From Acidovorax sp. RAC01 (GTDB lineage Bacteria; Pseudomonadota; Gammaproteobacteria; Burkholderiales; Burkholderiaceae_C), in contig NZ_CP016447.1 in assembly GCF_001714725.1 (NCBI RefSeq), positions 682,001 to 746,000 of the forward strand: DNA of 64,000 nucleotides. Direction: 5' to 3'. A model generated the notes under the pieces. The model saw only the letters and a program-made list of their open reading frames with translations. It did no database searches and was not told the DNA's origin. Made by a program: the position numbers and the translations under genes. Shown piece by piece: positions 1 through 64,000 of this stretch; the stretch's first letter is position 1, and each line of letters opens with the position of its first letter.

Positions 1-28
1 CCGCGGCGGGAATGATGGGAATGGACAT
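1..28 (-). CDS. hemW: Start of a HemW-like radical SAM protein (truncated by window edge)
   Basis: Only the first nine codons are visible, reading MSIPIIPAA from an ATG at 28 towards base 1. The assignment rests on position: in many betaproteobacteria rph, rdgB and hemW run in this order on one strand, and rdgB ends 99 bases upstream. The product would be a haem chaperone related to HemN. There is no domain to test here and no clear Shine-Dalgarno sequence, so this is context-based and weak. Confidence 0.4.
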
Positions 29-127
29 GGGAAGAATCCGGTGGGGGAAGCGCCTGGAATCTTGCCGATCACTGCCTGTCGCAGGCGGCAGCGGCGACCA
101 GCACCTCAGGCAGTTGGCGCAGGCCGG

Positions 128-730
128 TCAGGCCAGCCAGCGCTCCCGCATCAGCGCCAGCATCTGCTGTGCTGCGCGGCCACGGTGGCTGTGGGCGTTC
201 TTGACCTCGGTGGGCAGCTCGGCAAAGGTCTTGCCGAATTCGGGCAGGAACATGATGGGGTCGAACCCGAAGCCGTTGCTGCCCTGCCGCTGCCGGGTGA
301 TCTCGCCCACCACGCGGCCCACGGCAATGAGCGGCTCGGGGTCTTGCGGGCTGCGCACGGCCACCAGCGTGCTGACCATGGCGGCGCGGCGCTGGTCCAC
401 GCCCTGCATCTGCTCCAGCAGTGCCTGCACGTTGGTGTCGTCGCCCTTTTCGTAGCCAAACTGCGTGGCGTAGTACGCGGTGTCCACACCCGGCAGCCCG
501 CCAAAGGCGTCCACGCACAGGCCGGCATCGTCGGCCAGCGCGGGCAGTCCGGTGTGGGCACTGGCAAAGCGGGCTTTGGCCAGCGCGTTTTCGACAAAGG
601 TGCGAAACGGCTCCTCGGCCTCCCCCACGCCCAGGTCGGCCTGGCGCACCAGCTCGACCCCCAGCGGTGCAAACATGGCTTGCAGTTCGGCCAGTTTGCC
701 GCGGTTATTCGATGCGAGCACGATTTTCAT
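128..730 (-). CDS. rdgB: RdgB/HAM1 family XTP/dITP pyrophosphatase
   Basis: This enzyme removes pyrophosphate from non-canonical purine nucleotides (dITP, XTP) so that hypoxanthine and xanthine are not built into DNA or RNA. The 200-residue length fits the family. The substrate-binding SNNRGK motif is at residues 7-12, the ADDAGL stretch carrying the catalytic Asp is at about 66-71, and the GFGFDPIM and SHRGRA motifs lie towards the C-terminus. It follows rph on the same strand after 60 bp that hold an AT-rich hairpin repeat, so the two are probably co-transcribed. The start at MKIVLASNN is the canonical N-terminus. Identification is firm. Confidence 0.97.
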   Translation of the reverse strand: MKIVLASNNRGKLAELQAMFAPLGVELVRQADLGVGEAEEPFRTFVENALAKARFASAHTGLPALADDAGLCVDAFGGLPGVDTAYYATQFGYEKGDDTNVQALLEQMQGVDQRRAAMVSTLVAVRSPQDPEPLIAVGRVVGEITRQRQGSNGFGFDPIMFLPEFGKTFAELPTEVKNAHSHRGRAAQQMLALMRERWLA

Positions 731-739
731 GGTCTAAAT

Positions 740-793
740 GGCCTCTGAGGCTTGTATTTATTGCCCTGAAAGCTATTACTTTTATAGCAATCA
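740..793. repeat. AT-rich mini-repeat (copy 1) between rph and rdgB
   Basis: This copy contains GCTTG, then TTGCCCTGA, then AGCTATTACTTTTATAGCAA. GCTAT (772-776) can pair with ATAGC (84-88 of the same line, i.e. 784-788). The same ordered blocks recur at about 24.1, 30.4, 34.7, 40.1, 57.6 and 60.3 kb. It abuts the rph stop codon at 791-793 and could form a hairpin in the rph-rdgB message. Confidence 0.7.
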
Positions 794-1534
794 GAGTGGC
801 ATTGCCAGGGCCTTGCGCTGCAGCTCCACCAGCTCGGCGATGCCCTTTTCGGCCAGGCCCAGCAGCTGGTCCATCTCGTGGCGCGAAAAAGCAGCCCCCT
901 CGGCGGTGCCCTGCACTTCCACGTAGTGGCCCGCGCCTGTCATCACGACGTTCATGTCGGTATCACAGCCCACGTCTTCCACGTATTCCAGGTCGAGCAC
1001 GGGCGTGCCCTGGACGATGCCCACCGAGATGGCGGCCACGGGCTGCAGCAGAGGCGTCTGCGTGATCTTGCCGGCTGCCAGCAGGCCAGCCACCGCATCG
1101 TGCGCGGCCACCCAGGCCCCGGTGATGGCAGCCGTGCGGGTGCCGCCGTCGGCCTGGATCACGTCGCAATCGAACTGGATGGTGCGCTCGCCCAGCAGCT
1201 TGAGATCGAACACCGCGCGCAGCGAACGGCCGATAAGGCGCTGGATCTCTTGCGTGCGCCCGCTTTGCTTGCCGCGTGCCGCTTCGCGGTCGCTGCGGGT
1301 GTGGGTGGCGCGCGGCAGCATGCCGTATTCGGCCGTGACCCAGCCCTCACCGCTGCCGCGCTTGTGCGGCGGCACGCGCTCTTCTACCGAAGCCGTACAC
1401 AGCACCTTGGTGTTGCCGAACTCGATGAGCACCGAACCTTCGGCATGCATCGTGTAGTGGCGGGTGATGCGCACGGGGCGCAGGGCGTCCAGGGGGCGGT
1501 TGTCGGGTCGGGTGCAGGGGACCGAGGTGTTCAT
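791..1534 (-). CDS. rph: Ribonuclease PH
   Basis: RNase PH is a phosphorolytic 3'-5' exoribonuclease that trims tRNA 3' ends using phosphate. The 247-residue protein is one full-length RNase PH domain. It shows the family signatures: [20 protein letters not shown] near the N-terminus, the [27 protein letters not shown] block, [19 protein letters not shown], and [13 protein letters not shown] with the metal-binding acidic residues. The N-terminal [14 protein letters not shown] tail is a few residues longer than in E. coli. It is followed by rdgB on the same strand. Confidence 0.97.
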
Positions 1535-1721
1535 GGAGGTTGGGGCTGTTGGGCGAAATGGAGCAAATACGAAGGAAGGGCGCGGGTTCCGTCCGGATAC
1601 GCCCAGTTGAACGCAGCGGGTGGCCCAGCAGCCTGGCTATGGCCCAGGTCAACGGGCAATCCGAGCCAGCCAACGCGGCGCCCGGCTGCGCGGGCGGCCG
1701 TGCCGTCTGGCCCTGGGGCTG

Positions 1722-2624
1722 TCAGGCCTTGCGCGCAGCAGACCGGCGGATGGCTTCGTTGATTTCTGCAATCGACCGTTCGATCGCGGCATCGTCGAGA
1801 TCATCCACCAGACCGTCGAGCGGACCCGCCTGGATGGTGGACGCAAACACGTCGTCGCTGATGCTGTCGGTGGAGACCCCTTGCGTGGACTCGAAGGCGT
1901 CGGGTGTCTCCCACTCCAGGGCCACCACGGTCACGTTGTCGCTGCTGTCACCGGCCACGCGCAGGGCATCTTCGACCAGATCCGGCACGGCGTGCGATAC
2001 CGAATTGCGCGACAGCTGCCGGGCGATGTCGTCATCGCTGAGCGTGCCCCACAGGCCGTCGGAGCACAGCAAGATGCGGTCGCCCTGCTCCAGGTACACG
2101 GGCCCGGTGATGTCATAGATGGGCTTGGTGGGCGAGCCCAGGCAGGTGAACAGCACGTTGCGGTTGATGCGGTCCAGGCCCGGCGGCGGCGCATTGCGCA
2201 GCTCCATATAAGAATGGTCGCGCGTACGCGTGAGCAGCTCGCCATCGCGCACCATGTACAGGCGCGAGTCACCGCAGTGGATCCAGGTGGCAGTGCCCGC
2301 CTGCAGCACCGCGGCCACCAGCGTGGTGCGTGGCGTGTCGAGCATTCCGCGGTCGGTGGCGTAGCGCAGGATCTGGTGGTGGGCGGCCAGCAGCGCACCC
2401 GACAGAAACTCTTGCACGTCCTTCAGCTGGGGCTTGGCCTCGCGCTGAAACAGGGCCGAGATGGTCTGCAAGGCAATCTGCGCGGCAACTTCCCCCTCGG
2501 GGTGGCCGCCCATGCCGTCGGCCAGCACAAAAAGGCCCGATTCGCGCGTGTAGCAATAGCCCATGCGGTCTTCGTTCTTCTCGCGCCCACCGCGGCGGCT
2601 GATCTGGAATACGGAGAATTTCAT
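1722..2624 (-). CDS. PP2C-family serine/threonine protein phosphatase
   Basis: A soluble metal-dependent protein phosphatase of the PPM/PP2C family. The metal-binding motifs are visible: NEDR near residue 18, LADGMGGH at about residues 34-41, a CSDGLW motif in the middle, and SDNVTVVALEW near residue 235. The last 60 residues are an acidic tail absent from minimal family members. It lies 82 bp downstream of a Ser/Thr kinase on the same strand, so the pair probably forms a reversible phosphorylation switch. Such pairs often belong to type VI secretion (PpkA/PppA), but no secretion genes are in this window and the targets are unknown. Confidence 0.92.
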   Translation of the reverse strand: MKFSVFQISRRGGREKNEDRMGYCYTRESGLFVLADGMGGHPEGEVAAQIALQTISALFQREAKPQLKDVQEFLSGALLAAHHQILRYATDRGMLDTPRTTLVAAVLQAGTATWIHCGDSRLYMVRDGELLTRTRDHSYMELRNAPPPGLDRINRNVLFTCLGSPTKPIYDITGPVYLEQGDRILLCSDGLWGTLSDDDIARQLSRNSVSHAVPDLVEDALRVAGDSSDNVTVVALEWETPDAFESTQGVSTDSISDDVFASTIQAGPLDGLVDDLDDAAIERSIAEINEAIRRSAARKA

Positions 2625-2706
2625 AGCGGCTCACGCCCACAGGCATGCCCCAAAGGCACTGTCAATGAACACATGCCCGGCCCCACCCGATCAGCGTGAT
2701 GCGGGT

Positions 2707-3723
2707 TCATCGGGGCTTGGCTCCGATTCCGGTGGCTTCACCCACCTTTTGCACGTTCTTCTTGGTGTCCGACACCAGCGTGTCGAGCTGCAAGCGCATC
2801 TTCTCGGCCACGGTGAGCTTGGTGTAGCGGCGCTCGCCTTCGCGGCTGAGTTCCTTTTGCAGCGCAAACACCGACTGCGGGCGCGAGAGCGGGTCGAGTG
2901 CCATGCACCATTCGACCACTTCGATCAAGTTGTCGGAATACACCCCGCGCAGCTTGGTCAGCGCGAGCGAAAGGCGGTCTTTTTCGACACGCTGCGGCGC
3001 CTCGTTCGGGGGAAAGCCCTGCATGCAGGCATAGATGCAGGCGCCGATGGCGTAGATATCCGTCCACGGGCCCATCTGCGAATCGCGCCGGTACATTTCA
3101 GGCGCAGCAAAACCGGGGGTGTACATCGGACGGATGAAATTGCCTTCCTTGGACAGCACCTCGCGCGCCGCCCCGAAGTCGATCATCACAGCCTTGTTGT
3201 CGTCGGTGATGAAGATGTTGGCGGGCTTGATGTCGAGGTGCAGCATCTTGTGCTGGTGCACGATGCGCAGCCCGCGCAGCACCTCGTCGAACAGCGAGCG
3301 GATGGTGGACTCCCGAAACACCTTTTGTGTCTTCAGGTCACGCGCGGTGATGATGAAGTCCTGCAGGGTCGCGCCCTCCAGGTAGTTCATCACCATGTAG
3401 ACGGTTTCGTTCTCGCGAAAGAAGTTGAGTACGCTCACCACAGAGGCGTGCGAGATCTGCGCGAGGGAGCGCCCTTCTTCAAAAAAGCTCTTAAGTCCCA
3501 GCCGGTAGAGCGACAGCTTTTCAGACGGCACTTTAGGCAGAAGTTCGCCCGGCGCGCGGGTGGCCAGCGACGAGGGAAGGTATTCCTTGATCGCCACCTG
3601 CTGGCCTTCGCTGTCGATGGCCAGATACACCACGCCAAAGCCCCCGGAGGACACCCGGCGAACCACGCGGTATCCACCGATAAGGGTGTCGGGCGGCAGG
3701 GGCGCCGGCTTGATTTTTGACAT
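2707..3723 (-). CDS. Hanks-type serine/threonine protein kinase
   Basis: A eukaryotic-like kinase of 338 residues. The glycine-rich loop SSGGFGVVY is at about 25-33, the ATP-binding lysine is in VAIKEY (Lys45/46), the catalytic loop is HLDIKPANIF (about 162-171, with Leu where HRD has Arg), the magnesium-binding IDFGAA is at about 181-186, and the APE motif is in the segment TPGFAAPE. The C-terminus is short and hydrophilic, and I see no membrane segment or sensor domain, so it should be cytosolic. A kinase lacking the HRD arginine often needs no activation-loop phosphorylation; this is inference. It is divergent from yicC, with 72 bp between them. Confidence 0.93.
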   Translation of the reverse strand: MSKIKPAPLPPDTLIGGYRVVRRVSSGGFGVVYLAIDSEGQQVAIKEYLPSSLATRAPGELLPKVPSEKLSLYRLGLKSFFEEGRSLAQISHASVVSVLNFFRENETVYMVMNYLEGATLQDFIITARDLKTQKVFRESTIRSLFDEVLRGLRIVHQHKMLHLDIKPANIFITDDNKAVMIDFGAAREVLSKEGNFIRPMYTPGFAAPEMYRRDSQMGPWTDIYAIGACIYACMQGFPPNEAPQRVEKDRLSLALTKLRGVYSDNLIEVVEWCMALDPLSRPQSVFALQKELSREGERRYTKLTVAEKMRLQLDTLVSDTKKNVQKVGEATGIGAKPR

Positions 3724-3795
3724 ATTTTGCGAAGATGACTCGGCTGTGGGGCGGAACCCGGATAATCGCCGGATCCCAGCTACATCAAAAGTCTA

Positions 3796-4713
3796 ATGCC
3801 AGTTTACAGCATGACCGGATACGCCAGCGTACAGCACGGCGCCTCTGCCGCTGGCTCGGAAACCGATGCCCGCACGCCTGGTTCGCGCAGGCTCGGGCTG
3901 GAAATCCGCTCGGTCAACAGCCGGTTTCTGGACCTCTCTTTCCGCCTCCCTGACGAGCTCCGCGCGATGGAGCCCGCCCTGCGCAGCCTGCTGACTGCCC
4001 AGCTCAAGCGCGGCAAGGTGGAGGTGCGCGCGGCCATTGAAAGCGACGACAGCAACGCGCTGCCAGACCCTCCCGCCCGCGTGCTGCAGCGGCTCAATAC
4101 CTTGCAGGATTCCGTACGCGCGTGGCTGCCCAGCGCAGCCCCGCTGTCGGTGGCCGACGCACTGCGCCTGTGCGCCAATGCACAGACCGGCACCGAAGAC
4201 TGGAGCGCAACGGTGCCTGCCTTGGCGCAGGAGGCGCTGGACGCCCTGATCTCTGCCCGCGAGCGCGAAGGCAAACGCCTGGCAGTCATGCTGCTGGACC
4301 GCGTCAAGCAGTTGCGCGCCCTGGCACAACAGGCCACGCCCATGATTCCGATGCTGGTTGAGCAGCAGCGCCTGCGTTTCATGGAGCGCTGGAAAGAAGC
4401 CATGGCGCTCACCGACGGCACCACGCTGCCCGAGGCCGCCCGCGACCGTGCCCTGACCGAAGCCACCGCCTTCGCCATCCGCATCGATGTGGCTGAAGAG
4501 ATCACCCGGCTGGATTCGCACCTGGACGAGATCGAGCGGCTGCTGAAAAAGGGCGGAGAAGTCGGCAAACGCCTGGACTTCCTGATCCAGGAACTGCACC
4601 GCGAGGCCAACACAATGGGATCCAAGTCGGCAGCGCTGGACCTCACGCGCGTGAGCGTCGACATGAAGGTGCTGATCGAGCAGATGCGTGAACAAGTGCA
4701 GAACATCGAATAA
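3796..4713 (+). CDS. yicC: YicC family endoribonuclease
   Basis: YicC proteins are conserved RNases implicated in small-RNA turnover in E. coli. This one has the N-terminal SMTGYA signature (residues 5-10), the [17 protein letters not shown] segment, and the C-terminal DUF1732 block [17 protein letters not shown]...[21 protein letters not shown]. It has 305 residues against about 287 in E. coli. The excess is an insertion after [12 protein letters not shown] that is rich in Ala, Ser and Gly. It heads the plus-strand run yicC-gmk-rpoZ, an order widespread in proteobacteria. Confidence 0.96.
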
Positions 4714-4748
4714 GCTCACCTTTTGATAGCGAACAGCGCATATTCCAT

Positions 4749-5369
4749 ATGGACTATCCCGGAAATCTCATCGTAGTGGCCGCCCCCAGCGGCGCTGGCA
4801 AATCCAGCCTTGTGAAGGCCTTGCTGGAACTAGACTCGCACGTCCACCTGTCGATCTCGCACACCACGCGGGCGCCTCGCGGCCAGGAAAAGCATGGGCG
4901 CGACTACTACTTTGCATCCCAGTCCGAGTTCGACGCCATGATCGAAGGCGGCGCATTTGTGGAGTGGGCGCTGGTGCACGGCAACCGCTACGGCACATCC
5001 AAGAAAGCCATCGAGGAGCGTATCGCCCAGGGGTCCGACGTGATCCTGGAAATCGACTTCCAGGGCGCCCTGCAGATCCGCGAGGCATTTGCCAACGCCA
5101 TCCTGGTGTTCATCCTGCCGCCAAGCTGGGAAGAACTGCGCTCGCGCCTGGAGCGCCGCGGCGAGGACTCACCCGAGGTGATCGAAGTGCGCCTGAAAAA
5201 CGCCGCCACCGAGATGGCACAGGTCGCCAAATTCGACTTCGTTATAATCAATGAGTTGTTTGAGCGCGCCCTTTTCGATCTGAAAGCGGTAGTCCACGCC
5301 CAGCGACTCAAGTACGCCGCCCAGCGCCGCGCCCGAGCCGACACTTTTCAGTCGCTCAATATCACCTGA
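4749..5369 (+). CDS. gmk: Guanylate kinase
   Basis: Guanylate kinase phosphorylates GMP to GDP with ATP and is essential for GTP, dGTP and ppGpp supply. The P-loop APSGAGKSS is at residues 12-20. The GMP-binding [19 protein letters not shown] follows at about 37-55, with EIDFQGA near residue 100. The length of 206 residues is typical. It is 35 bp downstream of yicC and 17 bp upstream of rpoZ, so the three genes form one transcription unit. Position next to rpoZ and spoT is the classic guanine-nucleotide/stringent-response neighbourhood. Confidence 0.98.
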
Positions 5370-5386
5370 ATCCCCGGAGTAAGACG

Positions 5387-5590
5387 ATGGCACGCATCAC
5401 CGTAGAAGACTGTCTGGAAAAAATCCCCAACCGCTTTCAGCTGGTGCTGGCGGCCACGTACCGTGCCCGCATGCTGAGCCAGGGCCATGCCCCCCGCATC
5501 GAAAGCCGCAACAAGCCTGCCGTGACCGCCCTGCGCGAGATCGCCGATGGCAAGGTGGGCCTGGAGATGCTCAAGAAGGTTCCGGGTTGA
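5387..5590 (+). CDS. rpoZ: RNA polymerase omega subunit
   Basis: Omega is the small RNA polymerase subunit that helps assemble beta-prime and forms part of a ppGpp-binding site. The 67-residue protein opens with the conserved [28 protein letters not shown] segment and contains [18 protein letters not shown] Shine-Dalgarno GGAG lies upstream (CCCCGGAGTAAGACG before the ATG). It is the last gene before a strong terminator at 5623-5648. Confidence 0.97.
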
Positions 5591-5622
5591 GGCTTCCGCG
5601 GGCAGGCACGCCCTCAAAAATG

Positions 5623-5648
5623 GCACCGCGCATGCGGTGCTTTTTTTT
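5623..5648 (+). terminator. Rho-independent terminator after rpoZ
   Basis: A perfect 7-bp stem GCACCGC/GCGGTGC with a GCAT loop is followed by eight T residues. It ends the yicC-gmk-rpoZ unit 33 bp after the rpoZ stop, so spoT, 43 bp further on, probably has its own promoter or relies on read-through. Confidence 0.93.
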
Positions 5649-5690
5649 GCCCAAGGCCGGGCAAAACCTCTTGCGCGCTACATTTAGGGT

Positions 5691-7976
5691 ATGAACGCGG
5701 TGCTCATTTCACCCTCGGCCACACCGCCACGCCCCGGCGAATCGGCAGCGCCGGCCAGCGGCAGCCTGTCTGCGGCGGCGGCAGCTGCCAATGCGGCGGC
5801 GGCCAGCTTTGCAGCGCTGACGGACAGCCTCGATTATCTGGATGCTGCCAGCATTGAACAGGTGCGCCAGGCGTACCGCTTTGCCGACGAGGCGCACCTG
5901 GGGCAGCTGCGCAGCAGCGGCGAACCCTACATCACACACCCGATTGCTGTAGCAGCGCAATGCGCCACCTGGAAGCTTGACGCGCAGGCCCTGATGGCCG
6001 CTTTGCTGCACGACGCCATGGAAGACTGCGGCGTCACCAAGGCCGACCTGATTGACCGCTTCGGGCTACCCGTGGCGGAGCTGGTGGACGGACTGACCAA
6101 GCTCGACAAGCTGCAGTTCAACACCCGCGAAGAGAACCAGGCAGAGTCGTTCCGCAAGATGCTGCTGGCCATGGCCCGCGACGTGCGCGTGATCCTCATC
6201 AAGCTGGCCGACCGCACCCACAACATGCGCACGCTGTCGGACATGCCGCGCAGCAAGTGGGGCCGCATCTCGTCGGAAACGCTGGAAATCTATGCTCCTA
6301 TCGCCCATCGGCTGGGGCTGAACCAGACCTACCGGGAACTGCAGGACCTTGCCTTCCGCCACCTGCACCCCTGGCGCTACGCCACGCTGTACAAGGCCGT
6401 CAACAAGTCGCGCAACCGCCGGCGCGATCTGGTCCAAAAGGTGCAGGCCGAGGTCGATGCCGCCTTTTCCAAGATCGGAATGAAGGTCCGCCTGGCCGGC
6501 CGGGAAAAGACGCTGTACGCCATCTACCAGAAGATGGACCACAAGCACCTGAGCTTTGCCCAGGTAACCGACATCTATGGTTTTCGCGTGATCGTCCCCA
6601 CCGTGACCGACTGCTACACGGCCATGGGCGTACTGCACCAGATGTACAAACCGGTGCCGGGCAAGTTCAAGGACCACATCGCCATTGCGAAGCTCAATGG
6701 CTACCAGTCTTTGCACACCACGCTCGTCGGCCCTTCGGGCGTGAACATCGAGTTCCAGATGCGCACCGATGAGATGCACGTCATCGCCGAGGCCGGCGTG
6801 GCGGCGCACTGGCTCTATAAGGCGCAAGATGCGGACGGGACGTCTGCAGAACGACTGGGCACCAAGTGGCTGCAGTCGCTGCTCGACATCCAGAATGAGA
6901 CGCGTGACGCGGCCGAGTTCTGGGACCATGTGAAGGTCGATCTTTTCCCGGACGCGGTCTACGTCTTCACGCCCAAGAGCCAGATCATGGCGTTGCCACG
7001 CGGCGCTACTGTGGTGGACTTCGCCTATGCCATCCACAGCAACGTGGGAGACCGCACCACCGCCGCCAAGATCAACAACGAGCAGGTGCCGCTGCGCACT
7101 GAACTCAAGAACGGCGACGTGGTGGAAGTGATCACGGCCCCCGTGTCGGCACCGAATCCGGCGTGGCTGGGCTTTGTACGCACTGGGCGGGCACGATCGA
7201 AAATCCGCCACTATCTCAAGACGCTGGCGCAGGCGGAGTCCGAAGGTCTGGGGGAAAAGTTGCTGACACAGGCCATTCGCGCGGAAGGCATGGAACAGCT
7301 TCCCCCCGTGAATGCCGAGACGCAACCGATGTGGGAAAAGCTTCTGCGATTCACTGGCAACCGGACGCGCAGTGAGCTGATGACCGATCTCGGCCTGGGC
7401 AAGCGCATTGCCAGCATCGTTGCCAAGCGCCTCATGGTGCTCATGGCAGAGCACGGGCACCGCCCGAACGCACTGCTCTTGAGCAAAGAACGGTACACGT
7501 CCCACGAAACCCTGTCGCAAGGGGCTGTCACCCTTGATGGCAGCGAAAATGCGTCGGTGCAGTATGCAAGCTGCTGCCGTCCAGTGCCGGGTGACAGTAT
7601 CGTCGGCTACCTGGGCCGCGGCGAAGGACTGGTGGTGCATAACACCCACTGCGGCGTCGCCAAGCGCCTGCAGCACAAGGACAGCGAGCGATTCATCGCG
7701 GTGGACTGGTCGGATGAGCCCACACGGATGTTTGAAACCGGGATTGTGGTGACTGTCAATAACGGCAAAGGGGTGCTGGCCCGAATCGCCGCGGAACTCG
7801 CGAACGCCGAAGCCGACATCACCCATGTGGATATGGATGACGAGGTTGCACTCGACACCATTGATCTGCGTTTCATCGTCGCCGTTCGTGACCAGAACCA
7901 TCTTGAAACGGCGCTTCGAAATCTGCGGCGTACGGCAGCAGTCATCCGGGCGATGCGGCTGACGCCGCAGGCGTGA
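5691..7976 (+). CDS. spoT: Bifunctional (p)ppGpp synthetase/hydrolase (SpoT/Rel)
   Basis: This long RSH enzyme makes and degrades the alarmone (p)ppGpp. The HD hydrolase domain is intact (HP at 83-84; LLHDAMED with the HD pair at 107-108). The synthetase domain shows GREKTLYAIYQKM, YGFRVIVPT and NGYQSLHTT. It is followed by a TGS domain (DAVYVFTPKSQIMALPRGATVVDFAYAIH), a zinc-finger/helical region (YASCCRPVPGD...VVHNTHC) and a C-terminal ACT domain. At 761 residues it is longer than E. coli SpoT (about 702). The excess is an Ala-rich N-terminal tail of some 40 residues. Both catalytic halves look functional from their motifs. Confidence 0.96.
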   Translation: MNAVLISPSATPPRPGESAAPASGSLSAAAAAANAAAASFAALTDSLDYLDAASIEQVRQAYRFADEAHLGQLRSSGEPYITHPIAVAAQCATWKLDAQALMAALLHDAMEDCGVTKADLIDRFGLPVAELVDGLTKLDKLQFNTREENQAESFRKMLLAMARDVRVILIKLADRTHNMRTLSDMPRSKWGRISSETLEIYAPIAHRLGLNQTYRELQDLAFRHLHPWRYATLYKAVNKSRNRRRDLVQKVQAEVDAAFSKIGMKVRLAGREKTLYAIYQKMDHKHLSFAQVTDIYGFRVIVPTVTDCYTAMGVLHQMYKPVPGKFKDHIAIAKLNGYQSLHTTLVGPSGVNIEFQMRTDEMHVIAEAGVAAHWLYKAQDADGTSAERLGTKWLQSLLDIQNETRDAAEFWDHVKVDLFPDAVYVFTPKSQIMALPRGATVVDFAYAIHSNVGDRTTAAKINNEQVPLRTELKNGDVVEVITAPVSAPNPAWLGFVRTGRARSKIRHYLKTLAQAESEGLGEKLLTQAIRAEGMEQLPPVNAETQPMWEKLLRFTGNRTRSELMTDLGLGKRIASIVAKRLMVLMAEHGHRPNALLLSKERYTSHETLSQGAVTLDGSENASVQYASCCRPVPGDSIVGYLGRGEGLVVHNTHCGVAKRLQHKDSERFIAVDWSDEPTRMFETGIVVTVNNGKGVLARIAAELANAEADITHVDMDDEVALDTIDLRFIVAVRDQNHLETALRNLRRTAAVIRAMRLTPQA

Positions 7977-8036
7977 CGCTGCAGTGGCGCGCCCCCTGCC
8001 CCGAGCGCAACCGATACCGGGGATGCTGGACTCGTT

Positions 8037-8600
8037 CTAACCCGCTGTCGTAGCTGACGGGTAGCGCACGGCGAGCACCTCCAGATACCTCGTCCCGCCG
8101 GGCGTGGGCAGGGCGATCTCGTCTCCCACCCGTGCCTTCAGCAACGCTCTGGCTACGGGGGAAATCCAGCTGACCTGCGACGCTGCGCTGTCTGCCTCAT
8201 CAATGCCCATGATGGTGATCGTCCGCTCAGTGCCCCCATTCTCACAATAGGTGACGGTGGCGCCGAAGAAAACCTGGTCACTGCCTGCGTGCACCGCAGG
8301 GTTTACCACCTCCGCGATCTCAAGTCGCTTGGTGAGGAAGCGAATCCGGCGATCGATCTCGCGCAATCGCTTCTTTCCGTACAGATAGTCACCATTTTCC
8401 GACCGATCACCGTTACTGGCAGCCCAGTGAACGGCCTCAACGACCTTCGGCCGCTCATCGTCGATGAGCTGGAAGAGTTCACCACGCAATCTGCTGTAGC
8501 CGCTTGCTGTGATGTAGTTCTTCCCTCCCGGCAAGACTGGCAGGTCGGAAGCTTCATCGTCATCGCCAGCCTCAGACTCTTTTGTGAATGCTTTACTCAC
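8037..8600 (-). CDS. greB: Transcription elongation factor GreB
   Basis: GreB enters the RNA polymerase secondary channel and stimulates cleavage of backtracked RNA. The coiled-coil N-terminal domain (NYITASGYSRLRGELFQLIDDERPKVVEAVHWAASNGDRSENGDYLYGKKRLREIDRRI) carries the acidic tip needed for cleavage, and the C-terminal FKBP-like domain ends near GGTRYLEVLAVRYP. I chose the GTG at 8600 because GGAGG (8609-8613) lies exactly 8 bases upstream; the reading frame stays open further upstream without support. This gives 187 residues, about 30 more than E. coli GreB, the excess being an acidic N-terminal tail. Convergent with spoT. Confidence 0.93.
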   Translation of the reverse strand: MSKAFTKESEAGDDDEASDLPVLPGGKNYITASGYSRLRGELFQLIDDERPKVVEAVHWAASNGDRSENGDYLYGKKRLREIDRRIRFLTKRLEIAEVVNPAVHAGSDQVFFGATVTYCENGGTERTITIMGIDEADSAASQVSWISPVARALLKARVGDEIALPTPGGTRYLEVLAVRYPSATTAG

Positions 8601-8613
8601 CTCAAAAACCTCC

Positions 8614-9010
8614 AGACCGCATCGTAATCCGCATCCTTCGAATACACCGCGGAGCAAGAGTGCACTCAGCACCGAAACGGGTCATCGCCCTTGGCGCGAA
8701 TCACGTCGCATGAGGAGGAGGCTCCTGAACTGGCGGCTGGAGTGGTCGAGGCAACCGATCGCCCACGGCATGATCTAACACCCAGATGGGTGGATCATCC
8801 ACTGCGGGAAACGGGGGACAGGCGACGGAACCGGGACGATATGAGCCATTGCGAACTCCTTGAGCACAGGTTCAAAAAGCCAACGTAGTCCGGGTTTCGT
8901 GATCGCTGTGACGGAAACGCGCTCGATTGCGAATAGGAATAGGAGAAGCCCGCTTCCACGGACTTGCAGATTCCCGGTGCCGCAACCATCCACAGACGAG
9001 CTGCCGAAAA
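8614..9010. other. About 400 bp without a recognisable gene
   Basis: Between greB and the tRNA-Arg terminator I see no reading frame with credible codon use or homology and no clear RNA motif. It presumably holds the greB promoter on the minus strand. Confidence 0.6.
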
Positions 9011-9045
9011 GGAAAAAGCCCTGAGTCTTTTCAGACTCAGGGCTT
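9011..9045 (-). terminator. Terminator of the tRNA-Arg gene
   Basis: On the minus strand, a 12-bp perfect stem (AAGCCCTGAGTC / GACTCAGGGCTT) with a 6-base loop is followed by TTTTTCC. It starts 7 bases after the CCA end of tRNA-Arg and ends that transcript. Confidence 0.93.
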
Positions 9046-9051
9046 ACCTGT

Positions 9052-9128
9052 TGGTGCGGCTGGCAGGAATCGAACCCACGACCCCTTGGTTCGTAGCCAA
9101 GTACTCTATCCAGCTGAGCTACAGCCGC
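9052..9128 (-). tRNA. tRNA-Arg (anticodon ACG)
   Basis: A 77-base cloverleaf with encoded CCA. The acceptor GCGGCTG pairs with CAGCCGC, the D-arm is GCTCAGCTGGATAGAGT, the anticodon stem CTTGG/CCAAG holds the loop CTACGAA (anticodon ACG), and the T-arm is GTGGGTTCGAATCC. The wobble A is normally converted to inosine by TadA, so it reads CGU, CGC and CGA. A TATAAT box (9139-9144, minus strand) lies 10 bases upstream of the mature 5' end. Confidence 0.96.
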
Positions 9129-9308
9129 TAAGCTTCGAATTATAGCATGCTTTTCTGGGATGAGCCTAAAAAAAGCAGGTTGTATTTTCTAGCCTTTCCA
9201 GACTGAAACACACCTCGCTACGTCCGAGCAGTGTATGCAATTGTACTGTCATTCAGATGACCAAAAAGCGAAACGTCGGCAGGTGCCAGAAATTTGCCGC
9301 AAGGCGTC

Positions 9309-9385
9309 TGGTAGGGCGTGTTGGACTTGAACCAACGACCAAAGGATTATGAGTCCTCTGCTCTAACCAACTGAGCTAACGCCCC
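9309..9385 (-). tRNA. tRNA with CAT anticodon (elongator Met, or Ile2)
   Basis: A 77-base cloverleaf with encoded CCA. It starts GGGGCGTTAGCTCAGTTGG, has the anticodon loop CTCATAA and the T-arm GTTGGTTCAAGTCC. It is not initiator tRNA. CAT genes can be elongator tRNA-Met or the AUA-reading tRNA-Ile2, whose C34 is made into lysidine by TilS. The T-arm and variable region resemble E. coli tRNA-Ile2, while the D-arm fits either. The identity is not settled by eye. It lies 48 bp downstream of hrcA. Confidence 0.93.
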
Positions 9386-9433
9386 ATGCCATGTACGACA
9401 CGCACCGCGCCGAACAGCTCAGGATTGTAGAGG

Positions 9434-10438
9434 CTACCTGCGGTGGCTCAGCGCGTTGGATACCAACTTGGACGTGATATCAACGATCTGGATCATCCGG
9501 TCGTACGGCATGCGTGTCGGGCCGATCACACCGAGCGTTCCAACCACCGTACCGTCCACCTCATACGGCGCGCTGACAATGGACAGTTCTTCGAAAGGCA
9601 CGATCTGGCTCTCTCCGCCGATGTAAATGCGCACGCCTTCGGCTTGACTGGAAATATCCAGCAGGCGAAGGATCTGCGTTTTTTGTTCGAACAGGTCGAA
9701 AGCGCGTCGCAGATTGCCCATGTCACTGGAGAAGTCGCTGACCGCAAGCAGATTTCTTTCGCCGGAGATCACAACATCTCCCTGTTCCTGGGACATCGCC
9801 TCCGAGCCCACATTGACTGCTGCCTGCATCAGCGATGCGATTTCACCACGCAACTCATCCACCTCTGACTTGAGACGCTCACGTACCTGCTCCATGGCAA
9901 GGCCGGCATAGTGCGCATTCAAGAAATTGGACGCCTCGATCAGCTGAGACTGCGAATAGTCGACTTCTGTGAAGATCACCCGGTTCTGAACATCGCCTTC
10001 AGGCGACACGATGATCACGAGGAAACGCCGCTCAGACAGGCGCAGGAACTCAATGTGACGAAAAACAGAGGCACGCCGTGGGGCCATGACCACCCCTACA
10101 AACTGCGAGAGATTCGACAGCAGCTGAGCTGCATTCGCGATCACTTTCTGCGGCTGCTCCGGTGCAATTTGGGGGGGGCTCAGACCGTCGCGCTGCACGG
10201 TCAGCATTGTGTCCACGAAAAGCCGATAGCCCCTGGCAGTGGGAATGCGGCCCGCAGACGTGTGCGGGCTGGCAATCAGGCCGAGCTCTTCGAGATCCGC
10301 CATGACATTGCGAATGGTCGCCGGAGACAGATCCAGACCGGAAGCACGCGACAACGTGCGCGATCCCACCGGCTGGCCGTCGGCGATGTAGCGCTCAACG
10401 AGCGCTTTGAGCAACAACTTGGCACGGTCATCGAGCAT
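9434..10438 (-). CDS. hrcA: Heat-inducible transcription repressor HrcA
   Basis: HrcA represses groESL/dnaK-type heat-shock genes at CIRCE operators and is itself kept active by GroEL. The 334-residue protein has the N-terminal winged helix ([55 protein letters not shown]), the central GAF-like and inserted domains, and the C-terminal [35 protein letters not shown] segment. I found no CIRCE inverted repeat in its own upstream region, so autoregulation through CIRCE is not supported here. It is divergent from nadK. Confidence 0.97.
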
Positions 10439-10619
10439 GTTCGAATTTTACGGTTGTAATGCGCGGGCGGAATGCCGAGCAGGCGCATCCCACCTGCGAG
10501 CAGCCACAAACAGTCGCGCCTTTGGGCTGCTGTGGTGTAGCGCGAAGGGAATCGCGCATCCCGGCACCGCATTCCCGTACACCGGGACTACCGTCCCGTC
10601 TTAGTGTTGTAATTTATTG

Positions 10620-11516
10620 ATGAAGACCAAATTCCGCCACGTCGCGCTCATCGGCAAATACCAGGCTTTCGCCACCGGACTCTCAGGCGACACAGCACGC
10701 CTGGCACTCGGCGACATCGCAGCGTTTCTTGCGAAACAGGGATGCCATGTTTCCGTAGAGTCAGGCACGGCCGCCAGCACAGGCCTGGCGCAGTATCCCT
10801 CTCTCGCTGTGGAAGAGATTGGCCTTCAATGTGACCTCGGACTGGTGGTGGGTGGCGATGGCACCATGCTGGGAATCGGGAGGCAACTGGCTAAGTTTGG
10901 CACCCCCCTTATCGGCATCAACCAGGGGCGTCTTGGTTTCATCACCGATATCCCTCTGGAAGCTTACGAGACCACGCTGCCGCCTATGCTGCAGGGTGAG
11001 TATGAGGAGGATTTGCGTCCGTTGATGCACGCACGCGTGGTGCGTGACGAGCGCATCGTTTTCGAGGCACTGGCGATGAACGATGTGGTGGTCAACCGTG
11101 GTGCCACTTCGGGTATGGTGGAACTCCGGGTGGAAGTGGGCGGCCAGCTGGTGGCGAACCAGCGTGCCGACGGGCTCATCATTGCGTCGCCGACAGGGTC
11201 CACGGCTTACGCTTTGTCCGCCGGCGGTCCTATGCTTCACCCGTCGATTCCCGGATGGGTGCTGGTTCCTATTGCACCTCACACGCTATCAAACCGTCCG
11301 ATAGTCCTGTCGGACGCGAACGAGGTCGCGGTGGAAGTCGTCAGCGGACGCGATGTCAGTGCCAATTTCGATATGCAGTCACTCGCCTCGCTTCTCCACG
11401 GCGACAGAATCCTCGTCAAACGGTCAGAGCACTGCGTGCGCTTCCTCCATCCACAGGGCTGGAACTACTTCGCAACGCTGCGCAAAAAGCTGCGCTGGAA
11501 TGAGGGAGGATCCTGA
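10620..11516 (+). CDS. nadK: NAD kinase
   Basis: NAD kinase makes NADP+ from NAD+ and ATP. The diagnostic [11 protein letters not shown] is at residues 78-88, with NDVVVNRG and the [15 protein letters not shown] nucleotide-binding block later. I start at ATG 10620 rather than the TTG one codon earlier, giving 298 residues, normal for the family. It is 2 bp upstream of recN, so nadK-recN-rapZ look like one operon. Confidence 0.97.
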
Positions 11517-11518
11517 TC

Positions 11519-13174
11519 ATGGGATTGAGACGGATCACATTGCGTGACTTCGTTATCGTCGAGTCACTCGATCTTGAACTGGACGACGGATTCACCGTCC
11601 TGACCGGCGAGACCGGAGCGGGCAAGTCCATTTTGATCGATGCAGTCCAGCTGGTGCTGGGCGCGCGTTCTGACGCTGGAGTGGTCCGAGAGGGAGCCGC
11701 AAGGGCGGAGATCTGCGCCGAGTTCGAATGCCCGCCCCACGTGCAACCCTGGCTCGAAGAAGCCGGCCTGGCCAGCGAGGACACACTGCTGCTGCGCCGC
11801 AGTTTGGACACGCAGGGAAAAAGCCGGGCGTGGATCAACGGGACACCGGCGACAGCGACGCAGCTGCGGGCACTTGGCGATTTGCTGCTGGACATTCATG
11901 GACAGCATGCCTGGCAGAGCTTGACCAAGCCTGAGTCCGTTCGCGGGCTACTCGATGGATTTGCGGGAGCAGATTCCACCGAAACGGCCAGACGGTGGGG
12001 CCAATGGCGAAGCGACCAGCAGGCCCTGCGGCACGCGCGACAGGCGCAGGCAACGCTGCAGCAGGAGCGCGAGCGTCTTCAGTGGCAGATCGGCGAGTTG
12101 GACAAACTTGCTCCCGGCTTGCATGAGTGGGAGGAACTGGAAGCACAGCACAATCGACTGTCCCATGCTCATGCCTTGCTTCGGGCGGCCGAAGCCGCCC
12201 TCCAGGCGCTGGAGGAGGACGAAACAGGCGCTTTGTCCGGAATTGTCCGCGCCCAAGGGCACTTGCGCGATCAGGAGCACATTGAGCAGGATTTCGCCGG
12301 TCTCGCCGACATCCTTGCGTCCAGCATTGCTCAGGTGAGCGATGTCGTACATTCATTGCAGTTGTATCTGCGACGATCGGACACCGAGCCGGATCGGCTG
12401 GCCGAGCTGGATGCCAGACTCTCGTCATGGATGGCTTTGGCCCGCCGCTACAAACGCCCACCTGGTGAGCTTCCGTTATTGCTTGAGGGCTGGAAGACGG
12501 AGCTGCACAAGCTCGACGCGGCGGCCGATCTGCAGGTTCTCGAGAAGGCCGAAGCCGCCAGTGCTGCGGCGTACCAGGCCTCGGCAAGGGCCCTCTCGCT
12601 GCTGCGCACCAAGGCAGCGCCGAAATTGTCCAGCGCCATTACCCAGGCCATGCAGGGCTTGGGCATGACGGGAGGCAAGTTCGAAGTCGCGATTGGGAAG
12701 GCACCGGACCCAGCGCCACATGGGTTTGACGAAGTGACGTTCTTGGTGGCCGGCCATCCTGGCATGACGCCCAAGCCAATTGGCAAGGTTGCATCGGGCG
12801 GCGAACTCTCCAGAATTTCCTTGGCTATTTCCGTCACGACATCCCAGCTGGGTGTTGCTCCGACACTCATCTTCGACGAAGTGGACTCAGGGGTGGGTGG
12901 AGCGGTGGCGGAGACCGTAGGGCGGCTCATGCAACAGCTGGGCCAAGACCGCCAGGTGCTTGCTGTCACCCACCTTCCACAGGTGGCCGCATGTGCCCAT
13001 CATCACTTGAAAGTCACGAAGGTACGGCATGCTGACAATACGACCAGCACGGTGGAGCCGGTGCGTGATCGTGCCCGTGTTGCTGAAGTCGCCCGAATGC
13101 TTGGCGGCGAGCGGGCTACAGAAACCACCCTCGCCCATGCACGCGAAATGCTCGCGCAAACACCATCAAAGTGA
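11519..13174 (+). CDS. recN: DNA repair protein RecN
   Basis: RecN is an SMC-like ATPase that acts early at double-strand breaks and helps cohere broken ends. The 551-residue length matches E. coli RecN (553). The Walker A motif is [14 protein letters not shown] (P-loop at residues 30-37), the middle is a long coiled coil, and the C-terminus has the ABC signature ([14 protein letters not shown]), Walker B ([13 protein letters not shown]) and a D-loop/H-switch region ([12 protein letters not shown]). The start is 2 bp after nadK and the stop overlaps the next gene by 4 bp. I see no clear LexA box upstream, so SOS control would have to act at the operon promoter. Confidence 0.97.
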
Positions 13175-14046
13175 GTGACCGCATGGCCCTCGAAATTGTT
13201 CTGATCACTGGCATGTCTGGCTCGGGCAAGTCGGTAGCGCTGCACGCGCTTGAAGATGCCGGGTACTACTGCGTCGACAACTTGCCACCTGAACTGCTGC
13301 CCGCTTTTGTGGCACTTGAGCACAGGCACCACGGCAACCGGGTCGCTATCGCCGTCGATGTGCGCAGTGCTACCTCACTGCACCAGGTCCCGCAGGCACT
13401 CCAGCGAATGCGCAGCCAGGGCGTTGCCGTGCAATCGGTCTTTCTGGACGCAACGGTCGACACCCTGATACGGCGATTTTCGGAAACTCGAAGGCGGCAT
13501 CCGCTTTCGCATGACGATCTCCAGCAAGGCCGCCGGGCACTGGTGCAGATCATCGAACTTGAAAGGGAACTCCTTGCAGAGCTCCGAGAGCAATCGCACG
13601 TGATCGACACCAGCACGATACGGGCGTCTCAGTTGCAGAGCTACGTGAAGAAGCTGATGACTGCCTCCACGGGTCAGCTCACCCTGGTCTTCCAGTCGTT
13701 CGCGTTCAAGCGCGGCATTCCCATGGATGCCGACTACGTTTTTGATGTCCGGATGCTGCCCAATCCGCACTATGAGCCTGCGCTTCGCGACCAGACAGGG
13801 CTGGACGAACCCGTGCAGCATTTTCTAAAGCAGCAGCCGGATGTGATGCTGATGCAGCAGCACATAGAACAGTTTCTGGGCCACTGGCTGGAGATGCTGG
13901 ACCGCAACCACCGCAGTTATGTGACTGTGGCAATCGGATGCACCGGCGGGCAACACCGGTCGGTCTTTCTCGTCGAGCGCCTGGCCGAAGCGTTCGGTGG
14001 TCGGTGGACCGCCTTGAGGCGACATCGCGAGCTTGACGGGCGATAA
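13171..14046 (+). CDS. rapZ: RNase adapter protein RapZ (YvcJ family)
   Basis: In E. coli RapZ binds GlmZ/GlmY RNAs and, with RNase E, tunes glucosamine-6-phosphate synthesis. The P-loop GMSGSGKS is at residues 14-21, the Walker B-like segment is near AIAVDVRS, and the conserved C-terminal [20 protein letters not shown]-binding region is intact. Two starts are possible: GTG 13171, overlapping the recN stop (GTGA), or ATG 13183. I give the overlapping one; the protein is then 291 residues. In betaproteobacteria the gene often sits near the PTS genes instead, so the link to recN is notable but not unique. Confidence 0.94.
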
Positions 14047-14058
14047 CAGATCGCCCGT
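14036..14058. terminator. Hairpin between convergent rapZ and mutY
   Basis: A 9-bp perfect stem ACGGGCGAT/ATCGCCCGT with the loop AACAG spans both stop codons. There is no T run on either side, so termination would be weak or Rho-assisted; it may simply stabilise both 3' ends. Confidence 0.55.
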
Positions 14059-15134
14059 TACAGCAGTGGTTGCTGATCTGTGCTGGCCAGAAGCTTGCGG
14101 ATCGGTGCTGGCAATCCGACGTCTGCCCACCGGTCGCTGCAAAACCATTCACCATCAGACGACGGTGTCACGGGAAGACGGCCCTGCATGACCACCGCAT
14201 GGAGATGGAGGTCACGGTGGGTTAGCACGTGCATAAACGTCGGCATCTCCCACATCCGTACGCACTCTGCCTGTGCTTTCCATTGAGCAGCAAAGCGCTT
14301 GAGCCCGCCCTCATCGGGGAATGCGGGCACGCAGTGCATACCCGCCCAGATACCCGTGGCAGGGCGGCGCTGCAGCCACACCCCCCGTTCAGAGTCCCGC
14401 AGCACCAAAAGCCACCATGACTCGGCCTTTCGCCGAATCTGGCGGGTCTTGACGGGATACCGCTCGGGGTGGCCCTGTGCGAGCGCCATGCAAGAGGCGT
14501 TGAGCGGGCATTTGTCACACTGCGGCGTTCTGGGGGTGCACACCGTGGCGCCAAGGTCCATCAAGCCCTGGGTGTAGCGTGGCATCGTCGTCTGCAGGTC
14601 TCGCGTCGGCAGCAGCTCCGTCGCGCGATCCCAAAGAAGTTTCTCGTTTTTCGCGACAGCGAGATCCGAACCAAAACCCAGCACGCGGGTTACAACACGG
14701 CGCACGTTGGCGTCCAGGATAGCCACTCGCTCCGAAAAGCAAAACGCAGCGATGGCCCCTGCAGTAGACCTTCCAATACCGGGAAGCGTAGCGAGGAGCT
14801 CGGCAGTTTCGGGAAACGCTCCGCCATGCTCCGTAACCACTGCTTTCGCGCACTTGTGGAGATTCCTGGCCCTGCTGTAATAGCCCAGGCCGCTCCATAA
14901 CGCCATGACCTCATCCTGTTCGGCCTGCGCCAGCGCAGCCACATTTGGAAAACGATCAAGGAATCGCTCGTAATAGCCGAGCACCGTCACCACCTGAGTT
15001 TGCTGAAGCATGATCTCGGACAACCAGACCCGATAAGGATCCCGGCTCTGCTGCCATGGCAGGTGGTTTCGGCCGTGGAGCACCTGCCACGCCACAACAC
15101 GGACTGCAATGTCCCCGTCCGCAGCGCCACTCAT
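14058..15134 (-). CDS. mutY: A/G-specific adenine DNA glycosylase MutY
   Basis: MutY removes adenine mispaired with 8-oxoguanine, the last safeguard of the GO system. The catalytic Glu40 lies in SEIMLQQTQV, the helix-hairpin-helix is LPGIGRSTAGAIAAF with the catalytic Asp141 in ILDANV, and the [4Fe-4S] cysteines are C199, C206, C209 and C215. The C-terminal NUDIX-like domain that recognises 8-oxoG runs from about 235 on. The ATG overlaps the stop of the upstream dynamin-like gene by 4 bp, so translation of the two is coupled. Confidence 0.97.
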   Translation of the reverse strand: MSGAADGDIAVRVVAWQVLHGRNHLPWQQSRDPYRVWLSEIMLQQTQVVTVLGYYERFLDRFPNVAALAQAEQDEVMALWSGLGYYSRARNLHKCAKAVVTEHGGAFPETAELLATLPGIGRSTAGAIAAFCFSERVAILDANVRRVVTRVLGFGSDLAVAKNEKLLWDRATELLPTRDLQTTMPRYTQGLMDLGATVCTPRTPQCDKCPLNASCMALAQGHPERYPVKTRQIRRKAESWWLLVLRDSERGVWLQRRPATGIWAGMHCVPAFPDEGGLKRFAAQWKAQAECVRMWEMPTFMHVLTHRDLHLHAVVMQGRLPVTPSSDGEWFCSDRWADVGLPAPIRKLLASTDQQPLL

Positions 15135-17095
15135 GCAGGGCTCGGGCTCTGGCTTGACTCGGTACTTTCGGGAACGAGCGGAAGCGCAACAAGCTGGCTG
15201 GTCAGCTCCTGGAGACGGCGCTCCAGCAATACAAGCTCTTGCTCACCCGCTTCAATCTCCGAAATCCGCTCAACCAGTCCACTGGCGGCGTGCTGTATGC
15301 GGTCCACCGCCTCGATCCGTCGGGCGAAGCTCTTACGCCGTTCGCGCAGCTGGGTATCCAGCTGCGCGGTAGCCGACTTGCTCCACAACTCCAGGTCATT
15401 GGCGGCGGATTCGTACACCGTGCGAAGGCGCATGGCCAGCGCCCGCACCAGTCGCTCGGCAAACTCAGGCTGCGCAAGCTTCAGGGCATTGCCGAGTCCA
15501 AGGTACTGCAGGTGGCTTTGTTCGATCTGGCTGAGGTCATGCGTGAATGGCTCGATCTGGGGAGCTGCCGGCACCTGTAGCGAAAAACCGAACTCGGCAT
15601 TGAGTTGACGGAAGGTTCCGCTCAGCATTGCCTGGATTTCAGTACCAGACGCCTGCGCCTTGTCCATGGTGCTGCGCAGCTTGTCGAACGTCTCGGTGTA
15701 GATCTTCCTGACGCCGAGCTTCAGGCCCTTTTGCTGAAGCGTTTGCGCCAGCTCTGCAAGCTCCGCCTTGAGCGCCTTGGCGCCGAGTTGTTGGAACACC
15801 TCTCGCAGCAGTTTGAGATGCACGGCGCGCACCGCCTGTATCTTGGCGGTACTGAGATCAAACTCCCGTTGCTCCTGCTCGATGCGGTGCCGCATCGACT
15901 CGATGACCGACGCATTCTTGCCGCGCAGACTGCGCAGTTCGGCCATCTGGTCGTCAAGATCACGCCGTCTGATATTGATGACGCGCGATGTCTCGGCGCG
16001 CAAGCTGGCGACCCCATTGGCTACCGCAGCACGCAAGATGGCCTGGCGCCGGCCCATGATCCCCTGGGCCAGCACCTCTTCCAGCGCAGGCAGGCCGCTG
16101 TGTTCCAGCAGTACGTCATCCGCGGTGATCTTCGCGACCAGCCCTTTTTGGGCAGAGACGGGAACCACCCTGTCGAGCGGTACACCCAGCATCTCGGCAG
16201 AGGTACTGCGCTGCCGTTCAAGTTGCGCCTGCACCTGATCTGCGGAGTTCAGCGTGTCCCAAAGCGTATCGATCTTGTTGAGCACGACGAGCCGACCGTC
16301 CATGCTCTCGGGCTCGATTGCGAGGTGCTCGCGCCAGATCGCCAGGTCTGACCGGGTCACTCCGGTATCTGCACTCAGTATGAAAACCACCGCATGGGCC
16401 TGCGGTATGAGGTTGACCGTCAGCTCTGGCTCCGCGCCCACCGCATTGAGTCCCGGGGTGTCGAGAATGACGAGGCCTTGCTTGAGAAGCGGGTGCGGAA
16501 TGTTGATGATCGCGTGGCGCCAAAGGGGGATTTCGACCAACCCCTCCGCATCAGGCACCGGGTTTTCATCTGACAGGTCGTCGTGCCAGAAACCAAGAGC
16601 ACGTGCGTGCTCCAGGCTGACCTTGCGAACCTCTGCCACCTTCTCGATGGCTTGGGCAATCTGGTCCGCATCGCCCACATTCAGAGGTATTTCCTGCCAG
16701 CGATCACGCTTCGTACGCCACTCGGCCAGACTCTGCATCTGCAGGCGCGTCTCGATGGGGAGGAGTCGCAGAGATGGGGGCATGCCTGGCTCGTAACCGA
16801 GCTCGGTAGGGCACATGGTGGTGCGCCCGGCGCTCGCGGGCATGATGCGTCGCCCGTAATCGGCAAAGAAGATGGCGTTGATCAGCTCGGACTTTCCCCG
16901 GGAAAACTCGGCGACAAAAGCCACCATGACCTTGTCACTGCGCACCTGATCTTCGAGCCGTTGCAGCCGCTCCTGGAGCGCGGCGTCCATGAGTTCATGC
17001 GAGGACATCCAGTCGGCCAGCCGTTTGAGCTGTTGGGCGAACTCGCGCCGCCACACGCCGTGCTGGTCAAACTGTTCGTTGAATGAAGGGCCCAC
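15131..17095 (-). CDS. Dynamin-like large GTPase
   Basis: A 654-residue bacterial dynamin-family protein. The G1 P-loop is AEFSRGKSE (residues 62-70), with Ala where the usual first Gly stands. G2 threonines are in GRTTMCP (about 90-96), G3 is DTPG (212-215) and G4 is NKID (273-276). Long helical, coiled-coil-rich segments follow. I see no strong membrane segment, so membrane contact would be through a helical paddle. The gene lies between mutM (105 bp upstream) and mutY (4-bp overlap downstream). Bacterial dynamins act in membrane repair, fission or vesicle events; a link with DNA repair is unproven. Role unknown. Confidence 0.85.
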   Translation of the reverse strand: MGPSFNEQFDQHGVWRREFAQQLKRLADWMSSHELMDAALQERLQRLEDQVRSDKVMVAFVAEFSRGKSELINAIFFADYGRRIMPASAGRTTMCPTELGYEPGMPPSLRLLPIETRLQMQSLAEWRTKRDRWQEIPLNVGDADQIAQAIEKVAEVRKVSLEHARALGFWHDDLSDENPVPDAEGLVEIPLWRHAIINIPHPLLKQGLVILDTPGLNAVGAEPELTVNLIPQAHAVVFILSADTGVTRSDLAIWREHLAIEPESMDGRLVVLNKIDTLWDTLNSADQVQAQLERQRSTSAEMLGVPLDRVVPVSAQKGLVAKITADDVLLEHSGLPALEEVLAQGIMGRRQAILRAAVANGVASLRAETSRVINIRRRDLDDQMAELRSLRGKNASVIESMRHRIEQEQREFDLSTAKIQAVRAVHLKLLREVFQQLGAKALKAELAELAQTLQQKGLKLGVRKIYTETFDKLRSTMDKAQASGTEIQAMLSGTFRQLNAEFGFSLQVPAAPQIEPFTHDLSQIEQSHLQYLGLGNALKLAQPEFAERLVRALAMRLRTVYESAANDLELWSKSATAQLDTQLRERRKSFARRIEAVDRIQHAASGLVERISEIEAGEQELVLLERRLQELTSQLVALPLVPESTESSQSPSPA

Positions 17096-17199
17096 TTTGC
17101 TCCCGGGTTTCTTTGTCGCGCCTGAACTCAGGCGTGCACAAAATATAGCATCGACCGCCAGCCGCAGGGTGTGCTAGCCCTTGGCCCACCGTGCGCAAC

Positions 17200-18015
17200 T
17201 CAGGCTCGCTGACAAACAGGGCAATAAAACGTGCTGCGCTGACCCTGCCGCAACATGCGTATCACGGTGTCGCATTCGTGGCAGGGCTCACCGGCCCTGC
17301 CGTAGACGCGTGTTTGCGTCTGAAAGTGCCCCGCGGCTCCATCGGCGCTCGAAAAATCCCGCAGTGTGGTGCCGCCCATTTCTACCGCCCGAGTCAGCAC
17401 ACTGATGATCGCCGCATACAGGCGACGCACGCGCTGAGCCCCGATCCGCGCGGCGGCGGTGGTCGGTCGGATGCCCGCCAGAAAAAGAACCTCCGAGGCG
17501 TAGATGTTGCCGACGCCAACCACGACCCGCCCACTGAGCAAGAGGGTCTTGATGGGTACACGGCTTGATTTGAGGCTCGCCTCAAACGCTGGGAGGGAGA
17601 AGCCATCTGCCAGCGGCTCCATCCCCAGACCGCCCAGCAACTTGACCGCCACTGCATCGATCTCGCTTGCGGCATGAACCACCGCCCCGAAGCGGCGAGG
17701 ATCGTGCAAGCGCAGCGTTCCCCGGTCAGTGAGCATGTCGAAGTGGTCGTGCACGCCCGCTTCAGGCAAATGATCGCTGAAGCGAATGCTGCCCGACATG
17801 CCCAGATGGATGAGCAGCATCCCATCGCTCAAATCCATCAACAGGTACTTGCCGCGGCGGCGCAGGCCGAGGACCTGCCGCCCTGCCAGCGACGCCGGGT
17901 CGCACCCCAGCGGCCAGCGCAACGGTTTTCCCATGCGGACAGCTTCGATCCGGGCCCCAGTGACGGCCTGCACCAGGCTGCGTCGCGTCACTTCCACTTC
18001 TGGCAACTCAGGCAT
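17200..18015 (-). CDS. mutM: Formamidopyrimidine-DNA glycosylase (Fpg/MutM)
   Basis: Fpg excises 8-oxoguanine and FaPy lesions and cleaves the backbone. I start at 18015 because the mature protein must begin with the catalytic proline of MPELPEVE; the frame is open 20 codons further upstream with no value. Glu3 is present, [10 protein letters not shown] carries conserved DNA-contact residues, [12 protein letters not shown] is intact, and the C-terminal zinc finger reads CHECD...YCPVC. The length of 271 residues is typical. Divergent from the TPR gene at 18063. Confidence 0.97.
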
Positions 18016-18062
18016 ACAAAGACCCACGGATCGCGTTAGAAAGCTTCGATTATTATGGGTCG

Positions 18063-19820
18063 ATGGCGTTACCACACAGCTTTAGGAATGCCGTCCTTGT
18101 GGCGGTTGCAGCGGTCGTTGCGCACCCAGCGCTCGCGCAGACCGGGGGCCGCGCACGCACTGCTGAGCCACCTCCTCCGTCTGTCGAGCGTTCGGCGCTG
18201 GATGCCGAGCTGTTCTACGAAATTTTTCTGGGCGAGATCAGCACCCGCTCGGGTGATCCGGGCGCAGGGTACGCGTTCATTCTTGAGGCTGCGCGACGCA
18301 GCGGCGACGGCCGCCTGTACCAGCGCGCAGCCGATATAGCCCTGCAGTCCAGATCCGGGGAATACGCCCTGGCAGCTGCACGGGCATGGAAAGATGCGCT
18401 GCCCGAATCCCGCGAAGCCAACCGGTATGTCCTGCAAATCCTGATTGCACTCAATCGGATCGGGGAAACGCAGGATCTCCTACGGCAAGAGCTGACACAG
18501 TCGCCTCCCAAGTCGAGGATCACGCTGCTCGCGACACTACCCCAGATGTATGGACGCGCTAGCGACAAGCCCCTTGCCGCGAAAGTCGTCGAAAGTGCGG
18601 TTTCCGGCGAGCTTGCGCACCCTGCGCATGGGCCCGTTGCCTGGACCAGTATCGGCCGGCTGCGGCTGGCCGCGGGCGACAAGCAAGGCGCCCTTGCTGC
18701 TGCGCGCAAAGCGCAGGAGCTGGACAAGGCCAGCGAGAGCGCGGCCCAACTGGCGCTCGAATTGCTCGACGAAAACGTGGCGGATGCCGAAGCGCTGGTT
18801 TCCCAGATGCTGAGCAGCCCCAACGAGCCAGAACTGCATCTGGCCTACGCACGTGCCTTGCTCGGGCTGCAAAGGTACTCCGAAGCCGCACGGCAAGCCG
18901 AATTTGTAACCCGGAACAATCCGGATGTGCCGGAAGCCTGGCTGATACAGGCCACGTTGCAGCTTGAGGACAACCGCATTCCCGAAGCCGAGACCTCTGC
19001 CAAACGCCTGATGGAAACGCTTGCTGGGGCGACCAATGCGGACGTTCGCCAGCGCGGCCTCACACAAGCGTATCTGTTGCAGGCCAGGATTGCGGAAAAA
19101 AAGGGCGACTTTGCCGCAGCGGAATCCTGGCTCGGCCGGATCGACAACGTGAGCGAAGTCTTCAGCGCCCAGAGCCGCCGCGCGTCGTTGCTGGCCCGCC
19201 AGGGCAAGATCGCACAGGCCAGGGAACTGCTGCGCACGCTACCGGCGTCGACCGAGCAGGACAGGCGCATGAAGCTCATGGCCGAAGTCCAGCTGCTGCG
19301 GGACCTGCGTCTGTATGGCGAAGCGTACAAGGTGCAGGTTGAACTGGTGGCCCTGTCCCCCACCGATACGGAGCTGGTGTACGACCAGGCCATGCTGGCC
19401 GAAAAGACGGGCCAAGTTGAGCTCATGGAGCAGCTGCTGCGGCAGGTGATCGCCCGCAAGCCTGACCACCACCACGCGTACAACGCGCTGGGCTATTCGC
19501 TGGCTGAGCGCGGATTGCGCCTTCCGGAAGCCAGACAACTGATTGTGAAAGCGCTGGAGCTGGCCCCCGGCGATCCGTTCATCACCGACAGCCTCGGTTG
19601 GGTCGAGTTCCGCATGGGCAACAAGGCTGAAGCCAAACGCCATCTGGAGGCTGCCTATGCCAAGCGGCCGGATGTCGAGATCGCGGCCCACCTGGGCGAA
19701 GTCCTGTGGAGCCTTGGTGACCGGGAGGCAGCCCTCAGGATCTGGAGGGAAGGCCAGCGGCTGGCGCCTGATAACGGCGTGCTCAAGGAAACGCTGCAGC
19801 GGCTGGGGGCAAAGCTTTGA
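18063..19820 (+). CDS. Secreted or lipid-layer TPR protein upstream of lolB
   Basis: A 585-residue protein with a probable signal peptide (residues 1-25, HPALAQ cleavage region), followed almost entirely by tetratricopeptide repeats. The most regular ones lie between about 260-330 and 430-580 (for example [34 protein letters not shown]). This family, always next to lolB in betaproteobacteria, is usually named simply TPR-repeat protein. Its stop overlaps lolB by 4 bp, suggesting it works in the periplasm with envelope biogenesis. A TATTAT box at 18051-18056 sits just ahead of the ATG. Confidence 0.9.
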
Positions 19821-20374
19821 CCGGTGCGCACGTCCTGTCTCACCGTTGGCGGGACGCCCGTACACGACCCCACGTGCTCGTAACGGCAGCACAGCGCCTT
19901 CTTGTCGTCGCGTTCCTTGCGATGCTCTCCCTGGCGATCACGGGCTGCGCATCACGAGCACCCTCAGTCGCTTCGGACGCGGACTTCTGGAGCGGCAGGC
20001 TTGCGCTGCAGGTTGACGGGCGGGATGCCCAATCCTTTTCAGCGTTGTTCGAATTGCGGGGCGATGATCGGCGCGGAGAGCTGGTATTGCTGAGCCCGCT
20101 GGGCAACCGGCTCGCCCAACTGACGTGGACGGACGGGCATGCCGAACTGGTGAGCAGCGAAGGCCGCAGAAGCTCCAGCTCGCTCGACGCGTTGGTCGAA
20201 GACGTCGCCGGCACCCCGGTTCCGATCGCGGCGCTGTTCGAGTGGCTCAAGGGGCGACCCATGGCTGTACCAGGGTGGGAAGCTGACCTCTCCGCATCTG
20301 CCGAAGGACGCCTGACTGCAAAGCGTCACACGCCACCGCCCGCCGCCAACCTGCGCATTGCATTGACCCGTTAA
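19817..20374 (+). CDS. lolB: Outer-membrane lipoprotein insertion factor LolB
   Basis: LolB receives lipoproteins from LolA and places them in the outer membrane. The signal region ends in a lipobox (LAITGCASR), and the mature part shows DFWSGRLALQV, FELRGDDRRGELVLLSPLGNRLAQLTW and FEWLKGRP, features of LolB. The visible sequence has 185 residues. The N-terminus is longer than needed, and an internal Met or Val nearer the hydrophobic run could be the true start. It is translationally coupled to the TPR gene and precedes ispE by 38 bp. Confidence 0.92.
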   Translation: MTGAHVLSHRWRDARTRPHVLVTAAQRLLVVAFLAMLSLAITGCASRAPSVASDADFWSGRLALQVDGRDAQSFSALFELRGDDRRGELVLLSPLGNRLAQLTWTDGHAELVSSEGRRSSSSLDALVEDVAGTPVPIAALFEWLKGRPMAVPGWEADLSASAEGRLTAKRHTPPPAANLRIALTR

Positions 20375-20412
20375 TCACCGCTTCGACTGCATCCGCAGGA
20401 TGCCTCACTGCA

Positions 20413-21270
20413 ATGCAATCCCTGTACGACGTACCCGCACCGGCCAAACTCAACCTGTTCCTGCACATCACGGGGCGCAGGCCTGATGGTTATCACTTGC
20501 TGCAGTCCGTCTTCATGCTGGTCGATTGGGCGGACACACTGCATTTCGAGCGCCGCAAAGACGGGCTTATCACCCGCGAAGACCTCAGCTGGGCCCTGCC
20601 CCAGGACGATCTGGCCGTGCGCGCGGCACGGGCGCTGCGCATGGCAACCGGTTGCGAAGAAGGGGCGCACATTGGCATCCACAAGAGCGTGCCGGCACAG
20701 GCAGGAATGGGCGGTGGCTCATCAGATGCCGCCAGCACCCTGCTCGCACTGAACCGCCTGTGGAGTTTGGGGCTCACGCTCCCGCAGCTGGAAAAGATCG
20801 GGCTGACGCTCGGTGCCGACGTGCCGTTTTTTTTACGCGGACGCAACGCCTGGGTCGAAGGAATTGGTGAGACAATCACGCCGCTCGAGAATGCACATGC
20901 ATTGCCGAAGGCGCGGTTCGCAGTTGTGAAACCGGCGGCCGGACTGGATACGAAATCGATTTTTTCGCACCCGGATCTAAAACGCGATTCAGATAGTGCT
21001 ACAATCTTAGGCTTTGCTGCAGCACACTTTGACTTCGGTCGAAACGATCTGCAACCAGTCGCAGAAGCCCTCTGCCCTGAGGTATCGGAAGCCCTTCAAT
21101 GGCTCGATTCCCGCGGAATGCACGGCAGAATGACGGGTTCAGGAAGTGCGGTGTTTGCGCAAATGCAACATGCAGCTGATCTCACCGGAGCCCCCAGGGG
21201 TTGGCAGATCAGGTCATGTGAAAATCTGGTGATTCATCCTCTGGCAGGGTGGGCAGCAGAAGAAAATTAA
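20413..21270 (+). CDS. ispE: 4-diphosphocytidyl-2-C-methyl-D-erythritol kinase
   Basis: IspE is the GHMP-type kinase of the non-mevalonate isoprenoid route. The protein starts MQSLYDVPAPAKLNLFLHITGRRPDGYH. The ATP-binding PAQAGMGGGSSDAA is near residues 95-108 and the GSGSAVF motif near residue 240. The length of 285 residues is normal. The order lolB-ispE-tRNA-Gln-prs-rplY-pth is a well-known betaproteobacterial block. Confidence 0.97.
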   Translation: MQSLYDVPAPAKLNLFLHITGRRPDGYHLLQSVFMLVDWADTLHFERRKDGLITREDLSWALPQDDLAVRAARALRMATGCEEGAHIGIHKSVPAQAGMGGGSSDAASTLLALNRLWSLGLTLPQLEKIGLTLGADVPFFLRGRNAWVEGIGETITPLENAHALPKARFAVVKPAAGLDTKSIFSHPDLKRDSDSATILGFAAAHFDFGRNDLQPVAEALCPEVSEALQWLDSRGMHGRMTGSGSAVFAQMQHAADLTGAPRGWQIRSCENLVIHPLAGWAAEEN

Positions 21271-21300
21271 GGTTGGTTGCCCTCGGCAATCGACCTGTGT

Positions 21301-21377
21301 AGGGGAGTCGCCAAGCTGGTTAAGGCACCGGATTTTGATTCCGGCATGCGAAGGTTCGAATCCTTCTTCCCCTGCCA
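21301..21377 (+). tRNA. tRNA-Gln (anticodon TTG)
   Basis: A 77-base cloverleaf. The acceptor AGGGGAG pairs with TTCCCCT, the anticodon stem-loop is CCGGATTTTGATTCCGG (anticodon TTG), the T-arm is GAAGGTTCGAATCCTTC, then G and CCA. It lies in the 153 bp between ispE and prs, and is probably processed from the same transcript. Confidence 0.96.
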
Positions 21378-21423
21378 AATTCTTTTCGCACACGGGCTTT
21401 TTTTCAGACCTGCTGGGACGCTC

Positions 21424-22398
21424 ATGCAAGCCAACCACCCCGACTTCATGGTTTTCACCGGCAATGCCAACCCTGGCATGGCAGCTGAAATCGCCCAACA
21501 CCTCGGTACCTCTCTGGGTGCTGCCGACGTGGGTCGCTTCTCGGACGGTGAAGTCACCGTCGAAATCAAGCAAAACGTGCGTGCACGGGACGTGTTCGTG
21601 GTGCAGTCCACCTGCGCACCGACCAACGAAAACCTCATGGAACTGCTGATCATGGTCGATGCGCTCAAGCGTGCATCGGCCGAACGCATCAGCGCCGTGA
21701 TTCCTTACTTTGGCTACGCCCGCCAGGACCGTCGCCCACGCTCCACGCGCGTGCCCATCACCGCCAAGGTGGTGGCCAACATGCTGCAGGCGGTCGGCGT
21801 GGCCCGCGTGCTGACCATGGACCTGCACGCCGACCAGATCCAGGGCTTCTTTGATATTCCCGTAGACAACATCTACGCATCGCCAGTGTTGCTGGGCGAC
21901 CTGCGCCAGAAGAACTACGAAGACCTGATCGTGGTGTCGCCCGACGTGGGCGGTGTGGTGCGCGCCCGCGCGCTGGCCAAGCAGCTCAATTGCGACCTGG
22001 CCATCATCGACAAGCGCCGCCCCAAGGCCAATGTGTCTGAAGTGATGCACGTCATCGGCGAGATTGAAGGCCGTAATTGCGTGATCATGGACGACATGAT
22101 CGACACCGCCGGCACGCTGGTGAAGGCTGCCGAGGTGCTCAAGGAACGCGGCGCCAAGAAGGTGTACGCGTATTGCACCCACCCGATTTTTTCCGGTCCC
22201 GCCATCGAGCGCATTGCCCAGGGCTCTGCTCTCGACGAAGTGGTTGTGACCAACACCATCCCGCTGAGCGACAACGCCCGGGGATGCACCAAGATTCGCC
22301 AGCTCTCCGTGGCACCGCTGATCGCAGAGACGATCCAGCGCATTGCCAAGGGTGAGTCGGTGATGAGTTTGTTCTCGGACCAGGACAACCTGTTCTGA
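21424..22398 (+). CDS. prs: Ribose-phosphate pyrophosphokinase (PRPP synthase)
   Basis: Prs makes PRPP from ribose 5-phosphate and ATP, feeding purine, pyrimidine, histidine and NAD synthesis. I start at ATG 21424 ([18 protein letters not shown]), 46 bp after tRNA-Gln, giving 324 residues; an internal start at MVFTGNANP is conceivable. The ATP-binding region [17 protein letters not shown] (about 96-112), [12 protein letters not shown] with His135, and the PRPP loop [13 protein letters not shown] are complete. Confidence 0.97.
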
Positions 22399-22438
22399 CA
22401 CTGCTCCGCAAGGAGCGTGTCGGCCGGGTTGCATGCAG

Positions 22439-22463
22439 GCCTCCTTCGGGAGGCTTGTCTGTT
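22439..22463 (+). terminator. Candidate terminator between prs and rplY
   Basis: GCCTCC-TTCG-GGAGGC forms a 6-bp stem with a UUCG-type loop, followed by TTGTCTGTT. The U run is interrupted, so it may attenuate rather than stop transcription into rplY. Confidence 0.55.
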
Positions 22464-22558
22464 CGGGAACATCACGCAGGCCTGCAGCCGTTGTGGCAAG
22501 CAGGCTTTTTTAAATCGGGGTCGGACTGGTCGCGGTCGATCCCATTCAGGAGCCAACT

Positions 22559-23194
22559 ATGAACTTCGTCGCTTTTGAGCGCGCCAAGCAGGGTACGGGT
22601 GCGAGCCGCCGTCTGCGCAATTCGGGCAAGACGCCTGGCATCGTGTATGGCGGTTCTGCCGAACCCCAGCTGATCGAGGTGGACCACAACGCACTGTGGC
22701 ACGCCCTCAAGAAGGAAGCTTTCCACTCCAGCGTGCTGGACATGGAAGTGGCCGGCACCACCAGCAAGGTCCTGCTGCGTGACGTGCAATACCACCCCTA
22801 CAAGCAACTGGTGCTGCACATCGACTTCCAGCGCGTTGACGAGAAGACCAAGCTGCACATGAAGGTGCCACTGCACTTCTCCGGTGCCGAAGAGTCGCCC
22901 GCCGTGAAGGTGGACAAGTGCATGGTCAACCCCGTCGTGAACGAACTCGACGTGACCTGCATGCCCTCGGACCTGCCTGAATTCATCGCTGTGGACCTCT
23001 CCACGCTGGAAAAGGGCGGCTCGCTGCACCTCAAGGACATCAAGCTGCCCAAGGGCGTGACGCCCAAGGTCCGCGGTGGCCAGAACAACAACCCCGTGCT
23101 GGTTTCCGTCGTGCCTCCCGTTGTGGTGGTCGAGACGCCCGTCGCTGCTGCACCTGCTGCCGACGCCAAGGGCAAGGGCAAGGGCAAGAAGTAA
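22559..23194 (+). CDS. rplY: 50S ribosomal protein L25/CTC
   Basis: The CTC form of L25 binds the 5S rRNA. At 211 residues it has the N-terminal L25 domain ([23 protein letters not shown]) and the C-terminal CTC domain ([25 protein letters not shown]...[29 protein letters not shown]). The tail is Ala/Lys-rich, ending GKGKGKK. A GGAG ribosome-binding site stands 6 bases ahead of the ATG. Confidence 0.97.
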
Positions 23195-23267
23195 TCTGCG
23201 CCCGCAGAGCACGCCGGCATTGCCGGGGTGCCGCCGGTTGGCCGCAAGGCGCGCCGGCGCTTCCCCC

Positions 23268-23300
23268 GAAACGGCCCACGCAAGTGGGCCGTTTCTGTTT
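23268..23300 (+). terminator. Terminator after rplY
   Basis: A 12-bp perfect stem (GAAACGGCCCAC / GTGGGCCGTTTC) with a GCAA loop is followed by TGTTTG. It stands 73 bp after the rplY stop. Confidence 0.88.
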
Positions 23301-23464
23301 GCGTCGTCACATCACGCCATAGCCGGCAAGTTAACGGCGCCCACAATGGCGTCCTTCACACACTGCCACGCGCTGGACCGCGCAACCGCCAGGGCGACCG
23401 ATGGCGCACGCGCGGGGTCTGCCGACGCGGGTGCGCGCCCCTTCACACACAGATAATCCGTCGC

Positions 23465-24085
23465 ATGATCAAGCTGTTTGTTGGCCTGGGAAACCCTGGC
23501 CCCGATTACGAGGCAACGCGGCACAACGCGGGTTTCTGGTGGATTGATGCGCTGGCGCGCGAACTCAAGACCACGCTGGTGCCCGAGCGCAGCTACCACG
23601 GCCTGGTGGCGCGCACCACGGTGCATGGGCAAAGCGTGTGGCTGCTGGAACCCCAGACCTTTATGAACCTGTCGGGCAAATCGGTGGCTTCGCTGGCGCG
23701 ATTCTTCAAGATCCTTCCCGAAGAGATCCTGGTGGTACACGACGAGCTGGACATCGAGCCAGGCCAGGTCAAGCTCAAAAAAGGCGGCAGCCACGCGGGT
23801 CACAACGGTTTGCGTGACATCCACGGACAACTGGGCTCGCCCGACTACTGGCGGCTGCGCATCGGCATCGGGCACCCGGGCGTGAAGAGCGAGGTCGCCA
23901 ACTGGGTGCTGAAGAAGCCCTCACCCGACCAGCGCACACTGATCGAGGACAGCATCGCGCACTCGCTCAAGGCATGCCCGGCAATGCTGGCAGGCGAGAT
24001 GGACAAGGCGACCCTGCTGATCCACACCACCAAGCCGCCACGGCCGAAGCCACCGCGGCCAGAGCCGGCACCGCAGCAGCCGTGA
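23465..24085 (+). CDS. pth: Peptidyl-tRNA hydrolase
   Basis: Pth frees tRNA from peptidyl-tRNA that drops off ribosomes. I start at ATG 23465 ([12 protein letters not shown]). The catalytic His20 is in [12 protein letters not shown], Asn68 is in FMNLSGKSV, Asp93 is in [11 protein letters not shown], and [13 protein letters not shown] is intact. It has 206 residues with a Pro/Lys-rich tail ([12 protein letters not shown]) that is unlike E. coli Pth. It follows rplY, as often in this order. Confidence 0.97.
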
Positions 24086-24139
24086 GGGATTTCCTGCGCC
24101 CGCACCGGGCGGGCAGCAGGGCGCATCACCGACATTGAA

Positions 24140-24160
24140 TTGCTATATATTTAATAGCAA
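24140..24160. repeat. AT-rich mini-repeat (copy 2) after pth
   Basis: TTGCTAT-ATATTTA-ATAGCAA, a 7-bp perfect inverted repeat between convergent pth and the ferredoxin gene. It shares the GCTATTAAA...TAGCAA core of the other copies. Confidence 0.6.
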
Positions 24161-24295
24161 CAAAGTGATATAGAACGTGCCCTAGCGGTCTTTTTGACCC
24201 AAAAATCAGCCTGAAAGCAGGGTCGAGTACCCCGCAGCGCCAGAGCCCGGCAGCCCCAGTACCCACCCAACGGCCGGCAGTCCTCGCAACCCGTG

Positions 24296-24697
<402 letters not shown>

Positions 24698-24754
24698 TTA
24701 TGCTGTGTATACACATTAATTTCCGGCACTCTTCCCTCACATCTACCGGCATCC

Positions 24755-25717
24755 ATGGGCTTGTTCTTCCTCAAACGGTTCATTACCTTGGTGGCAACCT
24801 TGGTCGGCGCATCCATCGTGGTGTTCCTGGTGCTGGAAATCCTGCCGGGCAACGCCGCGCAGATCCTCATGGGGCCGGATGCCGCGCCCGAAGCCGTCGC
24901 TGCGCTGGCGTCCAAGCTGGGGCTCGACCAGCCCGCTGGCCTGCGCTACTGGCAGTGGGTGAGCGGCCTGGTCGTGGGCAACATGGGCGACAGCTATGCC
25001 TACAGCTCGCCCGTGGCCGAACTGGTGCTGGAGCGCCTGGCCGTCACCGTACCCCTGGCCCTGATGGCCATGGCCATCACCACGGTGCTGGCGCTGGCAG
25101 CCGGGGTGTATGCCGCATCGCGCCACAACCGGCTGGGCGATGTCGGCGTGATGGGCCTGGCGCAAATCGGCATCGCCATCCCCAACTTCTGGTTCGCCAT
25201 CCTGCTGATCCTGCTGTTTTCGGTGAAGCTGCAGTGGTTCTCTGCGGGCGGGTTTCCGGGCTGGACGGAAGACGCAGGGGGAGGCCCTCTCGAAGCTATC
25301 AAGGCGTTGCTGCTGCCAGCCATCGCGCTGGCCGTGGTGCAGGCCGCCATCCTGGCGCGCATCACGCGGTCAGCCGTGCTGGAGGTGCTACGCGAAGACT
25401 TCGTGCGCACTGCACGGGCCAAGGGCCTGTCGCAGCGCGCGGCGATGTGGGGCCATGTGCTGCGCAACGCGATGATTCCCGTGGTCACCGTGATGGGATT
25501 GCAGTTTGCCGAGTTGCTGGCGGGCACCATCGTGGTGGAGAACGTGTTCTACCTGCCGGGCCTGGGGCGCCTTATCTTCCAGTCAATCTCCAATCGCGAC
25601 CTGATCGTGGTCCGCAACTGCGTGATGCTGCTGGCGGCCATGGTGGTCATCGTGAACTTCGTGGTGGACATCCTGTATGCGGTGATCGACCCGCGCGTCA
25701 AAGCCAGCGACATCTGA
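24755..25717 (+). CDS. ABC transporter permease, DppB type
   Basis: The first inner-membrane subunit of a peptide/nickel-type (PepT family) ABC importer. It has 320 residues from ATG 24755 (MGLFFLKRFITLVATLVGAS), the natural start just before the first membrane segment. About six membrane helices are visible. The EAA loop that docks the ATPase reads VRTARAKGLSQRAAMWGHVLRNA. The next permease starts 22 bp downstream. Substrate is not readable from the sequence; with the downstream amidase, an amide or short peptide is likely (inference). Confidence 0.93.
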   Translation: MGLFFLKRFITLVATLVGASIVVFLVLEILPGNAAQILMGPDAAPEAVAALASKLGLDQPAGLRYWQWVSGLVVGNMGDSYAYSSPVAELVLERLAVTVPLALMAMAITTVLALAAGVYAASRHNRLGDVGVMGLAQIGIAIPNFWFAILLILLFSVKLQWFSAGGFPGWTEDAGGGPLEAIKALLLPAIALAVVQAAILARITRSAVLEVLREDFVRTARAKGLSQRAAMWGHVLRNAMIPVVTVMGLQFAELLAGTIVVENVFYLPGLGRLIFQSISNRDLIVVRNCVMLLAAMVVIVNFVVDILYAVIDPRVKASDI

Positions 25718-25739
25718 ACACTGCCCGCCACTGCCTCCC

Positions 25740-26630
25740 ATGAGCACCCTGCCCTCTCCTCCCGCCACCGTGGCACCGCCCGCCCGCACCACCGGTCCCG
25801 GCTGGCTGCGCCGCGCGGTCCGGCATCGCAGCTTTGTGATCGGTGCGGTGCTGTCGCTGCTGCTGGTCCTTGCAGCGTTACTGTCGCTGGTCTGGACGCC
25901 CTGGTCGCCCTACGAGATGGACCTCGCCATGAAGCTGCAAGGGCCATCCGCTCAGCACTGGCTCGGCACGGACGCCTTCGGGCGCGACGTGGCCTCGTTA
26001 CTGCTGGTGGGGGCGCGCAGCTCCATCCTTGTCGGGGTCATCGCAGTGGGTATCGGACTGACCGTGGGCACCGCATTGGGCTTGCTGGCCGCCGCCCGGC
26101 GCGGCTGGGTAGAAGAGCTGATCATGCGGTTGTCCGATTTCAGCTTCGCATTTCCGGCCATTCTCTCGGCCATCATGCTCACCGCGGTGTTTGGCGCTGG
26201 CATCGTCAATTCGATCATCGCCATTGGTATCTACAACATCCCCAACTTCGCACGCGTCACACGCGCATCGGCAAACGCGATCTGGGGCCGGGAATTTGTC
26301 CTCGCGGCGCGCGCCTGCGGCAAGGGCCCTTGGCGCATCACGATGGAACACGTGTTGCCCAACATCACTTCCGTACTGATCGTTCAGGTGTCCATCCGTT
26401 TCGCCATTGCCATCCTGGCCGAGGCAGCCCTGTCGTACCTGGGCCTGGGCACGCAGCCACCACAGCCCTCGTGGGGCCGCATGCTGAGCGAGGCACAGAC
26501 GCTGATGTTCCAGGCACCGCTGCTGGCCGTGTGGCCCGGCGTGGCGATTGCGCTGGCCGTGCTGGGCCTGAACCTGCTGGGCGATGGCCTGCGCGATTTG
26601 CTCGACCCCCGCCTTTCACACAAGCGCTGA
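25740..26630 (+). CDS. ABC transporter permease, DppC type
   Basis: The second permease of the importer, 296 residues. A Pro-rich cytosolic N-terminus precedes the first helix (FVIGAVLSLLLVLAALLSLVW). LGTDAFGRDVASLLLVGARSSILVG is the typical DppC signature after helix 1. The EAA loop is VLAARACGKGPWRITMEHVLPNI. It ends 35 bp before the first ATPase gene. Confidence 0.93.
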   Translation: MSTLPSPPATVAPPARTTGPGWLRRAVRHRSFVIGAVLSLLLVLAALLSLVWTPWSPYEMDLAMKLQGPSAQHWLGTDAFGRDVASLLLVGARSSILVGVIAVGIGLTVGTALGLLAAARRGWVEELIMRLSDFSFAFPAILSAIMLTAVFGAGIVNSIIAIGIYNIPNFARVTRASANAIWGREFVLAARACGKGPWRITMEHVLPNITSVLIVQVSIRFAIAILAEAALSYLGLGTQPPQPSWGRMLSEAQTLMFQAPLLAVWPGVAIALAVLGLNLLGDGLRDLLDPRLSHKR

Positions 26631-26665
26631 TCCCTCGCTGCCTGGAAGACCACCACAAATCCACG

Positions 26666-27703
26666 ATGTCGCTCCTAGAAGTCTCCAACCTCCGCATCAC
26701 CCTGCAGACCCACCGGGGCCCGGCCGATGCCGTGCGCGGCGTGAGCTTTTCGCTGGCGCGGGGCGAGACGCTGGGGCTGATTGGCGAATCGGGCTGCGGC
26801 AAGTCGATCACCGCCATGTCGCTGACGGGCCTGCTGCCCGAGAGCGCGCAGGTCACCGGCAGCATCCGCTTCGACGGCCAGGAGATGGTGGGACTGACCG
26901 ATGCGCAGCTGTGCCGCATTCGGGGCAACCGCATCGGCATGGTATTCCAGGAGCCGATGACGGCCCTGAACCCCGTGCACACCATTGGCCAGCAGGTGGC
27001 CGAGCCTTTGCGGCTGCACCGCGGCATGGGCGCGGCGGCTGCGCGCACGGAAGCAATCGCCTTGCTCGACCGCGTGGGCATCCCCAGTGCCGCGCAGCGC
27101 TTTGATGCCCACCCGCACCAGTTCTCGGGCGGGCAGCGCCAGCGCATCACCATCGCCATGGCGCTGGCCTGCGGGCCCGACCTGCTGATTGCCGACGAGC
27201 CCACCACGGCGCTCGATGTGACCATCCAGCAGCAGATCCTGGACCTCATCAGCGACCTGGTGGCCGAGCGCAACATGGCGCTGATCCTGATCTCGCACGA
27301 CCTGGGCGTGATCTCGCAGAACGTGGACCGCATGATGGTCATGTACGGCGGCAGCGTGGTCGAAAGCGGCTCCACCGCCTCGGTCTTCTCGGCCATGGCG
27401 CACCCCTACACGCGTGGCCTGTTTGCGGCGCGCCCGCAACTGGGCGCGGTGCATGCGCCCGGGCAGCGCCCGCGCCTGTCCACCATTGCCGGTACGGTGC
27501 CAGAGCTGGTCGACCTGCCCGCCGGCTGCCCCTTTGCCGGGCGCTGCAGCTACACAGTCGATGCGTGCCACCGCGATCGCCCCGAGGCCACGCTGGTTGC
27601 ATCCGATGCCGATGGCGACCATGTGGTGCGCTGCCTGCGCCGCGAGGCCATTGACGAAGCCATGGCCGCCACCGCAGCAGCTGCAGTGGAGATCGCGGAA
27701 TGA
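26666..27703 (+). CDS. ABC transporter ATPase, DppD type
   Basis: The first ATP-binding subunit, 345 residues from ATG 26666. Walker A is GESGCGKSIT, the signature is QFSGGQRQRI, Walker B is LLIADEPTTALD and the switch His is ISHD. The C-terminal oligopeptide/dipeptide extension with CPFAGRCSYTVDAC, which in some relatives carries a [4Fe-4S] cluster, is present. The last codons overlap the next ATPase start by 4 bp. Confidence 0.95.
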   Translation: MSLLEVSNLRITLQTHRGPADAVRGVSFSLARGETLGLIGESGCGKSITAMSLTGLLPESAQVTGSIRFDGQEMVGLTDAQLCRIRGNRIGMVFQEPMTALNPVHTIGQQVAEPLRLHRGMGAAAARTEAIALLDRVGIPSAAQRFDAHPHQFSGGQRQRITIAMALACGPDLLIADEPTTALDVTIQQQILDLISDLVAERNMALILISHDLGVISQNVDRMMVMYGGSVVESGSTASVFSAMAHPYTRGLFAARPQLGAVHAPGQRPRLSTIAGTVPELVDLPAGCPFAGRCSYTVDACHRDRPEATLVASDADGDHVVRCLRREAIDEAMAATAAAAVEIAE

Positions 27704-28569
27704 ACAACCCGAATCTCCCGGACACGACGATGCCGCTGCTGCAGGTGGCCGACCTGGTGCGCGAATACACCCTGCCACGCGAGCACCTGTTTCGCCCACC
27801 GGGCAAGGTCCATGCGCTCAACGGTGTGAGCTTTTCAGTGTCTGCCGGGCGCAGCATTGGTGTGGTGGGCGAATCAGGCTCGGGCAAGTCCACCCTGGCA
27901 CGGCTGGTGATGGCACTGGATGCGCCCACATCGGGCACCGTGCACCTGCTGGGCCGCAACCTGCACAGCCTGCCGCCGACCAAGTTGCGCCAGGCCCGGC
28001 GCGATTTCCAGATGGTGTTTCAGGACCCGTACGGCTCGCTGGACCCGCGCCAGACGGTCGAGCGCATCGTGACCGAACCCCTGCAGGCGCAGGGAGAGAC
28101 CAGCCGCGCAGAACAGCACGAGCAGGCTGCACAGGTGCTGGCCCAGGTGGGCCTGCGTACCACCGACCTTGGCAAATACCCCCATGAGTTCTCGGGCGGC
28201 CAGCGCCAGCGCATTGCCATTGCGCGCGCGCTCATCACGCGGCCCCGGCTCATCGTGGCGGATGAGCCCGTGAGCGCGCTGGATGTATCGGTACAGGCCC
28301 AGGTGCTCAACCTCATGCAGGACCTGCAGCAGCAGTTCGGCATTACCTACATGCTCATCAGCCACGACCTGGCGGTGGTCAACCACCTGTGCGATGAGGT
28401 GGTGGTGCTGTACCAGGGCCGCATCGTCGAGCGCGGCTCGCCCGCAGAGCTGTTTCGCAATGCACAGCACCCCTACACGCGAACGCTGGTGGCCGCAGTG
28501 CCGCAGGTGCAGCCGGGCCGTGCCCGCGAACGCCGTGCAGCGATGGCCGCTGCAGCGAAAACCGCATAA
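27700..28569 (+). CDS. ABC transporter ATPase, DppF type
   Basis: The second ATPase, 289 residues. Walker A GESGSGKSTL, signature EFSGGQRQRI, Walker B LIVADEPVSALD and ISHD are complete. It ends earlier than typical DppF, without a long C-terminal Cys motif, and has an Ala/Arg-rich tail. It overlaps the previous gene by 4 bp, so the two ATPases are coupled. Confidence 0.95.
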   Translation: MNNPNLPDTTMPLLQVADLVREYTLPREHLFRPPGKVHALNGVSFSVSAGRSIGVVGESGSGKSTLARLVMALDAPTSGTVHLLGRNLHSLPPTKLRQARRDFQMVFQDPYGSLDPRQTVERIVTEPLQAQGETSRAEQHEQAAQVLAQVGLRTTDLGKYPHEFSGGQRQRIAIARALITRPRLIVADEPVSALDVSVQAQVLNLMQDLQQQFGITYMLISHDLAVVNHLCDEVVVLYQGRIVERGSPAELFRNAQHPYTRTLVAAVPQVQPGRARERRAAMAAAAKTA

Positions 28570-28634
28570 CGCAAGGGGTACACGATGGTGTAAAAAGCTT
28601 TTGCGCACCCGGTATGCCACTGCGCCGGGGCCTC

Positions 28635-28663
28635 GTCTGGTTTTTGTCTGGTTTTTTGTCTGG
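28635..28663. repeat. Three tandem GTCTGG-T5/6 units
   Basis: GTCTGG occurs three times separated by runs of five and six T, directly ahead of the GGAG ribosome-binding site of the binding-protein gene. The U-rich spacers could make the leader unstructured and improve initiation, or mark a slipped-strand repeat. Confidence 0.6.
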
Positions 28664-28674
28664 AGAGTCCGAAC

Positions 28675-30162
28675 ATGCTGAACCGCCGCACCGTCCTTGC
28701 CACTGGCGCCATCGCCGTGCCCCTGTCCACCCCGCTTGGCGCCCTGGCGCAGGGCCGCAAAGATGCGGTCACGCTGGCAATGACGCTGGAACCCCCGGGC
28801 CTGGACCCGACCGCAGGCGCGGCTTCGGCCATTGCCGAGATCGTTCAATACAACATCTTCGAGACGCTCACCAAGATCAACGCCGACGGCACCGTGGCAC
28901 CCCTGCTGGCCGAAAGCTGGGAGGTCTCGCCCGACCTCAAGACCTACACCTTCAAGCTGCGCCGCGGCGTGAAATTCCAGAACGGCGAGCCCTTCAATGC
29001 CAGCACCGTCAAGTTCGCGTTCGACCGCGCCGGCGGCGAAAAGAGCACCAACAAGGACAAGCGCACCTTTGCCGGCCTGACCACGCAAGTGGTGGACGAC
29101 TACACCGTGGTGCTGCTCAACAAGGAGATCGACCCCGACCTGCTGTTCGTGCTGGGCCAGGCCACGTCGATCATCGTTGAGCCCAAGAGCGTGGACACCA
29201 ACGCCACCAAGCCCGTGGGCACCGGCCCCTACCAGCTGCAGGCCTGGAACAAGGGCTCGGCGGTGGTGCTGACCGCTTGGGACGGCTACCGCGATACCAA
29301 GGCCATCAAGATCAAGCGCGCCACCTTCCGCTTCATTGCCGACCCTGCCGCCCAGGTGGCCGCCCTGCTGGCAGGCGACGTGGACGCCTTCCCGCGCGTC
29401 ACGCCGCGCAGCGTGGCCCAGTTCAAGGCCAACCCCAAGTTCCAGGTGGTGGTGAGCGGCTCGCGCGCCAAGACCATCCTGGCCATGAACAACGCCAAGA
29501 AACCGCTGGACGACGTGCGCGTGCGCCGCGCCATTGCGGCCGCCATCGACCGCAAGGCCGTGATCGAAGGTGCGGGCGACGGCTACGGTGCGCCCATCGG
29601 CAGCCACTACGTGCCTGGCGCGTTCGGCTATGTGGACACCACGGGCATCAACCCGTTCGACATCGAAAAATCCAAGCGCCTGCTGGCCGAAGCGGGCATC
29701 AAGACCCCGCTGGAACTCACGCTGACGTTGCCCCCGCCACCGTACGCCCGCCAGGGCGGCGAGGTGATTGCGGCGCAGCTGGCCAAAGTCGGCATCATCG
29801 CCAAGATCCAGAACGTCGAATGGGCGCAGTGGCTGTCGGGCACCTACGGCAACAAGAACTACGACCTGACCATCATCAGCCACGTCGAGCCGTTTGACCT
29901 GGGCAACTTCGCCAAGCCCGACTACTACTGGGGCTACAACTCGCCCAAGTTCAACGACCTGTTCAACCAGATCAAGAACTCCGCCCGCCCAGCCGACCGC
30001 GCGCGGCTGCTGGGCGAGGCCCAGCGCCTGCTGGCCAACGAGTCCGTGCACGGCTTCCTGTACTCCAACCAGTGGATCACGGTGGCCAACAAGAACCTCA
30101 AGGGCCTGTGGAAAGACATGCCCGTGTTCGTGAACGATATCTCTGCTCTCTCCTGGAGTTGA
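28675..30162 (+). CDS. ABC transporter substrate-binding protein, SBP_bac_5
   Basis: The periplasmic binding protein of the importer, 495 residues. The N-terminus (MLNRRTVLATGAIAVPLSTPLGALAQ) is a signal peptide with a twin-arginine flavour, cut after ALAQ. The mature protein has the SBP_bac_5 pattern: LDPTAGAASAIAEIVQYNIFETL, LAESWEVSPDLKTYTFKLRRGVKFQNG and FDIEKSKRLLAEAG. It is last of the transport genes, 105 bp after the ATPase, and is followed by a repeat at 30170 and the amidase. Family level only; ligand unknown. Confidence 0.93.
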   Translation: MLNRRTVLATGAIAVPLSTPLGALAQGRKDAVTLAMTLEPPGLDPTAGAASAIAEIVQYNIFETLTKINADGTVAPLLAESWEVSPDLKTYTFKLRRGVKFQNGEPFNASTVKFAFDRAGGEKSTNKDKRTFAGLTTQVVDDYTVVLLNKEIDPDLLFVLGQATSIIVEPKSVDTNATKPVGTGPYQLQAWNKGSAVVLTAWDGYRDTKAIKIKRATFRFIADPAAQVAALLAGDVDAFPRVTPRSVAQFKANPKFQVVVSGSRAKTILAMNNAKKPLDDVRVRRAIAAAIDRKAVIEGAGDGYGAPIGSHYVPGAFGYVDTTGINPFDIEKSKRLLAEAGIKTPLELTLTLPPPPYARQGGEVIAAQLAKVGIIAKIQNVEWAQWLSGTYGNKNYDLTIISHVEPFDLGNFAKPDYYWGYNSPKFNDLFNQIKNSARPADRARLLGEAQRLLANESVHGFLYSNQWITVANKNLKGLWKDMPVFVNDISALSWS

Positions 30163-30169
30163 AAGAGGA

Positions 30170-30303
30170 CACCCCCCTGAGGCCCTGCGGGCCTTCCCCC
30201 CGCTCTCGCATTGCGACGCAATGTGGGCAGGGGGACGCAACCCTCGCTGCGGGGCGGCCCTTGCTCGGTTGCCCGCGCTTGGGCCGCGCCAGTTTCAGGG
30301 GCC
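30170..30303 (+). repeat. GC-rich dispersed repeat, copy A
   Basis: Starting 7 bases after the binding-protein stop, it reads GGACACCCCCCTGAGGCC..., CCTTCCCCCCGCTCTCGCAT, GGGCAGGGGGACGC, GCGGGGCGGCC and ...CGCGCCAGTT. The same blocks in the same order and spacing appear at 38698-38833 on the other strand. Blocks can pair (CCCCCC with GGGGG) to form a long hairpin, so it may act as a 3'-end or termination element. Confidence 0.82.
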
Positions 30304-30363
30304 ACGGCCAGCACGTCACGCAGTGAATCGCTGAAAAGCGCGGGAGCGAATCGCTCCCAAAAC

Positions 30364-30416
30364 GATAGCTGCAAGCGCATATTCTGAAAGCGGTAACAGC
30401 TATTTTTACTTGTAGA
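30364..30416. repeat. AT-rich mini-repeat (copy 3) ahead of the amidase
   Basis: GATAGCTGCAAGCG, then ATTCTGAAAGCGGTAAC, then AGCTATTTTTACTTGTAG. It shares the GCTATTNNTTTAC...TAG core with the other copies, though diverged. It ends 10 bases before the amidase ATG and so lies in its leader. Confidence 0.5.
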
Positions 30417-30425
30417 ACTCCCACC

Positions 30426-31829
30426 ATGACCGCCCTGCACGACCTGCCCGCCCACGAATTGCTGACCGCCTACCGCCAGCGCACGCTGTCCCCCGTGGAG
30501 GTCGCGCAGGCGGTACTGAGCCACATGGATCGGTGGGAGCCGCACATCCGCGCCACCTACCTGCTGCGCCCCGAAGCCGCACTGGCGCAGGCCCGTGCCT
30601 CCGAGGCGCGCTGGTTGCGTGGCGAACCGCAGGGCCTGCTCGACGGCGTGCCCGTCACCATCAAGGACAACATTGCCACCGCGGGCGACCCGACCCCGCT
30701 GGGCACGGCCGCTGTCGAGCTGGTGCCTGCTGCAGCCGATGCACCACCGGCAGCCCGCATGCGCGAAACTGGCGCCGTTATGGTGGCCAAGACCACCATG
30801 CCTGACTACGGCATGCTGTCGTCCGGGCTGTCCACCTTCCACCCACTGTCACGCAACCCGTGGGACGTGACCAAAGGCCCCGGCGGCTCCAGCGCAGGCG
30901 GTGGTGCAGCAGCAGCAGCAGGCTACGGCCCGCTGCACATCGGCACCGACATTGGCGGATCGCTGCGCCTGCCCGCCAGCTGGTGCGGCATCTTCAGCCT
31001 GAAGCCCAGCCTGGGCCGCATTCCCATCGACCCACCGTATACCGGCCGCGCCGCGGGCCCCATGACGCGCACCGTGGCCGACGCCGCGCTGATGATGCAG
31101 GTGCTGAGCCAGCCCGACGCGCGCGACAGCATGAGCCTGCCCGCGCAGAGCATTGCCTGGGGCGAATTCGACCAGGGCGCCGAGCGCCTGCGCGGCCTGC
31201 GCATCGGCCTGCTGATGGAAGCCGGCTGCGGCCTGCCGGTAGACCCCGAGGTGAAAGCCGCCATCGAGCAGGCCGCGCGGCTGATCGAACGCGCGGGCGC
31301 TACCGTCATTCCCATGCAGCCCTTCATGACCCAGGCCATGCTCGACGGCATGGACCATTTCTGGCGCATGCGCTCGCACATCGACCTGCAGGCCCTGCCC
31401 GCCGAGCGGCGCGACAAGGTGCTGCCCTACATCCGTACCTGGGCCGACAGCGCCGCCAGCATGAGCGGCACCGAGGTATTCCACGCCAGCCACCAGTTCC
31501 ACCTGACCCGCGTGGCCACGGTCAAGGCGTGCAGTGCGTTTGATTACGTCATCTCGCCCGTGGCGCCCAACGTGGCCTTCAAGGCCGAGCTGCCCTCGCC
31601 CACCAACGACCCGCTGCGCCCGCTGGAACACATCGGCTTCACCGTGCCGTTCAACATGTCCGAGCAGCCCGCTGCGTCGGTCAACTGCGGCTATACCGCC
31701 AGCGGCCTGCCGATCGGCCTTCAGATCGCCGGAGCGCGCTTTGACGACCTGGGCGTGCTGCAGGTCTCGCGCGCATTCGAGCTGATCCGCGGCGCGCAAC
31801 ACCCCTGGCCACAGCCCCCAGCAACATAG
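30426..31829 (+). CDS. Amidase signature-family hydrolase
   Basis: A 467-residue amidase of the Ser-Ser-Lys type. The catalytic Lys is in VTIKDNIATAGDPT (near residue 80), the cis-Ser is in KGPGGSSAGGGAAAAAGYGP, and the nucleophile Ser is in GTDIGGSLRLPASWCG. It probably hydrolyses an amide or peptide taken up by the preceding importer (inference). Other uses, such as GatA-like amidation, are unlikely because GatB and GatC are not here. Confidence 0.92.
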   Translation: MTALHDLPAHELLTAYRQRTLSPVEVAQAVLSHMDRWEPHIRATYLLRPEAALAQARASEARWLRGEPQGLLDGVPVTIKDNIATAGDPTPLGTAAVELVPAAADAPPAARMRETGAVMVAKTTMPDYGMLSSGLSTFHPLSRNPWDVTKGPGGSSAGGGAAAAAGYGPLHIGTDIGGSLRLPASWCGIFSLKPSLGRIPIDPPYTGRAAGPMTRTVADAALMMQVLSQPDARDSMSLPAQSIAWGEFDQGAERLRGLRIGLLMEAGCGLPVDPEVKAAIEQAARLIERAGATVIPMQPFMTQAMLDGMDHFWRMRSHIDLQALPAERRDKVLPYIRTWADSAASMSGTEVFHASHQFHLTRVATVKACSAFDYVISPVAPNVAFKAELPSPTNDPLRPLEHIGFTVPFNMSEQPAASVNCGYTASGLPIGLQIAGARFDDLGVLQVSRAFELIRGAQHPWPQPPAT

Positions 31830-31885
31830 GTCTGCCGCGCCATTTGCCACAATGGCGCTTTACCCACCACAACGCGGCGCAGCGC

Positions 31886-32494
31886 ATGGACATCCTCATC
31901 ATGGCGATCCTTATCGCCACCGGCACCTACATGCTCAATGCCAAAGAGCAGCGCAGGCGCATCGCATTGCTGGGCAGCCATCTGTCCAATTTCCAGATCG
32001 AAAAACTCATGGAAGCACTGACCGACGGCTACCTGCGCGCCCTGGGCGAACCCACGGACGAGCGCCGTACGCAGATCTGGAATTTGCTGAGCACCACCGA
32101 ATCGCAGCTGAGCGAGCAGCTCACCCGGCTGGCTGTGGATTTTTCAAAGGTGGACGAGGAGCGGGCACGCGTGAGCCGCCTGGGTATCGCACTGCCGTTT
32201 GCCGAAAAAGTGCTGCCCAGCTTCACCTTTGACATGCGCCGCGCGCTGGCCATCCATGCACAGGGCGTTGCCAACGTGGTGCAGAACACCGGTCACCTCT
32301 CCCCCAAGGACCGCGCCTACATGATGACGGCCGAGCTGTTCCTGATGCAGCACACCTGCCACTGGTACTGCAAGTCCAAAACCATCGCCACAGCCCGCAT
32401 GCTGGCCCGCCACAAGACACCGCACGAGCAACTGGTGGCATCGGTATCGCCCGCCACGCGCAAGGCGTACCTGGCACTCATTCAGGGCGGCTGA
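31886..32494 (+). CDS. Conserved hypothetical protein with an N-terminal membrane helix
   Basis: I do not recognise a named family. I choose ATG 31886 (MDILIMAILIATGTYML) rather than an earlier in-frame start, because the hydrophobic helix then begins at the N-terminus. The remaining about 180 residues look helical and cytosolic, with a charged region EQRRRIALLGSHLSNFQIEKLMEALTDGYLRAL. Two Cys lie in HTCHWYCKSK near residue 160. It is 56 bp after the amidase, same strand. Confidence 0.7.
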   Translation: MDILIMAILIATGTYMLNAKEQRRRIALLGSHLSNFQIEKLMEALTDGYLRALGEPTDERRTQIWNLLSTTESQLSEQLTRLAVDFSKVDEERARVSRLGIALPFAEKVLPSFTFDMRRALAIHAQGVANVVQNTGHLSPKDRAYMMTAELFLMQHTCHWYCKSKTIATARMLARHKTPHEQLVASVSPATRKAYLALIQGG

Positions 32495-32523
32495 TGCCGA
32501 CAACGGGCCTTCACACCCATACA

Positions 32524-32583
32524 CCGTTCACGCTGAGCTTGTCGAAGCGCTGCTTGGTGCTTGGACAAGCTCAGCCCGAACAG
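32524..32583. repeat. REP-like palindrome
   Basis: CTGAGCTTGTC (32533-32543) is perfectly matched by GACAAGCTCAG (32564-32574), flanked by GTTC/GAAC ends, with a 20-base loop region. This CTTCGACAAGCTCAG-type palindrome is common between genes in many Burkholderiales (from memory). It sits between the hypothetical gene and the TTC38-like gene. Confidence 0.8.
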
Positions 32584-32618
32584 TGCAAATCCCGGTGAGT
32601 GGCCGCCGCAACGCCCCC

Positions 32619-33956
32619 ATGCCACGCCCCGCACAAACCGACAGCCTCGGCAACCCCGTCACCCTGCACGACAGCGCCAGCCTGCCCGCGCTGAACGACT
32701 TCGTCGAGGGCTTCATCGCCTGCGAAGCTCGCGCCGTGAACGTGCTGCTGCACGCTGCCAACGACCCCAGCGCGCTGGTACAGGCGTACTGCGCGGCGCT
32801 GCACATGTTTGCCGAATCGGCCCACGGCCCTGCCAACGCGCGCCCGTTCATCGATCGCGCACTGGCGGATGCCCCGCACGCCACGGAGCGTGAGCAGCGC
32901 TTCGTGGCTGCCGTGGCGGCCTGGGTAAATGGTGACCTGCCCCACGCGATGGCCCTGCACGAAGAACAGGCCCGGCTGCACCCGCGTGACCTGGCTTCGC
33001 TCAAGCTCGGTCAGTACCACCTGTTCAACCGCGGCAACTCGCCCGGGATGCTGCGCATTGCCCTGCAGGCCGCACCCGCCGCTGCCGATGTGCCGTATCT
33101 GCACGGCATGCTCGCCTTTGGCTGGGAGCAATGCCACCGCCTGCCCGAGGCCGAGGCTGCTGCCCGCCACGCCATCGCCCTGTGCCGCAAGGAACCCTGG
33201 GCCCACCACGCGCTGGCGCATGTCATGCTGACGCAGGGCCGCATCCGCGAAGGAGGTGACTTCATGGCCAGCGTGAGCGACACCTGGACGGACCTGAACT
33301 CCTTCATGGTCACGCACAACTGGTGGCACCAGGCGCTGTTTTTGCTGGAGCAAGACCGGCATGCCGAGGTGCTGGCGCTGTATGACAGCCAGGTCTGGGG
33401 CGTGGTCAAGGAGTACACCCAGGACCAGATCAACGCCGTGTCACTGCTCGCCCGGCTGGAGCTGGCGGGCGTGGACGTGGGCAACCGATGGGCCGACGTG
33501 TCCGACCACCTGGCACTGCGCCTGGCCGACCACGTGTTGCCCTTCCTGGACCTGCAATACCTCTACGGCCTGGCCCGCGCCGGGCGCATGGAGGCCGCGC
33601 GCACGCTGCACAACAACATCGCAGCCTACGCCGCGAGCCGCACCGAGGCGCATGAACGCACCGTGTGGCAGCAAGTGTGTGTGCCTGCCGCCCGCGGCCT
33701 ACTGGCGCATGCGCAGGGCCACTGGGCGACGGCGGTGGAAAAACTGGGCGTGGCCCTGCCCCGGCTGGTGGAGATTGGCGGCAGCCATGCGCAGCGGGAT
33801 CTGTTTCACCAGATCTGGCTGGATGCACTGCAGCGCAATGGGCAGTGGGCGGCGGTGCAGAACGTGTTGCAGCCGTTGGTCAATGCGCAGCCGGAGTCCG
33901 TGAGGCTGGCGCGGCAGGTGCGGGCAGTCAACGCTGCGCTGGACTTGCCTGCTTAA
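32619..33956 (+). CDS. TTC38-like tetratricopeptide repeat protein
   Basis: A soluble 445-residue all-helical protein resembling the TTC38 family. The diagnostic part is EGGDFMASVSDTWTDLNSFMVTHNWWHQALFLLEQDRHAEVLALYDSQVWG, matching the HNyWH...Yd core. No signal peptide. An alternative start lies 12 codons upstream (32583). The function of this family is not known. It has no close functional neighbour here. Confidence 0.8.
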   Translation: MPRPAQTDSLGNPVTLHDSASLPALNDFVEGFIACEARAVNVLLHAANDPSALVQAYCAALHMFAESAHGPANARPFIDRALADAPHATEREQRFVAAVAAWVNGDLPHAMALHEEQARLHPRDLASLKLGQYHLFNRGNSPGMLRIALQAAPAAADVPYLHGMLAFGWEQCHRLPEAEAAARHAIALCRKEPWAHHALAHVMLTQGRIREGGDFMASVSDTWTDLNSFMVTHNWWHQALFLLEQDRHAEVLALYDSQVWGVVKEYTQDQINAVSLLARLELAGVDVGNRWADVSDHLALRLADHVLPFLDLQYLYGLARAGRMEAARTLHNNIAAYAASRTEAHERTVWQQVCVPAARGLLAHAQGHWATAVEKLGVALPRLVEIGGSHAQRDLFHQIWLDALQRNGQWAAVQNVLQPLVNAQPESVRLARQVRAVNAALDLPA

Positions 33957-34006
33957 AACGGCCTCACACGCGCATCGCAGGGGCGTGGCTGGAAACGCTG
34001 CGCGCC

Positions 34007-34678
34007 TCAGCGCACCAGCAGTTTCTTCTGGTCATACACCGGCTGCTCCGGCAAGTCCGCCAGGTGCCGCACATCGGCCCAGTCCAGCACCTCCACCGCC
34101 TCGCCACTCACCCGCACGCGGTTGAGCCCCGCGTTGGGGATGTCGCTCTGGCGCGGGCCGTCCAGACCCGTGCCGCGGGCGGTGCGCCAGATCATGTCGA
34201 GCACGCCGCCATGGGTGACCACCATCACCGTCTGGTCGGTGTGCTGCAGGGCGATGCGGCGCACGGCGTCCATCACGCGGGCGTGGAACTGGCGGGTGGT
34301 CTCGCCGCCGGGCATGCCGTAGTCGGCTTCAAAGCGCAGCCACTGGTTCCAGGCGTCGGCGTGCTCCAGCTTCACGTCGTCCACGCGCTTGCCGTCCACC
34401 ACCCCAAAGTTTTGCTCACGCAGGGCGCTGTCGGTGAGGGTGTCGATGCGGGCCTGCGGGAACAGCACCTGCAGGCTGGGCGTGGCGGTCTGCTGGGTGC
34501 GGATGAGGTCGCTGCAGATGAGGTGGTGCACCGCGGGGCGCTCTGCAGCCAAGCGCTCGGCCAGGCGGCGGGCCTGTTCGTGGCCGGTGGCGTTCAGGGG
34601 CACATCGACATGGCCCTGGAACCGCAGCTCGCGGTTCCAGTCGGTCTCGCCGTGGCGGATCAGGATGAGTTCGGTCAT
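34007..34678 (-). CDS. Histidine phosphatase family protein (phosphoglycerate-mutase-like)
   Basis: A 223-residue histidine phosphatase. The catalytic RHG is in LILIRHGETDWNRELRFQGH near residue 9, the second Arg is in ICSDLIRTQQTA, the Glu is in MPGGETTRQF and the final His is in VVTHGGVLDM. The start at 34678 (MTELILIRHGE) replaces an upstream in-frame start with no homology. Members act on phosphoglycerate, phospho-sugars or alpha-ribazole phosphate; which one cannot be read here. Confidence 0.93.
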   Translation of the reverse strand: MTELILIRHGETDWNRELRFQGHVDVPLNATGHEQARRLAERLAAERPAVHHLICSDLIRTQQTATPSLQVLFPQARIDTLTDSALREQNFGVVDGKRVDDVKLEHADAWNQWLRFEADYGMPGGETTRQFHARVMDAVRRIALQHTDQTVMVVTHGGVLDMIWRTARGTGLDGPRQSDIPNAGLNRVRVSGEAVEVLDWADVRHLADLPEQPVYDQKKLLVR

Positions 34679-34728
34679 TCCGCCATTATCGAATGCATAC
34701 ACATTATTGCAAGCAAAATATACCCCCA

Positions 34729-34770
34729 GGGCTTGTTCCGTATGCCTGTGCAGCTATCTTTTTGATATCA
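34729..34770. repeat. AT-rich mini-repeat (copy 4)
   Basis: GGGCTTGTTCC, then GTATGCCTG, then AGCTATCTTTTTGATA. The order GCTTGTTC - TGCCTG - AGCTAT...GATA matches the copies at 57.6 and 60.3 kb. It lies between the histidine phosphatase start and the small membrane-protein gene. Confidence 0.7.
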
Positions 34771-34807
34771 CCACACGGCTTTGGCGAAGCCCTGCCACGG
34801 CTGCAGA

Positions 34808-35101
34808 TCAGCGCATCGGCACGACGAGAACCTTGCGCCGGGGCTGGCAGCCCGGGCCCTCGAAGGCCGCGCTGTCGCGCTCCCACCCCGGGCCGGGGGA
34901 CACCTGCGCGCACACCCGGGCACCATCGACCGTGCTGCGCCAGTAGTACCAGGGGGCAGGCGCTGCAGACACCACAAGGGCCAGCCCCCAGCCCGCCAGG
35001 GCGATTGCGGTAGCGGCCACACGGCCCCGGGCCGCCCACGGACTGCCAGCGCGGCGTGGCACGGGCCTTGTCATGGCGGGCGGCAGGCGCATCTGTTCCA
35101 T
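34808..35101 (-). CDS. Small single-helix membrane protein, no named family
   Basis: A 97-residue ORF (start at ATG 35101, MEQMRLPPAMTRP) whose N-terminal basic stretch is followed by one membrane helix (AATAIALAGWGLALVVS) and an outside tail with two Cys (GARVCAQ, GPGCQP). Such a pattern is not expected from a chance frame. It starts 14 bp downstream of the DUF945 stop on the same strand and is probably co-transcribed. I do not recognise it. Confidence 0.6.
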   Translation of the reverse strand: MEQMRLPPAMTRPVPRRAGSPWAARGRVAATAIALAGWGLALVVSAAPAPWYYWRSTVDGARVCAQVSPGPGWERDSAAFEGPGCQPRRKVLVVPMR

Positions 35102-35114
35102 GACGCTTGTTCCA

Positions 35115-36587
35115 TCACTTGCGGCCAAACGGCAGGTCGGCAGCCTTGCCGTTGAGCACGACCCTGCCGTCTTCCATGCGCACCGCGCTGGTCAGGTGGG
35201 TGGCGTCCTGCTGGATGTAGCCCTGTGCTTCGGCCATGCCCACCATGGCGTTGATGTCTTCGGGCTTGGGGGCCTGCTGGCCTGCGGCCTGGGCCAGACG
35301 CGGCAGCCAGGCCTTGGGCAGGCGCATGCTGGCGTGCACCGCGCTGCTCTTGAGCAGCGCCGGGCCCCAGGCTCCTTCGGCAATCTGCACTGCATCGGGC
35401 ACGCGCTTGAGCTCGGCGCCGTATTCCAGCTCCCCCTGCTCGCCATCCACCTTGGCCGACAGCTTCATCGCATAGGCGGGCAGGGCCGCCACGAACTTGG
35501 GCACGGCGTCCATCAGCGAGGCGATCCAGGGAGCTTCCACCGCCGCCACCGCTGTGGACGGGTCGGTCTTGTAGGCGTCGAGCAGCGCCTTTTGCACCAG
35601 CTTCACGGCTTCGACGTCGATGCGGCTCACGGTCTCGTTCAGCTCCAGCGACTGAAGCGCCACAGGGCCGACGCTGCCTTTGCCCTGCATCGTGGTCACC
35701 CACCCCAGGTGGGCGCCGTTGCGTGCGATCGTGACGCTGTAGGACAGGTCCTGAAGAGCCACCATGGACTCGGGTGCGGCAGGTGCCACACCCGGTGCTG
35801 TACCGGCAGCCCGGGTAATCGCCAGCTTGCCGATGGTGCCCTTGCCACTGCCGGGCGCCAGCAGCCACAGTCCGTCTTCCAGCTGCACGTGGAACTCACC
35901 CTTCATGCCCTGCAGCGCAATCGCCAGGCGCTTTGGCGGCGCGGTGGCCGCCGAAGGCTCATCGTCATCTTCGCTGTGGTCTGCCACGTCCATCGTGAAC
36001 TCGGGCCAGTCAAAGTCACCACTTAAACGGCTGCCGCCAGCATTCACCGTCATCCGGTAGGCCAGTGATTGCCAGCGCACCAGTTCTTCGCCGTCGCCGA
36101 CCTCTCCGGCCGGCAATGCCAGCGTAAAGGCGTGGCTGCCGGTGAGGTGGCGCACCGTGGTCAGGGTGGGCGCGCTGACCTTGGCAAACGTCTTGCGCAC
36201 CTGGTGGTCGGCGCCCTCTGCCGCGATGAGGCGCGTTTCGACAACGGCAGCCGCAACGCGCCAGCCAGCCAGCGGGCCATGGCGCACGGTGTTCTCGACC
36301 GTGAACCGGATGGTCGGCGGCGCGGCCGCAGTAGCCGGGGCACCGCTCGTATCCTGCTCGTCTTCCGGGGCGGGCGGCGTCCACTGCAGCACCAGCCGGC
36401 CCTGTGATGACCAGAAGCCCTTGGTGTACTGCTGCGATACCAGCACCTCTGGGCCGAGCAGCCTGCCCATGTCGGTCATGGCCTCCTGGTAGCTGCTGTG
36501 CGCGCGCTCCCCCATGTACCAGGTCGCCGCGCCATAGCCGGCCACCAGCACCACCGCTGCGGTGCCCCAAACTGTCTTTTTATTCAT
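35115..36587 (-). CDS. DUF945 (YdgA-like) periplasmic protein
   Basis: A 490-residue protein with an N-terminal membrane anchor (TVWGTAAVVLVAGYGAATWYMGERA) and a DUF945 body. The segment SYQEAMTDMGRLLGPEVLVSQQYTKGFWSSQGRLVLQW and the later GKGTIGKLAITRAAG are typical. The bulk is predicted outside the cytosol. In E. coli the relative is YdgA, of unclear role. A compact run with the small membrane protein follows. Confidence 0.85.
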   Translation of the reverse strand: MNKKTVWGTAAVVLVAGYGAATWYMGERAHSSYQEAMTDMGRLLGPEVLVSQQYTKGFWSSQGRLVLQWTPPAPEDEQDTSGAPATAAAPPTIRFTVENTVRHGPLAGWRVAAAVVETRLIAAEGADHQVRKTFAKVSAPTLTTVRHLTGSHAFTLALPAGEVGDGEELVRWQSLAYRMTVNAGGSRLSGDFDWPEFTMDVADHSEDDDEPSAATAPPKRLAIALQGMKGEFHVQLEDGLWLLAPGSGKGTIGKLAITRAAGTAPGVAPAAPESMVALQDLSYSVTIARNGAHLGWVTTMQGKGSVGPVALQSLELNETVSRIDVEAVKLVQKALLDAYKTDPSTAVAAVEAPWIASLMDAVPKFVAALPAYAMKLSAKVDGEQGELEYGAELKRVPDAVQIAEGAWGPALLKSSAVHASMRLPKAWLPRLAQAAGQQAPKPEDINAMVGMAEAQGYIQQDATHLTSAVRMEDGRVVLNGKAADLPFGRK

Positions 36588-36826
36588 TGCTATTTGTCGT
36601 TAGTGCGCTTCACCCTCCCTCCCACGGAAGAGCGCTGGCGAGGATAGCTGCGGGGCACCTGTTTTGGCGTCCCAACGGGCACCCATGTTTCTCTCTGTTG
36701 CACTTTGATCGCCACAGCGCCTGCGATGCGCTCCCTGGCTTGATTCGCTGCGGCTGTCAGCCCAAGGCGTCCGCAGCCATGCGGGCGAAGCCACGGATTG
36801 CCTGGCAAGCCTCGCCGTCCATCGCT

Positions 36827-37678
36827 TCAAGCGCTGACGATCCAGCCTTCCAGCGGGTCCAGCGCCGCAGGCAGGCCGTAGAGGGCATCCGCGCCGTCCG
36901 CATGCCGCTGCTGGCCCCACGCGGCCTGCAGCAGGCACAACACGGCATCCAGCATGTCGCCGCTGGCGTCATCGACCATTGCATCCCGCTGCGCATGGCT
37001 GAGCTTGAGGCGCAGGCCGAGCCGCGTGCTGCCCAGCTCCAGCGCATTCACAAGGTCCTTGCGGGCGATGAGCCGGTCGGGCGTCTGCTTGGCGGCGTCG
37101 TCGCTTTTGTAGCTGCGCCGCGCCAGCACTTCGCGCGCCAGCAAGCCGGGGTAGGCCTCCAGCGCTACGCGGCGTACGTCGCCCGCGTGCAGGCCGGGGA
37201 TGTGCACCCCGGCATCCAGCAGCAGCGGCAGGCCGGCGTGCAGCATGTAGGCCACGGGCGGGTTCACCCATTTCATCGACGGGCTGGACCCGGCAGGGCC
37301 GTCGGTGGCACGGTGGGCAAACTTGCCGCCCACCGGGCGCGCATTGCAATAGGCGGCGAACTGGTCGCGGATCTGCGCGCGGCTCAGGCTGCGGTAGTGC
37401 TGCATGCAGGCCAGCCAGTCGGTGGGCCACCCCAGCGTCTGCACCAGCTCACGCGGCAGTCCAAAGGGCAGATCGAAACCGCCCACCCAGTCGCCCGGCT
37501 GCGCCAGCCACTGGGCAAAAGCTGCCAGCGTTTCCAGCCGCACCAGCGCTGTCAGCTGCACGCGTGCGCCCTGGCGCTGGCCCAGCGCCAGCACGATGGG
37601 CTTGCGACGCGTGGGGCTGCTGGAGAAATCGCAGCCAACCAGGGCTGCGGATGGTGATGAAGACGACGTGCTGACCAT
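36827..37678 (-). CDS. DUF429 domain protein
   Basis: A 283-residue DUF429 protein, a family with an RNase H-like fold and unknown function. The first beta strand with acidic residue is VGCDFSSSPTRRKPIVLAL, a second acidic region is in GGFDLPFGLPRELV, and a C-terminal Asp occurs in DDASGDMLDAVLCLLQ. Not preceded by any membrane segment. It is 25 bp upstream of the EamA gene's end, same strand order, so co-transcription after EamA is likely. Confidence 0.8.
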   Translation of the reverse strand: MVSTSSSSPSAALVGCDFSSSPTRRKPIVLALGQRQGARVQLTALVRLETLAAFAQWLAQPGDWVGGFDLPFGLPRELVQTLGWPTDWLACMQHYRSLSRAQIRDQFAAYCNARPVGGKFAHRATDGPAGSSPSMKWVNPPVAYMLHAGLPLLLDAGVHIPGLHAGDVRRVALEAYPGLLAREVLARRSYKSDDAAKQTPDRLIARKDLVNALELGSTRLGLRLKLSHAQRDAMVDDASGDMLDAVLCLLQAAWGQQRHADGADALYGLPAALDPLEGWIVSA

Positions 37679-37703
37679 GGCTGCAATGTTGCCCGTGATT
37701 GCT

Positions 37704-38585
37704 TCAGCCCAGTGCCAGCGCGGTCACCCCGGCGGCAATGCACACGGCACCCAGAATGCGGGCAAGCCGATCGCCCTCGCCCAGCAAATGCCCGCCAATC
37801 AATGCAGCAAACAGCATCGATACCTCGCGCGCCGGTGCCACATGCGACAGGGGCGCCTGCTGCATGGCATAGAGCACCAGCACGTAGGCCACAGGGCTGA
37901 CCACCGCCACCAGCAGCGCAAACCGCCACTGGGCCAGCCACAGCATGCCGGCGGTGGGCAGGTCGCGCAGCACCACAGGCGCCAGCAGCGCCACCCGCAC
38001 GAAGTTGCCCATGTAATCGACGAGGATCGGCGACATCAGCAGGAACTTGACCGCGTAGCCATCCACCACCGTGTAGCTGGCAATGAACGCACCGGTCAGC
38101 AGCCCGTAGGCAATACCCTTGTGCACCCGCTGGCGCGCGGCCGGATCGTGCGCCACCCGCAGCAGGCCGGGACCACCCGCGATGAGGAACACGCCGCCCA
38201 CCACGCCCACGATGCCCAGGGCCCCCAGTGCAGAGATCTGCTCGCCCAGCAGCGTGATGGCCACCAGCGACGACAGCAGCGGCCCGGAGCCCCGCGCCAG
38301 CGGGTACACCACCGTGAGGTCGGCCACGCGGTAGCCCCGCAGCAGGATGACGAAATACCCCACATGCAGCAGCCCGCTGGCCGCCACAAAGCCCCACTCC
38401 ACCGCACTCCACAACGGCACCGCGTCGCGCCCCAGATACCAGCCCAGCGGCGCCCAGAACAGCATCATCAGCACCGAGGTAAAGAACGCAAACCGCGCAT
38501 CGCCACCGGCCTTCTTGGCGGCGATGTTCCAGCCGGCATGGATGAGCCCGGCCAGGATGATGAGGGCGAAGGCGGTGGGGGTCAC
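37704..38585 (-). CDS. EamA/DMT superfamily exporter
   Basis: A 293-residue inner-membrane protein of the drug/metabolite exporter superfamily. It has about ten hydrophobic helices organised as two EamA repeats: MTPTAFALIILAGLIHAGWNIAAKKAG starts the first, and TVVDGYAVKFL and the following helices the second. The YPLARGSGPLLSSLVAITLLGEQISALGALGI segment is typical of the end of the first repeat. Substrate unknown. Confidence 0.87.
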   Translation of the reverse strand: MTPTAFALIILAGLIHAGWNIAAKKAGGDARFAFFTSVLMMLFWAPLGWYLGRDAVPLWSAVEWGFVAASGLLHVGYFVILLRGYRVADLTVVYPLARGSGPLLSSLVAITLLGEQISALGALGIVGVVGGVFLIAGGPGLLRVAHDPAARQRVHKGIAYGLLTGAFIASYTVVDGYAVKFLLMSPILVDYMGNFVRVALLAPVVLRDLPTAGMLWLAQWRFALLVAVVSPVAYVLVLYAMQQAPLSHVAPAREVSMLFAALIGGHLLGEGDRLARILGAVCIAAGVTALALG

Positions 38586-38613
38586 TGGCTAAGCAAGACG
38601 AGCGGCGCAAATG

Positions 38614-38647
38614 CAAAAAAGCCGCAGCACCGTCGGGGCTGCGGCTT
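38614..38647 (-). terminator. Terminator downstream of the BLUF gene
   Basis: On the minus strand the 10-bp perfect stem AAGCCGCAGC/GCTGCGGCTT is followed by TTTTTGCAT. The folE-BLUF transcript would run through repeat B first, then end here, before the EamA gene begins at 38585. Confidence 0.9.
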
Positions 38648-38697
38648 GGTGTGGCGCTGGAGAGTTTATCGATTCAATGGCTTCGTATCGCCCACGA

Positions 38698-38833
38698 CCT
38701 CAGCAACTGGCGCGTCCCAGAGGAGCGGCCACCGTGCAAAGGCCGCCCCGCCGCACCGGTGGCGTCCCCCTGCCCGCTTCGCGCAGCGATGCGAGAGCGG
38801 GGGGAAGGCGCGCAGCGACTCAGGGGGGTGTCC
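38698..38833 (-). repeat. GC-rich dispersed repeat, copy B
   Basis: On the minus strand it reads GGGACACCCCCCTGAGTCGC, CCTTCCCCCCGCTCTCGCAT, GGGCAGGGGGACGCC, GCGGGGCGGCC and GACGCGCCAGTT, matching copy A (30170-30303) block for block. It starts 4 bases after the stop of the BLUF gene, again in the same orientation as the gene before it. Confidence 0.82.
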
Positions 38834-38837
38834 CTGC

Positions 38838-39260
38838 TTATGCGCGACCAATGATGGACGCAGTGGCCATCAGCTCTTCGAGCAGCGCGAACGAGACCTT
38901 TCCCGACACCGAGTACGGGTCCAGCTCGGGGCGCTCGGAGTACTTGAGCAGGATCGAATGGTTGATCTTGGACAGGTTGACCTGGCCCATCGTCCAGCCC
39001 GCAAAGCGGCGCTCGGAAATTTCCTCGTAGTGCAGCAGTTCCACGTCCTTGTGGCGCTTGTCCTGCTGGATGTGGCCGTAGAGCTCGCTCACGGCCGAGC
39101 GGCCGCCTTCGATGGCTTGCAGGAACACGCCGCCGCCGTAGCACAGCACGCCGGTGATGCCGCTGCTGGGGTTGTGCTGGCGCGACTGGGACAGGATGGC
39201 TTCGATCGCGGCTGGCGATGTGTCCACAGCGCGGCTGGCATAAAGCAGGCGTACGAGCAT
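38838..39260 (-). CDS. BLUF-domain blue-light sensor
   Basis: A 140-residue single-domain BLUF protein that binds FAD and signals blue light. The residues that make up the photocycle are all present: Tyr7 (LLYASRA), Asn30 (HNPSSGITG), Gln48 (FLQAIEG), Trp89 and Met91 (GWTMG). After the domain the C-terminus is a short helix (VSGKVSFALLEELMATASI). With no output domain of its own it should signal by binding a partner. It starts 2 bp after folE stops, so it is co-translated with GTP cyclohydrolase I. Confidence 0.93.
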   Translation of the reverse strand: MLVRLLYASRAVDTSPAAIEAILSQSRQHNPSSGITGVLCYGGGVFLQAIEGGRSAVSELYGHIQQDKRHKDVELLHYEEISERRFAGWTMGQVNLSKINHSILLKYSERPELDPYSVSGKVSFALLEELMATASIIGRA

Positions 39261-39262
39261 GG

Positions 39263-39991
39263 TCAGTTCTTTCGGGGAATGAGGGACAAAAATTCGCGGC
39301 GCAGGGCGCTGTCCTTGAGGAACACGCCGCGCATCACGGAGTTGATCATCTTGCTGTCCATGTCGCGCACACCGCGCCAGGACATGCAGAAGTGGCTGGC
39401 TTCCATCACGATGGCCAGGCCATCGGGCTGGGTCTTTTCCATGATGAGGTCGGCCAGCTGCACCACGGCTTCTTCCTGAATCTGGGGGCGGCCCATGATC
39501 CAGTCGACCAGGCGGGCGTACTTGGACAGGCCGATCACGTTGGTGTGCTCGTTGGGCATCACGCCGATCCAGATCTTGCCGATGACGGGGCAAAAGTGGT
39601 GGCTGCAGGCGCTGCGCACCGTGAGCGGGCCCACGATCATCAACTCGTTCAAATGCTCGGCGTTCGGGAATTCGGTAATCGGCGGCTGCTCGACGTAGCG
39701 GCCCTTGAAAACCTCGTTGAGGTACATCTTGGCCACGCGGCGCGCGGTGTTGTTGGTGTTGTGGTCGCCTTCGGTGTTGATGACCAGGCTGTCGAGCACG
39801 CCCTGCATCTTCGATTCGACTTCGTCGAGCAGCTTTTCCAGCTCGCCGGGCTGGATGAACTCGGAGATATTGTCGTTGGCGTGAAAACGTTTGCGCGCCG
39901 CGGCAAGGCGCTCGCGGATCTTGACGGAGACGGGGGTGCCTTCGTCATCCATGGGGGTGGGCATCATGTTGGCGGCGTTAGGGCTGGTCAT
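39263..39991 (-). CDS. folE: GTP cyclohydrolase I
   Basis: FolE makes 7,8-dihydroneopterin triphosphate from GTP, the first step to folate. The zinc ligands Cys129, His132 and Cys202 sit in RSACSHHFCPVIG and SHFCMSWRGV. VMPNEHTNVIGLSKYARLVDW and QIQEEAVVQLADLI complete the core. The protein is 242 residues with an N-terminal extension; several in-frame Met (positions 1, 9, 10, 14) leave the exact start open. A dihydroneopterin-triphosphate pyrophosphatase gene (nudB) for the next folate step lies 4 kb away. Confidence 0.96.
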   Translation of the reverse strand: MTSPNAANMMPTPMDDEGTPVSVKIRERLAAARKRFHANDNISEFIQPGELEKLLDEVESKMQGVLDSLVINTEGDHNTNNTARRVAKMYLNEVFKGRYVEQPPITEFPNAEHLNELMIVGPLTVRSACSHHFCPVIGKIWIGVMPNEHTNVIGLSKYARLVDWIMGRPQIQEEAVVQLADLIMEKTQPDGLAIVMEASHFCMSWRGVRDMDSKMINSVMRGVFLKDSALRREFLSLIPRKN

Positions 39992-40044
39992 GAGAACAAT
40001 CGTAACAGTGAATCGTCAACCCTGAATGACAAAGGATTTCGGCC

Positions 40045-40092
40045 TCCATGGCTTGATTCATAAGCATTATTAGCTATACATTCGATAGCACC
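40045..40092. repeat. AT-rich mini-repeat (copy 5) between folE and the synthase
   Basis: Read on the minus strand: GTGCTATCGAATGTATAGCT, then AATAATGCTTATGAATCAAG, then CCATGG. GCTAT/ATAGC form the usual core hairpin (40073-40089). It is the reverse orientation of copy 6. Confidence 0.6.
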
Positions 40093-40174
40093 CCTGACGA
40101 TGACATCGCCAAAGTGCAGCGGCCACGGCCGATACAGCCGGGTACGCCCCACGCCAGCGCAGCACGGGCCCGGG

Positions 40175-41419
40175 TCAGTAGCGCCGCCCGGCGGCCCACA
40201 GGGCCAGCCGCATCAGACCGAACGCCACCCAGTCCAGCGCACGCTGGCGCAGCGGGCGGCCTGCGTAGCGGGCCGGGTCCATGCGGTGGCCCGCATGCTG
40301 CATGGCGTGCACCAGGCGCTGGCGCAGGTCCAGGGCAAACGCGGCGTCTTCCACCACCACGTTGGCCTCGCGGGCGAGCAGCATGCTCAGCGGATCGAGG
40401 TTGGACGAACCCACCGTGGCCCAGGGGTGGTCACCCAGCGCGTCGATCACCGCGACCTTGGCATGCAGGAAGCTCGGGGCGTACTCGTGGATCTCGACCC
40501 CCGCATCGAGCAGCGCGCCGTACACGGGCCGGGCCGCGTGGTACTGCATGAAGTACTCGTAGCGGCCCTGCAGCAGCAGGCGCACCCGCACCCCGCGCCG
40601 CGCCGCCAGCACCAGCGCACGGCGCAGGCGCCTGCCGGGCAGAAAGTACGCATTGGCGATGATGACCTCGTGCCGCGCAGCGCCGATGGCGCGCAGGTAC
40701 GCCTTTTCGATGCGGCTGCGGTTGTGCACGTTGTCGCGCAGCACCAGCGCCGCACGCACGGGCGACGACGTGGCCTCGTCGGCCTGCCGGGCGGCATGCT
40801 TGGCGGCGGCGGCGGCGCGCAATGAGCCCAGCGCGGCAGGCAGGCGGCGCTGGCGCGCCTCGCGCACGGCCTGCATGCGCCACCACAGCTGCTCCATGGT
40901 GTCGCTGGCCGTCTGCACCAGGCTGCCCGTGGCCTGCACCGCAAAGTCAAACCGCGGTGCCTCCAGCGCGCCGTGGTTCGGGTCGTGAAAATCGTCCAGC
41001 ACGTTGATGCCGCCGCAAAACAGCAGGCAGTTGTCGACCACGCACAGCTTGCGGTGCAGGCGACGCCAGCGGTAGGGGAGCAGCAGGCCCAGCCGGCCCG
41101 GTGGCGAGTACACCCGGTAGTGAACGCCCGCGGCCGCAAACGCATCGGCCCACAGCGGGGGCAGCGCCCCGGTACCCACGCCATCGACGATGAGGTGCAC
41201 GCGCACGCCCCGCTGCGCGGCACGCATGAGGGCTTGTGCCACCGCGGCACCACTGCCGGTGAAATCAAAAATGTAGGTTTCGAACTGGATGTCTGACAGC
41301 GCTGCATCCATGGCGGTGATGAGGGCCGGGAACAGTTCCTCGGTACCCTGCAGCAGGCGCACCTGGTGGTCCGCCACCAGCCCGGCACCGGGCAGCCCGG
41401 CAGGCGACCGGCGCCTCAC
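40175..41419 (-). CDS. clsB: Phospholipase D-family cardiolipin synthase (ClsB-like)
   Basis: A PLD superfamily enzyme that makes cardiolipin. Two HxKxxxxD motifs are visible, HRKLCVVD (residues 122-129) and HAKVAVID (319-326), each followed by a Gly/Ser-Asn site (GGINVLDDF; GSSNLDPLS). I use the GTG at 41419 because GGAG stands 7 bases upstream, giving 414 residues, equal to E. coli ClsB (413). An upstream ATG at 41518 overlaps the hydrolase gene and would add a Cys/Arg-rich tail without homology. No membrane helix is seen, as in ClsB. Downstream of an EEP gene, the same pair as in E. coli (ybhP-clsB). Confidence 0.92.
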   Translation of the reverse strand: MRRRSPAGLPGAGLVADHQVRLLQGTEELFPALITAMDAALSDIQFETYIFDFTGSGAAVAQALMRAAQRGVRVHLIVDGVGTGALPPLWADAFAAAGVHYRVYSPPGRLGLLLPYRWRRLHRKLCVVDNCLLFCGGINVLDDFHDPNHGALEAPRFDFAVQATGSLVQTASDTMEQLWWRMQAVREARQRRLPAALGSLRAAAAAKHAARQADEATSSPVRAALVLRDNVHNRSRIEKAYLRAIGAARHEVIIANAYFLPGRRLRRALVLAARRGVRVRLLLQGRYEYFMQYHAARPVYGALLDAGVEIHEYAPSFLHAKVAVIDALGDHPWATVGSSNLDPLSMLLAREANVVVEDAAFALDLRQRLVHAMQHAGHRMDPARYAGRPLRQRALDWVAFGLMRLALWAAGRRY

Positions 41420-41498
41420 GCTGCGGCTCCGTTGCTGCCCAGGCGGCACGGGCTGTGGCACACGACAGCAGCCATCACCCCGGGCGGTACCGACAGCA

Positions 41499-42236
41499 TC
41501 ACAGCCTGAACTCGGCAATCAGCGGCAGGTGGTCGGACATGCGCCACCAGATACGGCCGCGCGGTACATCCAGGGACAGCGGGGTGAGCCCCCGCACATA
41601 CACATGGTCCAGCTGCGCCAGCGGCAGCCGCGCCGGAAACGTGAACGCGCGCGGCGCATCAAACTCGTACAGCCCTAGGCCGCCCAGCATCTTGCGCAGC
41701 TGCTGCCCCCAGTCATTGAAATCGCCCGCCACGATCAGCGGCGCTGCGGGCGGCACCTCGCGGTCGATGAAGCGCTGCAGGCGCTCCACCTGCCGCACGC
41801 GGCTGCCGGGGATCAGCCCCAGATGGACCACGATGACGTGGATGCGCCGCCCGTGGACATCCACCTCCACATGCAGCAAGCCCCGCTGCTCAAAGCGGTG
41901 GTCTGAGATATCTTCGTGCTGGTGCCCGATCACGGGCCAGCGCGACAGCAGCGCGTTGCCGTGTTCACCGTGCTTGGTGATGGCATTGGTGCGGTACACC
42001 GCCTCGTAGCCCTCGGGGGCCAGATACTCGGCCTGGGGCAGCTCGGGCCAGCGCTGGAAGTACAGCTGCTCGCGCCGGTGCAGCTTTCGCACCTCCTGCA
42101 GGCAGACAATGTCGGCATCAAGCTGCTCTACCGCCAGGCCCAGGTTGTGGATTTCCAGCCGTCGCACGGGCCCCAGGCCCTGCACGCCTTTGTGGATGTT
42201 GTAGGTGGCCACCCGCAAGATGTCATCGTTCTGCAT
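41499..42236 (-). CDS. Endonuclease/exonuclease/phosphatase (EEP) family protein
   Basis: A 245-residue EEP-fold metal-dependent hydrolase. The start at 42236 (MQNDDILRVATYNIHKGVQGLG) is the natural N-terminus. Motifs: VATYNIHKG, DIVCLQEVRK, VVHLGLIPG, AGDFNDW and the final SDHLPLIAEF. The E. coli relative YbhP likewise precedes clsB and has no known substrate. Located 80 bp upstream of the clsB start here. Confidence 0.9.
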   Translation of the reverse strand: MQNDDILRVATYNIHKGVQGLGPVRRLEIHNLGLAVEQLDADIVCLQEVRKLHRREQLYFQRWPELPQAEYLAPEGYEAVYRTNAITKHGEHGNALLSRWPVIGHQHEDISDHRFEQRGLLHVEVDVHGRRIHVIVVHLGLIPGSRVRQVERLQRFIDREVPPAAPLIVAGDFNDWGQQLRKMLGGLGLYEFDAPRAFTFPARLPLAQLDHVYVRGLTPLSLDVPRGRIWWRMSDHLPLIAEFRL

Positions 42237-42357
42237 GGGCGGATTGTGTCCCATGCGCCCGGATACCACGGGGTAAATCCCCCGTCCAGAGCCGCTCCTG
42301 CCCCGCTACACTGTCGCCCTCGAACCCCGGCCGCGCAGTGCGCGGTCACATCCCCTG

Positions 42358-44139
42358 ATGGCCACAGAGAAACCTACTGCTGCACCCTCGCCGATGCAGG
42401 CACTGATCGTCGACAGCAATGCGACGTCGCGCAGCATTCTGGTGGGCCAGCTGCGCGAGTACGGGGTGAGCCGCATCGTCCAGTGCAGCCGGGTGCAGGA
42501 TGCCCGCAGCCGGCTGGAGCACACCGTGTTCGACTATGTGCTGTGCGAGCAGTACTTTGGCGAAAGTGGCTATTCAGGCCAGACGTTGCTGGACGATCTG
42601 CGCCGGGCGCAGCTGCTGCCGTTTTCCACCGTGTTCTTCATGGTCACCGCCGAGGCCTCGTACGCGGCGGTGGCAGAAGCCGCCGAATCTGCGCTCGATG
42701 GCTACCTGCTCAAGCCTTTCACGCCCAGCGCGCTGTTCGAGCGCCTGAGCCTGGCCCGGCTGCGCAAGATTCACCTCAAGCCCATCTTCGACGCCATCGA
42801 GGCCGAGGATTTCGAACGCGCCGCCGCGCTGTGCGTGGAGCGTTTCGAAACCCGCCAGCCGTACTGGCTGTATGCCGCCCGCATCGGCTCGGAACTGCTG
42901 CTGCGCCTGGGCCGCCACGACGAGGCGCGCAAGCTGTTTGAAGCCGTGATTGCCGCGCGCGCTCTGCCCTGGGCCAAGCTCGGCGTGGCGCGCGCCCAGA
43001 TCGAATCCGGTCAGGCCGCCCGCGCGGTGACCACATTGCAGGGCCTGATTGGCGAGGACGCCTCGTTTGCCGACGCCTACGACGTGCTCGGGCGGGCGCA
43101 GGTGGAGCTGGGTAACTTCGCGCAGGCCATCGAGACCTACCGCACGGCCAGCACGCTCACGCCCGACTCGGTGGTCCGCCTGCAGAAGCTGGGGATGATG
43201 TCGTACTACATGGGCGACCGCGCGAACGCGACCAAGGTGCTGTCGCGCGCCGTGATCCTGGGCATCGATTCAAAGCTGTTTGACTTCCAGTCGCTGGTGC
43301 TGCTGACGTTTTCGTACTTCGCAGAAAACGACCGCAAGGGCATTGACCGCTGCATGGCCGACTTTGCCCGCATCATGGAGCGCCACCAGTCCAGTGCCCG
43401 GGTACAGCGCTTTGCCGCCGTGGCCAATACGCTGCAGCTCATACAGCAACGGCAGTTTTCCCAGGCCGTCGAAGCCGTGCGCGGCATGGCCCGCGAGATC
43501 ACGTCGGCCAGCTTTGATTTTGAAGCGGCCTGCAACCTTGCGAGTTTGCTGGCGGTGTTGGCAGTGACGTCCATCAACCTCGACGAAGGCGAGAGCTGGA
43601 TACGGGCGCTCGGCATGCGCTATGCCAACACCCGGGGGCTGACCGAGCTGCTGGCCAATGCCTGCAACGGGCACGCGCCTTACAGCGACATCGTGCGCGA
43701 GTCGCTGCTGCACATCAACAAGTCGGCCGAGCTGGCCATGGCCAAGAGCCTTGGCGGCGACCCCACCGGCGCCGTGGAACAGCTGCTGCGCGAAGCCGAC
43801 AAGACCCTGAACTCCAAGCTGCTGGACATGTCGCAGCAGGTGCTGCTGCGCCAGCGCGCCCGCATTTCCACGGCCGACGCGCTGCAGGAAGCCATCGACA
43901 GCCTGCGCCAGCGCATCGGGAGCGCGCCCACACGCGCCATCCTCGGGCAGGACAGCGAACGCACGCCAGGCGGCGTGGCGTTGCGCGTCCGCACCACGAC
44001 CGATGATGCGGTGCGGCCCGCGATGTCGCCGGCCGACATTCCGCCATTTGCAGACGACAGCGGCGTGCAGGACGAGTCGCCCGAGGCCGGCGACGAGGCG
44101 GATCCGGCTGCATTTCTGAGGCTGCGCCCGCAGGCCTGA
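42358..44139 (+). CDS. Pseudo-receiver/TPR response-regulator-like protein
   Basis: A 593-residue protein with an N-terminal CheY-like domain (about residues 14-130) and then TPR-type helices (about 135-400), ending in a disordered acidic tail. The receiver has Thr97 and Lys119, as expected, but Glu64 stands where the phospho-acceptor Asp should be (FDYVLCEQYF), and the metal-binding acidic pair is Asp19-Ser20. It therefore cannot be phosphorylated normally and may mimic the active state. Divergent from the EEP gene and convergent with nudB. No output domain besides the TPRs. Partner unknown. Confidence 0.9.
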   Translation: MATEKPTAAPSPMQALIVDSNATSRSILVGQLREYGVSRIVQCSRVQDARSRLEHTVFDYVLCEQYFGESGYSGQTLLDDLRRAQLLPFSTVFFMVTAEASYAAVAEAAESALDGYLLKPFTPSALFERLSLARLRKIHLKPIFDAIEAEDFERAAALCVERFETRQPYWLYAARIGSELLLRLGRHDEARKLFEAVIAARALPWAKLGVARAQIESGQAARAVTTLQGLIGEDASFADAYDVLGRAQVELGNFAQAIETYRTASTLTPDSVVRLQKLGMMSYYMGDRANATKVLSRAVILGIDSKLFDFQSLVLLTFSYFAENDRKGIDRCMADFARIMERHQSSARVQRFAAVANTLQLIQQRQFSQAVEAVRGMAREITSASFDFEAACNLASLLAVLAVTSINLDEGESWIRALGMRYANTRGLTELLANACNGHAPYSDIVRESLLHINKSAELAMAKSLGGDPTGAVEQLLREADKTLNSKLLDMSQQVLLRQRARISTADALQEAIDSLRQRIGSAPTRAILGQDSERTPGGVALRVRTTTDDAVRPAMSPADIPPFADDSGVQDESPEAGDEADPAAFLRLRPQA

Positions 44140-44158
44140 GCGCTGGTCAGGTCAGCGC

Positions 44159-44689
44159 TCAGGGACGCCCCTGCAGGGTCCCGGTGAGATACCGTGGCAA
44201 CAGCAGGCAGGCCTCGGCGTTGGACGCCGAAAAGCACCGGTCGGCAGCCTGCTGCCAGGCAAGCCAGCAAAAGTCGTCGTGCTCGCGCGGGTTAAGCACC
44301 ACGGGTGTCCCAGGCGGCACACACAGGCCAAACACCCGTTCGCGGTTGCGCACCACACCGGGCGCATAGCGGTGCAGCCACTGGGGCCAGATGTCGTAAT
44401 GGTTCTCCAGGTACCAGTCGGTCAGCACGCAGCCCGGCCCGCGTGCATCCATGCCTGTTTCCTCGGCCACCTCGCGGGCAGCGGTCACCTCAAAGGGCTC
44501 GTCTGCGTAATCCTTGCTGCCGGTCACCGACTGCCAGTGCCCGTCACCCCCCGTGCGCCGGATCAGCAGCACATCCAGGGCCGCCGTGTGGATGACGACC
44601 AGCACGGATTCGGGCAGCTTGAACGGGCGACCGCCCGAGACACCTTCAGCCGCTTGTGCAGCCGGAGTGGGTGGCGTGGGGGAGCCCAT
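44159..44689 (-). CDS. nudB: Dihydroneopterin triphosphate pyrophosphatase-like NUDIX hydrolase
   Basis: A 176-residue NUDIX protein. The NUDIX box is in GSKDYADEPFEVTAAREVAEETGMDA. The LPESVLVVIHTAALDVLLIRR and LENHYDIWPQWLHRYAPGVVRNRERVFGL segments match NudB, which takes dihydroneopterin triphosphate to its monophosphate in folate synthesis. The start at 44689 is the first Met before the domain; further upstream the frame has no homology. Its link to aspS in one run is common in this family. Probably last gene of the fmdB-aspS run. Confidence 0.9.
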   Translation of the reverse strand: MGSPTPPTPAAQAAEGVSGGRPFKLPESVLVVIHTAALDVLLIRRTGGDGHWQSVTGSKDYADEPFEVTAAREVAEETGMDARGPGCVLTDWYLENHYDIWPQWLHRYAPGVVRNRERVFGLCVPPGTPVVLNPREHDDFCWLAWQQAADRCFSASNAEACLLLPRYLTGTLQGRP

Positions 44690-44744
44690 GGTGCCTCTGG
44701 AGCGAACGGAGCGAGCGGCGCACACTGCAGCAGGCGCGCGTTGC

Positions 44745-45608
44745 TCAGTGACCGCCGCCGGACCCGGCCTTGGGTGACGCGGACGCGGGCGACGTACGGA
44801 TGGATGGCACGGGCGGCGGTAGCTCCTTGGCCTGCAGCGCACGGGCCTGCACCACCAGCTGGTTGTGCGCATCCAGGAAGGCAGCGGCAATCACCTTGCC
44901 TTCGTTCGTATTGCTCCAGCCCGCGCCCGCAGCGCCACCCAGCTTGCCAAACACAAGCCCGCCCACGCCCAGGTCGGTGGTGCGCGCCGAGCCCGTGGCC
45001 GCTGCCACCTGCTCGGTCGTCTCGTTGTCGGACAGGAGCAGCGCGGTCTGCGCCTCCTTGAACTTCACCTGCTCCACCAGGCCTGCCAGCCCGGCGATGT
45101 CGCGCAGCACAGGCACCATGGCAATCACGCCCGCCAGCCCGCGCCCGGCATCCTGCTCGCTGAAAGTCAGGCTCGGCGTCAGCGTGTACTGGGCCTCGTA
45201 GCCGCGGCCCTTTTGCACGGTGGACTTTTCCTTGCGCAGGACGCCCGCCTCCTTGAGGTCCTGCTCACGCACCGTACCTTGCAGGCCGGCTGCGCGGTCC
45301 ACCACACGAAAGCAGCCGCTTTGCTGCGCCAGCAGCTTGACCAGAGGGACCGGCGACGCGGGCAGGTTGTAACCGCTGCCCATGGCGTATCCGTGCGGGT
45401 TTTCGGCCAGCGCCAGCGTGGCCACCGGGGCCTCGCAGCGCACCAGCTCACGCGCGCCGTTCTGCGCGCCCTGCGGGCCGGCCGAGCCCGTGACGACCGA
45501 GCCGCCCTGCCCCAGCTCGGTCTTTTTCTCGCCACAGCCAGCAGCCGCCACCAGCGTCACCGCCAGGAGGACAGCCCCGGCAACCCGAAAACTCGACAGG
45601 TCCTGCAT
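44745..45608 (-). CDS. CsgG/HfaB-like lipoprotein
   Basis: A 287-residue secreted lipoprotein: start at 45608 (MQDLSSFRVAGAVLLAVTLVAAAGCGEKK), with lipobox AAGC. The mature protein shows the CsgG-fold pattern of VATLALA, PLVKLLAQQSGCFRVVDR and the YTLTPSLTFSEQD strand, with a late GSARTTDLGVGGLVFG. Its C-terminus is a Pro/Ser-rich tail. CsgG relatives form outer-membrane export channels or cell-wall-linked assemblies. No curli genes are nearby, so the exact role is open. Located 55 bp ahead of nudB. Confidence 0.75.
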   Translation of the reverse strand: MQDLSSFRVAGAVLLAVTLVAAAGCGEKKTELGQGGSVVTGSAGPQGAQNGARELVRCEAPVATLALAENPHGYAMGSGYNLPASPVPLVKLLAQQSGCFRVVDRAAGLQGTVREQDLKEAGVLRKEKSTVQKGRGYEAQYTLTPSLTFSEQDAGRGLAGVIAMVPVLRDIAGLAGLVEQVKFKEAQTALLLSDNETTEQVAAATGSARTTDLGVGGLVFGKLGGAAGAGWSNTNEGKVIAAAFLDAHNQLVVQARALQAKELPPPVPSIRTSPASASPKAGSGGGH

Positions 45609-45766
45609 GAACAGCACTCCCTAGGGTGCCGCCCCCGGCGCCATGCGCTGGAACGGCCATTGAAAAAGGCGGCGCGGACACCCAGAACCTGTTCTGAGAC
45701 CGGGCCGCCCGAGGCGAACAGGGGCGTGGCCGGGGCAGGCAGGCGCCCGCCGCAGCCACAGGTGGA

Positions 45767-47584
45767 TCAGCCCGCGGCCTTCACGCCATCGGGGTTGCGC
45801 AGGCGGATGTGCAGTTCGCGCAGCTGCTTTTCGTCCACGGGGCTTGGCGCCTGGGTCAGCAGGTCCTGCGCGCGCTGTGTCTTGGGGAAGGCAATCACGT
45901 CACGGATGGACTCGGCACCCGTCATCAGCGTGATCAGGCGGTCCAGGCCGAAGGCCAGACCACCATGCGGGGGCGCGCCGTACTGCAGGGCATCCAGCAG
46001 GTAACCGAACTTGGCCTTGGCGTCCTCGGGGTTGATCTTGAGCGCGGTGAAAACCTTGCTTTGCACGTCTGCGCGGTGGATACGCACGGAGCCACCGCCC
46101 AGCTCCCAGCCGTTGAGCACCATGTCGTAGGCCTTGGCAAGGCACTTGCCCGGATCGGTATCCATCAGGTCCTCGTGACCATCCTTGGGGCTGGTGAAGG
46201 GGTGGTGCACCGCGGTCCAGCGGTCTTCTTCCTCGTCGTGCTCGAACATGGGGAAGTCCACCACCCACAGTGGCGCCCAGCGGTTTTCGAACAGGCCGTT
46301 CTTCTTGCCGAACTCGCTGTGGCCGATCTTGAGGCGCAACGCGCCAATCGCGTCGTTGACGATCTTTTCCTTGTCTGCGCCAAAGAACAGCAGGTCACCG
46401 TCTTGTGCGCCCGAGCGCTTGAGCACTTCGGCCAGCGCAGCGTCGTGAATGTTCTTGACGATGGGCGACTGCAGGCCATCGCGGCCCTTGGCCAGTTCGT
46501 TGACGCGGATGTAGGCCAGGCCCTTGGCACCGTAGATCTTGACGAACTCGGTGTAGGCGTCGATCTCGCCGCGGCTGATGCCGCCGCCTTCGACCGAACC
46601 GCCCGGCACGCGCAGGGCCACCACGCGACCACCCTTCATGTTGGCAGCGCCCGAGAACACCTTGAAATCCACGTCCTTCATCACGTCGGTCAGCTCGGTG
46701 AACTCGAGCTTCACGCGCAGGTCGGGCTTGTCAGAGCCGAAACGGTGCGCGGCTTCCTGGTACGTCATGATCGGGAATTCGCCCAGATCCACGCCCAGCT
46801 GGGTCTGGAACACCTCGGCGATCATGCGCTGAAAGATGGCCCGGATTTCCTCTTCACCCAGGAACGAGGTTTCGCAGTCGATCTGCGTGAACTCGGGCTG
46901 ACGGTCGGCACGCAGGTCTTCGTCGCGGAAGCACTTGGTGATCTGGTAGTACCGGTCGTAGCCCGCCACCATCAGCATCTGCTTGTACAGCTGGGGCGAC
47001 TGGGGCAGTGCAAAGAAGTGGCCGTCGTGCACGCGGCTGGGCACGAGGTAGTCGCGTGCGCCTTCGGGCGTGCTCTTGCCCAGCATGGGCGTTTCGATAT
47101 CGATGAAGCCTTCCTTGTCCAGGAAGTTGCGCACCTGGATCGACGTCTTGTAGCGCAGCATCATGTTGCGCTGCATGTGCGGGCGGCGCAGGTCCATCAC
47201 GCGGTGCGTGAGGCGCGTGGTTTCCGACAGGTTCTCGTCGTCCATCTGGAACGGAGGCGTGACCGACGGGTTGAGCACGTTCAGCTCGTGGCAAAGGACT
47301 TCGATCTTGCCGCTCTTGAGGTTGTCGTTGGTCGTGCCGTCGGGGCGGGCGCGCACCAGGCCCTTGACCTGCACGCAGAACTCGTTGCGCACCTCTTCGG
47401 CCACCTTGAACATCTCGGCACGGTCAGGGTCGCACACCACCTGCACGTAGCCTTCGCGGTCGCGCAGGTCGATGAAGATCACGCCGCCGTGGTCGCGGCG
47501 ACGGTTCACCCAGCCCGACAGGGTTACGGTTTGGCCCAGGAGGGCTTCGGTCACAAGACCGCAGTAGTGGGAACGCATGGCCAT
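45767..47584 (-). CDS. aspS: Aspartyl-tRNA synthetase
   Basis: AspRS charges tRNA-Asp; in betaproteobacteria it is usually the non-discriminating type that also charges tRNA-Asn. The OB-fold anticodon domain starts [48 protein letters not shown], class II motif 2 is [25 protein letters not shown] and motif 3 is [28 protein letters not shown]. The bacterial insertion (GAD) domain is between. 605 residues is typical. Two Met codons (1 and 3) are possible starts. Confidence 0.98.
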
Positions 47585-47632
47585 GGGAAGTTTCCGGCGC
47601 CGCTGTGGCGCATTAGGAGAAGCAAAAGAGTG

Positions 47633-48253
47633 TTACTTGGGGGACACGAGGGTGGGGTCGGCTGGAGCCACCACACCCATGGAGACGATGTACTTGAGCG
47701 CAGAGTCCACGGTCATGTCGAGTTCGACACAGTCGCTCTTGCGCACCATCACGAAATAGCCGCCGGTGGGGTTGGGCGTCGTGGGCACGTACACGCTGAC
47801 GAACTCGTCACGCAGGTAGGCTGCCACCTCGCCGCTCGGAGCGCCGGTCACGAAGGCAACCGTCCAGACGCCCTCGCGTGGCCACTGCACCAGCACGGCC
47901 TTGCGAAACGCATTGCCGCTTTCCGAAAAGAGGGTGTCCGATACCTGCTTGACGCTGGAATAGATGGAGCGCACCACCGGAATGCGGTGCACCACCGCAT
48001 CGCCCCACTGCACGAGCTTGCGGCCCGCAAAGTTGCTGGCCACTGCGCCCACCACCAGCAGGATGACGAGCGTGAGCACCACCCCGAAGCCCGGCACGTG
48101 AAAACCGATCAGGCGGTCAGGGTGCCAGGCCAGCGGAAGGATCTGCAGGGTCTGGTCGAGGGTCGTGACGATCCAGTTGAGCACCCAGGCCGTAATGACC
48201 CCGGGCACGATCACCAGAAGGCCGGTCAACAGCCATTTGCGCAAGGCGGACAT
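47633..48253 (-). CDS. DUF502 membrane protein
   Basis: A 206-residue inner-membrane protein, DUF502 family. Two membrane helices (WLLTGLLVIVPGVITAWVLNWIV and FGVVLTLVILLVVGAVASNFAG) precede the HRIPVVRSIYSSVKQVSDTLF block typical of the family. Its function is not known. The frame is open upstream of 48253, but MSALRKWLLTG is the usual N-terminus. It lies 10 bp after fmdB and 48 bp before aspS. Confidence 0.9.
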   Translation of the reverse strand: MSALRKWLLTGLLVIVPGVITAWVLNWIVTTLDQTLQILPLAWHPDRLIGFHVPGFGVVLTLVILLVVGAVASNFAGRKLVQWGDAVVHRIPVVRSIYSSVKQVSDTLFSESGNAFRKAVLVQWPREGVWTVAFVTGAPSGEVAAYLRDEFVSVYVPTTPNPTGGYFVMVRKSDCVELDMTVDSALKYIVSMGVVAPADPTLVSPK

Positions 48254-48263
48254 GGAAACGGCT

Positions 48264-48602
48264 TCAGTTCGTCGTTGTGGTGGAAGAAGTGCCGCCAGCG
48301 CTTGCTGCACTTGCGCTAGGCGCTTCTTTTTTAGGAGCATCTGCGGTGCTTGCAGCTGCGCTGGAATCGGGCTTGGCATCCGCCTTTGCGTCGGTCGCCG
48401 GGGCCGCCGTGCCACCGCTTCCGCCGCGGAAATCCGTCACATACCAGCCTGAGCCCTTGAGCTGGAAGCCGGCCGCAGTGACCTGCTTGGAAAAAGCCTC
48501 GGCACCGCAGGCAGGGCACACGGTGAGCTGGGGATCGGAGATTTTTTGCAGCACATCCTTGGCATGGCCGCAGGAGCCGCATTTGTAGGCGTAAATAGGC
48601 AT
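48264..48602 (-). CDS. FmdB-type zinc-ribbon protein
   Basis: A 112-residue FmdB/CxxC_CXXC_SSSS family protein. The N-terminal zinc ribbon has CGSCGH and CPACGA pairs (MPIYAYKCGSCGHAKDVLQKIS...VCPACGAEAFSKQ), and a disordered Ala/Ser/Asp/Lys tail follows. The function is unknown; the family often lies ahead of DUF502 and aspS. It is the first gene of this minus-strand run, and the 3' end of the group II intron lies about 30 bp upstream of its ATG. Confidence 0.92.
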   Translation of the reverse strand: MPIYAYKCGSCGHAKDVLQKISDPQLTVCPACGAEAFSKQVTAAGFQLKGSGWYVTDFRGGSGGTAAPATDAKADAKPDSSAAASTADAPKKEAPSASAASAGGTSSTTTTN

Positions 48603-48665
48603 GTCAGCGTATGGAGGGAAAGTGGGAGGGTAGGGACAGCCCATTACTGGACCATCCCCCCCTAA

Positions 48666-48699
48666 GAACCGTGCGTGCGACTTTCACCGCACACGGCTC
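48666..48699 (-). ncRNA. Group II intron domain V
   Basis: A 34-base hairpin on the minus strand, GAGCCGTGTGCGG then TGAAAGT then CGCACGCACGGTTC. The pairs GAGCCGT/ACGGTTC at the base and the AGC-like catalytic triad position plus GAAA-type apical loop are those of a bacterial domain V. It is 45 bases after the stop of the intron protein. Confidence 0.9.
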
Positions 48700-48743
48700 A
48701 AGCACAACTTAGTCCAGCAATAAGCAAAACACGCGATTTTACT

Positions 48744-50474
48744 CTACGCGCCTTTCTTATCCTGAACCCTAAGCCTTGTTGAGGCCGGCTTCGCGACCGG
48801 CAACCCAAGGGCATGCAACCTCTGATGGCACACCGGGTGCAGGAGCACCCGGTTAGACATAGCGTCCGACCCGCCATTCACCTTGTAAACAATGTGATGA
48901 TCGTGCCAACCGCCTTCATGATCGAGCGGTTCTGTGCAGAGTGCACAGCGCCCGTCCTGGGAGATATACAGCATTGACGCTTCGTAACGATGGCGCAGGC
49001 TCTTTGCCGTGCGTTTCGTCCGCAACATCTCTCCATACTCCTCCCAGACAGGATCAAAGGGGTTGTAGTCTCCTTTGATCTTTTCATGCCTTTCAATCAC
49101 TGTGTCGCTTAATCGCGCCAACCGTTTCATGATCGGTTCGTCTTCTGTACCTACTTTGGCTGCGAACTCTGTCCTTTCACCAATGACCTTCCAGTAACGT
49201 TGGGTGCACCAGCTTGGGGATTTCTTCGGATGTCGCCTCCTCGCCCAGCGGACAAGCCGCCAGTAGATGAGGTAGTCCATCCGACTGAACGTCTCTTTCG
49301 CGACCACCGGTTGGTGATACCTAGCCCATCCCCGAAGGATTGGGTTAAGTTGCGCGATGAGATCCTCCTGTTTTGTCGATAGATGCGTCCTTACGATTTC
49401 CGATACCTTGCGATAGAACGCTTTCACGTTTTTCTTGCTCGGCTTGATTAGCAGCTTTCCACGGTATTTGCGGAAATTCCATCCAAGGAAATCGAAGCCT
49501 CGGTCAATGTGCGTGACGCAGGTCTTTTCCAGCGATAGCCGCAGTCCTCGTTTTGCAAGGAATGCTTCTACCCATGGTCGGACTTCAATCTCTAACAGCT
49601 CTCGTGAGCTCCCAGTGATGACGAAGTCGTCCGCGTAGCGGACCACATTTACTTTGGCTCTACGGGCTTTCACAACACCCAGCCGCGCGTTTAAGTGCGC
49701 GGCGAGTCCCGTTTCCAACCCATTCAGAACGCAATTCGCCAGGGTTGGCGAAATGACACCACCTTGCGGTGTTCCCTCATCTGTCGGCGAGATGCGACCC
49801 TGATGGACCACTCCGGCTTTCAACCATTTCCGTAGCACTTCCCTGTTCATGAGAACACGGTCGAGCATCCAGTCATGGTTGATATGGTCGAAGAACCCCT
49901 GAATGTCGGCTTCCAGTACCCATTCGGCCGAGGCCTTCTGGGACAAGGAAACGAACAACTGGCTCATGGCATCGTGCGTTGAGCGCCCAGTCCGAAAGCC
50001 GTAGCTGTTCGGGTCGCTGGTGCTCTCTGACACTGGTTCCAATGCCAGTAGGAACAACGCCTGCATGGCCCTGTCAAACATGGTCGGAATGCCAAGCGGC
50101 CTTTCCTTCCCGTTTGCTTTGGGAATGTAGACCCGCCGCAAGGGCTGCGGTTTGTACCCTCGAAGATTCTTCAACCGACCGATCGCCGCCCATTTGGAGG
50201 CAGGCGAATCCCAAAGTTCGCGATCGACGCCACTCGTTCGTTTGCCTTGGTTTTCGGTCACTCGTCTCACGGCCAGCGCTCTGGCCGAGAACGAGTGAGT
50301 TAGAGACCTTTGCAGCGCTTTCACGCGGCGCCAGTCTTTTTCTTGCGTAGCCTTCGCTAGACGGGTCTGCGTCGTCCGCACGTTCCGCGCCACTAGACCC
50401 CAATCGATGGAGTGCCAGTCTTGCGGTTCGCGTGAGGACGCAGACTCGTCGCGCGAAGCGACGTGTTTTCTCAT
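48744..50474 (-). CDS. ltrA: Group II intron-encoded reverse transcriptase/maturase
   Basis: A 576-residue multifunctional intron protein. The start at 50474 has GGAGG 5 bases upstream; the frame continues upstream without homology. The reverse transcriptase domain includes QGGVISPTLANCVLNG and the active-site RYADDFVI near residue 280. The maturase X domain follows (LNPILRGWARYHQPVV). The C-terminus is an HNH endonuclease domain with CALC, DHHIVYKVNGGSDAMSNRVLLHPVCHQRLH (about 505-560). Thus RT, maturase, D and En parts are all present, and the protein should support both splicing and retrohoming. Confidence 0.95.
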   Translation of the reverse strand: MRKHVASRDESASSREPQDWHSIDWGLVARNVRTTQTRLAKATQEKDWRRVKALQRSLTHSFSARALAVRRVTENQGKRTSGVDRELWDSPASKWAAIGRLKNLRGYKPQPLRRVYIPKANGKERPLGIPTMFDRAMQALFLLALEPVSESTSDPNSYGFRTGRSTHDAMSQLFVSLSQKASAEWVLEADIQGFFDHINHDWMLDRVLMNREVLRKWLKAGVVHQGRISPTDEGTPQGGVISPTLANCVLNGLETGLAAHLNARLGVVKARRAKVNVVRYADDFVITGSSRELLEIEVRPWVEAFLAKRGLRLSLEKTCVTHIDRGFDFLGWNFRKYRGKLLIKPSKKNVKAFYRKVSEIVRTHLSTKQEDLIAQLNPILRGWARYHQPVVAKETFSRMDYLIYWRLVRWARRRHPKKSPSWCTQRYWKVIGERTEFAAKVGTEDEPIMKRLARLSDTVIERHEKIKGDYNPFDPVWEEYGEMLRTKRTAKSLRHRYEASMLYISQDGRCALCTEPLDHEGGWHDHHIVYKVNGGSDAMSNRVLLHPVCHQRLHALGLPVAKPASTRLRVQDKKGA

Positions 50475-50838
50475 GCTTTCCTCCAGGTTGAACCCCTGGA
50501 GACGCACACCTCCCCCGAAGGGGAATTGCATCCCTTCGGGGTCAGTTTGAACTTAGTCAGTCGTGTAACGACGATTGCACCACGCGGAAGTCAGCACGCT
50601 TTCGCGTCAGGGCACGGGCCCCTATGCCACCCATTACAGGTAACCATTCGCTTTCTCCGCTATCCCATACCCCCTCATCCAACAGGTCGTCTCGCGACTT
50701 CCCTGCCCTTGCGCAGAGCGCTTGGGCGGACAGTGGGGCTTACCACGTTCCCTGCCTTGCCGACGAATGACAACTTGCGTTGTTTACGTCTATCCGTTTA
50801 GGGCTCATCTCTCCAGGGGCTGCATGTGTGACGACGAA

Positions 50839-50857
50839 CACCTAGTTTTGACAGGTG
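50839..50857 (-). other. Candidate EBS1 hairpin of the intron
   Basis: Minus strand CACCT-GTCAAAACT-AGGTG: 5-bp stem, and the 9-base loop contains CAAAAC, the exact complement of the GTTTTG that precedes the proposed 5' splice site. This is the arrangement expected for exon-binding site 1 in domain I. Confidence 0.7.
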
Positions 50858-51311
50858 ATGCCAGCAGCGGACCGTTTGGTTACGGCCTATCAGCAGATTT
50901 GGCCGCTCAATTGTTACCCTGGTTCAAACGATGATTCACTTATGTTGCCCATGCGGAACTAGCCTAGCGTCCTATATCACCTCTGCTGGCGATGGTCCTG
51001 ACGCCCCCCTCGCAGGGGACCCCAGCCGTGTTACGGGGACGCATTGTCGAGCGGGCTTCACACGGAGACGTTACCGTCCCCGCATGCCACTCTAGGCTAC
51101 TCATGGTCGTACAAGAGGTCACAGCACTTCGGACGAAGGTGTGACAAGGCAAAACAGAGCAGAGCACTCTGAGAGTCAGAGATGCGCAGCGCAATTTACA
51201 AGGTGACCAATCCGTGGACGGATTTGGTCATCCCATTGGCGAGTTCCGCTTGTGGCGGACTCGTCGGCAAGTTGCGCGAGCGCCACAGACGGCATCACTG
51301 CCGCGATGAAA

Positions 51312-51501
51312 GCAGGTTTAACCCTGCATTGCAGTCGGTTTTACCCGCTGCAATTATCAAAACCGCAACTAGGTTGCGGTCTGTAGAGGACCGTTTTACC
51401 GGCTCTCAATCTCTAAATAAAAGCACCGTAAGTGCTTGATTTAATTGCTAATTATTTAGTGAGGCTAGCTACCTCTCTCAGAGCAACACGTTACGTGTCG
51501 C
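51312..51501 (-). other. Cluster of six short hairpins at the 5' end of the intron
   Basis: Successive palindromes on the plus strand: GCAGG-TTTAAC-CCTGC (51312-51327), GCAGTCGG-TTTTA-CCCGCTGC-type (51331-51351), CCGCAAC-TAG-GTTGCGG (51363-51379), GAGGACCG-TTTTAC-CGGCTC (51385-51405), AAGCAC-CGTAA-GTGCTT (51421-51437) and ACACG-TTA-CGTGT (51486-51498). Most loops have TTTAC/GTAAA. They may be an expanded domain I or an element inserted there. Confidence 0.65.
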
Positions 51502-51514
51502 ACCAAAACCCTCA

Positions 51515-51545
51515 ATTATAGGCGGCATGCCCCTGCGCAAGCCCT
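51515..51545 (-). promoter_or_regulatory. Candidate promoter of the fmdB-aspS run
   Basis: Minus-strand TATAAT (51515-51520) is a perfect -10 box. The nearest -35 like sequence, TTGCGC, is 14 bases upstream, which is short. Transcription would start at about 51508-51510, only about six bases before the proposed intron 5' end. A stem-loop at 51541-51558 (GCCCTGC-ACCG-GCAGGGC on the minus strand) lies between it and the symporter stop. Confidence 0.5.
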
Positions 51546-51558
51546 GCCGGTGCAGGGC
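51541..51558 (-). terminator. Stem-loop after the symporter gene
   Basis: A 7-bp perfect stem GCCCTGC/GCAGGGC with a 4-base loop, 8 bp after the symporter stop at 51566. No T run follows on the minus strand, so termination is only partly supported. Confidence 0.5.
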
Positions 51559-51565
51559 CCCGGTG

Positions 51566-53020
51566 TCAGGTGGGTGCACTGCCTTCGTAGTGCGTGACAT
51601 GGCCCTTGTGGTCGTCGATGAACTGGGGGGCCAGCGAGCCGGCCAGCATGCCCACGAGCGCGGCCAGCAGCCCGGCCAGCTGCTGCGGGAACGCTTCCGA
51701 CAGCATGGGGCTGGCCACAAACAGCAGCCAGACGCCCAGGCCCATCACCACGGCCAGCAAAGCCCCCTGGGTGGTGGCACGCTTCCAGTACAACCCGAAT
51801 ACCAGCGGCACGAAGGCACCCACCAGCGGCACCTGGTACGCACCCGACACCAGGTCATAGATGGACGTGCCTTGCATGGTGATGGCATACATCAGCACGC
51901 AGGCCGTGAACACCAGCACCGAGATCCGCATGGCCTTGAGCGTCTGCGCGTCGGTCATGCCCGGGCGCAGGTTGTGCAGGATGTTTTCGACGAACGTGGT
52001 GGACGGCGCCAGCAAGGTGGCAGATGCCGTGGACATGATGGCCGACAGCAGCGCGCCAAAGAAGGCCACCTGCAGCACCAGCGGCATGCGCTCCATCACC
52101 AGGGTGGGCAGCACTTTTTGCGGATCGTCCTTGAGCAGCGCCTGGGTTGCTTCGGGCATCACCAGCAGGGCGGCCGTCACGATGAACATGGGCACGAAGG
52201 CGAACAGCAGGTAGAGCGTGCCGCCGATGATCGGACCCTTGCGGGCGGTCTCTGCGCTGTTGGACGACATCACGCGCTGGAACACGTCCTGCTGCGGGAT
52301 GGAGCCCAGCATCATGGTGATGGCGGCAGCGAAGAAGAACGTCCATTCCTTCAGACCGCCCGTGGGGAAGAACTGGAACTTGCCCTCACGCGCCGCATAG
52401 TCGATAACCTTGCCCGCACCGCCTGCCAGATCAGCCGCGAACCATGCCACGGCAAAGAGGCCGACGGTAATAACGATCATTTGCACGAAATCCGTCATCG
52501 CCACCGACCACATGCCTCCATACAGCGTGTAGATCAGCACTACGGCCGTGCCGATCACCATGCCCATCGTGATGGACACCGCGCCTTGTGTCAGCAGGTT
52601 GAACACCAGGCCCAAAGCGGTGATCTGCGCTGCCACCCAGCCCAGGTAGCTGCACAGGATGACCGCGGAGCAGATCACCTCGATCACGCGGCCGTAGCGC
52701 TGGCGGTAGTAGTCACCCAACGTGATGAGGTTCTTGCGGTAGAGCTTGTAGGCAAAAAAGACGCCCACCAGGATCAGGCACATGGAGGCGCCAAACGGGT
52801 CCTCCACCACGGCGCCCAGGCCGCCTTCCACGAATTTGGCCGACACACCCAGCACGGTTTCCGACCCGAACCACGTGGCAAAGGTGGTGGCAATCACCAC
52901 TGCCAACGGCAGGCTGCGGCCCGCCACCGCATAGTCGGCCGTGTTGTGAACGCGCCGCGCGGCATACAGCCCCACGGCGATCGAGATCAGCAGGTACACA
53001 ACGATGAATGTCAACAGCAT
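51566..53020 (-). CDS. Sodium:solute symporter (SSS family)
   Basis: A 484-residue inner-membrane secondary transporter with about 13 helices. I start at 53020 (MLLTFIVVYLLISIAVGLYAARRVHNTADYAVAGRSLP), where the first helix begins. The SSS fold markers are GGMWSVAMTDFVQMIVI in the TM5-6 region and SSAxxxxxTASATLLAPSTTFVENIL. The middle GSIPQQDVFQRVMSSNSAETA also fits. The substrate (sugar, amino acid, proline-like or short carboxylate) cannot be inferred. It is upstream of the promoter that serves the aspS run. Confidence 0.9.
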   Translation of the reverse strand: MLLTFIVVYLLISIAVGLYAARRVHNTADYAVAGRSLPLAVVIATTFATWFGSETVLGVSAKFVEGGLGAVVEDPFGASMCLILVGVFFAYKLYRKNLITLGDYYRQRYGRVIEVICSAVILCSYLGWVAAQITALGLVFNLLTQGAVSITMGMVIGTAVVLIYTLYGGMWSVAMTDFVQMIVITVGLFAVAWFAADLAGGAGKVIDYAAREGKFQFFPTGGLKEWTFFFAAAITMMLGSIPQQDVFQRVMSSNSAETARKGPIIGGTLYLLFAFVPMFIVTAALLVMPEATQALLKDDPQKVLPTLVMERMPLVLQVAFFGALLSAIMSTASATLLAPSTTFVENILHNLRPGMTDAQTLKAMRISVLVFTACVLMYAITMQGTSIYDLVSGAYQVPLVGAFVPLVFGLYWKRATTQGALLAVVMGLGVWLLFVASPMLSEAFPQQLAGLLAALVGMLAGSLAPQFIDDHKGHVTHYEGSAPT

Positions 53021-53412
53021 GGCGCCGCTCCGAAGATCCAAGGGTGTTGCAAGAAAAGTGCGCACACGGTACCGGACTCGGTCTCTAGGTCCGGCGGCCT
53101 GCGCACAGCGGGGCTCGGCGCAAGCCAGGCTTACAGATTCAGGCGCAAAGCGGGTTTCGTGGATGGCCAGCGCATTACGCACGCAGCGCCACGCAGCCCA
53201 CCACCAGCCCCCCGATGCCTCCAGAACCTGCAGGCTCAGGACCCGCACCCAGTCCCTGCCACAAAACGTAACGAATAGCGCTGGGGATTATGAATGCAAC
53301 TTCCGGACCACGGGCGCAAGCCCGTTCCCGGCGAGGCACAAATCGTGTGGCGCGCGGCCCACAGCTACAGCGGGGCTGTACTCAGCCTCCAGGCTGTATG
53401 ACCCTGCCGCTT
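53021..53412. other. About 390 bp without a recognisable gene
   Basis: Between the symporter start and the ubiB end I find no convincing reading frame. It presumably includes the symporter promoter (minus strand) and the ubiB 3' end. GGGCGCAAGCCCG near 53315 is a small hairpin. No repeat of the two families described here is present. Confidence 0.6.
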
Positions 53413-54984
53413 TCAGAAGATGCGCAGGCGCACGAAAAACTGCATCACCAGCAGGCCGAGGACAAACCCGACACCGCCATAGATGATGGCTTGCAGGAGA
53501 CGGTTCGTGCGGTGCTGGGCATCGAGAAGCTCGCGCACCACCTGGTTCTGGCCATCCAGCGGCTTGCGCTGGCGCAGCGCGTCGTACAGCAGGCGCGGCA
53601 ACTCCGGAATCAGCTTGGCGTAGTGCGGCGCCTCGGCCCGCAGTTCGCGCCACATGCGCTGTGGCCCCATCTGTTCAAGCATCCACTTTTCGAGAAACGG
53701 CTTGGCGGTACTCCACAGGTCCAGCTCGGGGTCCAGCTCGCGGCCCAGACCTTCGATATTGAGCAAGGTTTTCTGCAAAAGCACCAGCTGCGGCTGGATC
53801 TCGACATGGAAGCGCCGGGACGTCTGGAACAGGCGCATAAGCACCAATCCCAGCGATATTTCCTTGAGCGGCCGGTCAAAATACGGCTCGCACACGGCGC
53901 GGATGGCCGACTCCAGGTCGTTGACGCGCGTGTTCGGCGGCACCCAGCCGCTTTCGATGTGCAGCTCGGCCACCCGCTTGTAGTCGCGCCGGAAAAACGC
54001 CACGAAGTTCTGGGCCAGGTATTCCTTGTCCGACTCGGTGAGCGTGCCCACGATGCCGAAATCGAGCGAGATATAGCGCCCGAACGTGGCCGGCTCCAGG
54101 CTCACCTGGATGTTGCCGGGGTGCATGTCGGCATGAAAGAACCCGTCGCGGAACACCTGGGTGAAAAAGATCGTGACACCGTCGCGTGCGAGCTTCGGGA
54201 TGTCCACATCGGCAGCGCGCAAGCGGTCGATCTGGCTGATGGGCACGCCCTTCATGCGCTGCATCACCATCACTTCGGGGTGGCAGAAGTCCCAGAAGAT
54301 TTCCGGGATGAGCACCAGGTCCAGGCCCTGCATGTTGCGGCGCAGCTGCGCGGCATTGGCCGCCTCGCGCACCAGGTCCAGCTCGTCGTGCAGGTAGTTG
54401 TCGAACTCGGCCACCACCTCACGCGGCTTCAGGCGCTTGCCGTCGGCCGACAGGCTTTCGACCCAGCCGGCCATCAGGCGCATCAGGCCCAGGTCTTTCT
54501 CGATCACCGGGAGCATGCCGGGGCGAAGCACCTTCACCGCCACCTCGCGCTCGACGCCATCGCGGTCGCGCAGCGTGGCAAAGTGCACCTGGGCAATCGA
54601 TGCGCTGGCCACCGGCTTGCGGTCAAAGGTGAGAAACACCTCATCGACCGGACGCCGGAAAGCGCGCTCGATGGTGGCAATGGCAACCTCGGCAGGAAAC
54701 GGTGGTACCCGGTCCTGCAGCAGCGCCAGCTCGTCGGCCACGTCAGCCGGCAGCAGGTCGCGGCGGGTGGAGAGTACCTGGCCGAACTTCACAAAGATGG
54801 GGCCCAGGCTTTCCAACGCCTGGCGCAGCCGCTGGCCGCGCGGCGCATCCAGGTTGCGCCCGACCGACAGAGCGCGCGAAAGCAGCCGCAGCCAGGGTTT
54901 CTGGAAGCTGTCCAGCAGCAGGCCATCCAGGCCATACCGGAACACCACCCACAGGATGGTGAAACCCCGCAGCAGGCGCTTCAT
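53413..54984 (-). CDS. ubiB: Ubiquinone biosynthesis regulatory ATPase UbiB
   Basis: UbiB is an atypical ADCK/ABC1 kinase-fold ATPase needed for ubiquinone synthesis. The KxGQ motif [14 protein letters not shown] is at residues 66-79, the ATP-binding pocket includes ASASIAQVH and VAVKVLRPG, the nucleotide loop is [11 protein letters not shown] and the metal-binding is LDFGIVG. Two membrane helices close the 523-residue protein ([19 protein letters not shown]). The ATG overlaps the ubiJ stop by 4 bp. Confidence 0.97.
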
Positions 54985-55634
54985 GCGCCGGCCCGGTCAG
55001 AACTGCCAGACGGGGCAGCGGGCGCCCCCGGCGCCGCAGGCAAGCCGCTGGCCACAGGCGCCACCGATGCCGGGTGCGCCGATGGAGCTGGCGTAGCCGT
55101 AGCTGCAGACGCCATGCGCGAGCCGACGAACTGCCGCAGCGCCTGCGCAGCCCGCCCGGCCACCTGCCCCACAGTGTGCGCAGGTGCGTCGCCGATCACG
55201 CGGGCCAGGTCTTCCTCGACATCCCAGCGCACATGGTCCACCAGCCAGTTGATTTCAGCCGCAAGTTGCACATCGCCCTCGATGCGGATGGCCGGCTTGT
55301 CGCCCCGCAGGGCGGTCTGCGCCAGCGACAAAGGCGAAGTTTCGGTGACCTCCAGCCGCAGGTCAGGCTGCGCACCCTCAGGCGCCAGGTTCAGAAGCCC
55401 GGCCGGGGTGATCACCAGCGCCATCGAATAGGCGCGCCACTGGACGCGGGCAATGCGCCCTTTTTGGCGCACCAGCCGCTCCATGGCCTCGGATTCCTGC
55501 ATCAGCACATGATTGAGGAACAGCACGATCCGCTGCTGCGCCTCGTGCACCAGCCACTGGGGTGGCTGCGGCCCTGCGGCCACGCGCTCGAAAAGGCCAT
55601 CCAGAAAAGAAAAAGGGGACTGTGGTGTTGCCAT
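54981..55634 (-). CDS. ubiJ: Ubiquinone biosynthesis accessory factor UbiJ
   Basis: UbiJ is an SCP2-fold lipid-binding protein of the soluble Ubi complex. This 217-residue protein starts [21 protein letters not shown], carries the SCP2-like region ([24 protein letters not shown]...[18 protein letters not shown]) and ends in a Pro/Ala-rich disordered tail. Its position, translationally coupled to ubiB and two genes after ubiE, supports the assignment. Confidence 0.92.
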
Positions 55635-55687
55635 AGTCCCCGATTATTCCCTGAACCCGGCTCACGCCGGGCAGGAGCATCCCCTGC

Positions 55688-56701
55688 TTACTGCAGGGCT
55701 TGCACGCCCGCCACCAGCCAGCCAGAGCCGCCCGCCTTGGGCTTGGTCATGTTCCACACTTCGCGGAACGGGCTCGGGCCTGCAGAAGGCTCCTCGCGGA
55801 TCATGCCGGAGAACTCGACGCTGGCCATGTAGCCATCGGCCAGCTCCTCAATGCCGAGGAGCTGCGCCTCGATCATCACCACGTCGGTCAGGTTGGGCTG
55901 TGCGCCGCGGTGATCCTCGCGCTCGCTCAGCTGGGTGCGAATCTCGTTAAGCATGCCGTCGGTCATCATCGAACGCAGGGTGGCGATGTCCGAACGATCC
56001 CAGGCGCCTTGCAGGGTGACGAAGTTGCGCTTGGCCGCTGCCAGAAAATTCTCGGTGTCAAAGCCCTCCGGAATGCCCCAGTTCTGCGAGCCCGACAGAC
56101 CAGACCCGATGGTCACACCCGTACCGGCACCCTGACCGCCCGACGCATTGCGCGTGGCGTCAAACGCCATGCTGCTGCGCTCCCAGGGGCGTGCCGAGGC
56201 ATCGTTGCCCACGTTGTTGGGGCTGTACTGCGGCGGCACCTGCGCTGCCGACGGCGTGGCGGCACCCGCGCCCTGGAAGGCCAGGGGCGAGTTCGACGAG
56301 GCGGCTGCACCACCCTGGCGGGCACGCATCACCATCTTGAAGATGGCAAAGGCAGCCAGCGCAAACAGGGCAAACATCAGGATCTGGCCAAAGCCTTCAC
56401 CCATGCCCAGCGAGTGGGCCAGCCAGGCCAGGCCCAGGCCAGCGGCCAGACCGCCCAGCATGGCGCCCCAGGGCTTCTTGGGGGCAGCGGCTGCTGCGCC
56501 AGGCGCGGCGGCGGGCTTGGCCGCGGCAGCGTTGGTTGCGCCTTGCGCGGGCGCACCCGGCGTGGACGGCGTAGCCGACTCGCGCTGGGTCACGTTGTTC
56601 GACTGCTGTCCAGAGGACTTGCCGCCGCCAAGACGCTTGGCATCGGCGTCCACGTGGACTACCGCCATCAGCGCCACCAAAACCACAGACCACAGTTTCA
56701 T
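55688..56701 (-). CDS. Tim44-domain membrane protein
   Basis: A 337-residue protein with a signal-like N-terminus (MKLWSVVLVALMAVVHVDADAKRLGGGKSSGQQSNNV), Ala-rich linker, one or two membrane helices (WGAMLGGLAAGLGLAWLAHSLGMGEGFGQILMFALFALAAFAIFKMVMRA) and a C-terminal Tim44-like domain (ENFLAAAKRNFVTLQGAWDRSDIATLRSMMTDGM...WLVAGVQAL). Family members occur between ubiE and ubiJ/ubiB in many betaproteobacteria; function is not established, maybe membrane tethering of the Ubi complex. Confidence 0.88.
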   Translation of the reverse strand: MKLWSVVLVALMAVVHVDADAKRLGGGKSSGQQSNNVTQRESATPSTPGAPAQGATNAAAAKPAAAPGAAAAAPKKPWGAMLGGLAAGLGLAWLAHSLGMGEGFGQILMFALFALAAFAIFKMVMRARQGGAAASSNSPLAFQGAGAATPSAAQVPPQYSPNNVGNDASARPWERSSMAFDATRNASGGQGAGTGVTIGSGLSGSQNWGIPEGFDTENFLAAAKRNFVTLQGAWDRSDIATLRSMMTDGMLNEIRTQLSEREDHRGAQPNLTDVVMIEAQLLGIEELADGYMASVEFSGMIREEPSAGPSPFREVWNMTKPKAGGSGWLVAGVQALQ

Positions 56702-56760
56702 CGTGTCATCTCCGTTATGTCATTCATCCACATCGACCGCAAATCACCCGTGAATTGCAA

Positions 56761-57492
56761 TCAGCACTTGATTCCAACATGCAACGCAACAACCCCACCC
56801 GTCATGTTGTGATAGTCCACATGGCCAAAGCCGTTTTGCTGCATCAGGGTCTTGAGTTCTTCCTGCCCCGGATGCATGCGGATCGACTCGGCCAGGTAAC
56901 GGTAGCTGGCGTCATCGCCCGCCACCATCTTGCCCAGCCGGGGCAGCACCTTGAAGGAATACCAGTCGTAGGCCTTCTCCAGCGGCTTGGCCACCTTGGA
57001 AAATTCGAGCACGAGCAGCTTGCCGCCGGGCTTGAGCACGCGGCACATCTCGGCAATCGCCCGGTCCTTGTGCGTCATGTTGCGCAGCCCGAAGGCCACG
57101 CTCACCACGTCAAAGTGGGCATCGGGAAACGGCAGCTTCTCGGCATCGCACACCAGCGTGGGCAGTACCACGCCCGCATCGATCAGGCGATCGCGCCCCA
57201 CGCGCAGCATGGCTTCGTTGATGTCGGTGTGCACCACGCGGCCAGACGTGCCGACTTTCTTTGAAAACGCCAGCGCCAGGTCGCCCGTGCCGCCGGCAAT
57301 GTCCAGCACCTGGCTGCCTTCGCGCAGGTTGGCCACCATCACGGTGTACGCCTTCCAGGCGCGGTGCAGGCCAGCCGACATCAGGTCGTTCATGATGTCG
57401 TAGCGCGACGCGACCGAGTCGAACACGCCCCGCACCTTGCGGGCTTTTTCCTGCTCGTCGACCGACTGGAATCCGAAATGAGTGGTGCTCAT
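56761..57492 (-). CDS. ubiE: Ubiquinone/menaquinone C-methyltransferase UbiE
   Basis: UbiE adds the C-methyl group to the demethylated quinone precursors with S-adenosylmethionine. The 243-residue protein has the SAM-binding glycine-rich motif [15 protein letters not shown] (about 63-77), the family-specific [24 protein letters not shown] and [31 protein letters not shown]. First gene of the ubiE-Tim44-ubiJ-ubiB run on the minus strand. Confidence 0.97.
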
Positions 57493-57591
57493 GATTTGAT
57501 GCTAGGCGCGCGAGCGCCCGGGGTACAGCGACAACCCCGCACCCGAACGGGGCATGTGTCGCATATTGGACAACGCTATTTCAAGCCATAC

Positions 57592-57645
57592 AGGGCTCTA
57601 TCGCTTGTTCTGATTGGCCTGATAGCTACTAAATTTATAGCGAAA
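57592..57645. repeat. AT-rich mini-repeat (copy 6) ahead of ubiE
   Basis: GGGCTCTATCGCTTGTTCTG, then ATTGGCCTGATAGC, then TACTAAATTTATAGCG. The core GCTACTAAATTTATAGC is the best-preserved copy. It matches the copy at 60.3 kb over about 40 bases with few changes and lies between DUF971 and ubiE. Confidence 0.75.
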
Positions 57646-57684
57646 TGATTCACGGCGCGCGGAACAACCGTGCGCGAAGCCGCT

Positions 57685-58119
57685 TCAATGGCTGCCGCAG
57701 GCATGCCCGCCACCGCCGCCACCCTCGCCCGCCATGGGCGCATCGCGGTCTGCGCCTGCCGCCGCCAGGCGCTCGGTGTACTGCGTCCACAGTGCATCCT
57801 GCTGCTGGCCCAGTTCGTACAGGTAGTCCCAGCTGAAGATACCGCTGTCGTGCCCGTCGGAAAACGTGGGCTTCACCGCGTAGTTGCCCACGGGCTCCAG
57901 GTTCACCAGCGTGACTTCGCGCTTGCCGGTCTGCAGCACTTCCTGACCGGGGCCGTGGCCCTGCACCTCGGCCGACGGCGAATACACGCGCATCAGCTCG
58001 AACGGAATCCGAAACGCCGCGCCGTCAGAAAACGCGACCTCCAGCACACGCGACTGGCCATGCACCGTGATCGACTCGGGGGTGGGCGCACCCGTTTTCA
58101 AACCTGCCATGGGGATCAC
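57685..58119 (-). CDS. DUF971 (GBBH-like N-terminal) protein
   Basis: A 144-residue DUF971 protein. The segment ITVHGQSRVLEVAFSDGAAFRIPFELMRVYSPSAEVQGHGPGQEVLQTGKREVTLVNLEPVGNYAVKPTFSDGHDSGIFSWDYLYELG is characteristic, including a His/Asp cluster that in relatives may bind zinc or iron. The C-terminus ends in a Gly-rich tail with His and Cys (GGGGGHACGSH), possibly metal-binding. The function is unknown, though it is often next to ubiE in betaproteobacteria. Confidence 0.9.
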   Translation of the reverse strand: MIPMAGLKTGAPTPESITVHGQSRVLEVAFSDGAAFRIPFELMRVYSPSAEVQGHGPGQEVLQTGKREVTLVNLEPVGNYAVKPTFSDGHDSGIFSWDYLYELGQQQDALWTQYTERLAAAGADRDAPMAGEGGGGGGHACGSH

Positions 58120-58245
58120 CTATCAAACAGTTGCGAAATCAGCCCGCCATTGTCCCACCGCAGGGTTCGGTCAGCGGCCTGCGGGGGCTCAGCAATCGCT
58201 GGGGCCCGTGCGGCACGGGCCGGCATGGGGCCTGCGCCTGCGCGT

Positions 58246-58689
58246 TCAGCCCGGTTGCTGCGCCAGCGCCTCGCACAGGGCCGCTTCCAGCGCCGGCAGG
58301 CGGGCCATCTGCCGGGCTTCGTGCGCCAGATCGCGACCGCGCCGGGCAGCGGCCCAGACCGGTGCCGGAAAGTGGCTGTCGCCCTCGAACCGTGCAATCA
58401 CATGCCAGTGCAGGTGCGGGACCATGATGCCCAGCGCCGCCAGGTTGATCTTCGTCGGAGCCAGGTGCGTGCGCAGCACTTGCTCGACACACGCCACGGC
58501 CTCCATGCAATGCGCCCGCTCGGCCGGAGACAGGTCGGAAAACTCCGCCACGTGGGCGTTCCAGATCACGCGGTAGAACGCCGGAAACCCCGCCTCATCG
58601 GCGCGGATGACACGCAGATGCGCGCCCCGCCAGATCAGCGTGCCGCCCTCGCCCTCGCACAGCACGCAACCGGGTACGGCATGCCCCAT
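58246..58689 (-). CDS. HIT-family nucleotide-binding hydrolase
   Basis: A 147-residue histidine-triad protein. The HIT motif is PHLHWHVI (His92, His94, His96), with N-terminal CEGEGGTLIWRG reminiscent of the HIT family's FCxxI-type start. Such enzymes act on nucleoside phosphoramidates or dinucleotide polyphosphates. It is only 2 bp downstream of the large FAD/Fe-S gene, so the two are co-translated; DUF971 follows 126 bp later. Confidence 0.92.
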   Translation of the reverse strand: MGHAVPGCVLCEGEGGTLIWRGAHLRVIRADEAGFPAFYRVIWNAHVAEFSDLSPAERAHCMEAVACVEQVLRTHLAPTKINLAALGIMVPHLHWHVIARFEGDSHFPAPVWAAARRGRDLAHEARQMARLPALEAALCEALAQQPG

Positions 58690-58691
58690 GG

Positions 58692-61600
58692 CTAGACGAG
58701 CACCCGCTCGATGCCGCCGTTGTTGGCACGCTGCACGTACTCGGGCATCCAGTTTTCACCCAGGATCTCGCGCGCCATCTCGACCACGATGTAGTCGGCT
58801 TCCAGCAGGCCGTTGTTCAGGTCATCCTGGTAGCGGTTCAGGCCTTGCAGGCAGCTGGGGCAGCTGGTCAGGATCTTGACGTTCTCCTGCGTGCCCACGG
58901 CACCGCTGGCCCGCAGTTGCGCCTCGCCCTTCCTGATCTCTTCTTCCTTGCGAAAGCGCACCTGCGTCGAGATGTCCGGCCGGGTCACGCCCAGCGTGCC
59001 CGACTCGCCGCAGCAGCGCTCGCTCTTCAAGACCTGCTCGCCCACCAGCGCCTTCACGGTCTTCATCGAATCCTGCAGCTTCATCGGGTTGTGGCAGGGC
59101 TCGTGGTACAGGTACGCGCCCTTGCCTTGCAGGGCAATGCCCTTTTCCAGCAGGTATTCGTGGATGTCGATGATGCGGCTGCCCGGGAAGATCTTGTCAA
59201 ACTCGTAGCCCTGCAACTGGTCGTAGCAGGTGCCGCAGCTCACCACCACGGTCTTGATGTCGAGGTAGTTCAGCGTGTTGGCCACGCGGTGAAAGAGCAC
59301 CCGGTTGTCGGTGATCATCTTCTCGGCCTTGTCGAACTGGCCGCTGCCGCGCTGGGGGTAGCCGCAGCACAGGTAGCCCGGCGGCAGCACGGTTTGCACA
59401 CCGGCGTGCCACAGCATGGCCTGGGTGGCCAGGCCCACCTGGCTGAACAGGCGCTCCGACCCGCAGCCGGGGAAGTAAAACACCGCCTCGGTCTCGGCCG
59501 TGGTGGCCTGCGGGTTGCGGATGATCGGGACGTAGTCCTTGTCTTCGATATCGAGCAGCGCACGCGCCGTCTTCTTGGGCAGGCCGCCGGGCAGCTTCTT
59601 GTTGATGAAGTGGACCACCTGCTCCTTGATGGGCGCGGTGCCCACCGTGGCCGGTGGTTTGGCCGTCTGCTTGCGGCCCACCTTGCGCAGGATGTCCACC
59701 GCCATGCGCTGCGCCTTGAAACCCACACCCACCATGGCCGAACGCAGCAGCTTGATGGTGTCGGGGTTGGTGGCGTTGAGCATGGTCATTGCCAGCGCGT
59801 TGCCGGGGCGGAAGCTCTTCTTGCCCATCTTGCGCAGCAGGTTGCGCATGTTCATGGTCACGTCGCCGAAGTCGATCTTGACCGGGCATGGCGTGTAGCA
59901 CTTGTGGCACACCGTGCAGTGGTCGGCCACGTCCTCAAACTCTTGCCAGTGCTTGATGGACACACCGCGGCGTGTCTGCTCCTCGTACAAAAACGCCTCG
60001 ACCAGCAGCGAGGTCGCCAGGATCTTGTTGCGCGGGCTGTACAGCAGGCTGGCGCGCGGCACATGGGTGGCGCACACCGGTTTGCACTTGCCGCAGCGCA
60101 GGCAGTCCTTGACCGAATCGGCAATCGCGCCGATGTCGCTTTGCTGCATGATCAGCGACTCGTGCCCCATCAAACCGAAGCTCGGGGTGTAGGCGTTGGT
60201 CAGGTCGGCATGCACCACAGGCAAATTCGAGGCATTTTTGGCCCCTAGCGCTTGCCCTGATTGCCCTGATAGCTCCTGATTTCGTAGCAGCTTGCCCTTG
60301 TTGAAGCGGCCTTCCGGGTCTACCTTCTGCTTGTATTCGGCAAACGGGCGCAGCTCTTCGTCGGTCAAGAATTCGAGCTTGGTGATGCCGATGCCGTGCT
60401 CGCCCGAGATCACGCCGTCCAGGCTGCGCGCCAGCACCATGATGCGGTCCACCGCCTCGTGCGCGGTTTGCAGCATTTCGTAGTCGTCGCTGTTGACGGG
60501 CAGGTTGGTGTGCACGTTGCCGTCGCCGGCATGCATGTGCAGCGCCACCCACACGCGGCCCTTGAGCACGCGCTTGTGGATGGCGGTGGCTTCATCCAGG
60601 ATGGGCTTGAAGGGCGCACCGGCAAAGATCGTTTGCAGCGGCGCACGCAGCTGCGTCTTCCAGCTGGCGCGCAGGGTGTGGTCCTGCAGCTGCGGGAACA
60701 GCGTGGCCACGTTGGCCAGCCAGTCGGCCCACAGCGCCCGCACCTCGGCCACCAGTGCAATGGCCTGACCCACGCGGTCTTCCAGCAGCTCGGCCGACGG
60801 GATCTCGCTGGCGTCGTCCTGCTTGCCCAGCGGCAGATTGCCGCGCTCGAAGAAGTCCGCCAGCGCATCGCACAGCTTGATCTTGTTGCGCAGGCTCAAT
60901 TCAATGTTGATGCGCTCGATGCCGTCGGTGTACTCGGCCATGCGCGGCAGCGGGATCACCACGTCTTCGTTGATCTTGAAGGCGTTGGTGTGGCGGCTGA
61001 TGGCGGCTGTGCGCTTGCGGTCCAGCCAGAATTTCTTGCGCGCCTCGGCGCTGATCGCAATGAAGCCCTCGCCGCTGCGCGAATTGGCAATGCGCACCAC
61101 CTCGCTGGTCACGCGGGCCACGTCGTCGGCGTTGTCGCCGGCGATGTCGCCAAACAGCACCATCTTGGGCAGGCCACCGCCGTGCTTCTTGCTCTTGGTG
61201 GCGTAGCCCACCGCCTTGAGGTAGCGGTCGTCCAGGTGCTCCAGGCCAGCCAGCAACACGCCGCTGCGCTTTTGCTCGGCGAACATGAAGTCCTTGATCT
61301 CGACGATGCTGGGCACGGCGTCCTTGGCATTGCCAAAGAATTCCAGGCACACGGTGCGTGTGTGCTCGGGCATGCGGTGCACCACCCAGCGCGCGCTGGT
61401 GATGAGGCCGTCGCAGCCTTCCTTCTGGATGCCCGGCAGGCCCGCCAGGAACTTGTCGGTCACGTCCTTGCCCAGGCCCTCCTTGCGAAAGGTCTTGCCC
61501 GGAATGCTCAGGCGCTCGCTGCGCACCGGCGTCTTGCCGTCGGCCTCGAAATACTGAAGCTCGAAGGTGGCCATTTCCACGTCATGGATCTTGCCCATGT

Positions 61601-62609
61601 TGTGGTCCAGGCGCGTCACTTCGAGCCACTGGGCGTCGGGCGTCACCATGCGCCAGCTGGCCAGGTTATCCAGCGCCGTGCCCCACAGCACGGCCTTCTT
61701 GCCACCGGCGTTCATGGCGATGTTGCCGCCAATGCACGACGCCTCGGCGCTGGTCGGGTCCACCGCAAACACAAAGCCTGCGCGCTCGGCGGCATCGGCC
61801 ACGCGCTGGGTGACCACGCCGGCTTCGGTCCACACCGTGCCCACCTCGCTGTCCATGCCCGGCAGGCGGCGCATTTCCACCTCGGTCATGGCTTCGAGCT
61901 TTTCGGTGTTGATGACCACGCTCTTCCACGTCAGCGGAATGGCGCCGCCGGTGTAGCCCGTGCCGCCCCCGCGCGGGATGATGGTCAGGCCCAGCTCGAT
62001 GCAGCCCTTGACCAGGCGCGCCATCTCGGCCTCGGTGTCGGGGGTCAGCACCACAAAGGGGTATTCCACACGCCAGTCGGTGGCGTCGGTCACGTGGCTC
62101 ACGCGCGAGAGGCCGTCGAACTTGATGTTGTCCTTGGCCGTGAGGCGGCCCAGCGTCTTTTGCACCTGGCGGCGCAGCTGCGTGGCCTGCTCGAAGGTGG
62201 CGTTGAACTCGGCCACCGCACGGCTGGCGGCGGTGACCAGCTCGCCCACCAGGCGGTCACGCCCGGCATCGTCGGCGGGGGTGCGGCGCTTTTCGATCTC
62301 GCCCAGGCGGTGCTGCAGGGCATCGACCAGCATCTTGCGGCGGGCGGGGTTGTCCAGCAGGTCGTCCTGCAGGTACGGGTTGCGCTGCACCACCCAGATG
62401 TCGCCCAGCACCTCGTACAGCATGCGGGCGGATCGGCCAGTGCGGCGCTCCTTGCGCAACTGGTCCAGCAGGTCCCATGCGGGCATTCCCAGCAGCCGGA
62501 TCACGATCTCCCGGTCGGAGAATGACGTGTAGTTGTAGGGAATCTCGCGCAGACGCACGGGCTCGGCGGCCTGCGTTTTCAGGGCAGCCAACGCTATCGG
62601 AACATTCAT
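58692..62609 (-). CDS. Giant FAD-linked oxidase/Fe-S oxidoreductase (D-lactate-dehydrogenase-like)
   Basis: A 1305-residue fusion. An N-terminal DUF3683 domain ([46 protein letters not shown]) comes first. Then an FAD-binding type 4 domain ([16 protein letters not shown]), an FAD-oxidase C domain ([28 protein letters not shown]), two 4Fe-4S motifs ([11 protein letters not shown], about 835; [11 protein letters not shown], about 897) and two CCG domains ([11 protein letters not shown]...[18 protein letters not shown]...CCGESGTLG). It oxidises a 2-hydroxy-acid such as D-lactate or glycolate (inferred). One AT-rich mini-repeat copy is translated in frame in the linker at residues about 773-788 (see findings). 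Confidence 0.9.
60248..60291 (-). repeat. AT-rich mini-repeat (copy 7) inside the FAD/Fe-S gene
   Basis: Plus-strand blocks GCTTGCCCTGATTGCCCTGA and TAGCTCCTGATTTCGTAGCA match copy 6 (57592-57645) almost base for base. Read on the coding strand the copy stays open and codes [17 protein letters not shown] between the FAD-oxidase C domain and the Fe-S domain. Confidence 0.8.
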
Positions 62610-62798
62610 GGGATCAACCTGGGTCGGCGCGAAGCGCCCTCGTGCCTTGGGGCCGAAATTTTATGCCACGCCCCCCGCAGCCGCTCCCCGGACGCGGGTG
62701 CCAGTCCAGCTCGCAGGGCCTTGGACGCAGAACTTCACACAAAACAGGGCTCCAGCGCTTGCTGCGCCAATGCCCGCAGCTACCATTTCAGGAGCAAA

Positions 62799-64000
62799 TT
62801 AAAACAGTACACGGCTGCGCAGCGTGCCCGCCACCTGCGCGAGCTTGTCCAGCGCCAGGTCGGACGAGGCGGCGTCAATGTCGATCACCACGTAGCCTAT
62901 CTTCTCGTTGGTCTGCAGGTACTGGGCCGAGATATTGATGGCGTTGTCCGAAAAGATGCGGTTGATCTCGGACAGCACGCCCGGCACGTTGCGGTGGATG
63001 TGCAGCAGGCGGTGCTTGCCCGGGTGGGCCGGCAGCGCCACCTCGGGGAAGTTGACCGACGACGTGCTGGTGCCGTTGTCGCTGTACTTCACCAGCTTTT
63101 CCGCCACTTCAAGGCCAATGTTGGCCTGCGCCTCCATGGTGGAGCCGCCAATGTGCGGCGTGAGGATGACGTTGTCGAGCCCGCGCAGCGGCGAGATGAA
63201 CTCGTCCTTGTTGGTGCGGGGCTCCACGGGAAAGACATCGATGGCCGCCCCCAGCAGCTTGCCCGCGCGCAGGGCTTCGGCCAGCGGGTCGATCTCGACC
63301 ACCGTGCCGCGTGCGGCATTGATGAGGATGCCGCCCGGCTTCATGGCGGCAATCTCGGCCGCGCCGATCATCCACTGGGTGGACGGCAGCTCGGGCACAT
63401 GCAGGCTGACCACATCGCTCTGGCCCAGCAGGTCGTGCAGGCTGTGCACCTGCCGCGCATTGCCCAGCGGCAGCTTGTTGACCACATCAAAAAACGCCAC
63501 ATGCATGCCCATGGCTTCAGCCAGCACCGACAACTGGGTGCCGATGGAGCCGTAGCCGACGATGCCCAGCGTCTTGCCGCGGATCTCGTACGCGTTGTCG
63601 GCCGACTTGAGCCAGCCGCCACGGTGCGCCACGGCGTTCTTTTCGGGTATGCCGCGCATCAGCAGGATGGCTTCGGCCAGCACGAGTTCGGCCACCGAGC
63701 GGGTGTTGGAGTACGGCGCGTTGAAGACGGCGATGCCGCGCTCGCGCGCCGCGTTCAGGTCCACCTGGTTGGTGCCGATGCAAAAGCAGCCGACGGCCAC
63801 CAGCTTGCCGGCGTGCGCAAACACGTCTTCGGTCAGCTGGGTGCGCGAGCGGATGCCCACGAAATGCACATCGGCAATCTTGCGCTTGAGTTCGTCGTCG
63901 GGCAGCGCACCGGCCACCGTCTCGATCTGCGTGTAACCCGCAGATCGGATCACATCGACGGCGGACGGGTGGATGCCCTCCAGCAGCAGAAACTTGATCT
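62799..64000 (-). CDS. serA: D-3-phosphoglycerate dehydrogenase (5' end beyond window)
   Basis: SerA oxidises 3-phosphoglycerate to start serine synthesis. About 399 residues are visible; the frame runs to base 64000 and reads IKFLLLEGIHPSAVDVIRSAGYTQIETV at its open end, which matches SerA just after its N-terminus. The NAD-binding VGYGSIGTQLSVLAEAMGMHVAFFD, the catalytic Arg-Glu-His set (INAARGTVVEIDPL, FPVEP, TPHIGGST) and the C-terminal ACT domain (LLHIHRNVPGVLSEINRIFSDNAINI) for serine feedback are present. Few residues are missing. Confidence 0.96.
   Translation of the reverse strand, partial: IKFLLLEGIHPSAVDVIRSAGYTQIETVAGALPDDELKRKIADVHFVGIRSRTQLTEDVFAHAGKLVAVGCFCIGTNQVDLNAARERGIAVFNAPYSNTRSVAELVLAEAILLMRGIPEKNAVAHRGGWLKSADNAYEIRGKTLGIVGYGSIGTQLSVLAEAMGMHVAFFDVVNKLPLGNARQVHSLHDLLGQSDVVSLHVPELPSTQWMIGAAEIAAMKPGGILINAARGTVVEIDPLAEALRAGKLLGAAIDVFPVEPRTNKDEFISPLRGLDNVILTPHIGGSTMEAQANIGLEVAEKLVKYSDNGTSTSSVNFPEVALPAHPGKHRLLHIHRNVPGVLSEINRIFSDNAINISAQYLQTNEKIGYVVIDIDAASSDLALDKLAQVAGTLRSRVLF

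Follow-up and report, generated by a model that had tools for sequence, protein, structure and literature searches.

A group II intron located between a TATAAT box and a gene run that includes aspS raises the questions of how such an element comes to occupy this position and how it could splice from a transcript starting only a few bases ahead of it. In the window, i.e., the whole 64,000-nt stretch of Acidovorax sp. RAC01 DNA that was analyzed (contig NZ_CP016447.1, positions 682,001 to 746,000), the intron and its surroundings comprise the following features:

51566..53248, minus strand: sodium:solute symporter ORF, upstream and co-directional, start uncertain (domain scan of 51566-53170)
51515..51520, minus strand: -10 box TATAAT before fmdB-DUF502-aspS, conserved in all 28 intron-free leaders among the 30 fmdB loci read
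48625..51503, minus strand: whole group II intron, 2,879 nt, both junctions fixed by empty fmdB leaders
50969..51118, minus strand: part of intron domains 1-4 (Rfam RF02012, group II D1-D4, 86.6 bits)
48744..50474, minus strand: intron-encoded protein, 576 aa, with RVT_N, RT (YADD), maturase, and HNH domains (open ORF and domain scan)
48625..48701, minus strand: intron domains 5 and 6 (Rfam RF00029, 66.1 bits)
48264..48602, minus strand: fmdB (zinc ribbon), at the head of the run leading to aspS, start codon set by intron-free relatives
45767..47584, minus strand: aspS (aspartyl-tRNA synthetase), third in that run (ORF; name read from the sequence)

Boundaries and components of the intron

Matches to fmdB were obtained in 47 genomes, and 30 fmdB loci of the same genus, including the one in the window, were read; 28 of these leaders are empty and two are occupied. 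The empty leaders read ...TATAATTGAGGGTTTTG|CACTTTCCC..., fixing both junctions and indicating a precise insertion with no duplication or loss of target bases. The bases CCCTC (48629-48625) therefore belong to the intron, which begins with GTGCGAC at 51503 and ends with CCTACCCTCC; the GTGCG agrees with the 5' GUGYG of mobile group II introns, and the terminal CC departs from the usual AY. Since TATAAT is retained in all 28 empty leaders, it is no chance hexamer. A 98.5%-identical intron copy occupies the same fmdB site in another species, where the flanks are 75 to 83% identical, and the copy in genome G018 has the same boundaries and length as the window intron.

The preliminary description had correctly placed the 5' end at 51503 and recognized the run fmdB-DUF502-aspS (the names DUF502 and aspS come from reading the sequence rather than from a domain scan), but its 3' end, 48630, was 5 nt off. 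The perfect TATAAT that it noted is present, separated from the intron by 11 bases (51520-51515 to 51503) rather than about 12, and fmdB starts (at 48602) 22 nt, not about 30, after the intron 3' end. The native leader that it predicted, a join of 51504-51520 to 48600-48629, is wrong by those same 5 nt if taken literally and matches the empty leaders once the 3' boundary is corrected.

The intron is intact and present in one copy in the host genome. Its D5-D6 region lies at the 3' end, as in mobile group II introns, and the A at 48631, the seventh base from the 3' end, is the probable branch point, judging from the motif. The encoded RT-maturase matches TIGR04416 with 376.1 bits (cut-off, 300), and its closest solved relative by sequence is 6me0 (E value of 1.9e-165), which we take to be TeI4h. 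Recognition of the 5' exon by EBS1 and EBS2 and of the 3' exon by EBS3, all three located by covariation, is that of group IIB, and the upstream -10 box and the HNH domain are not those of class C (IIC) introns. A single-sequence fold, examined with regard to the domain 1 structure of group IIB, is as a whole no better than that of shuffled sequences (z of -0.33). The element is probably an active-looking IIB intron.

Survey of related copies

The survey began with 90 rows (the best 80 of 542 loci, 7 viral loci, the window, L002, and L003). From these, 11 groEL-stop rows, 12 others (L095, L100, L101, L125, L131, L133, and L139-L144), and nine with an unreadable 5' end (L097, L099, L108, L112, L113, L117, L120, L123, and L145) were left out, leaving 58 copies in 40 site clusters. 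The groEL-stop and "other" lists were drawn up by eye, and possession of a -10 box was no condition for membership of the 58. L004, which apparently belongs to the same contig as L061 (identical in length and junction), and L005, with a 51% identical protein, were kept out of the counts. Counts refer to this full set, except where an earlier set of 30 clusters is named.

A later sample consisted of 15 loci besides the window, with the EBS positions mapped by full re-alignment. All six lineage copies in it whose 5' end could be read, none identical to an earlier site, fit the pattern described below; four represent new sites, and the other two, L149 and L157, lie where L093 and L109 do. Among the others, L146 repeats L060, L153 is of the stop-codon type, L159 lies inside a tRNA gene, L152, L154, L155, and L158 have no -10 box at 4 bits, and L156 and L160 were left out of site assignment. 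In the protein tree, which covers 100 of 103 rows (L142, L143, and L145 were too short), 65 of the 73 rows of one group are of the promoter type; the same group holds six unreadable rows as well as L095 and L100, whose introns are inserted in a stop codon. Elsewhere, 628 E. coli genome records showed a related match, but every one was partial and fell short of 80% coverage; plasmids gave best identities of 60 to 80% in 22 records among at least 5,000; and viral contigs gave 7 loci with 46 to 53% identity, with no promoter-type site among the six whose 5' end was read.

Association with -10 boxes

A -10-like hexamer (at least 4 bits) precedes the intron at a gap of 9 to 13 nt in 38 of the 40 clusters, the hexamer being the best of five registers scored with a generic -10 weight matrix. 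In the earlier set it was found in 28 of 30 clusters, compared with 0 to 2 of 30 in 13 control windows. The best gap is 10 in 29 clusters, 11 in 6, 12 in 4, and 9 in 1. T1 is conserved in 39 of 40 clusters and A2 and T6 in all 40, and the box is on the intron's own strand in the 40 clusters. No enrichment of -35 elements was seen (2 of 40 clusters versus 0 to 4 of 40 in controls), and these sites are regarded as putative promoters on the grounds of their -10 box, their position relative to genes, and their conservation.

Base pairing with the target

The recognition elements of the window copy, whose EBS positions were found by covariation over the lineage, are as follows:

51513..51518, minus strand: IBS2 TAATTG, exon positions -15 to -10, pairs 6/6 with EBS2, one G-T wobble
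51504..51509, minus strand: IBS1 GTTTTG, exon positions -6 to -1, pairs with EBS1
50908..50913, minus strand: EBS2 CAATTG, intron nt 591-596 (covariation)
50845..50850, minus strand: EBS1 CAAAAC, intron nt 654-659 (covariation; hairpin loop predicted in an RNA fold with a whole-fold z of -0.33)
50811, minus strand: EBS3, the G at intron nt 693, paired with C48624 at exon +1 (covariation)

The first four bases of IBS2 coincide with the final four of the -10 box, and EBS2 also pairs with the next two; with a gap of 11 and 6/6 pairing of EBS2 to the box region, the window copy conforms to the proposed pattern of promoter homing. Full 5/5 pairing of EBS1 is seen in 37 of 40 clusters, against a shuffled mean of 2.8, and EBS2 pairs at least 5/6 in all 40 (shuffled mean, 16.1) and 6/6 in 28 (shuffled mean, 3.0). 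EBS3 pairs in 39 of 40 clusters (49% expected), and in 39 of 40 the register of EBS2 is identical to the offset of the box. All of these counts come from the same copies from which EBS1 and EBS2 were found.

Such a pattern could also be an accident of descent, in which a slowly evolving ATTG core of EBS2, combined with a TA preference of the protein, would read TAYAAT and hit promoters by chance in GC-rich genomes. The core is indeed ATTG in 24 of 40 clusters, and the missing -35 enrichment fits as well. This explanation, which we regard as quite improbable, is weakened by the 16 clusters with other cores, in all of which the site is still TAnnnT, and by the wide variation of EBS2 nt 1-2 and of EBS1 over the lineage. 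Boundaries, box association, EBS/IBS covariation with its box-following register, orientation, and neighbors can all be read from the sequences themselves, and we consider it likely that the window intron belongs to a IIB lineage whose home sites are promoters, with the -10 box read jointly by the RNP. The protein would probably take the first two bases (TA), EBS2 would pair with the other four and two more, and EBS1 would pair with the six bases that immediately precede the insertion, at about +1 to +6 if the start site is as expected.

One conceivable route to such a target is the open complex of RNA polymerase, in which the stretch between the -10 box and about +2 is unpaired on the non-template strand and sigma recognizes box bases T1, A2, and T6. 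The RNP could reverse-splice into this exposed strand, coupling homing to transcription: IBS2, spacer, and IBS1 span about the melted region, box and intron share one strand, and the most conserved box bases are those of sigma. However, the RNP would face competition from sigma for these bases, the same data are accounted for if the protein reads TA directly and EBS2 pairs with the rest, and the kept TA fits double-stranded targets better (cf. the consulted part of PMC2882425), making this route rather unlikely. It is similarly unlikely, if slightly less so, that the -10 element constitutes a further target class reached via the open complex, with EBS1, EBS2, and protein contacts used for DNA and EBS1 on a 3- to 7-nt exon used for splicing.

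Downstream genes and putative splicing from a short 5' exon

The genes downstream of the insertion sites are mostly housekeeping ones (e.g., pyrG, tRNA-Leu [by ARAGORN], guaB, secA, gltX, and hemB), and further families include ndk, argH, rimO, psd, ispB, ubiE, ribF, ahcY, dapA, and purL. Of 30 downstream proteins scanned, 27 match a family and three do not; in four clusters (L062, L073, L082, and L088), the downstream gene was left unnamed. At ahcY (L109), the intron adjoins an SAH riboswitch, which, along with two tRNAs far off in L079, was all that Rfam detected besides introns in 13 loci.

Sites at the 5' edge of named, mostly housekeeping genes are also what selection alone might leave behind, had the introns inserted wherever EBS1 and EBS2 matched and survived at transcript starts, where no gene is broken. 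Retention by selection is not fully separable from targeting, but a tolerated copy could sit anywhere in a leader or between genes, whereas the observed gap is 9 to 12 nt, the EBS2 register follows the box, and copies of the hemB type (see below) do interrupt genes; selection as the sole cause therefore appears very improbable. Under joint reading of the box by the RNP, insertion would leave the promoter intact and make the intron almost the first thing transcribed; a conserved promoter would then drive it, and the host gene would keep its start codon and most of its leader, a presumable benefit of such sites.

Because IBS2 lies inside the promoter, it would not be transcribed from that promoter, and splicing would therefore have only EBS1 and EBS3 to rely on, with a 5' exon of about 3 to 7 nt. 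The concern in the preliminary description that EBS2 would be without a partner in this RNA is thus supported by its pairing with exon positions -15 to -10, and this setting, judged by the shared register, is a habit of the intron lineage, more general than the window copy. The same concern about EBS1 was not upheld, as EBS1 can still pair: its partner (-6 to -1) is approximately what the promoter would transcribe from the expected start.

In one relative, the intron lies between the hemB start codon ATG and codon 2, and an nACAAT box is found just 5' of that ATG in 22 of 30 relatives (counted by eye). This split right after the ATG points to a minimal 5' exon being enough for splicing. Alternatively, the window copy might splice poorly, with expression of aspS driven from within the intron or from a start farther upstream. 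The unpaired EBS2, if transcription starts at the box, is in line with this, as is the symporter gene that ends 62 nt upstream of the intron and is a possible source of read-through. A consensus scan of 48400-51700 found no two-hexamer sigma70-like promoter there, a weak negative since the same scan also misses the conserved TATAAT at 51520, and the hemB arrangement would require a tiny exon to be spliceable; on balance, poor splicing of this copy is doubtful.

Comparison with other group II introns

According to the consulted part of PMC2882425, EcI5 and TeI4h are CL/IIB1 introns; the proteins of EcI5 and the T. elongatus introns read bases 5' of IBS2, including A-15, and in other introns such reading is needed for double-stranded but not single-stranded DNA. 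A-15 corresponds to box A2 at a gap of 10. The window lineage resembles EcI5 and TeI4h in its RT-maturase-HNH protein, its EBS1/EBS2/EBS3 recognition, and, putatively, protein reading just 5' of IBS2. It differs in that IBS2 overlaps a -10 box in nearly all 40 clusters, whereas that part of PMC2882425 describes homing sites defined by EBS/IBS pairing and no promoters.

For group II introns of bacteria, a 2015 review (PMC4424553), in the sections consulted, lists three target specificities, namely homing sites, terminators, and attC sites. Class C introns at terminators likewise use a gene-expression signal as the target, but at the other end of the gene and with a protein that lacks the En domain (same sections of PMC4424553); the window intron has HNH and no terminator target. 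The attC-targeting IIC introns share with the window lineage a target that is a class of elements rather than one gene, but no integron was seen at the window insertion site.

No promoter targeting by group II introns appeared in the literature titles and abstract openings that were listed (in one case 20 of 379), although a prior mention in Waldern et al. 2020, on genomic neighborhoods, is possible. The word "promoter" is absent from the main text of PMC8919778 and PMC3522654 and occurs once in PMC4424553, where the title of a cited reference concerns outward promoters of IIC introns. The -10 box appears to be a previously undescribed target type for these introns. If so, promoters would be a further target specificity, a mirror image of the terminator strategy, which would account for the ability of such elements to persist next to essential genes and would provide a natural system in which recognition of the DNA target is separate from recognition for splicing. 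It also opens to testing the minimum length of 5' exon from which group II introns can splice in cells and suggests a natural design for placing sequences just after a promoter.

The introns at groEL stop codons (11 loci in the main survey and one in the later sample, recognized by a GroEL-like end of the upstream frame) have related proteins, a GTGCGAC or ATGCGAC 5' end, and the 3' rule ..TACCCG in common with the window lineage. In contrast to that lineage, they occupy a stop codon at a gene end, where the window intron does not lie, and their proteins fall outside the promoter group in the tree.

Intron boundaries and occurrence in a second species

Comparison with fmdB loci of the same genus (30 loci fetched; 47 genomes matched) identified 28 empty loci carrying the sequence TATAATTGAGGGTTTTG immediately followed by CACTTTCCC, or a near variant, and 2 occupied ones, the window and genome G018. 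The empty loci fix both junctions of the intron and place its 3' end at 48625, so that the end at 48630 in the preliminary description was 5 nt too far upstream. The features of this region, all on the - strand, are as follows.

51520-51515, -10 box TATAAT
51503-48625, complete group II intron
51503-51119, ~385 nt of the intron 5' end ahead of the Rfam D1-D4 match
51437-51421 and 51171-51155, two terminator-like hairpins in the intron 5' region

The intron matches Rfam over part of domains 1-4 and over domains 5-6, and encodes a 576-aa protein with RT, maturase, and HNH domains; no second copy was found in its own genome. The distance from the intron 5' end to the protein is ~1030 nt, versus ~640 nt in short relatives. 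It is a known kind of element; among the titles and abstracts listed by literature searches, no earlier description of its target habit, promoter targeting by group II introns, was found.

The G018 intron is 98.5% identical to the window copy over 2879 nt, more than its flanks are to those of the window copy (75% and 83%), and the closer relative G030 (3' flank, 94%) has an empty fmdB site. These comparisons disfavor common descent of the locus and suggest that the intron arrived separately in the two species or was transferred between them.

Insertion behind -10 boxes

Two related introns of the same genus, located before pyrG (L003) and before tRNA-Leu (L004/L061), each lie behind another -10 box. 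These boxes are kept by leaders without the intron: an exact TATAAT is present in 27/30 pyrG leaders read (the others being the occupied L163, L182 from the window's own genome, and L185), and ATACAATCT precedes the tRNA in 29/30 tRNA-Leu loci; the remaining one, L205, carries an intron.

The genome collection was then scanned, and the best 80 of 542 matches were added as further loci. With junctions placed by intron-side motifs, 58 copies fall into 40 site clusters. In this sample, 38/40 clusters have a hexamer with a score of 4 bits or more whose end lies 9 to 13 nt before the intron, the remaining two having TACCCT (L082) and CACAAT (L110); 13 control windows farther upstream, scored on an earlier 30-cluster set, contained such a hexamer in 0 to 2 of 30. 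The link of the insertion sites to the -10 box is firm. No -35 enrichment was seen (2/40 clusters versus 0 to 4 in controls). The sites are probably used as promoters. Independent support for insertion at the transcript start comes from L109 (around 5266-5338), where an SAH riboswitch lies before ahcY and its 5' edge adjoins the intron 3' end; by sequence, L157 shares this site (24/25 bases).

The downstream proteins matched an NCBIfam family in 27/30 cases scanned, some of them with partial queries and scores under the curated cut-off; those of L063, L087, and L104 had no NCBIfam match. The other ten of the 40 clusters are listed separately in the table.

Table. Genes downstream of the introns
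NCBIfam matches: ndk, guaB, argH, rimO, zapD, nucleoside bisphosphate phosphatase, psd, acuI, secA, uvrC, amgK (two), secB, ispB (two), ubiE, gltX, ribF, ahcY, hemB, dapA, tcdA, grxD, cbiET, purL, ptsN, an aminotransferase
Ten other clusters, fmdB: window (family scan), L119 (by sequence)
Ten other clusters, tRNA-Leu: one cluster
Ten other clusters, by sequence: pyrG, rpiA (L096), the L072 gene again (L090)
Ten other clusters, downstream gene without name: L062, L073, L082, L088

One contig of Burkholderia sp. OK233 carries four promoter-type copies (L069, L078, L082, and L087) with differing EBS1 and EBS2, which looks like an accumulation of separate site-specific lineages.

Target recognition

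Comparison of intron positions with exon words for covariation revealed two pairs, intron nt 654-659 with exon positions -6 to -1 (EBS1) and intron nt 591-596 with exon positions about -14 to -9 (EBS2). With one copy per cluster, EBS1 forms 5/5 pairs in 37/40 clusters (shuffled mean, 2.8; maximum, 7), and EBS2 forms at least 5/6 pairs in 40/40 and 6/6 in 28/40 (shuffled means, 16.1 and 3.0), although these counts come from the same copies that revealed the sites and are not an independent test. In these copies, intron nt 693 (EBS3) pairs with exon +1 in 39/40 clusters (49% expected). The EBS/IBS pairing is firm.

IBS2 consists of hexamer positions 3 to 6 and the two following bases, and gaps of 9, 10, 11, and 12 nt between box and intron correspond to EBS2 register shifts of -1, 0, 1, and 2, with agreement in 39/40 clusters (exception, L073). 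The EBS2 core is ATTG in 24/40 clusters; in the 16 with another core, the box is still TAnnnT (16/16). Box bases 1 and 2 are unpaired yet conserved (39/40 and 40/40 clusters). PMC2882425 describes protein contacts at C-18, C-17, A-15, and A-14 for EcI5, at A-15 and C-16 for TeI4h, and at A-14 and A-15 for a TeI3c/TeI4c pair. By analogy, the box TA of this lineage is probably recognized by the intron protein.

A later search covered 399 genomes of the order and found 15 loci in addition to the window copy. Six of them were lineage members (protein 58 to 65% identical) whose 5' end could be read and which were not exact matches to any earlier site. In each of the six, a box lies at a gap of 9 to 11 nt, EBS1 and EBS2 form at least 5/6 pairs, and the register matches. 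Four of these sites are new, including L148, again before ribF by sequence; L149 and L157 repeat, in other genomes, the sites of L093 and L109. The five loci of this search with protein 53 to 55% identical and a readable 5' end lack a box at 4 bits, as does L159 (51%).

Predicted splicing from a short 5' exon

Transcription is expected to start 6 to 8 nt after the -10 box, which would leave an RNA 5' exon of ~4 to 7 nt in the window and ~3 to 6 nt in most relatives. The preliminary description proposed that EBS2, and perhaps EBS1, might then lack an exon partner; this holds for EBS2, as IBS2 lies upstream of the predicted start and would stay untranscribed from the box promoter, but EBS1 can still pair. 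We infer both the splicing of these introns and the role of their protein. Retention of the window intron need not be lethal, since fmdB and aspS have their own start codons behind it.

In L110 (a MAG contig), the intron lies between the ATG and codon 2 of hemB. Among 30 hemB loci fetched (79 genomes matched), an nACAAT box precedes the ATG by a few bases in 22/30 starts read in the family, as counted by eye; only 3/30 reach the 4-bit threshold because CACAAT scores 3.9. Judging from these sequences, hemB mRNA looks leaderless in many Comamonadaceae, in which case production of HemB from L110 would need splicing from a very short exon, barring another hemB copy. L104/L106, L122, and L151 resemble L110 in having the intron right after an in-frame ATG of the downstream gene, behind a -10-like box. 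The more distant same-family intron L159 (genome G212, contig C59) lies within the anticodon arm of a tRNA-Gly(CCC) gene, its flanks being recognized as a tRNA once joined, so that production of this tRNA would depend on splicing.

Phylogeny

In a quick midpoint-rooted tree of 100 intron proteins, one group of 73 (SH-aLRT, 99) contains 65/65 promoter-type rows, two stop-codon rows, and six with an unreadable 5' side, and 12/12 groEL stop-codon rows fall outside it. A single origin is not established by the tree, since the target label requires 8 changes (a minimum of 4 by starred branches) and there are flags for long branches. In the two stop-codon rows inside the promoter group, L095 and L100 (Lysobacteraceae), the intron interrupts the stop codon that follows the gene end ..LNVQN, a change of target type within that group.
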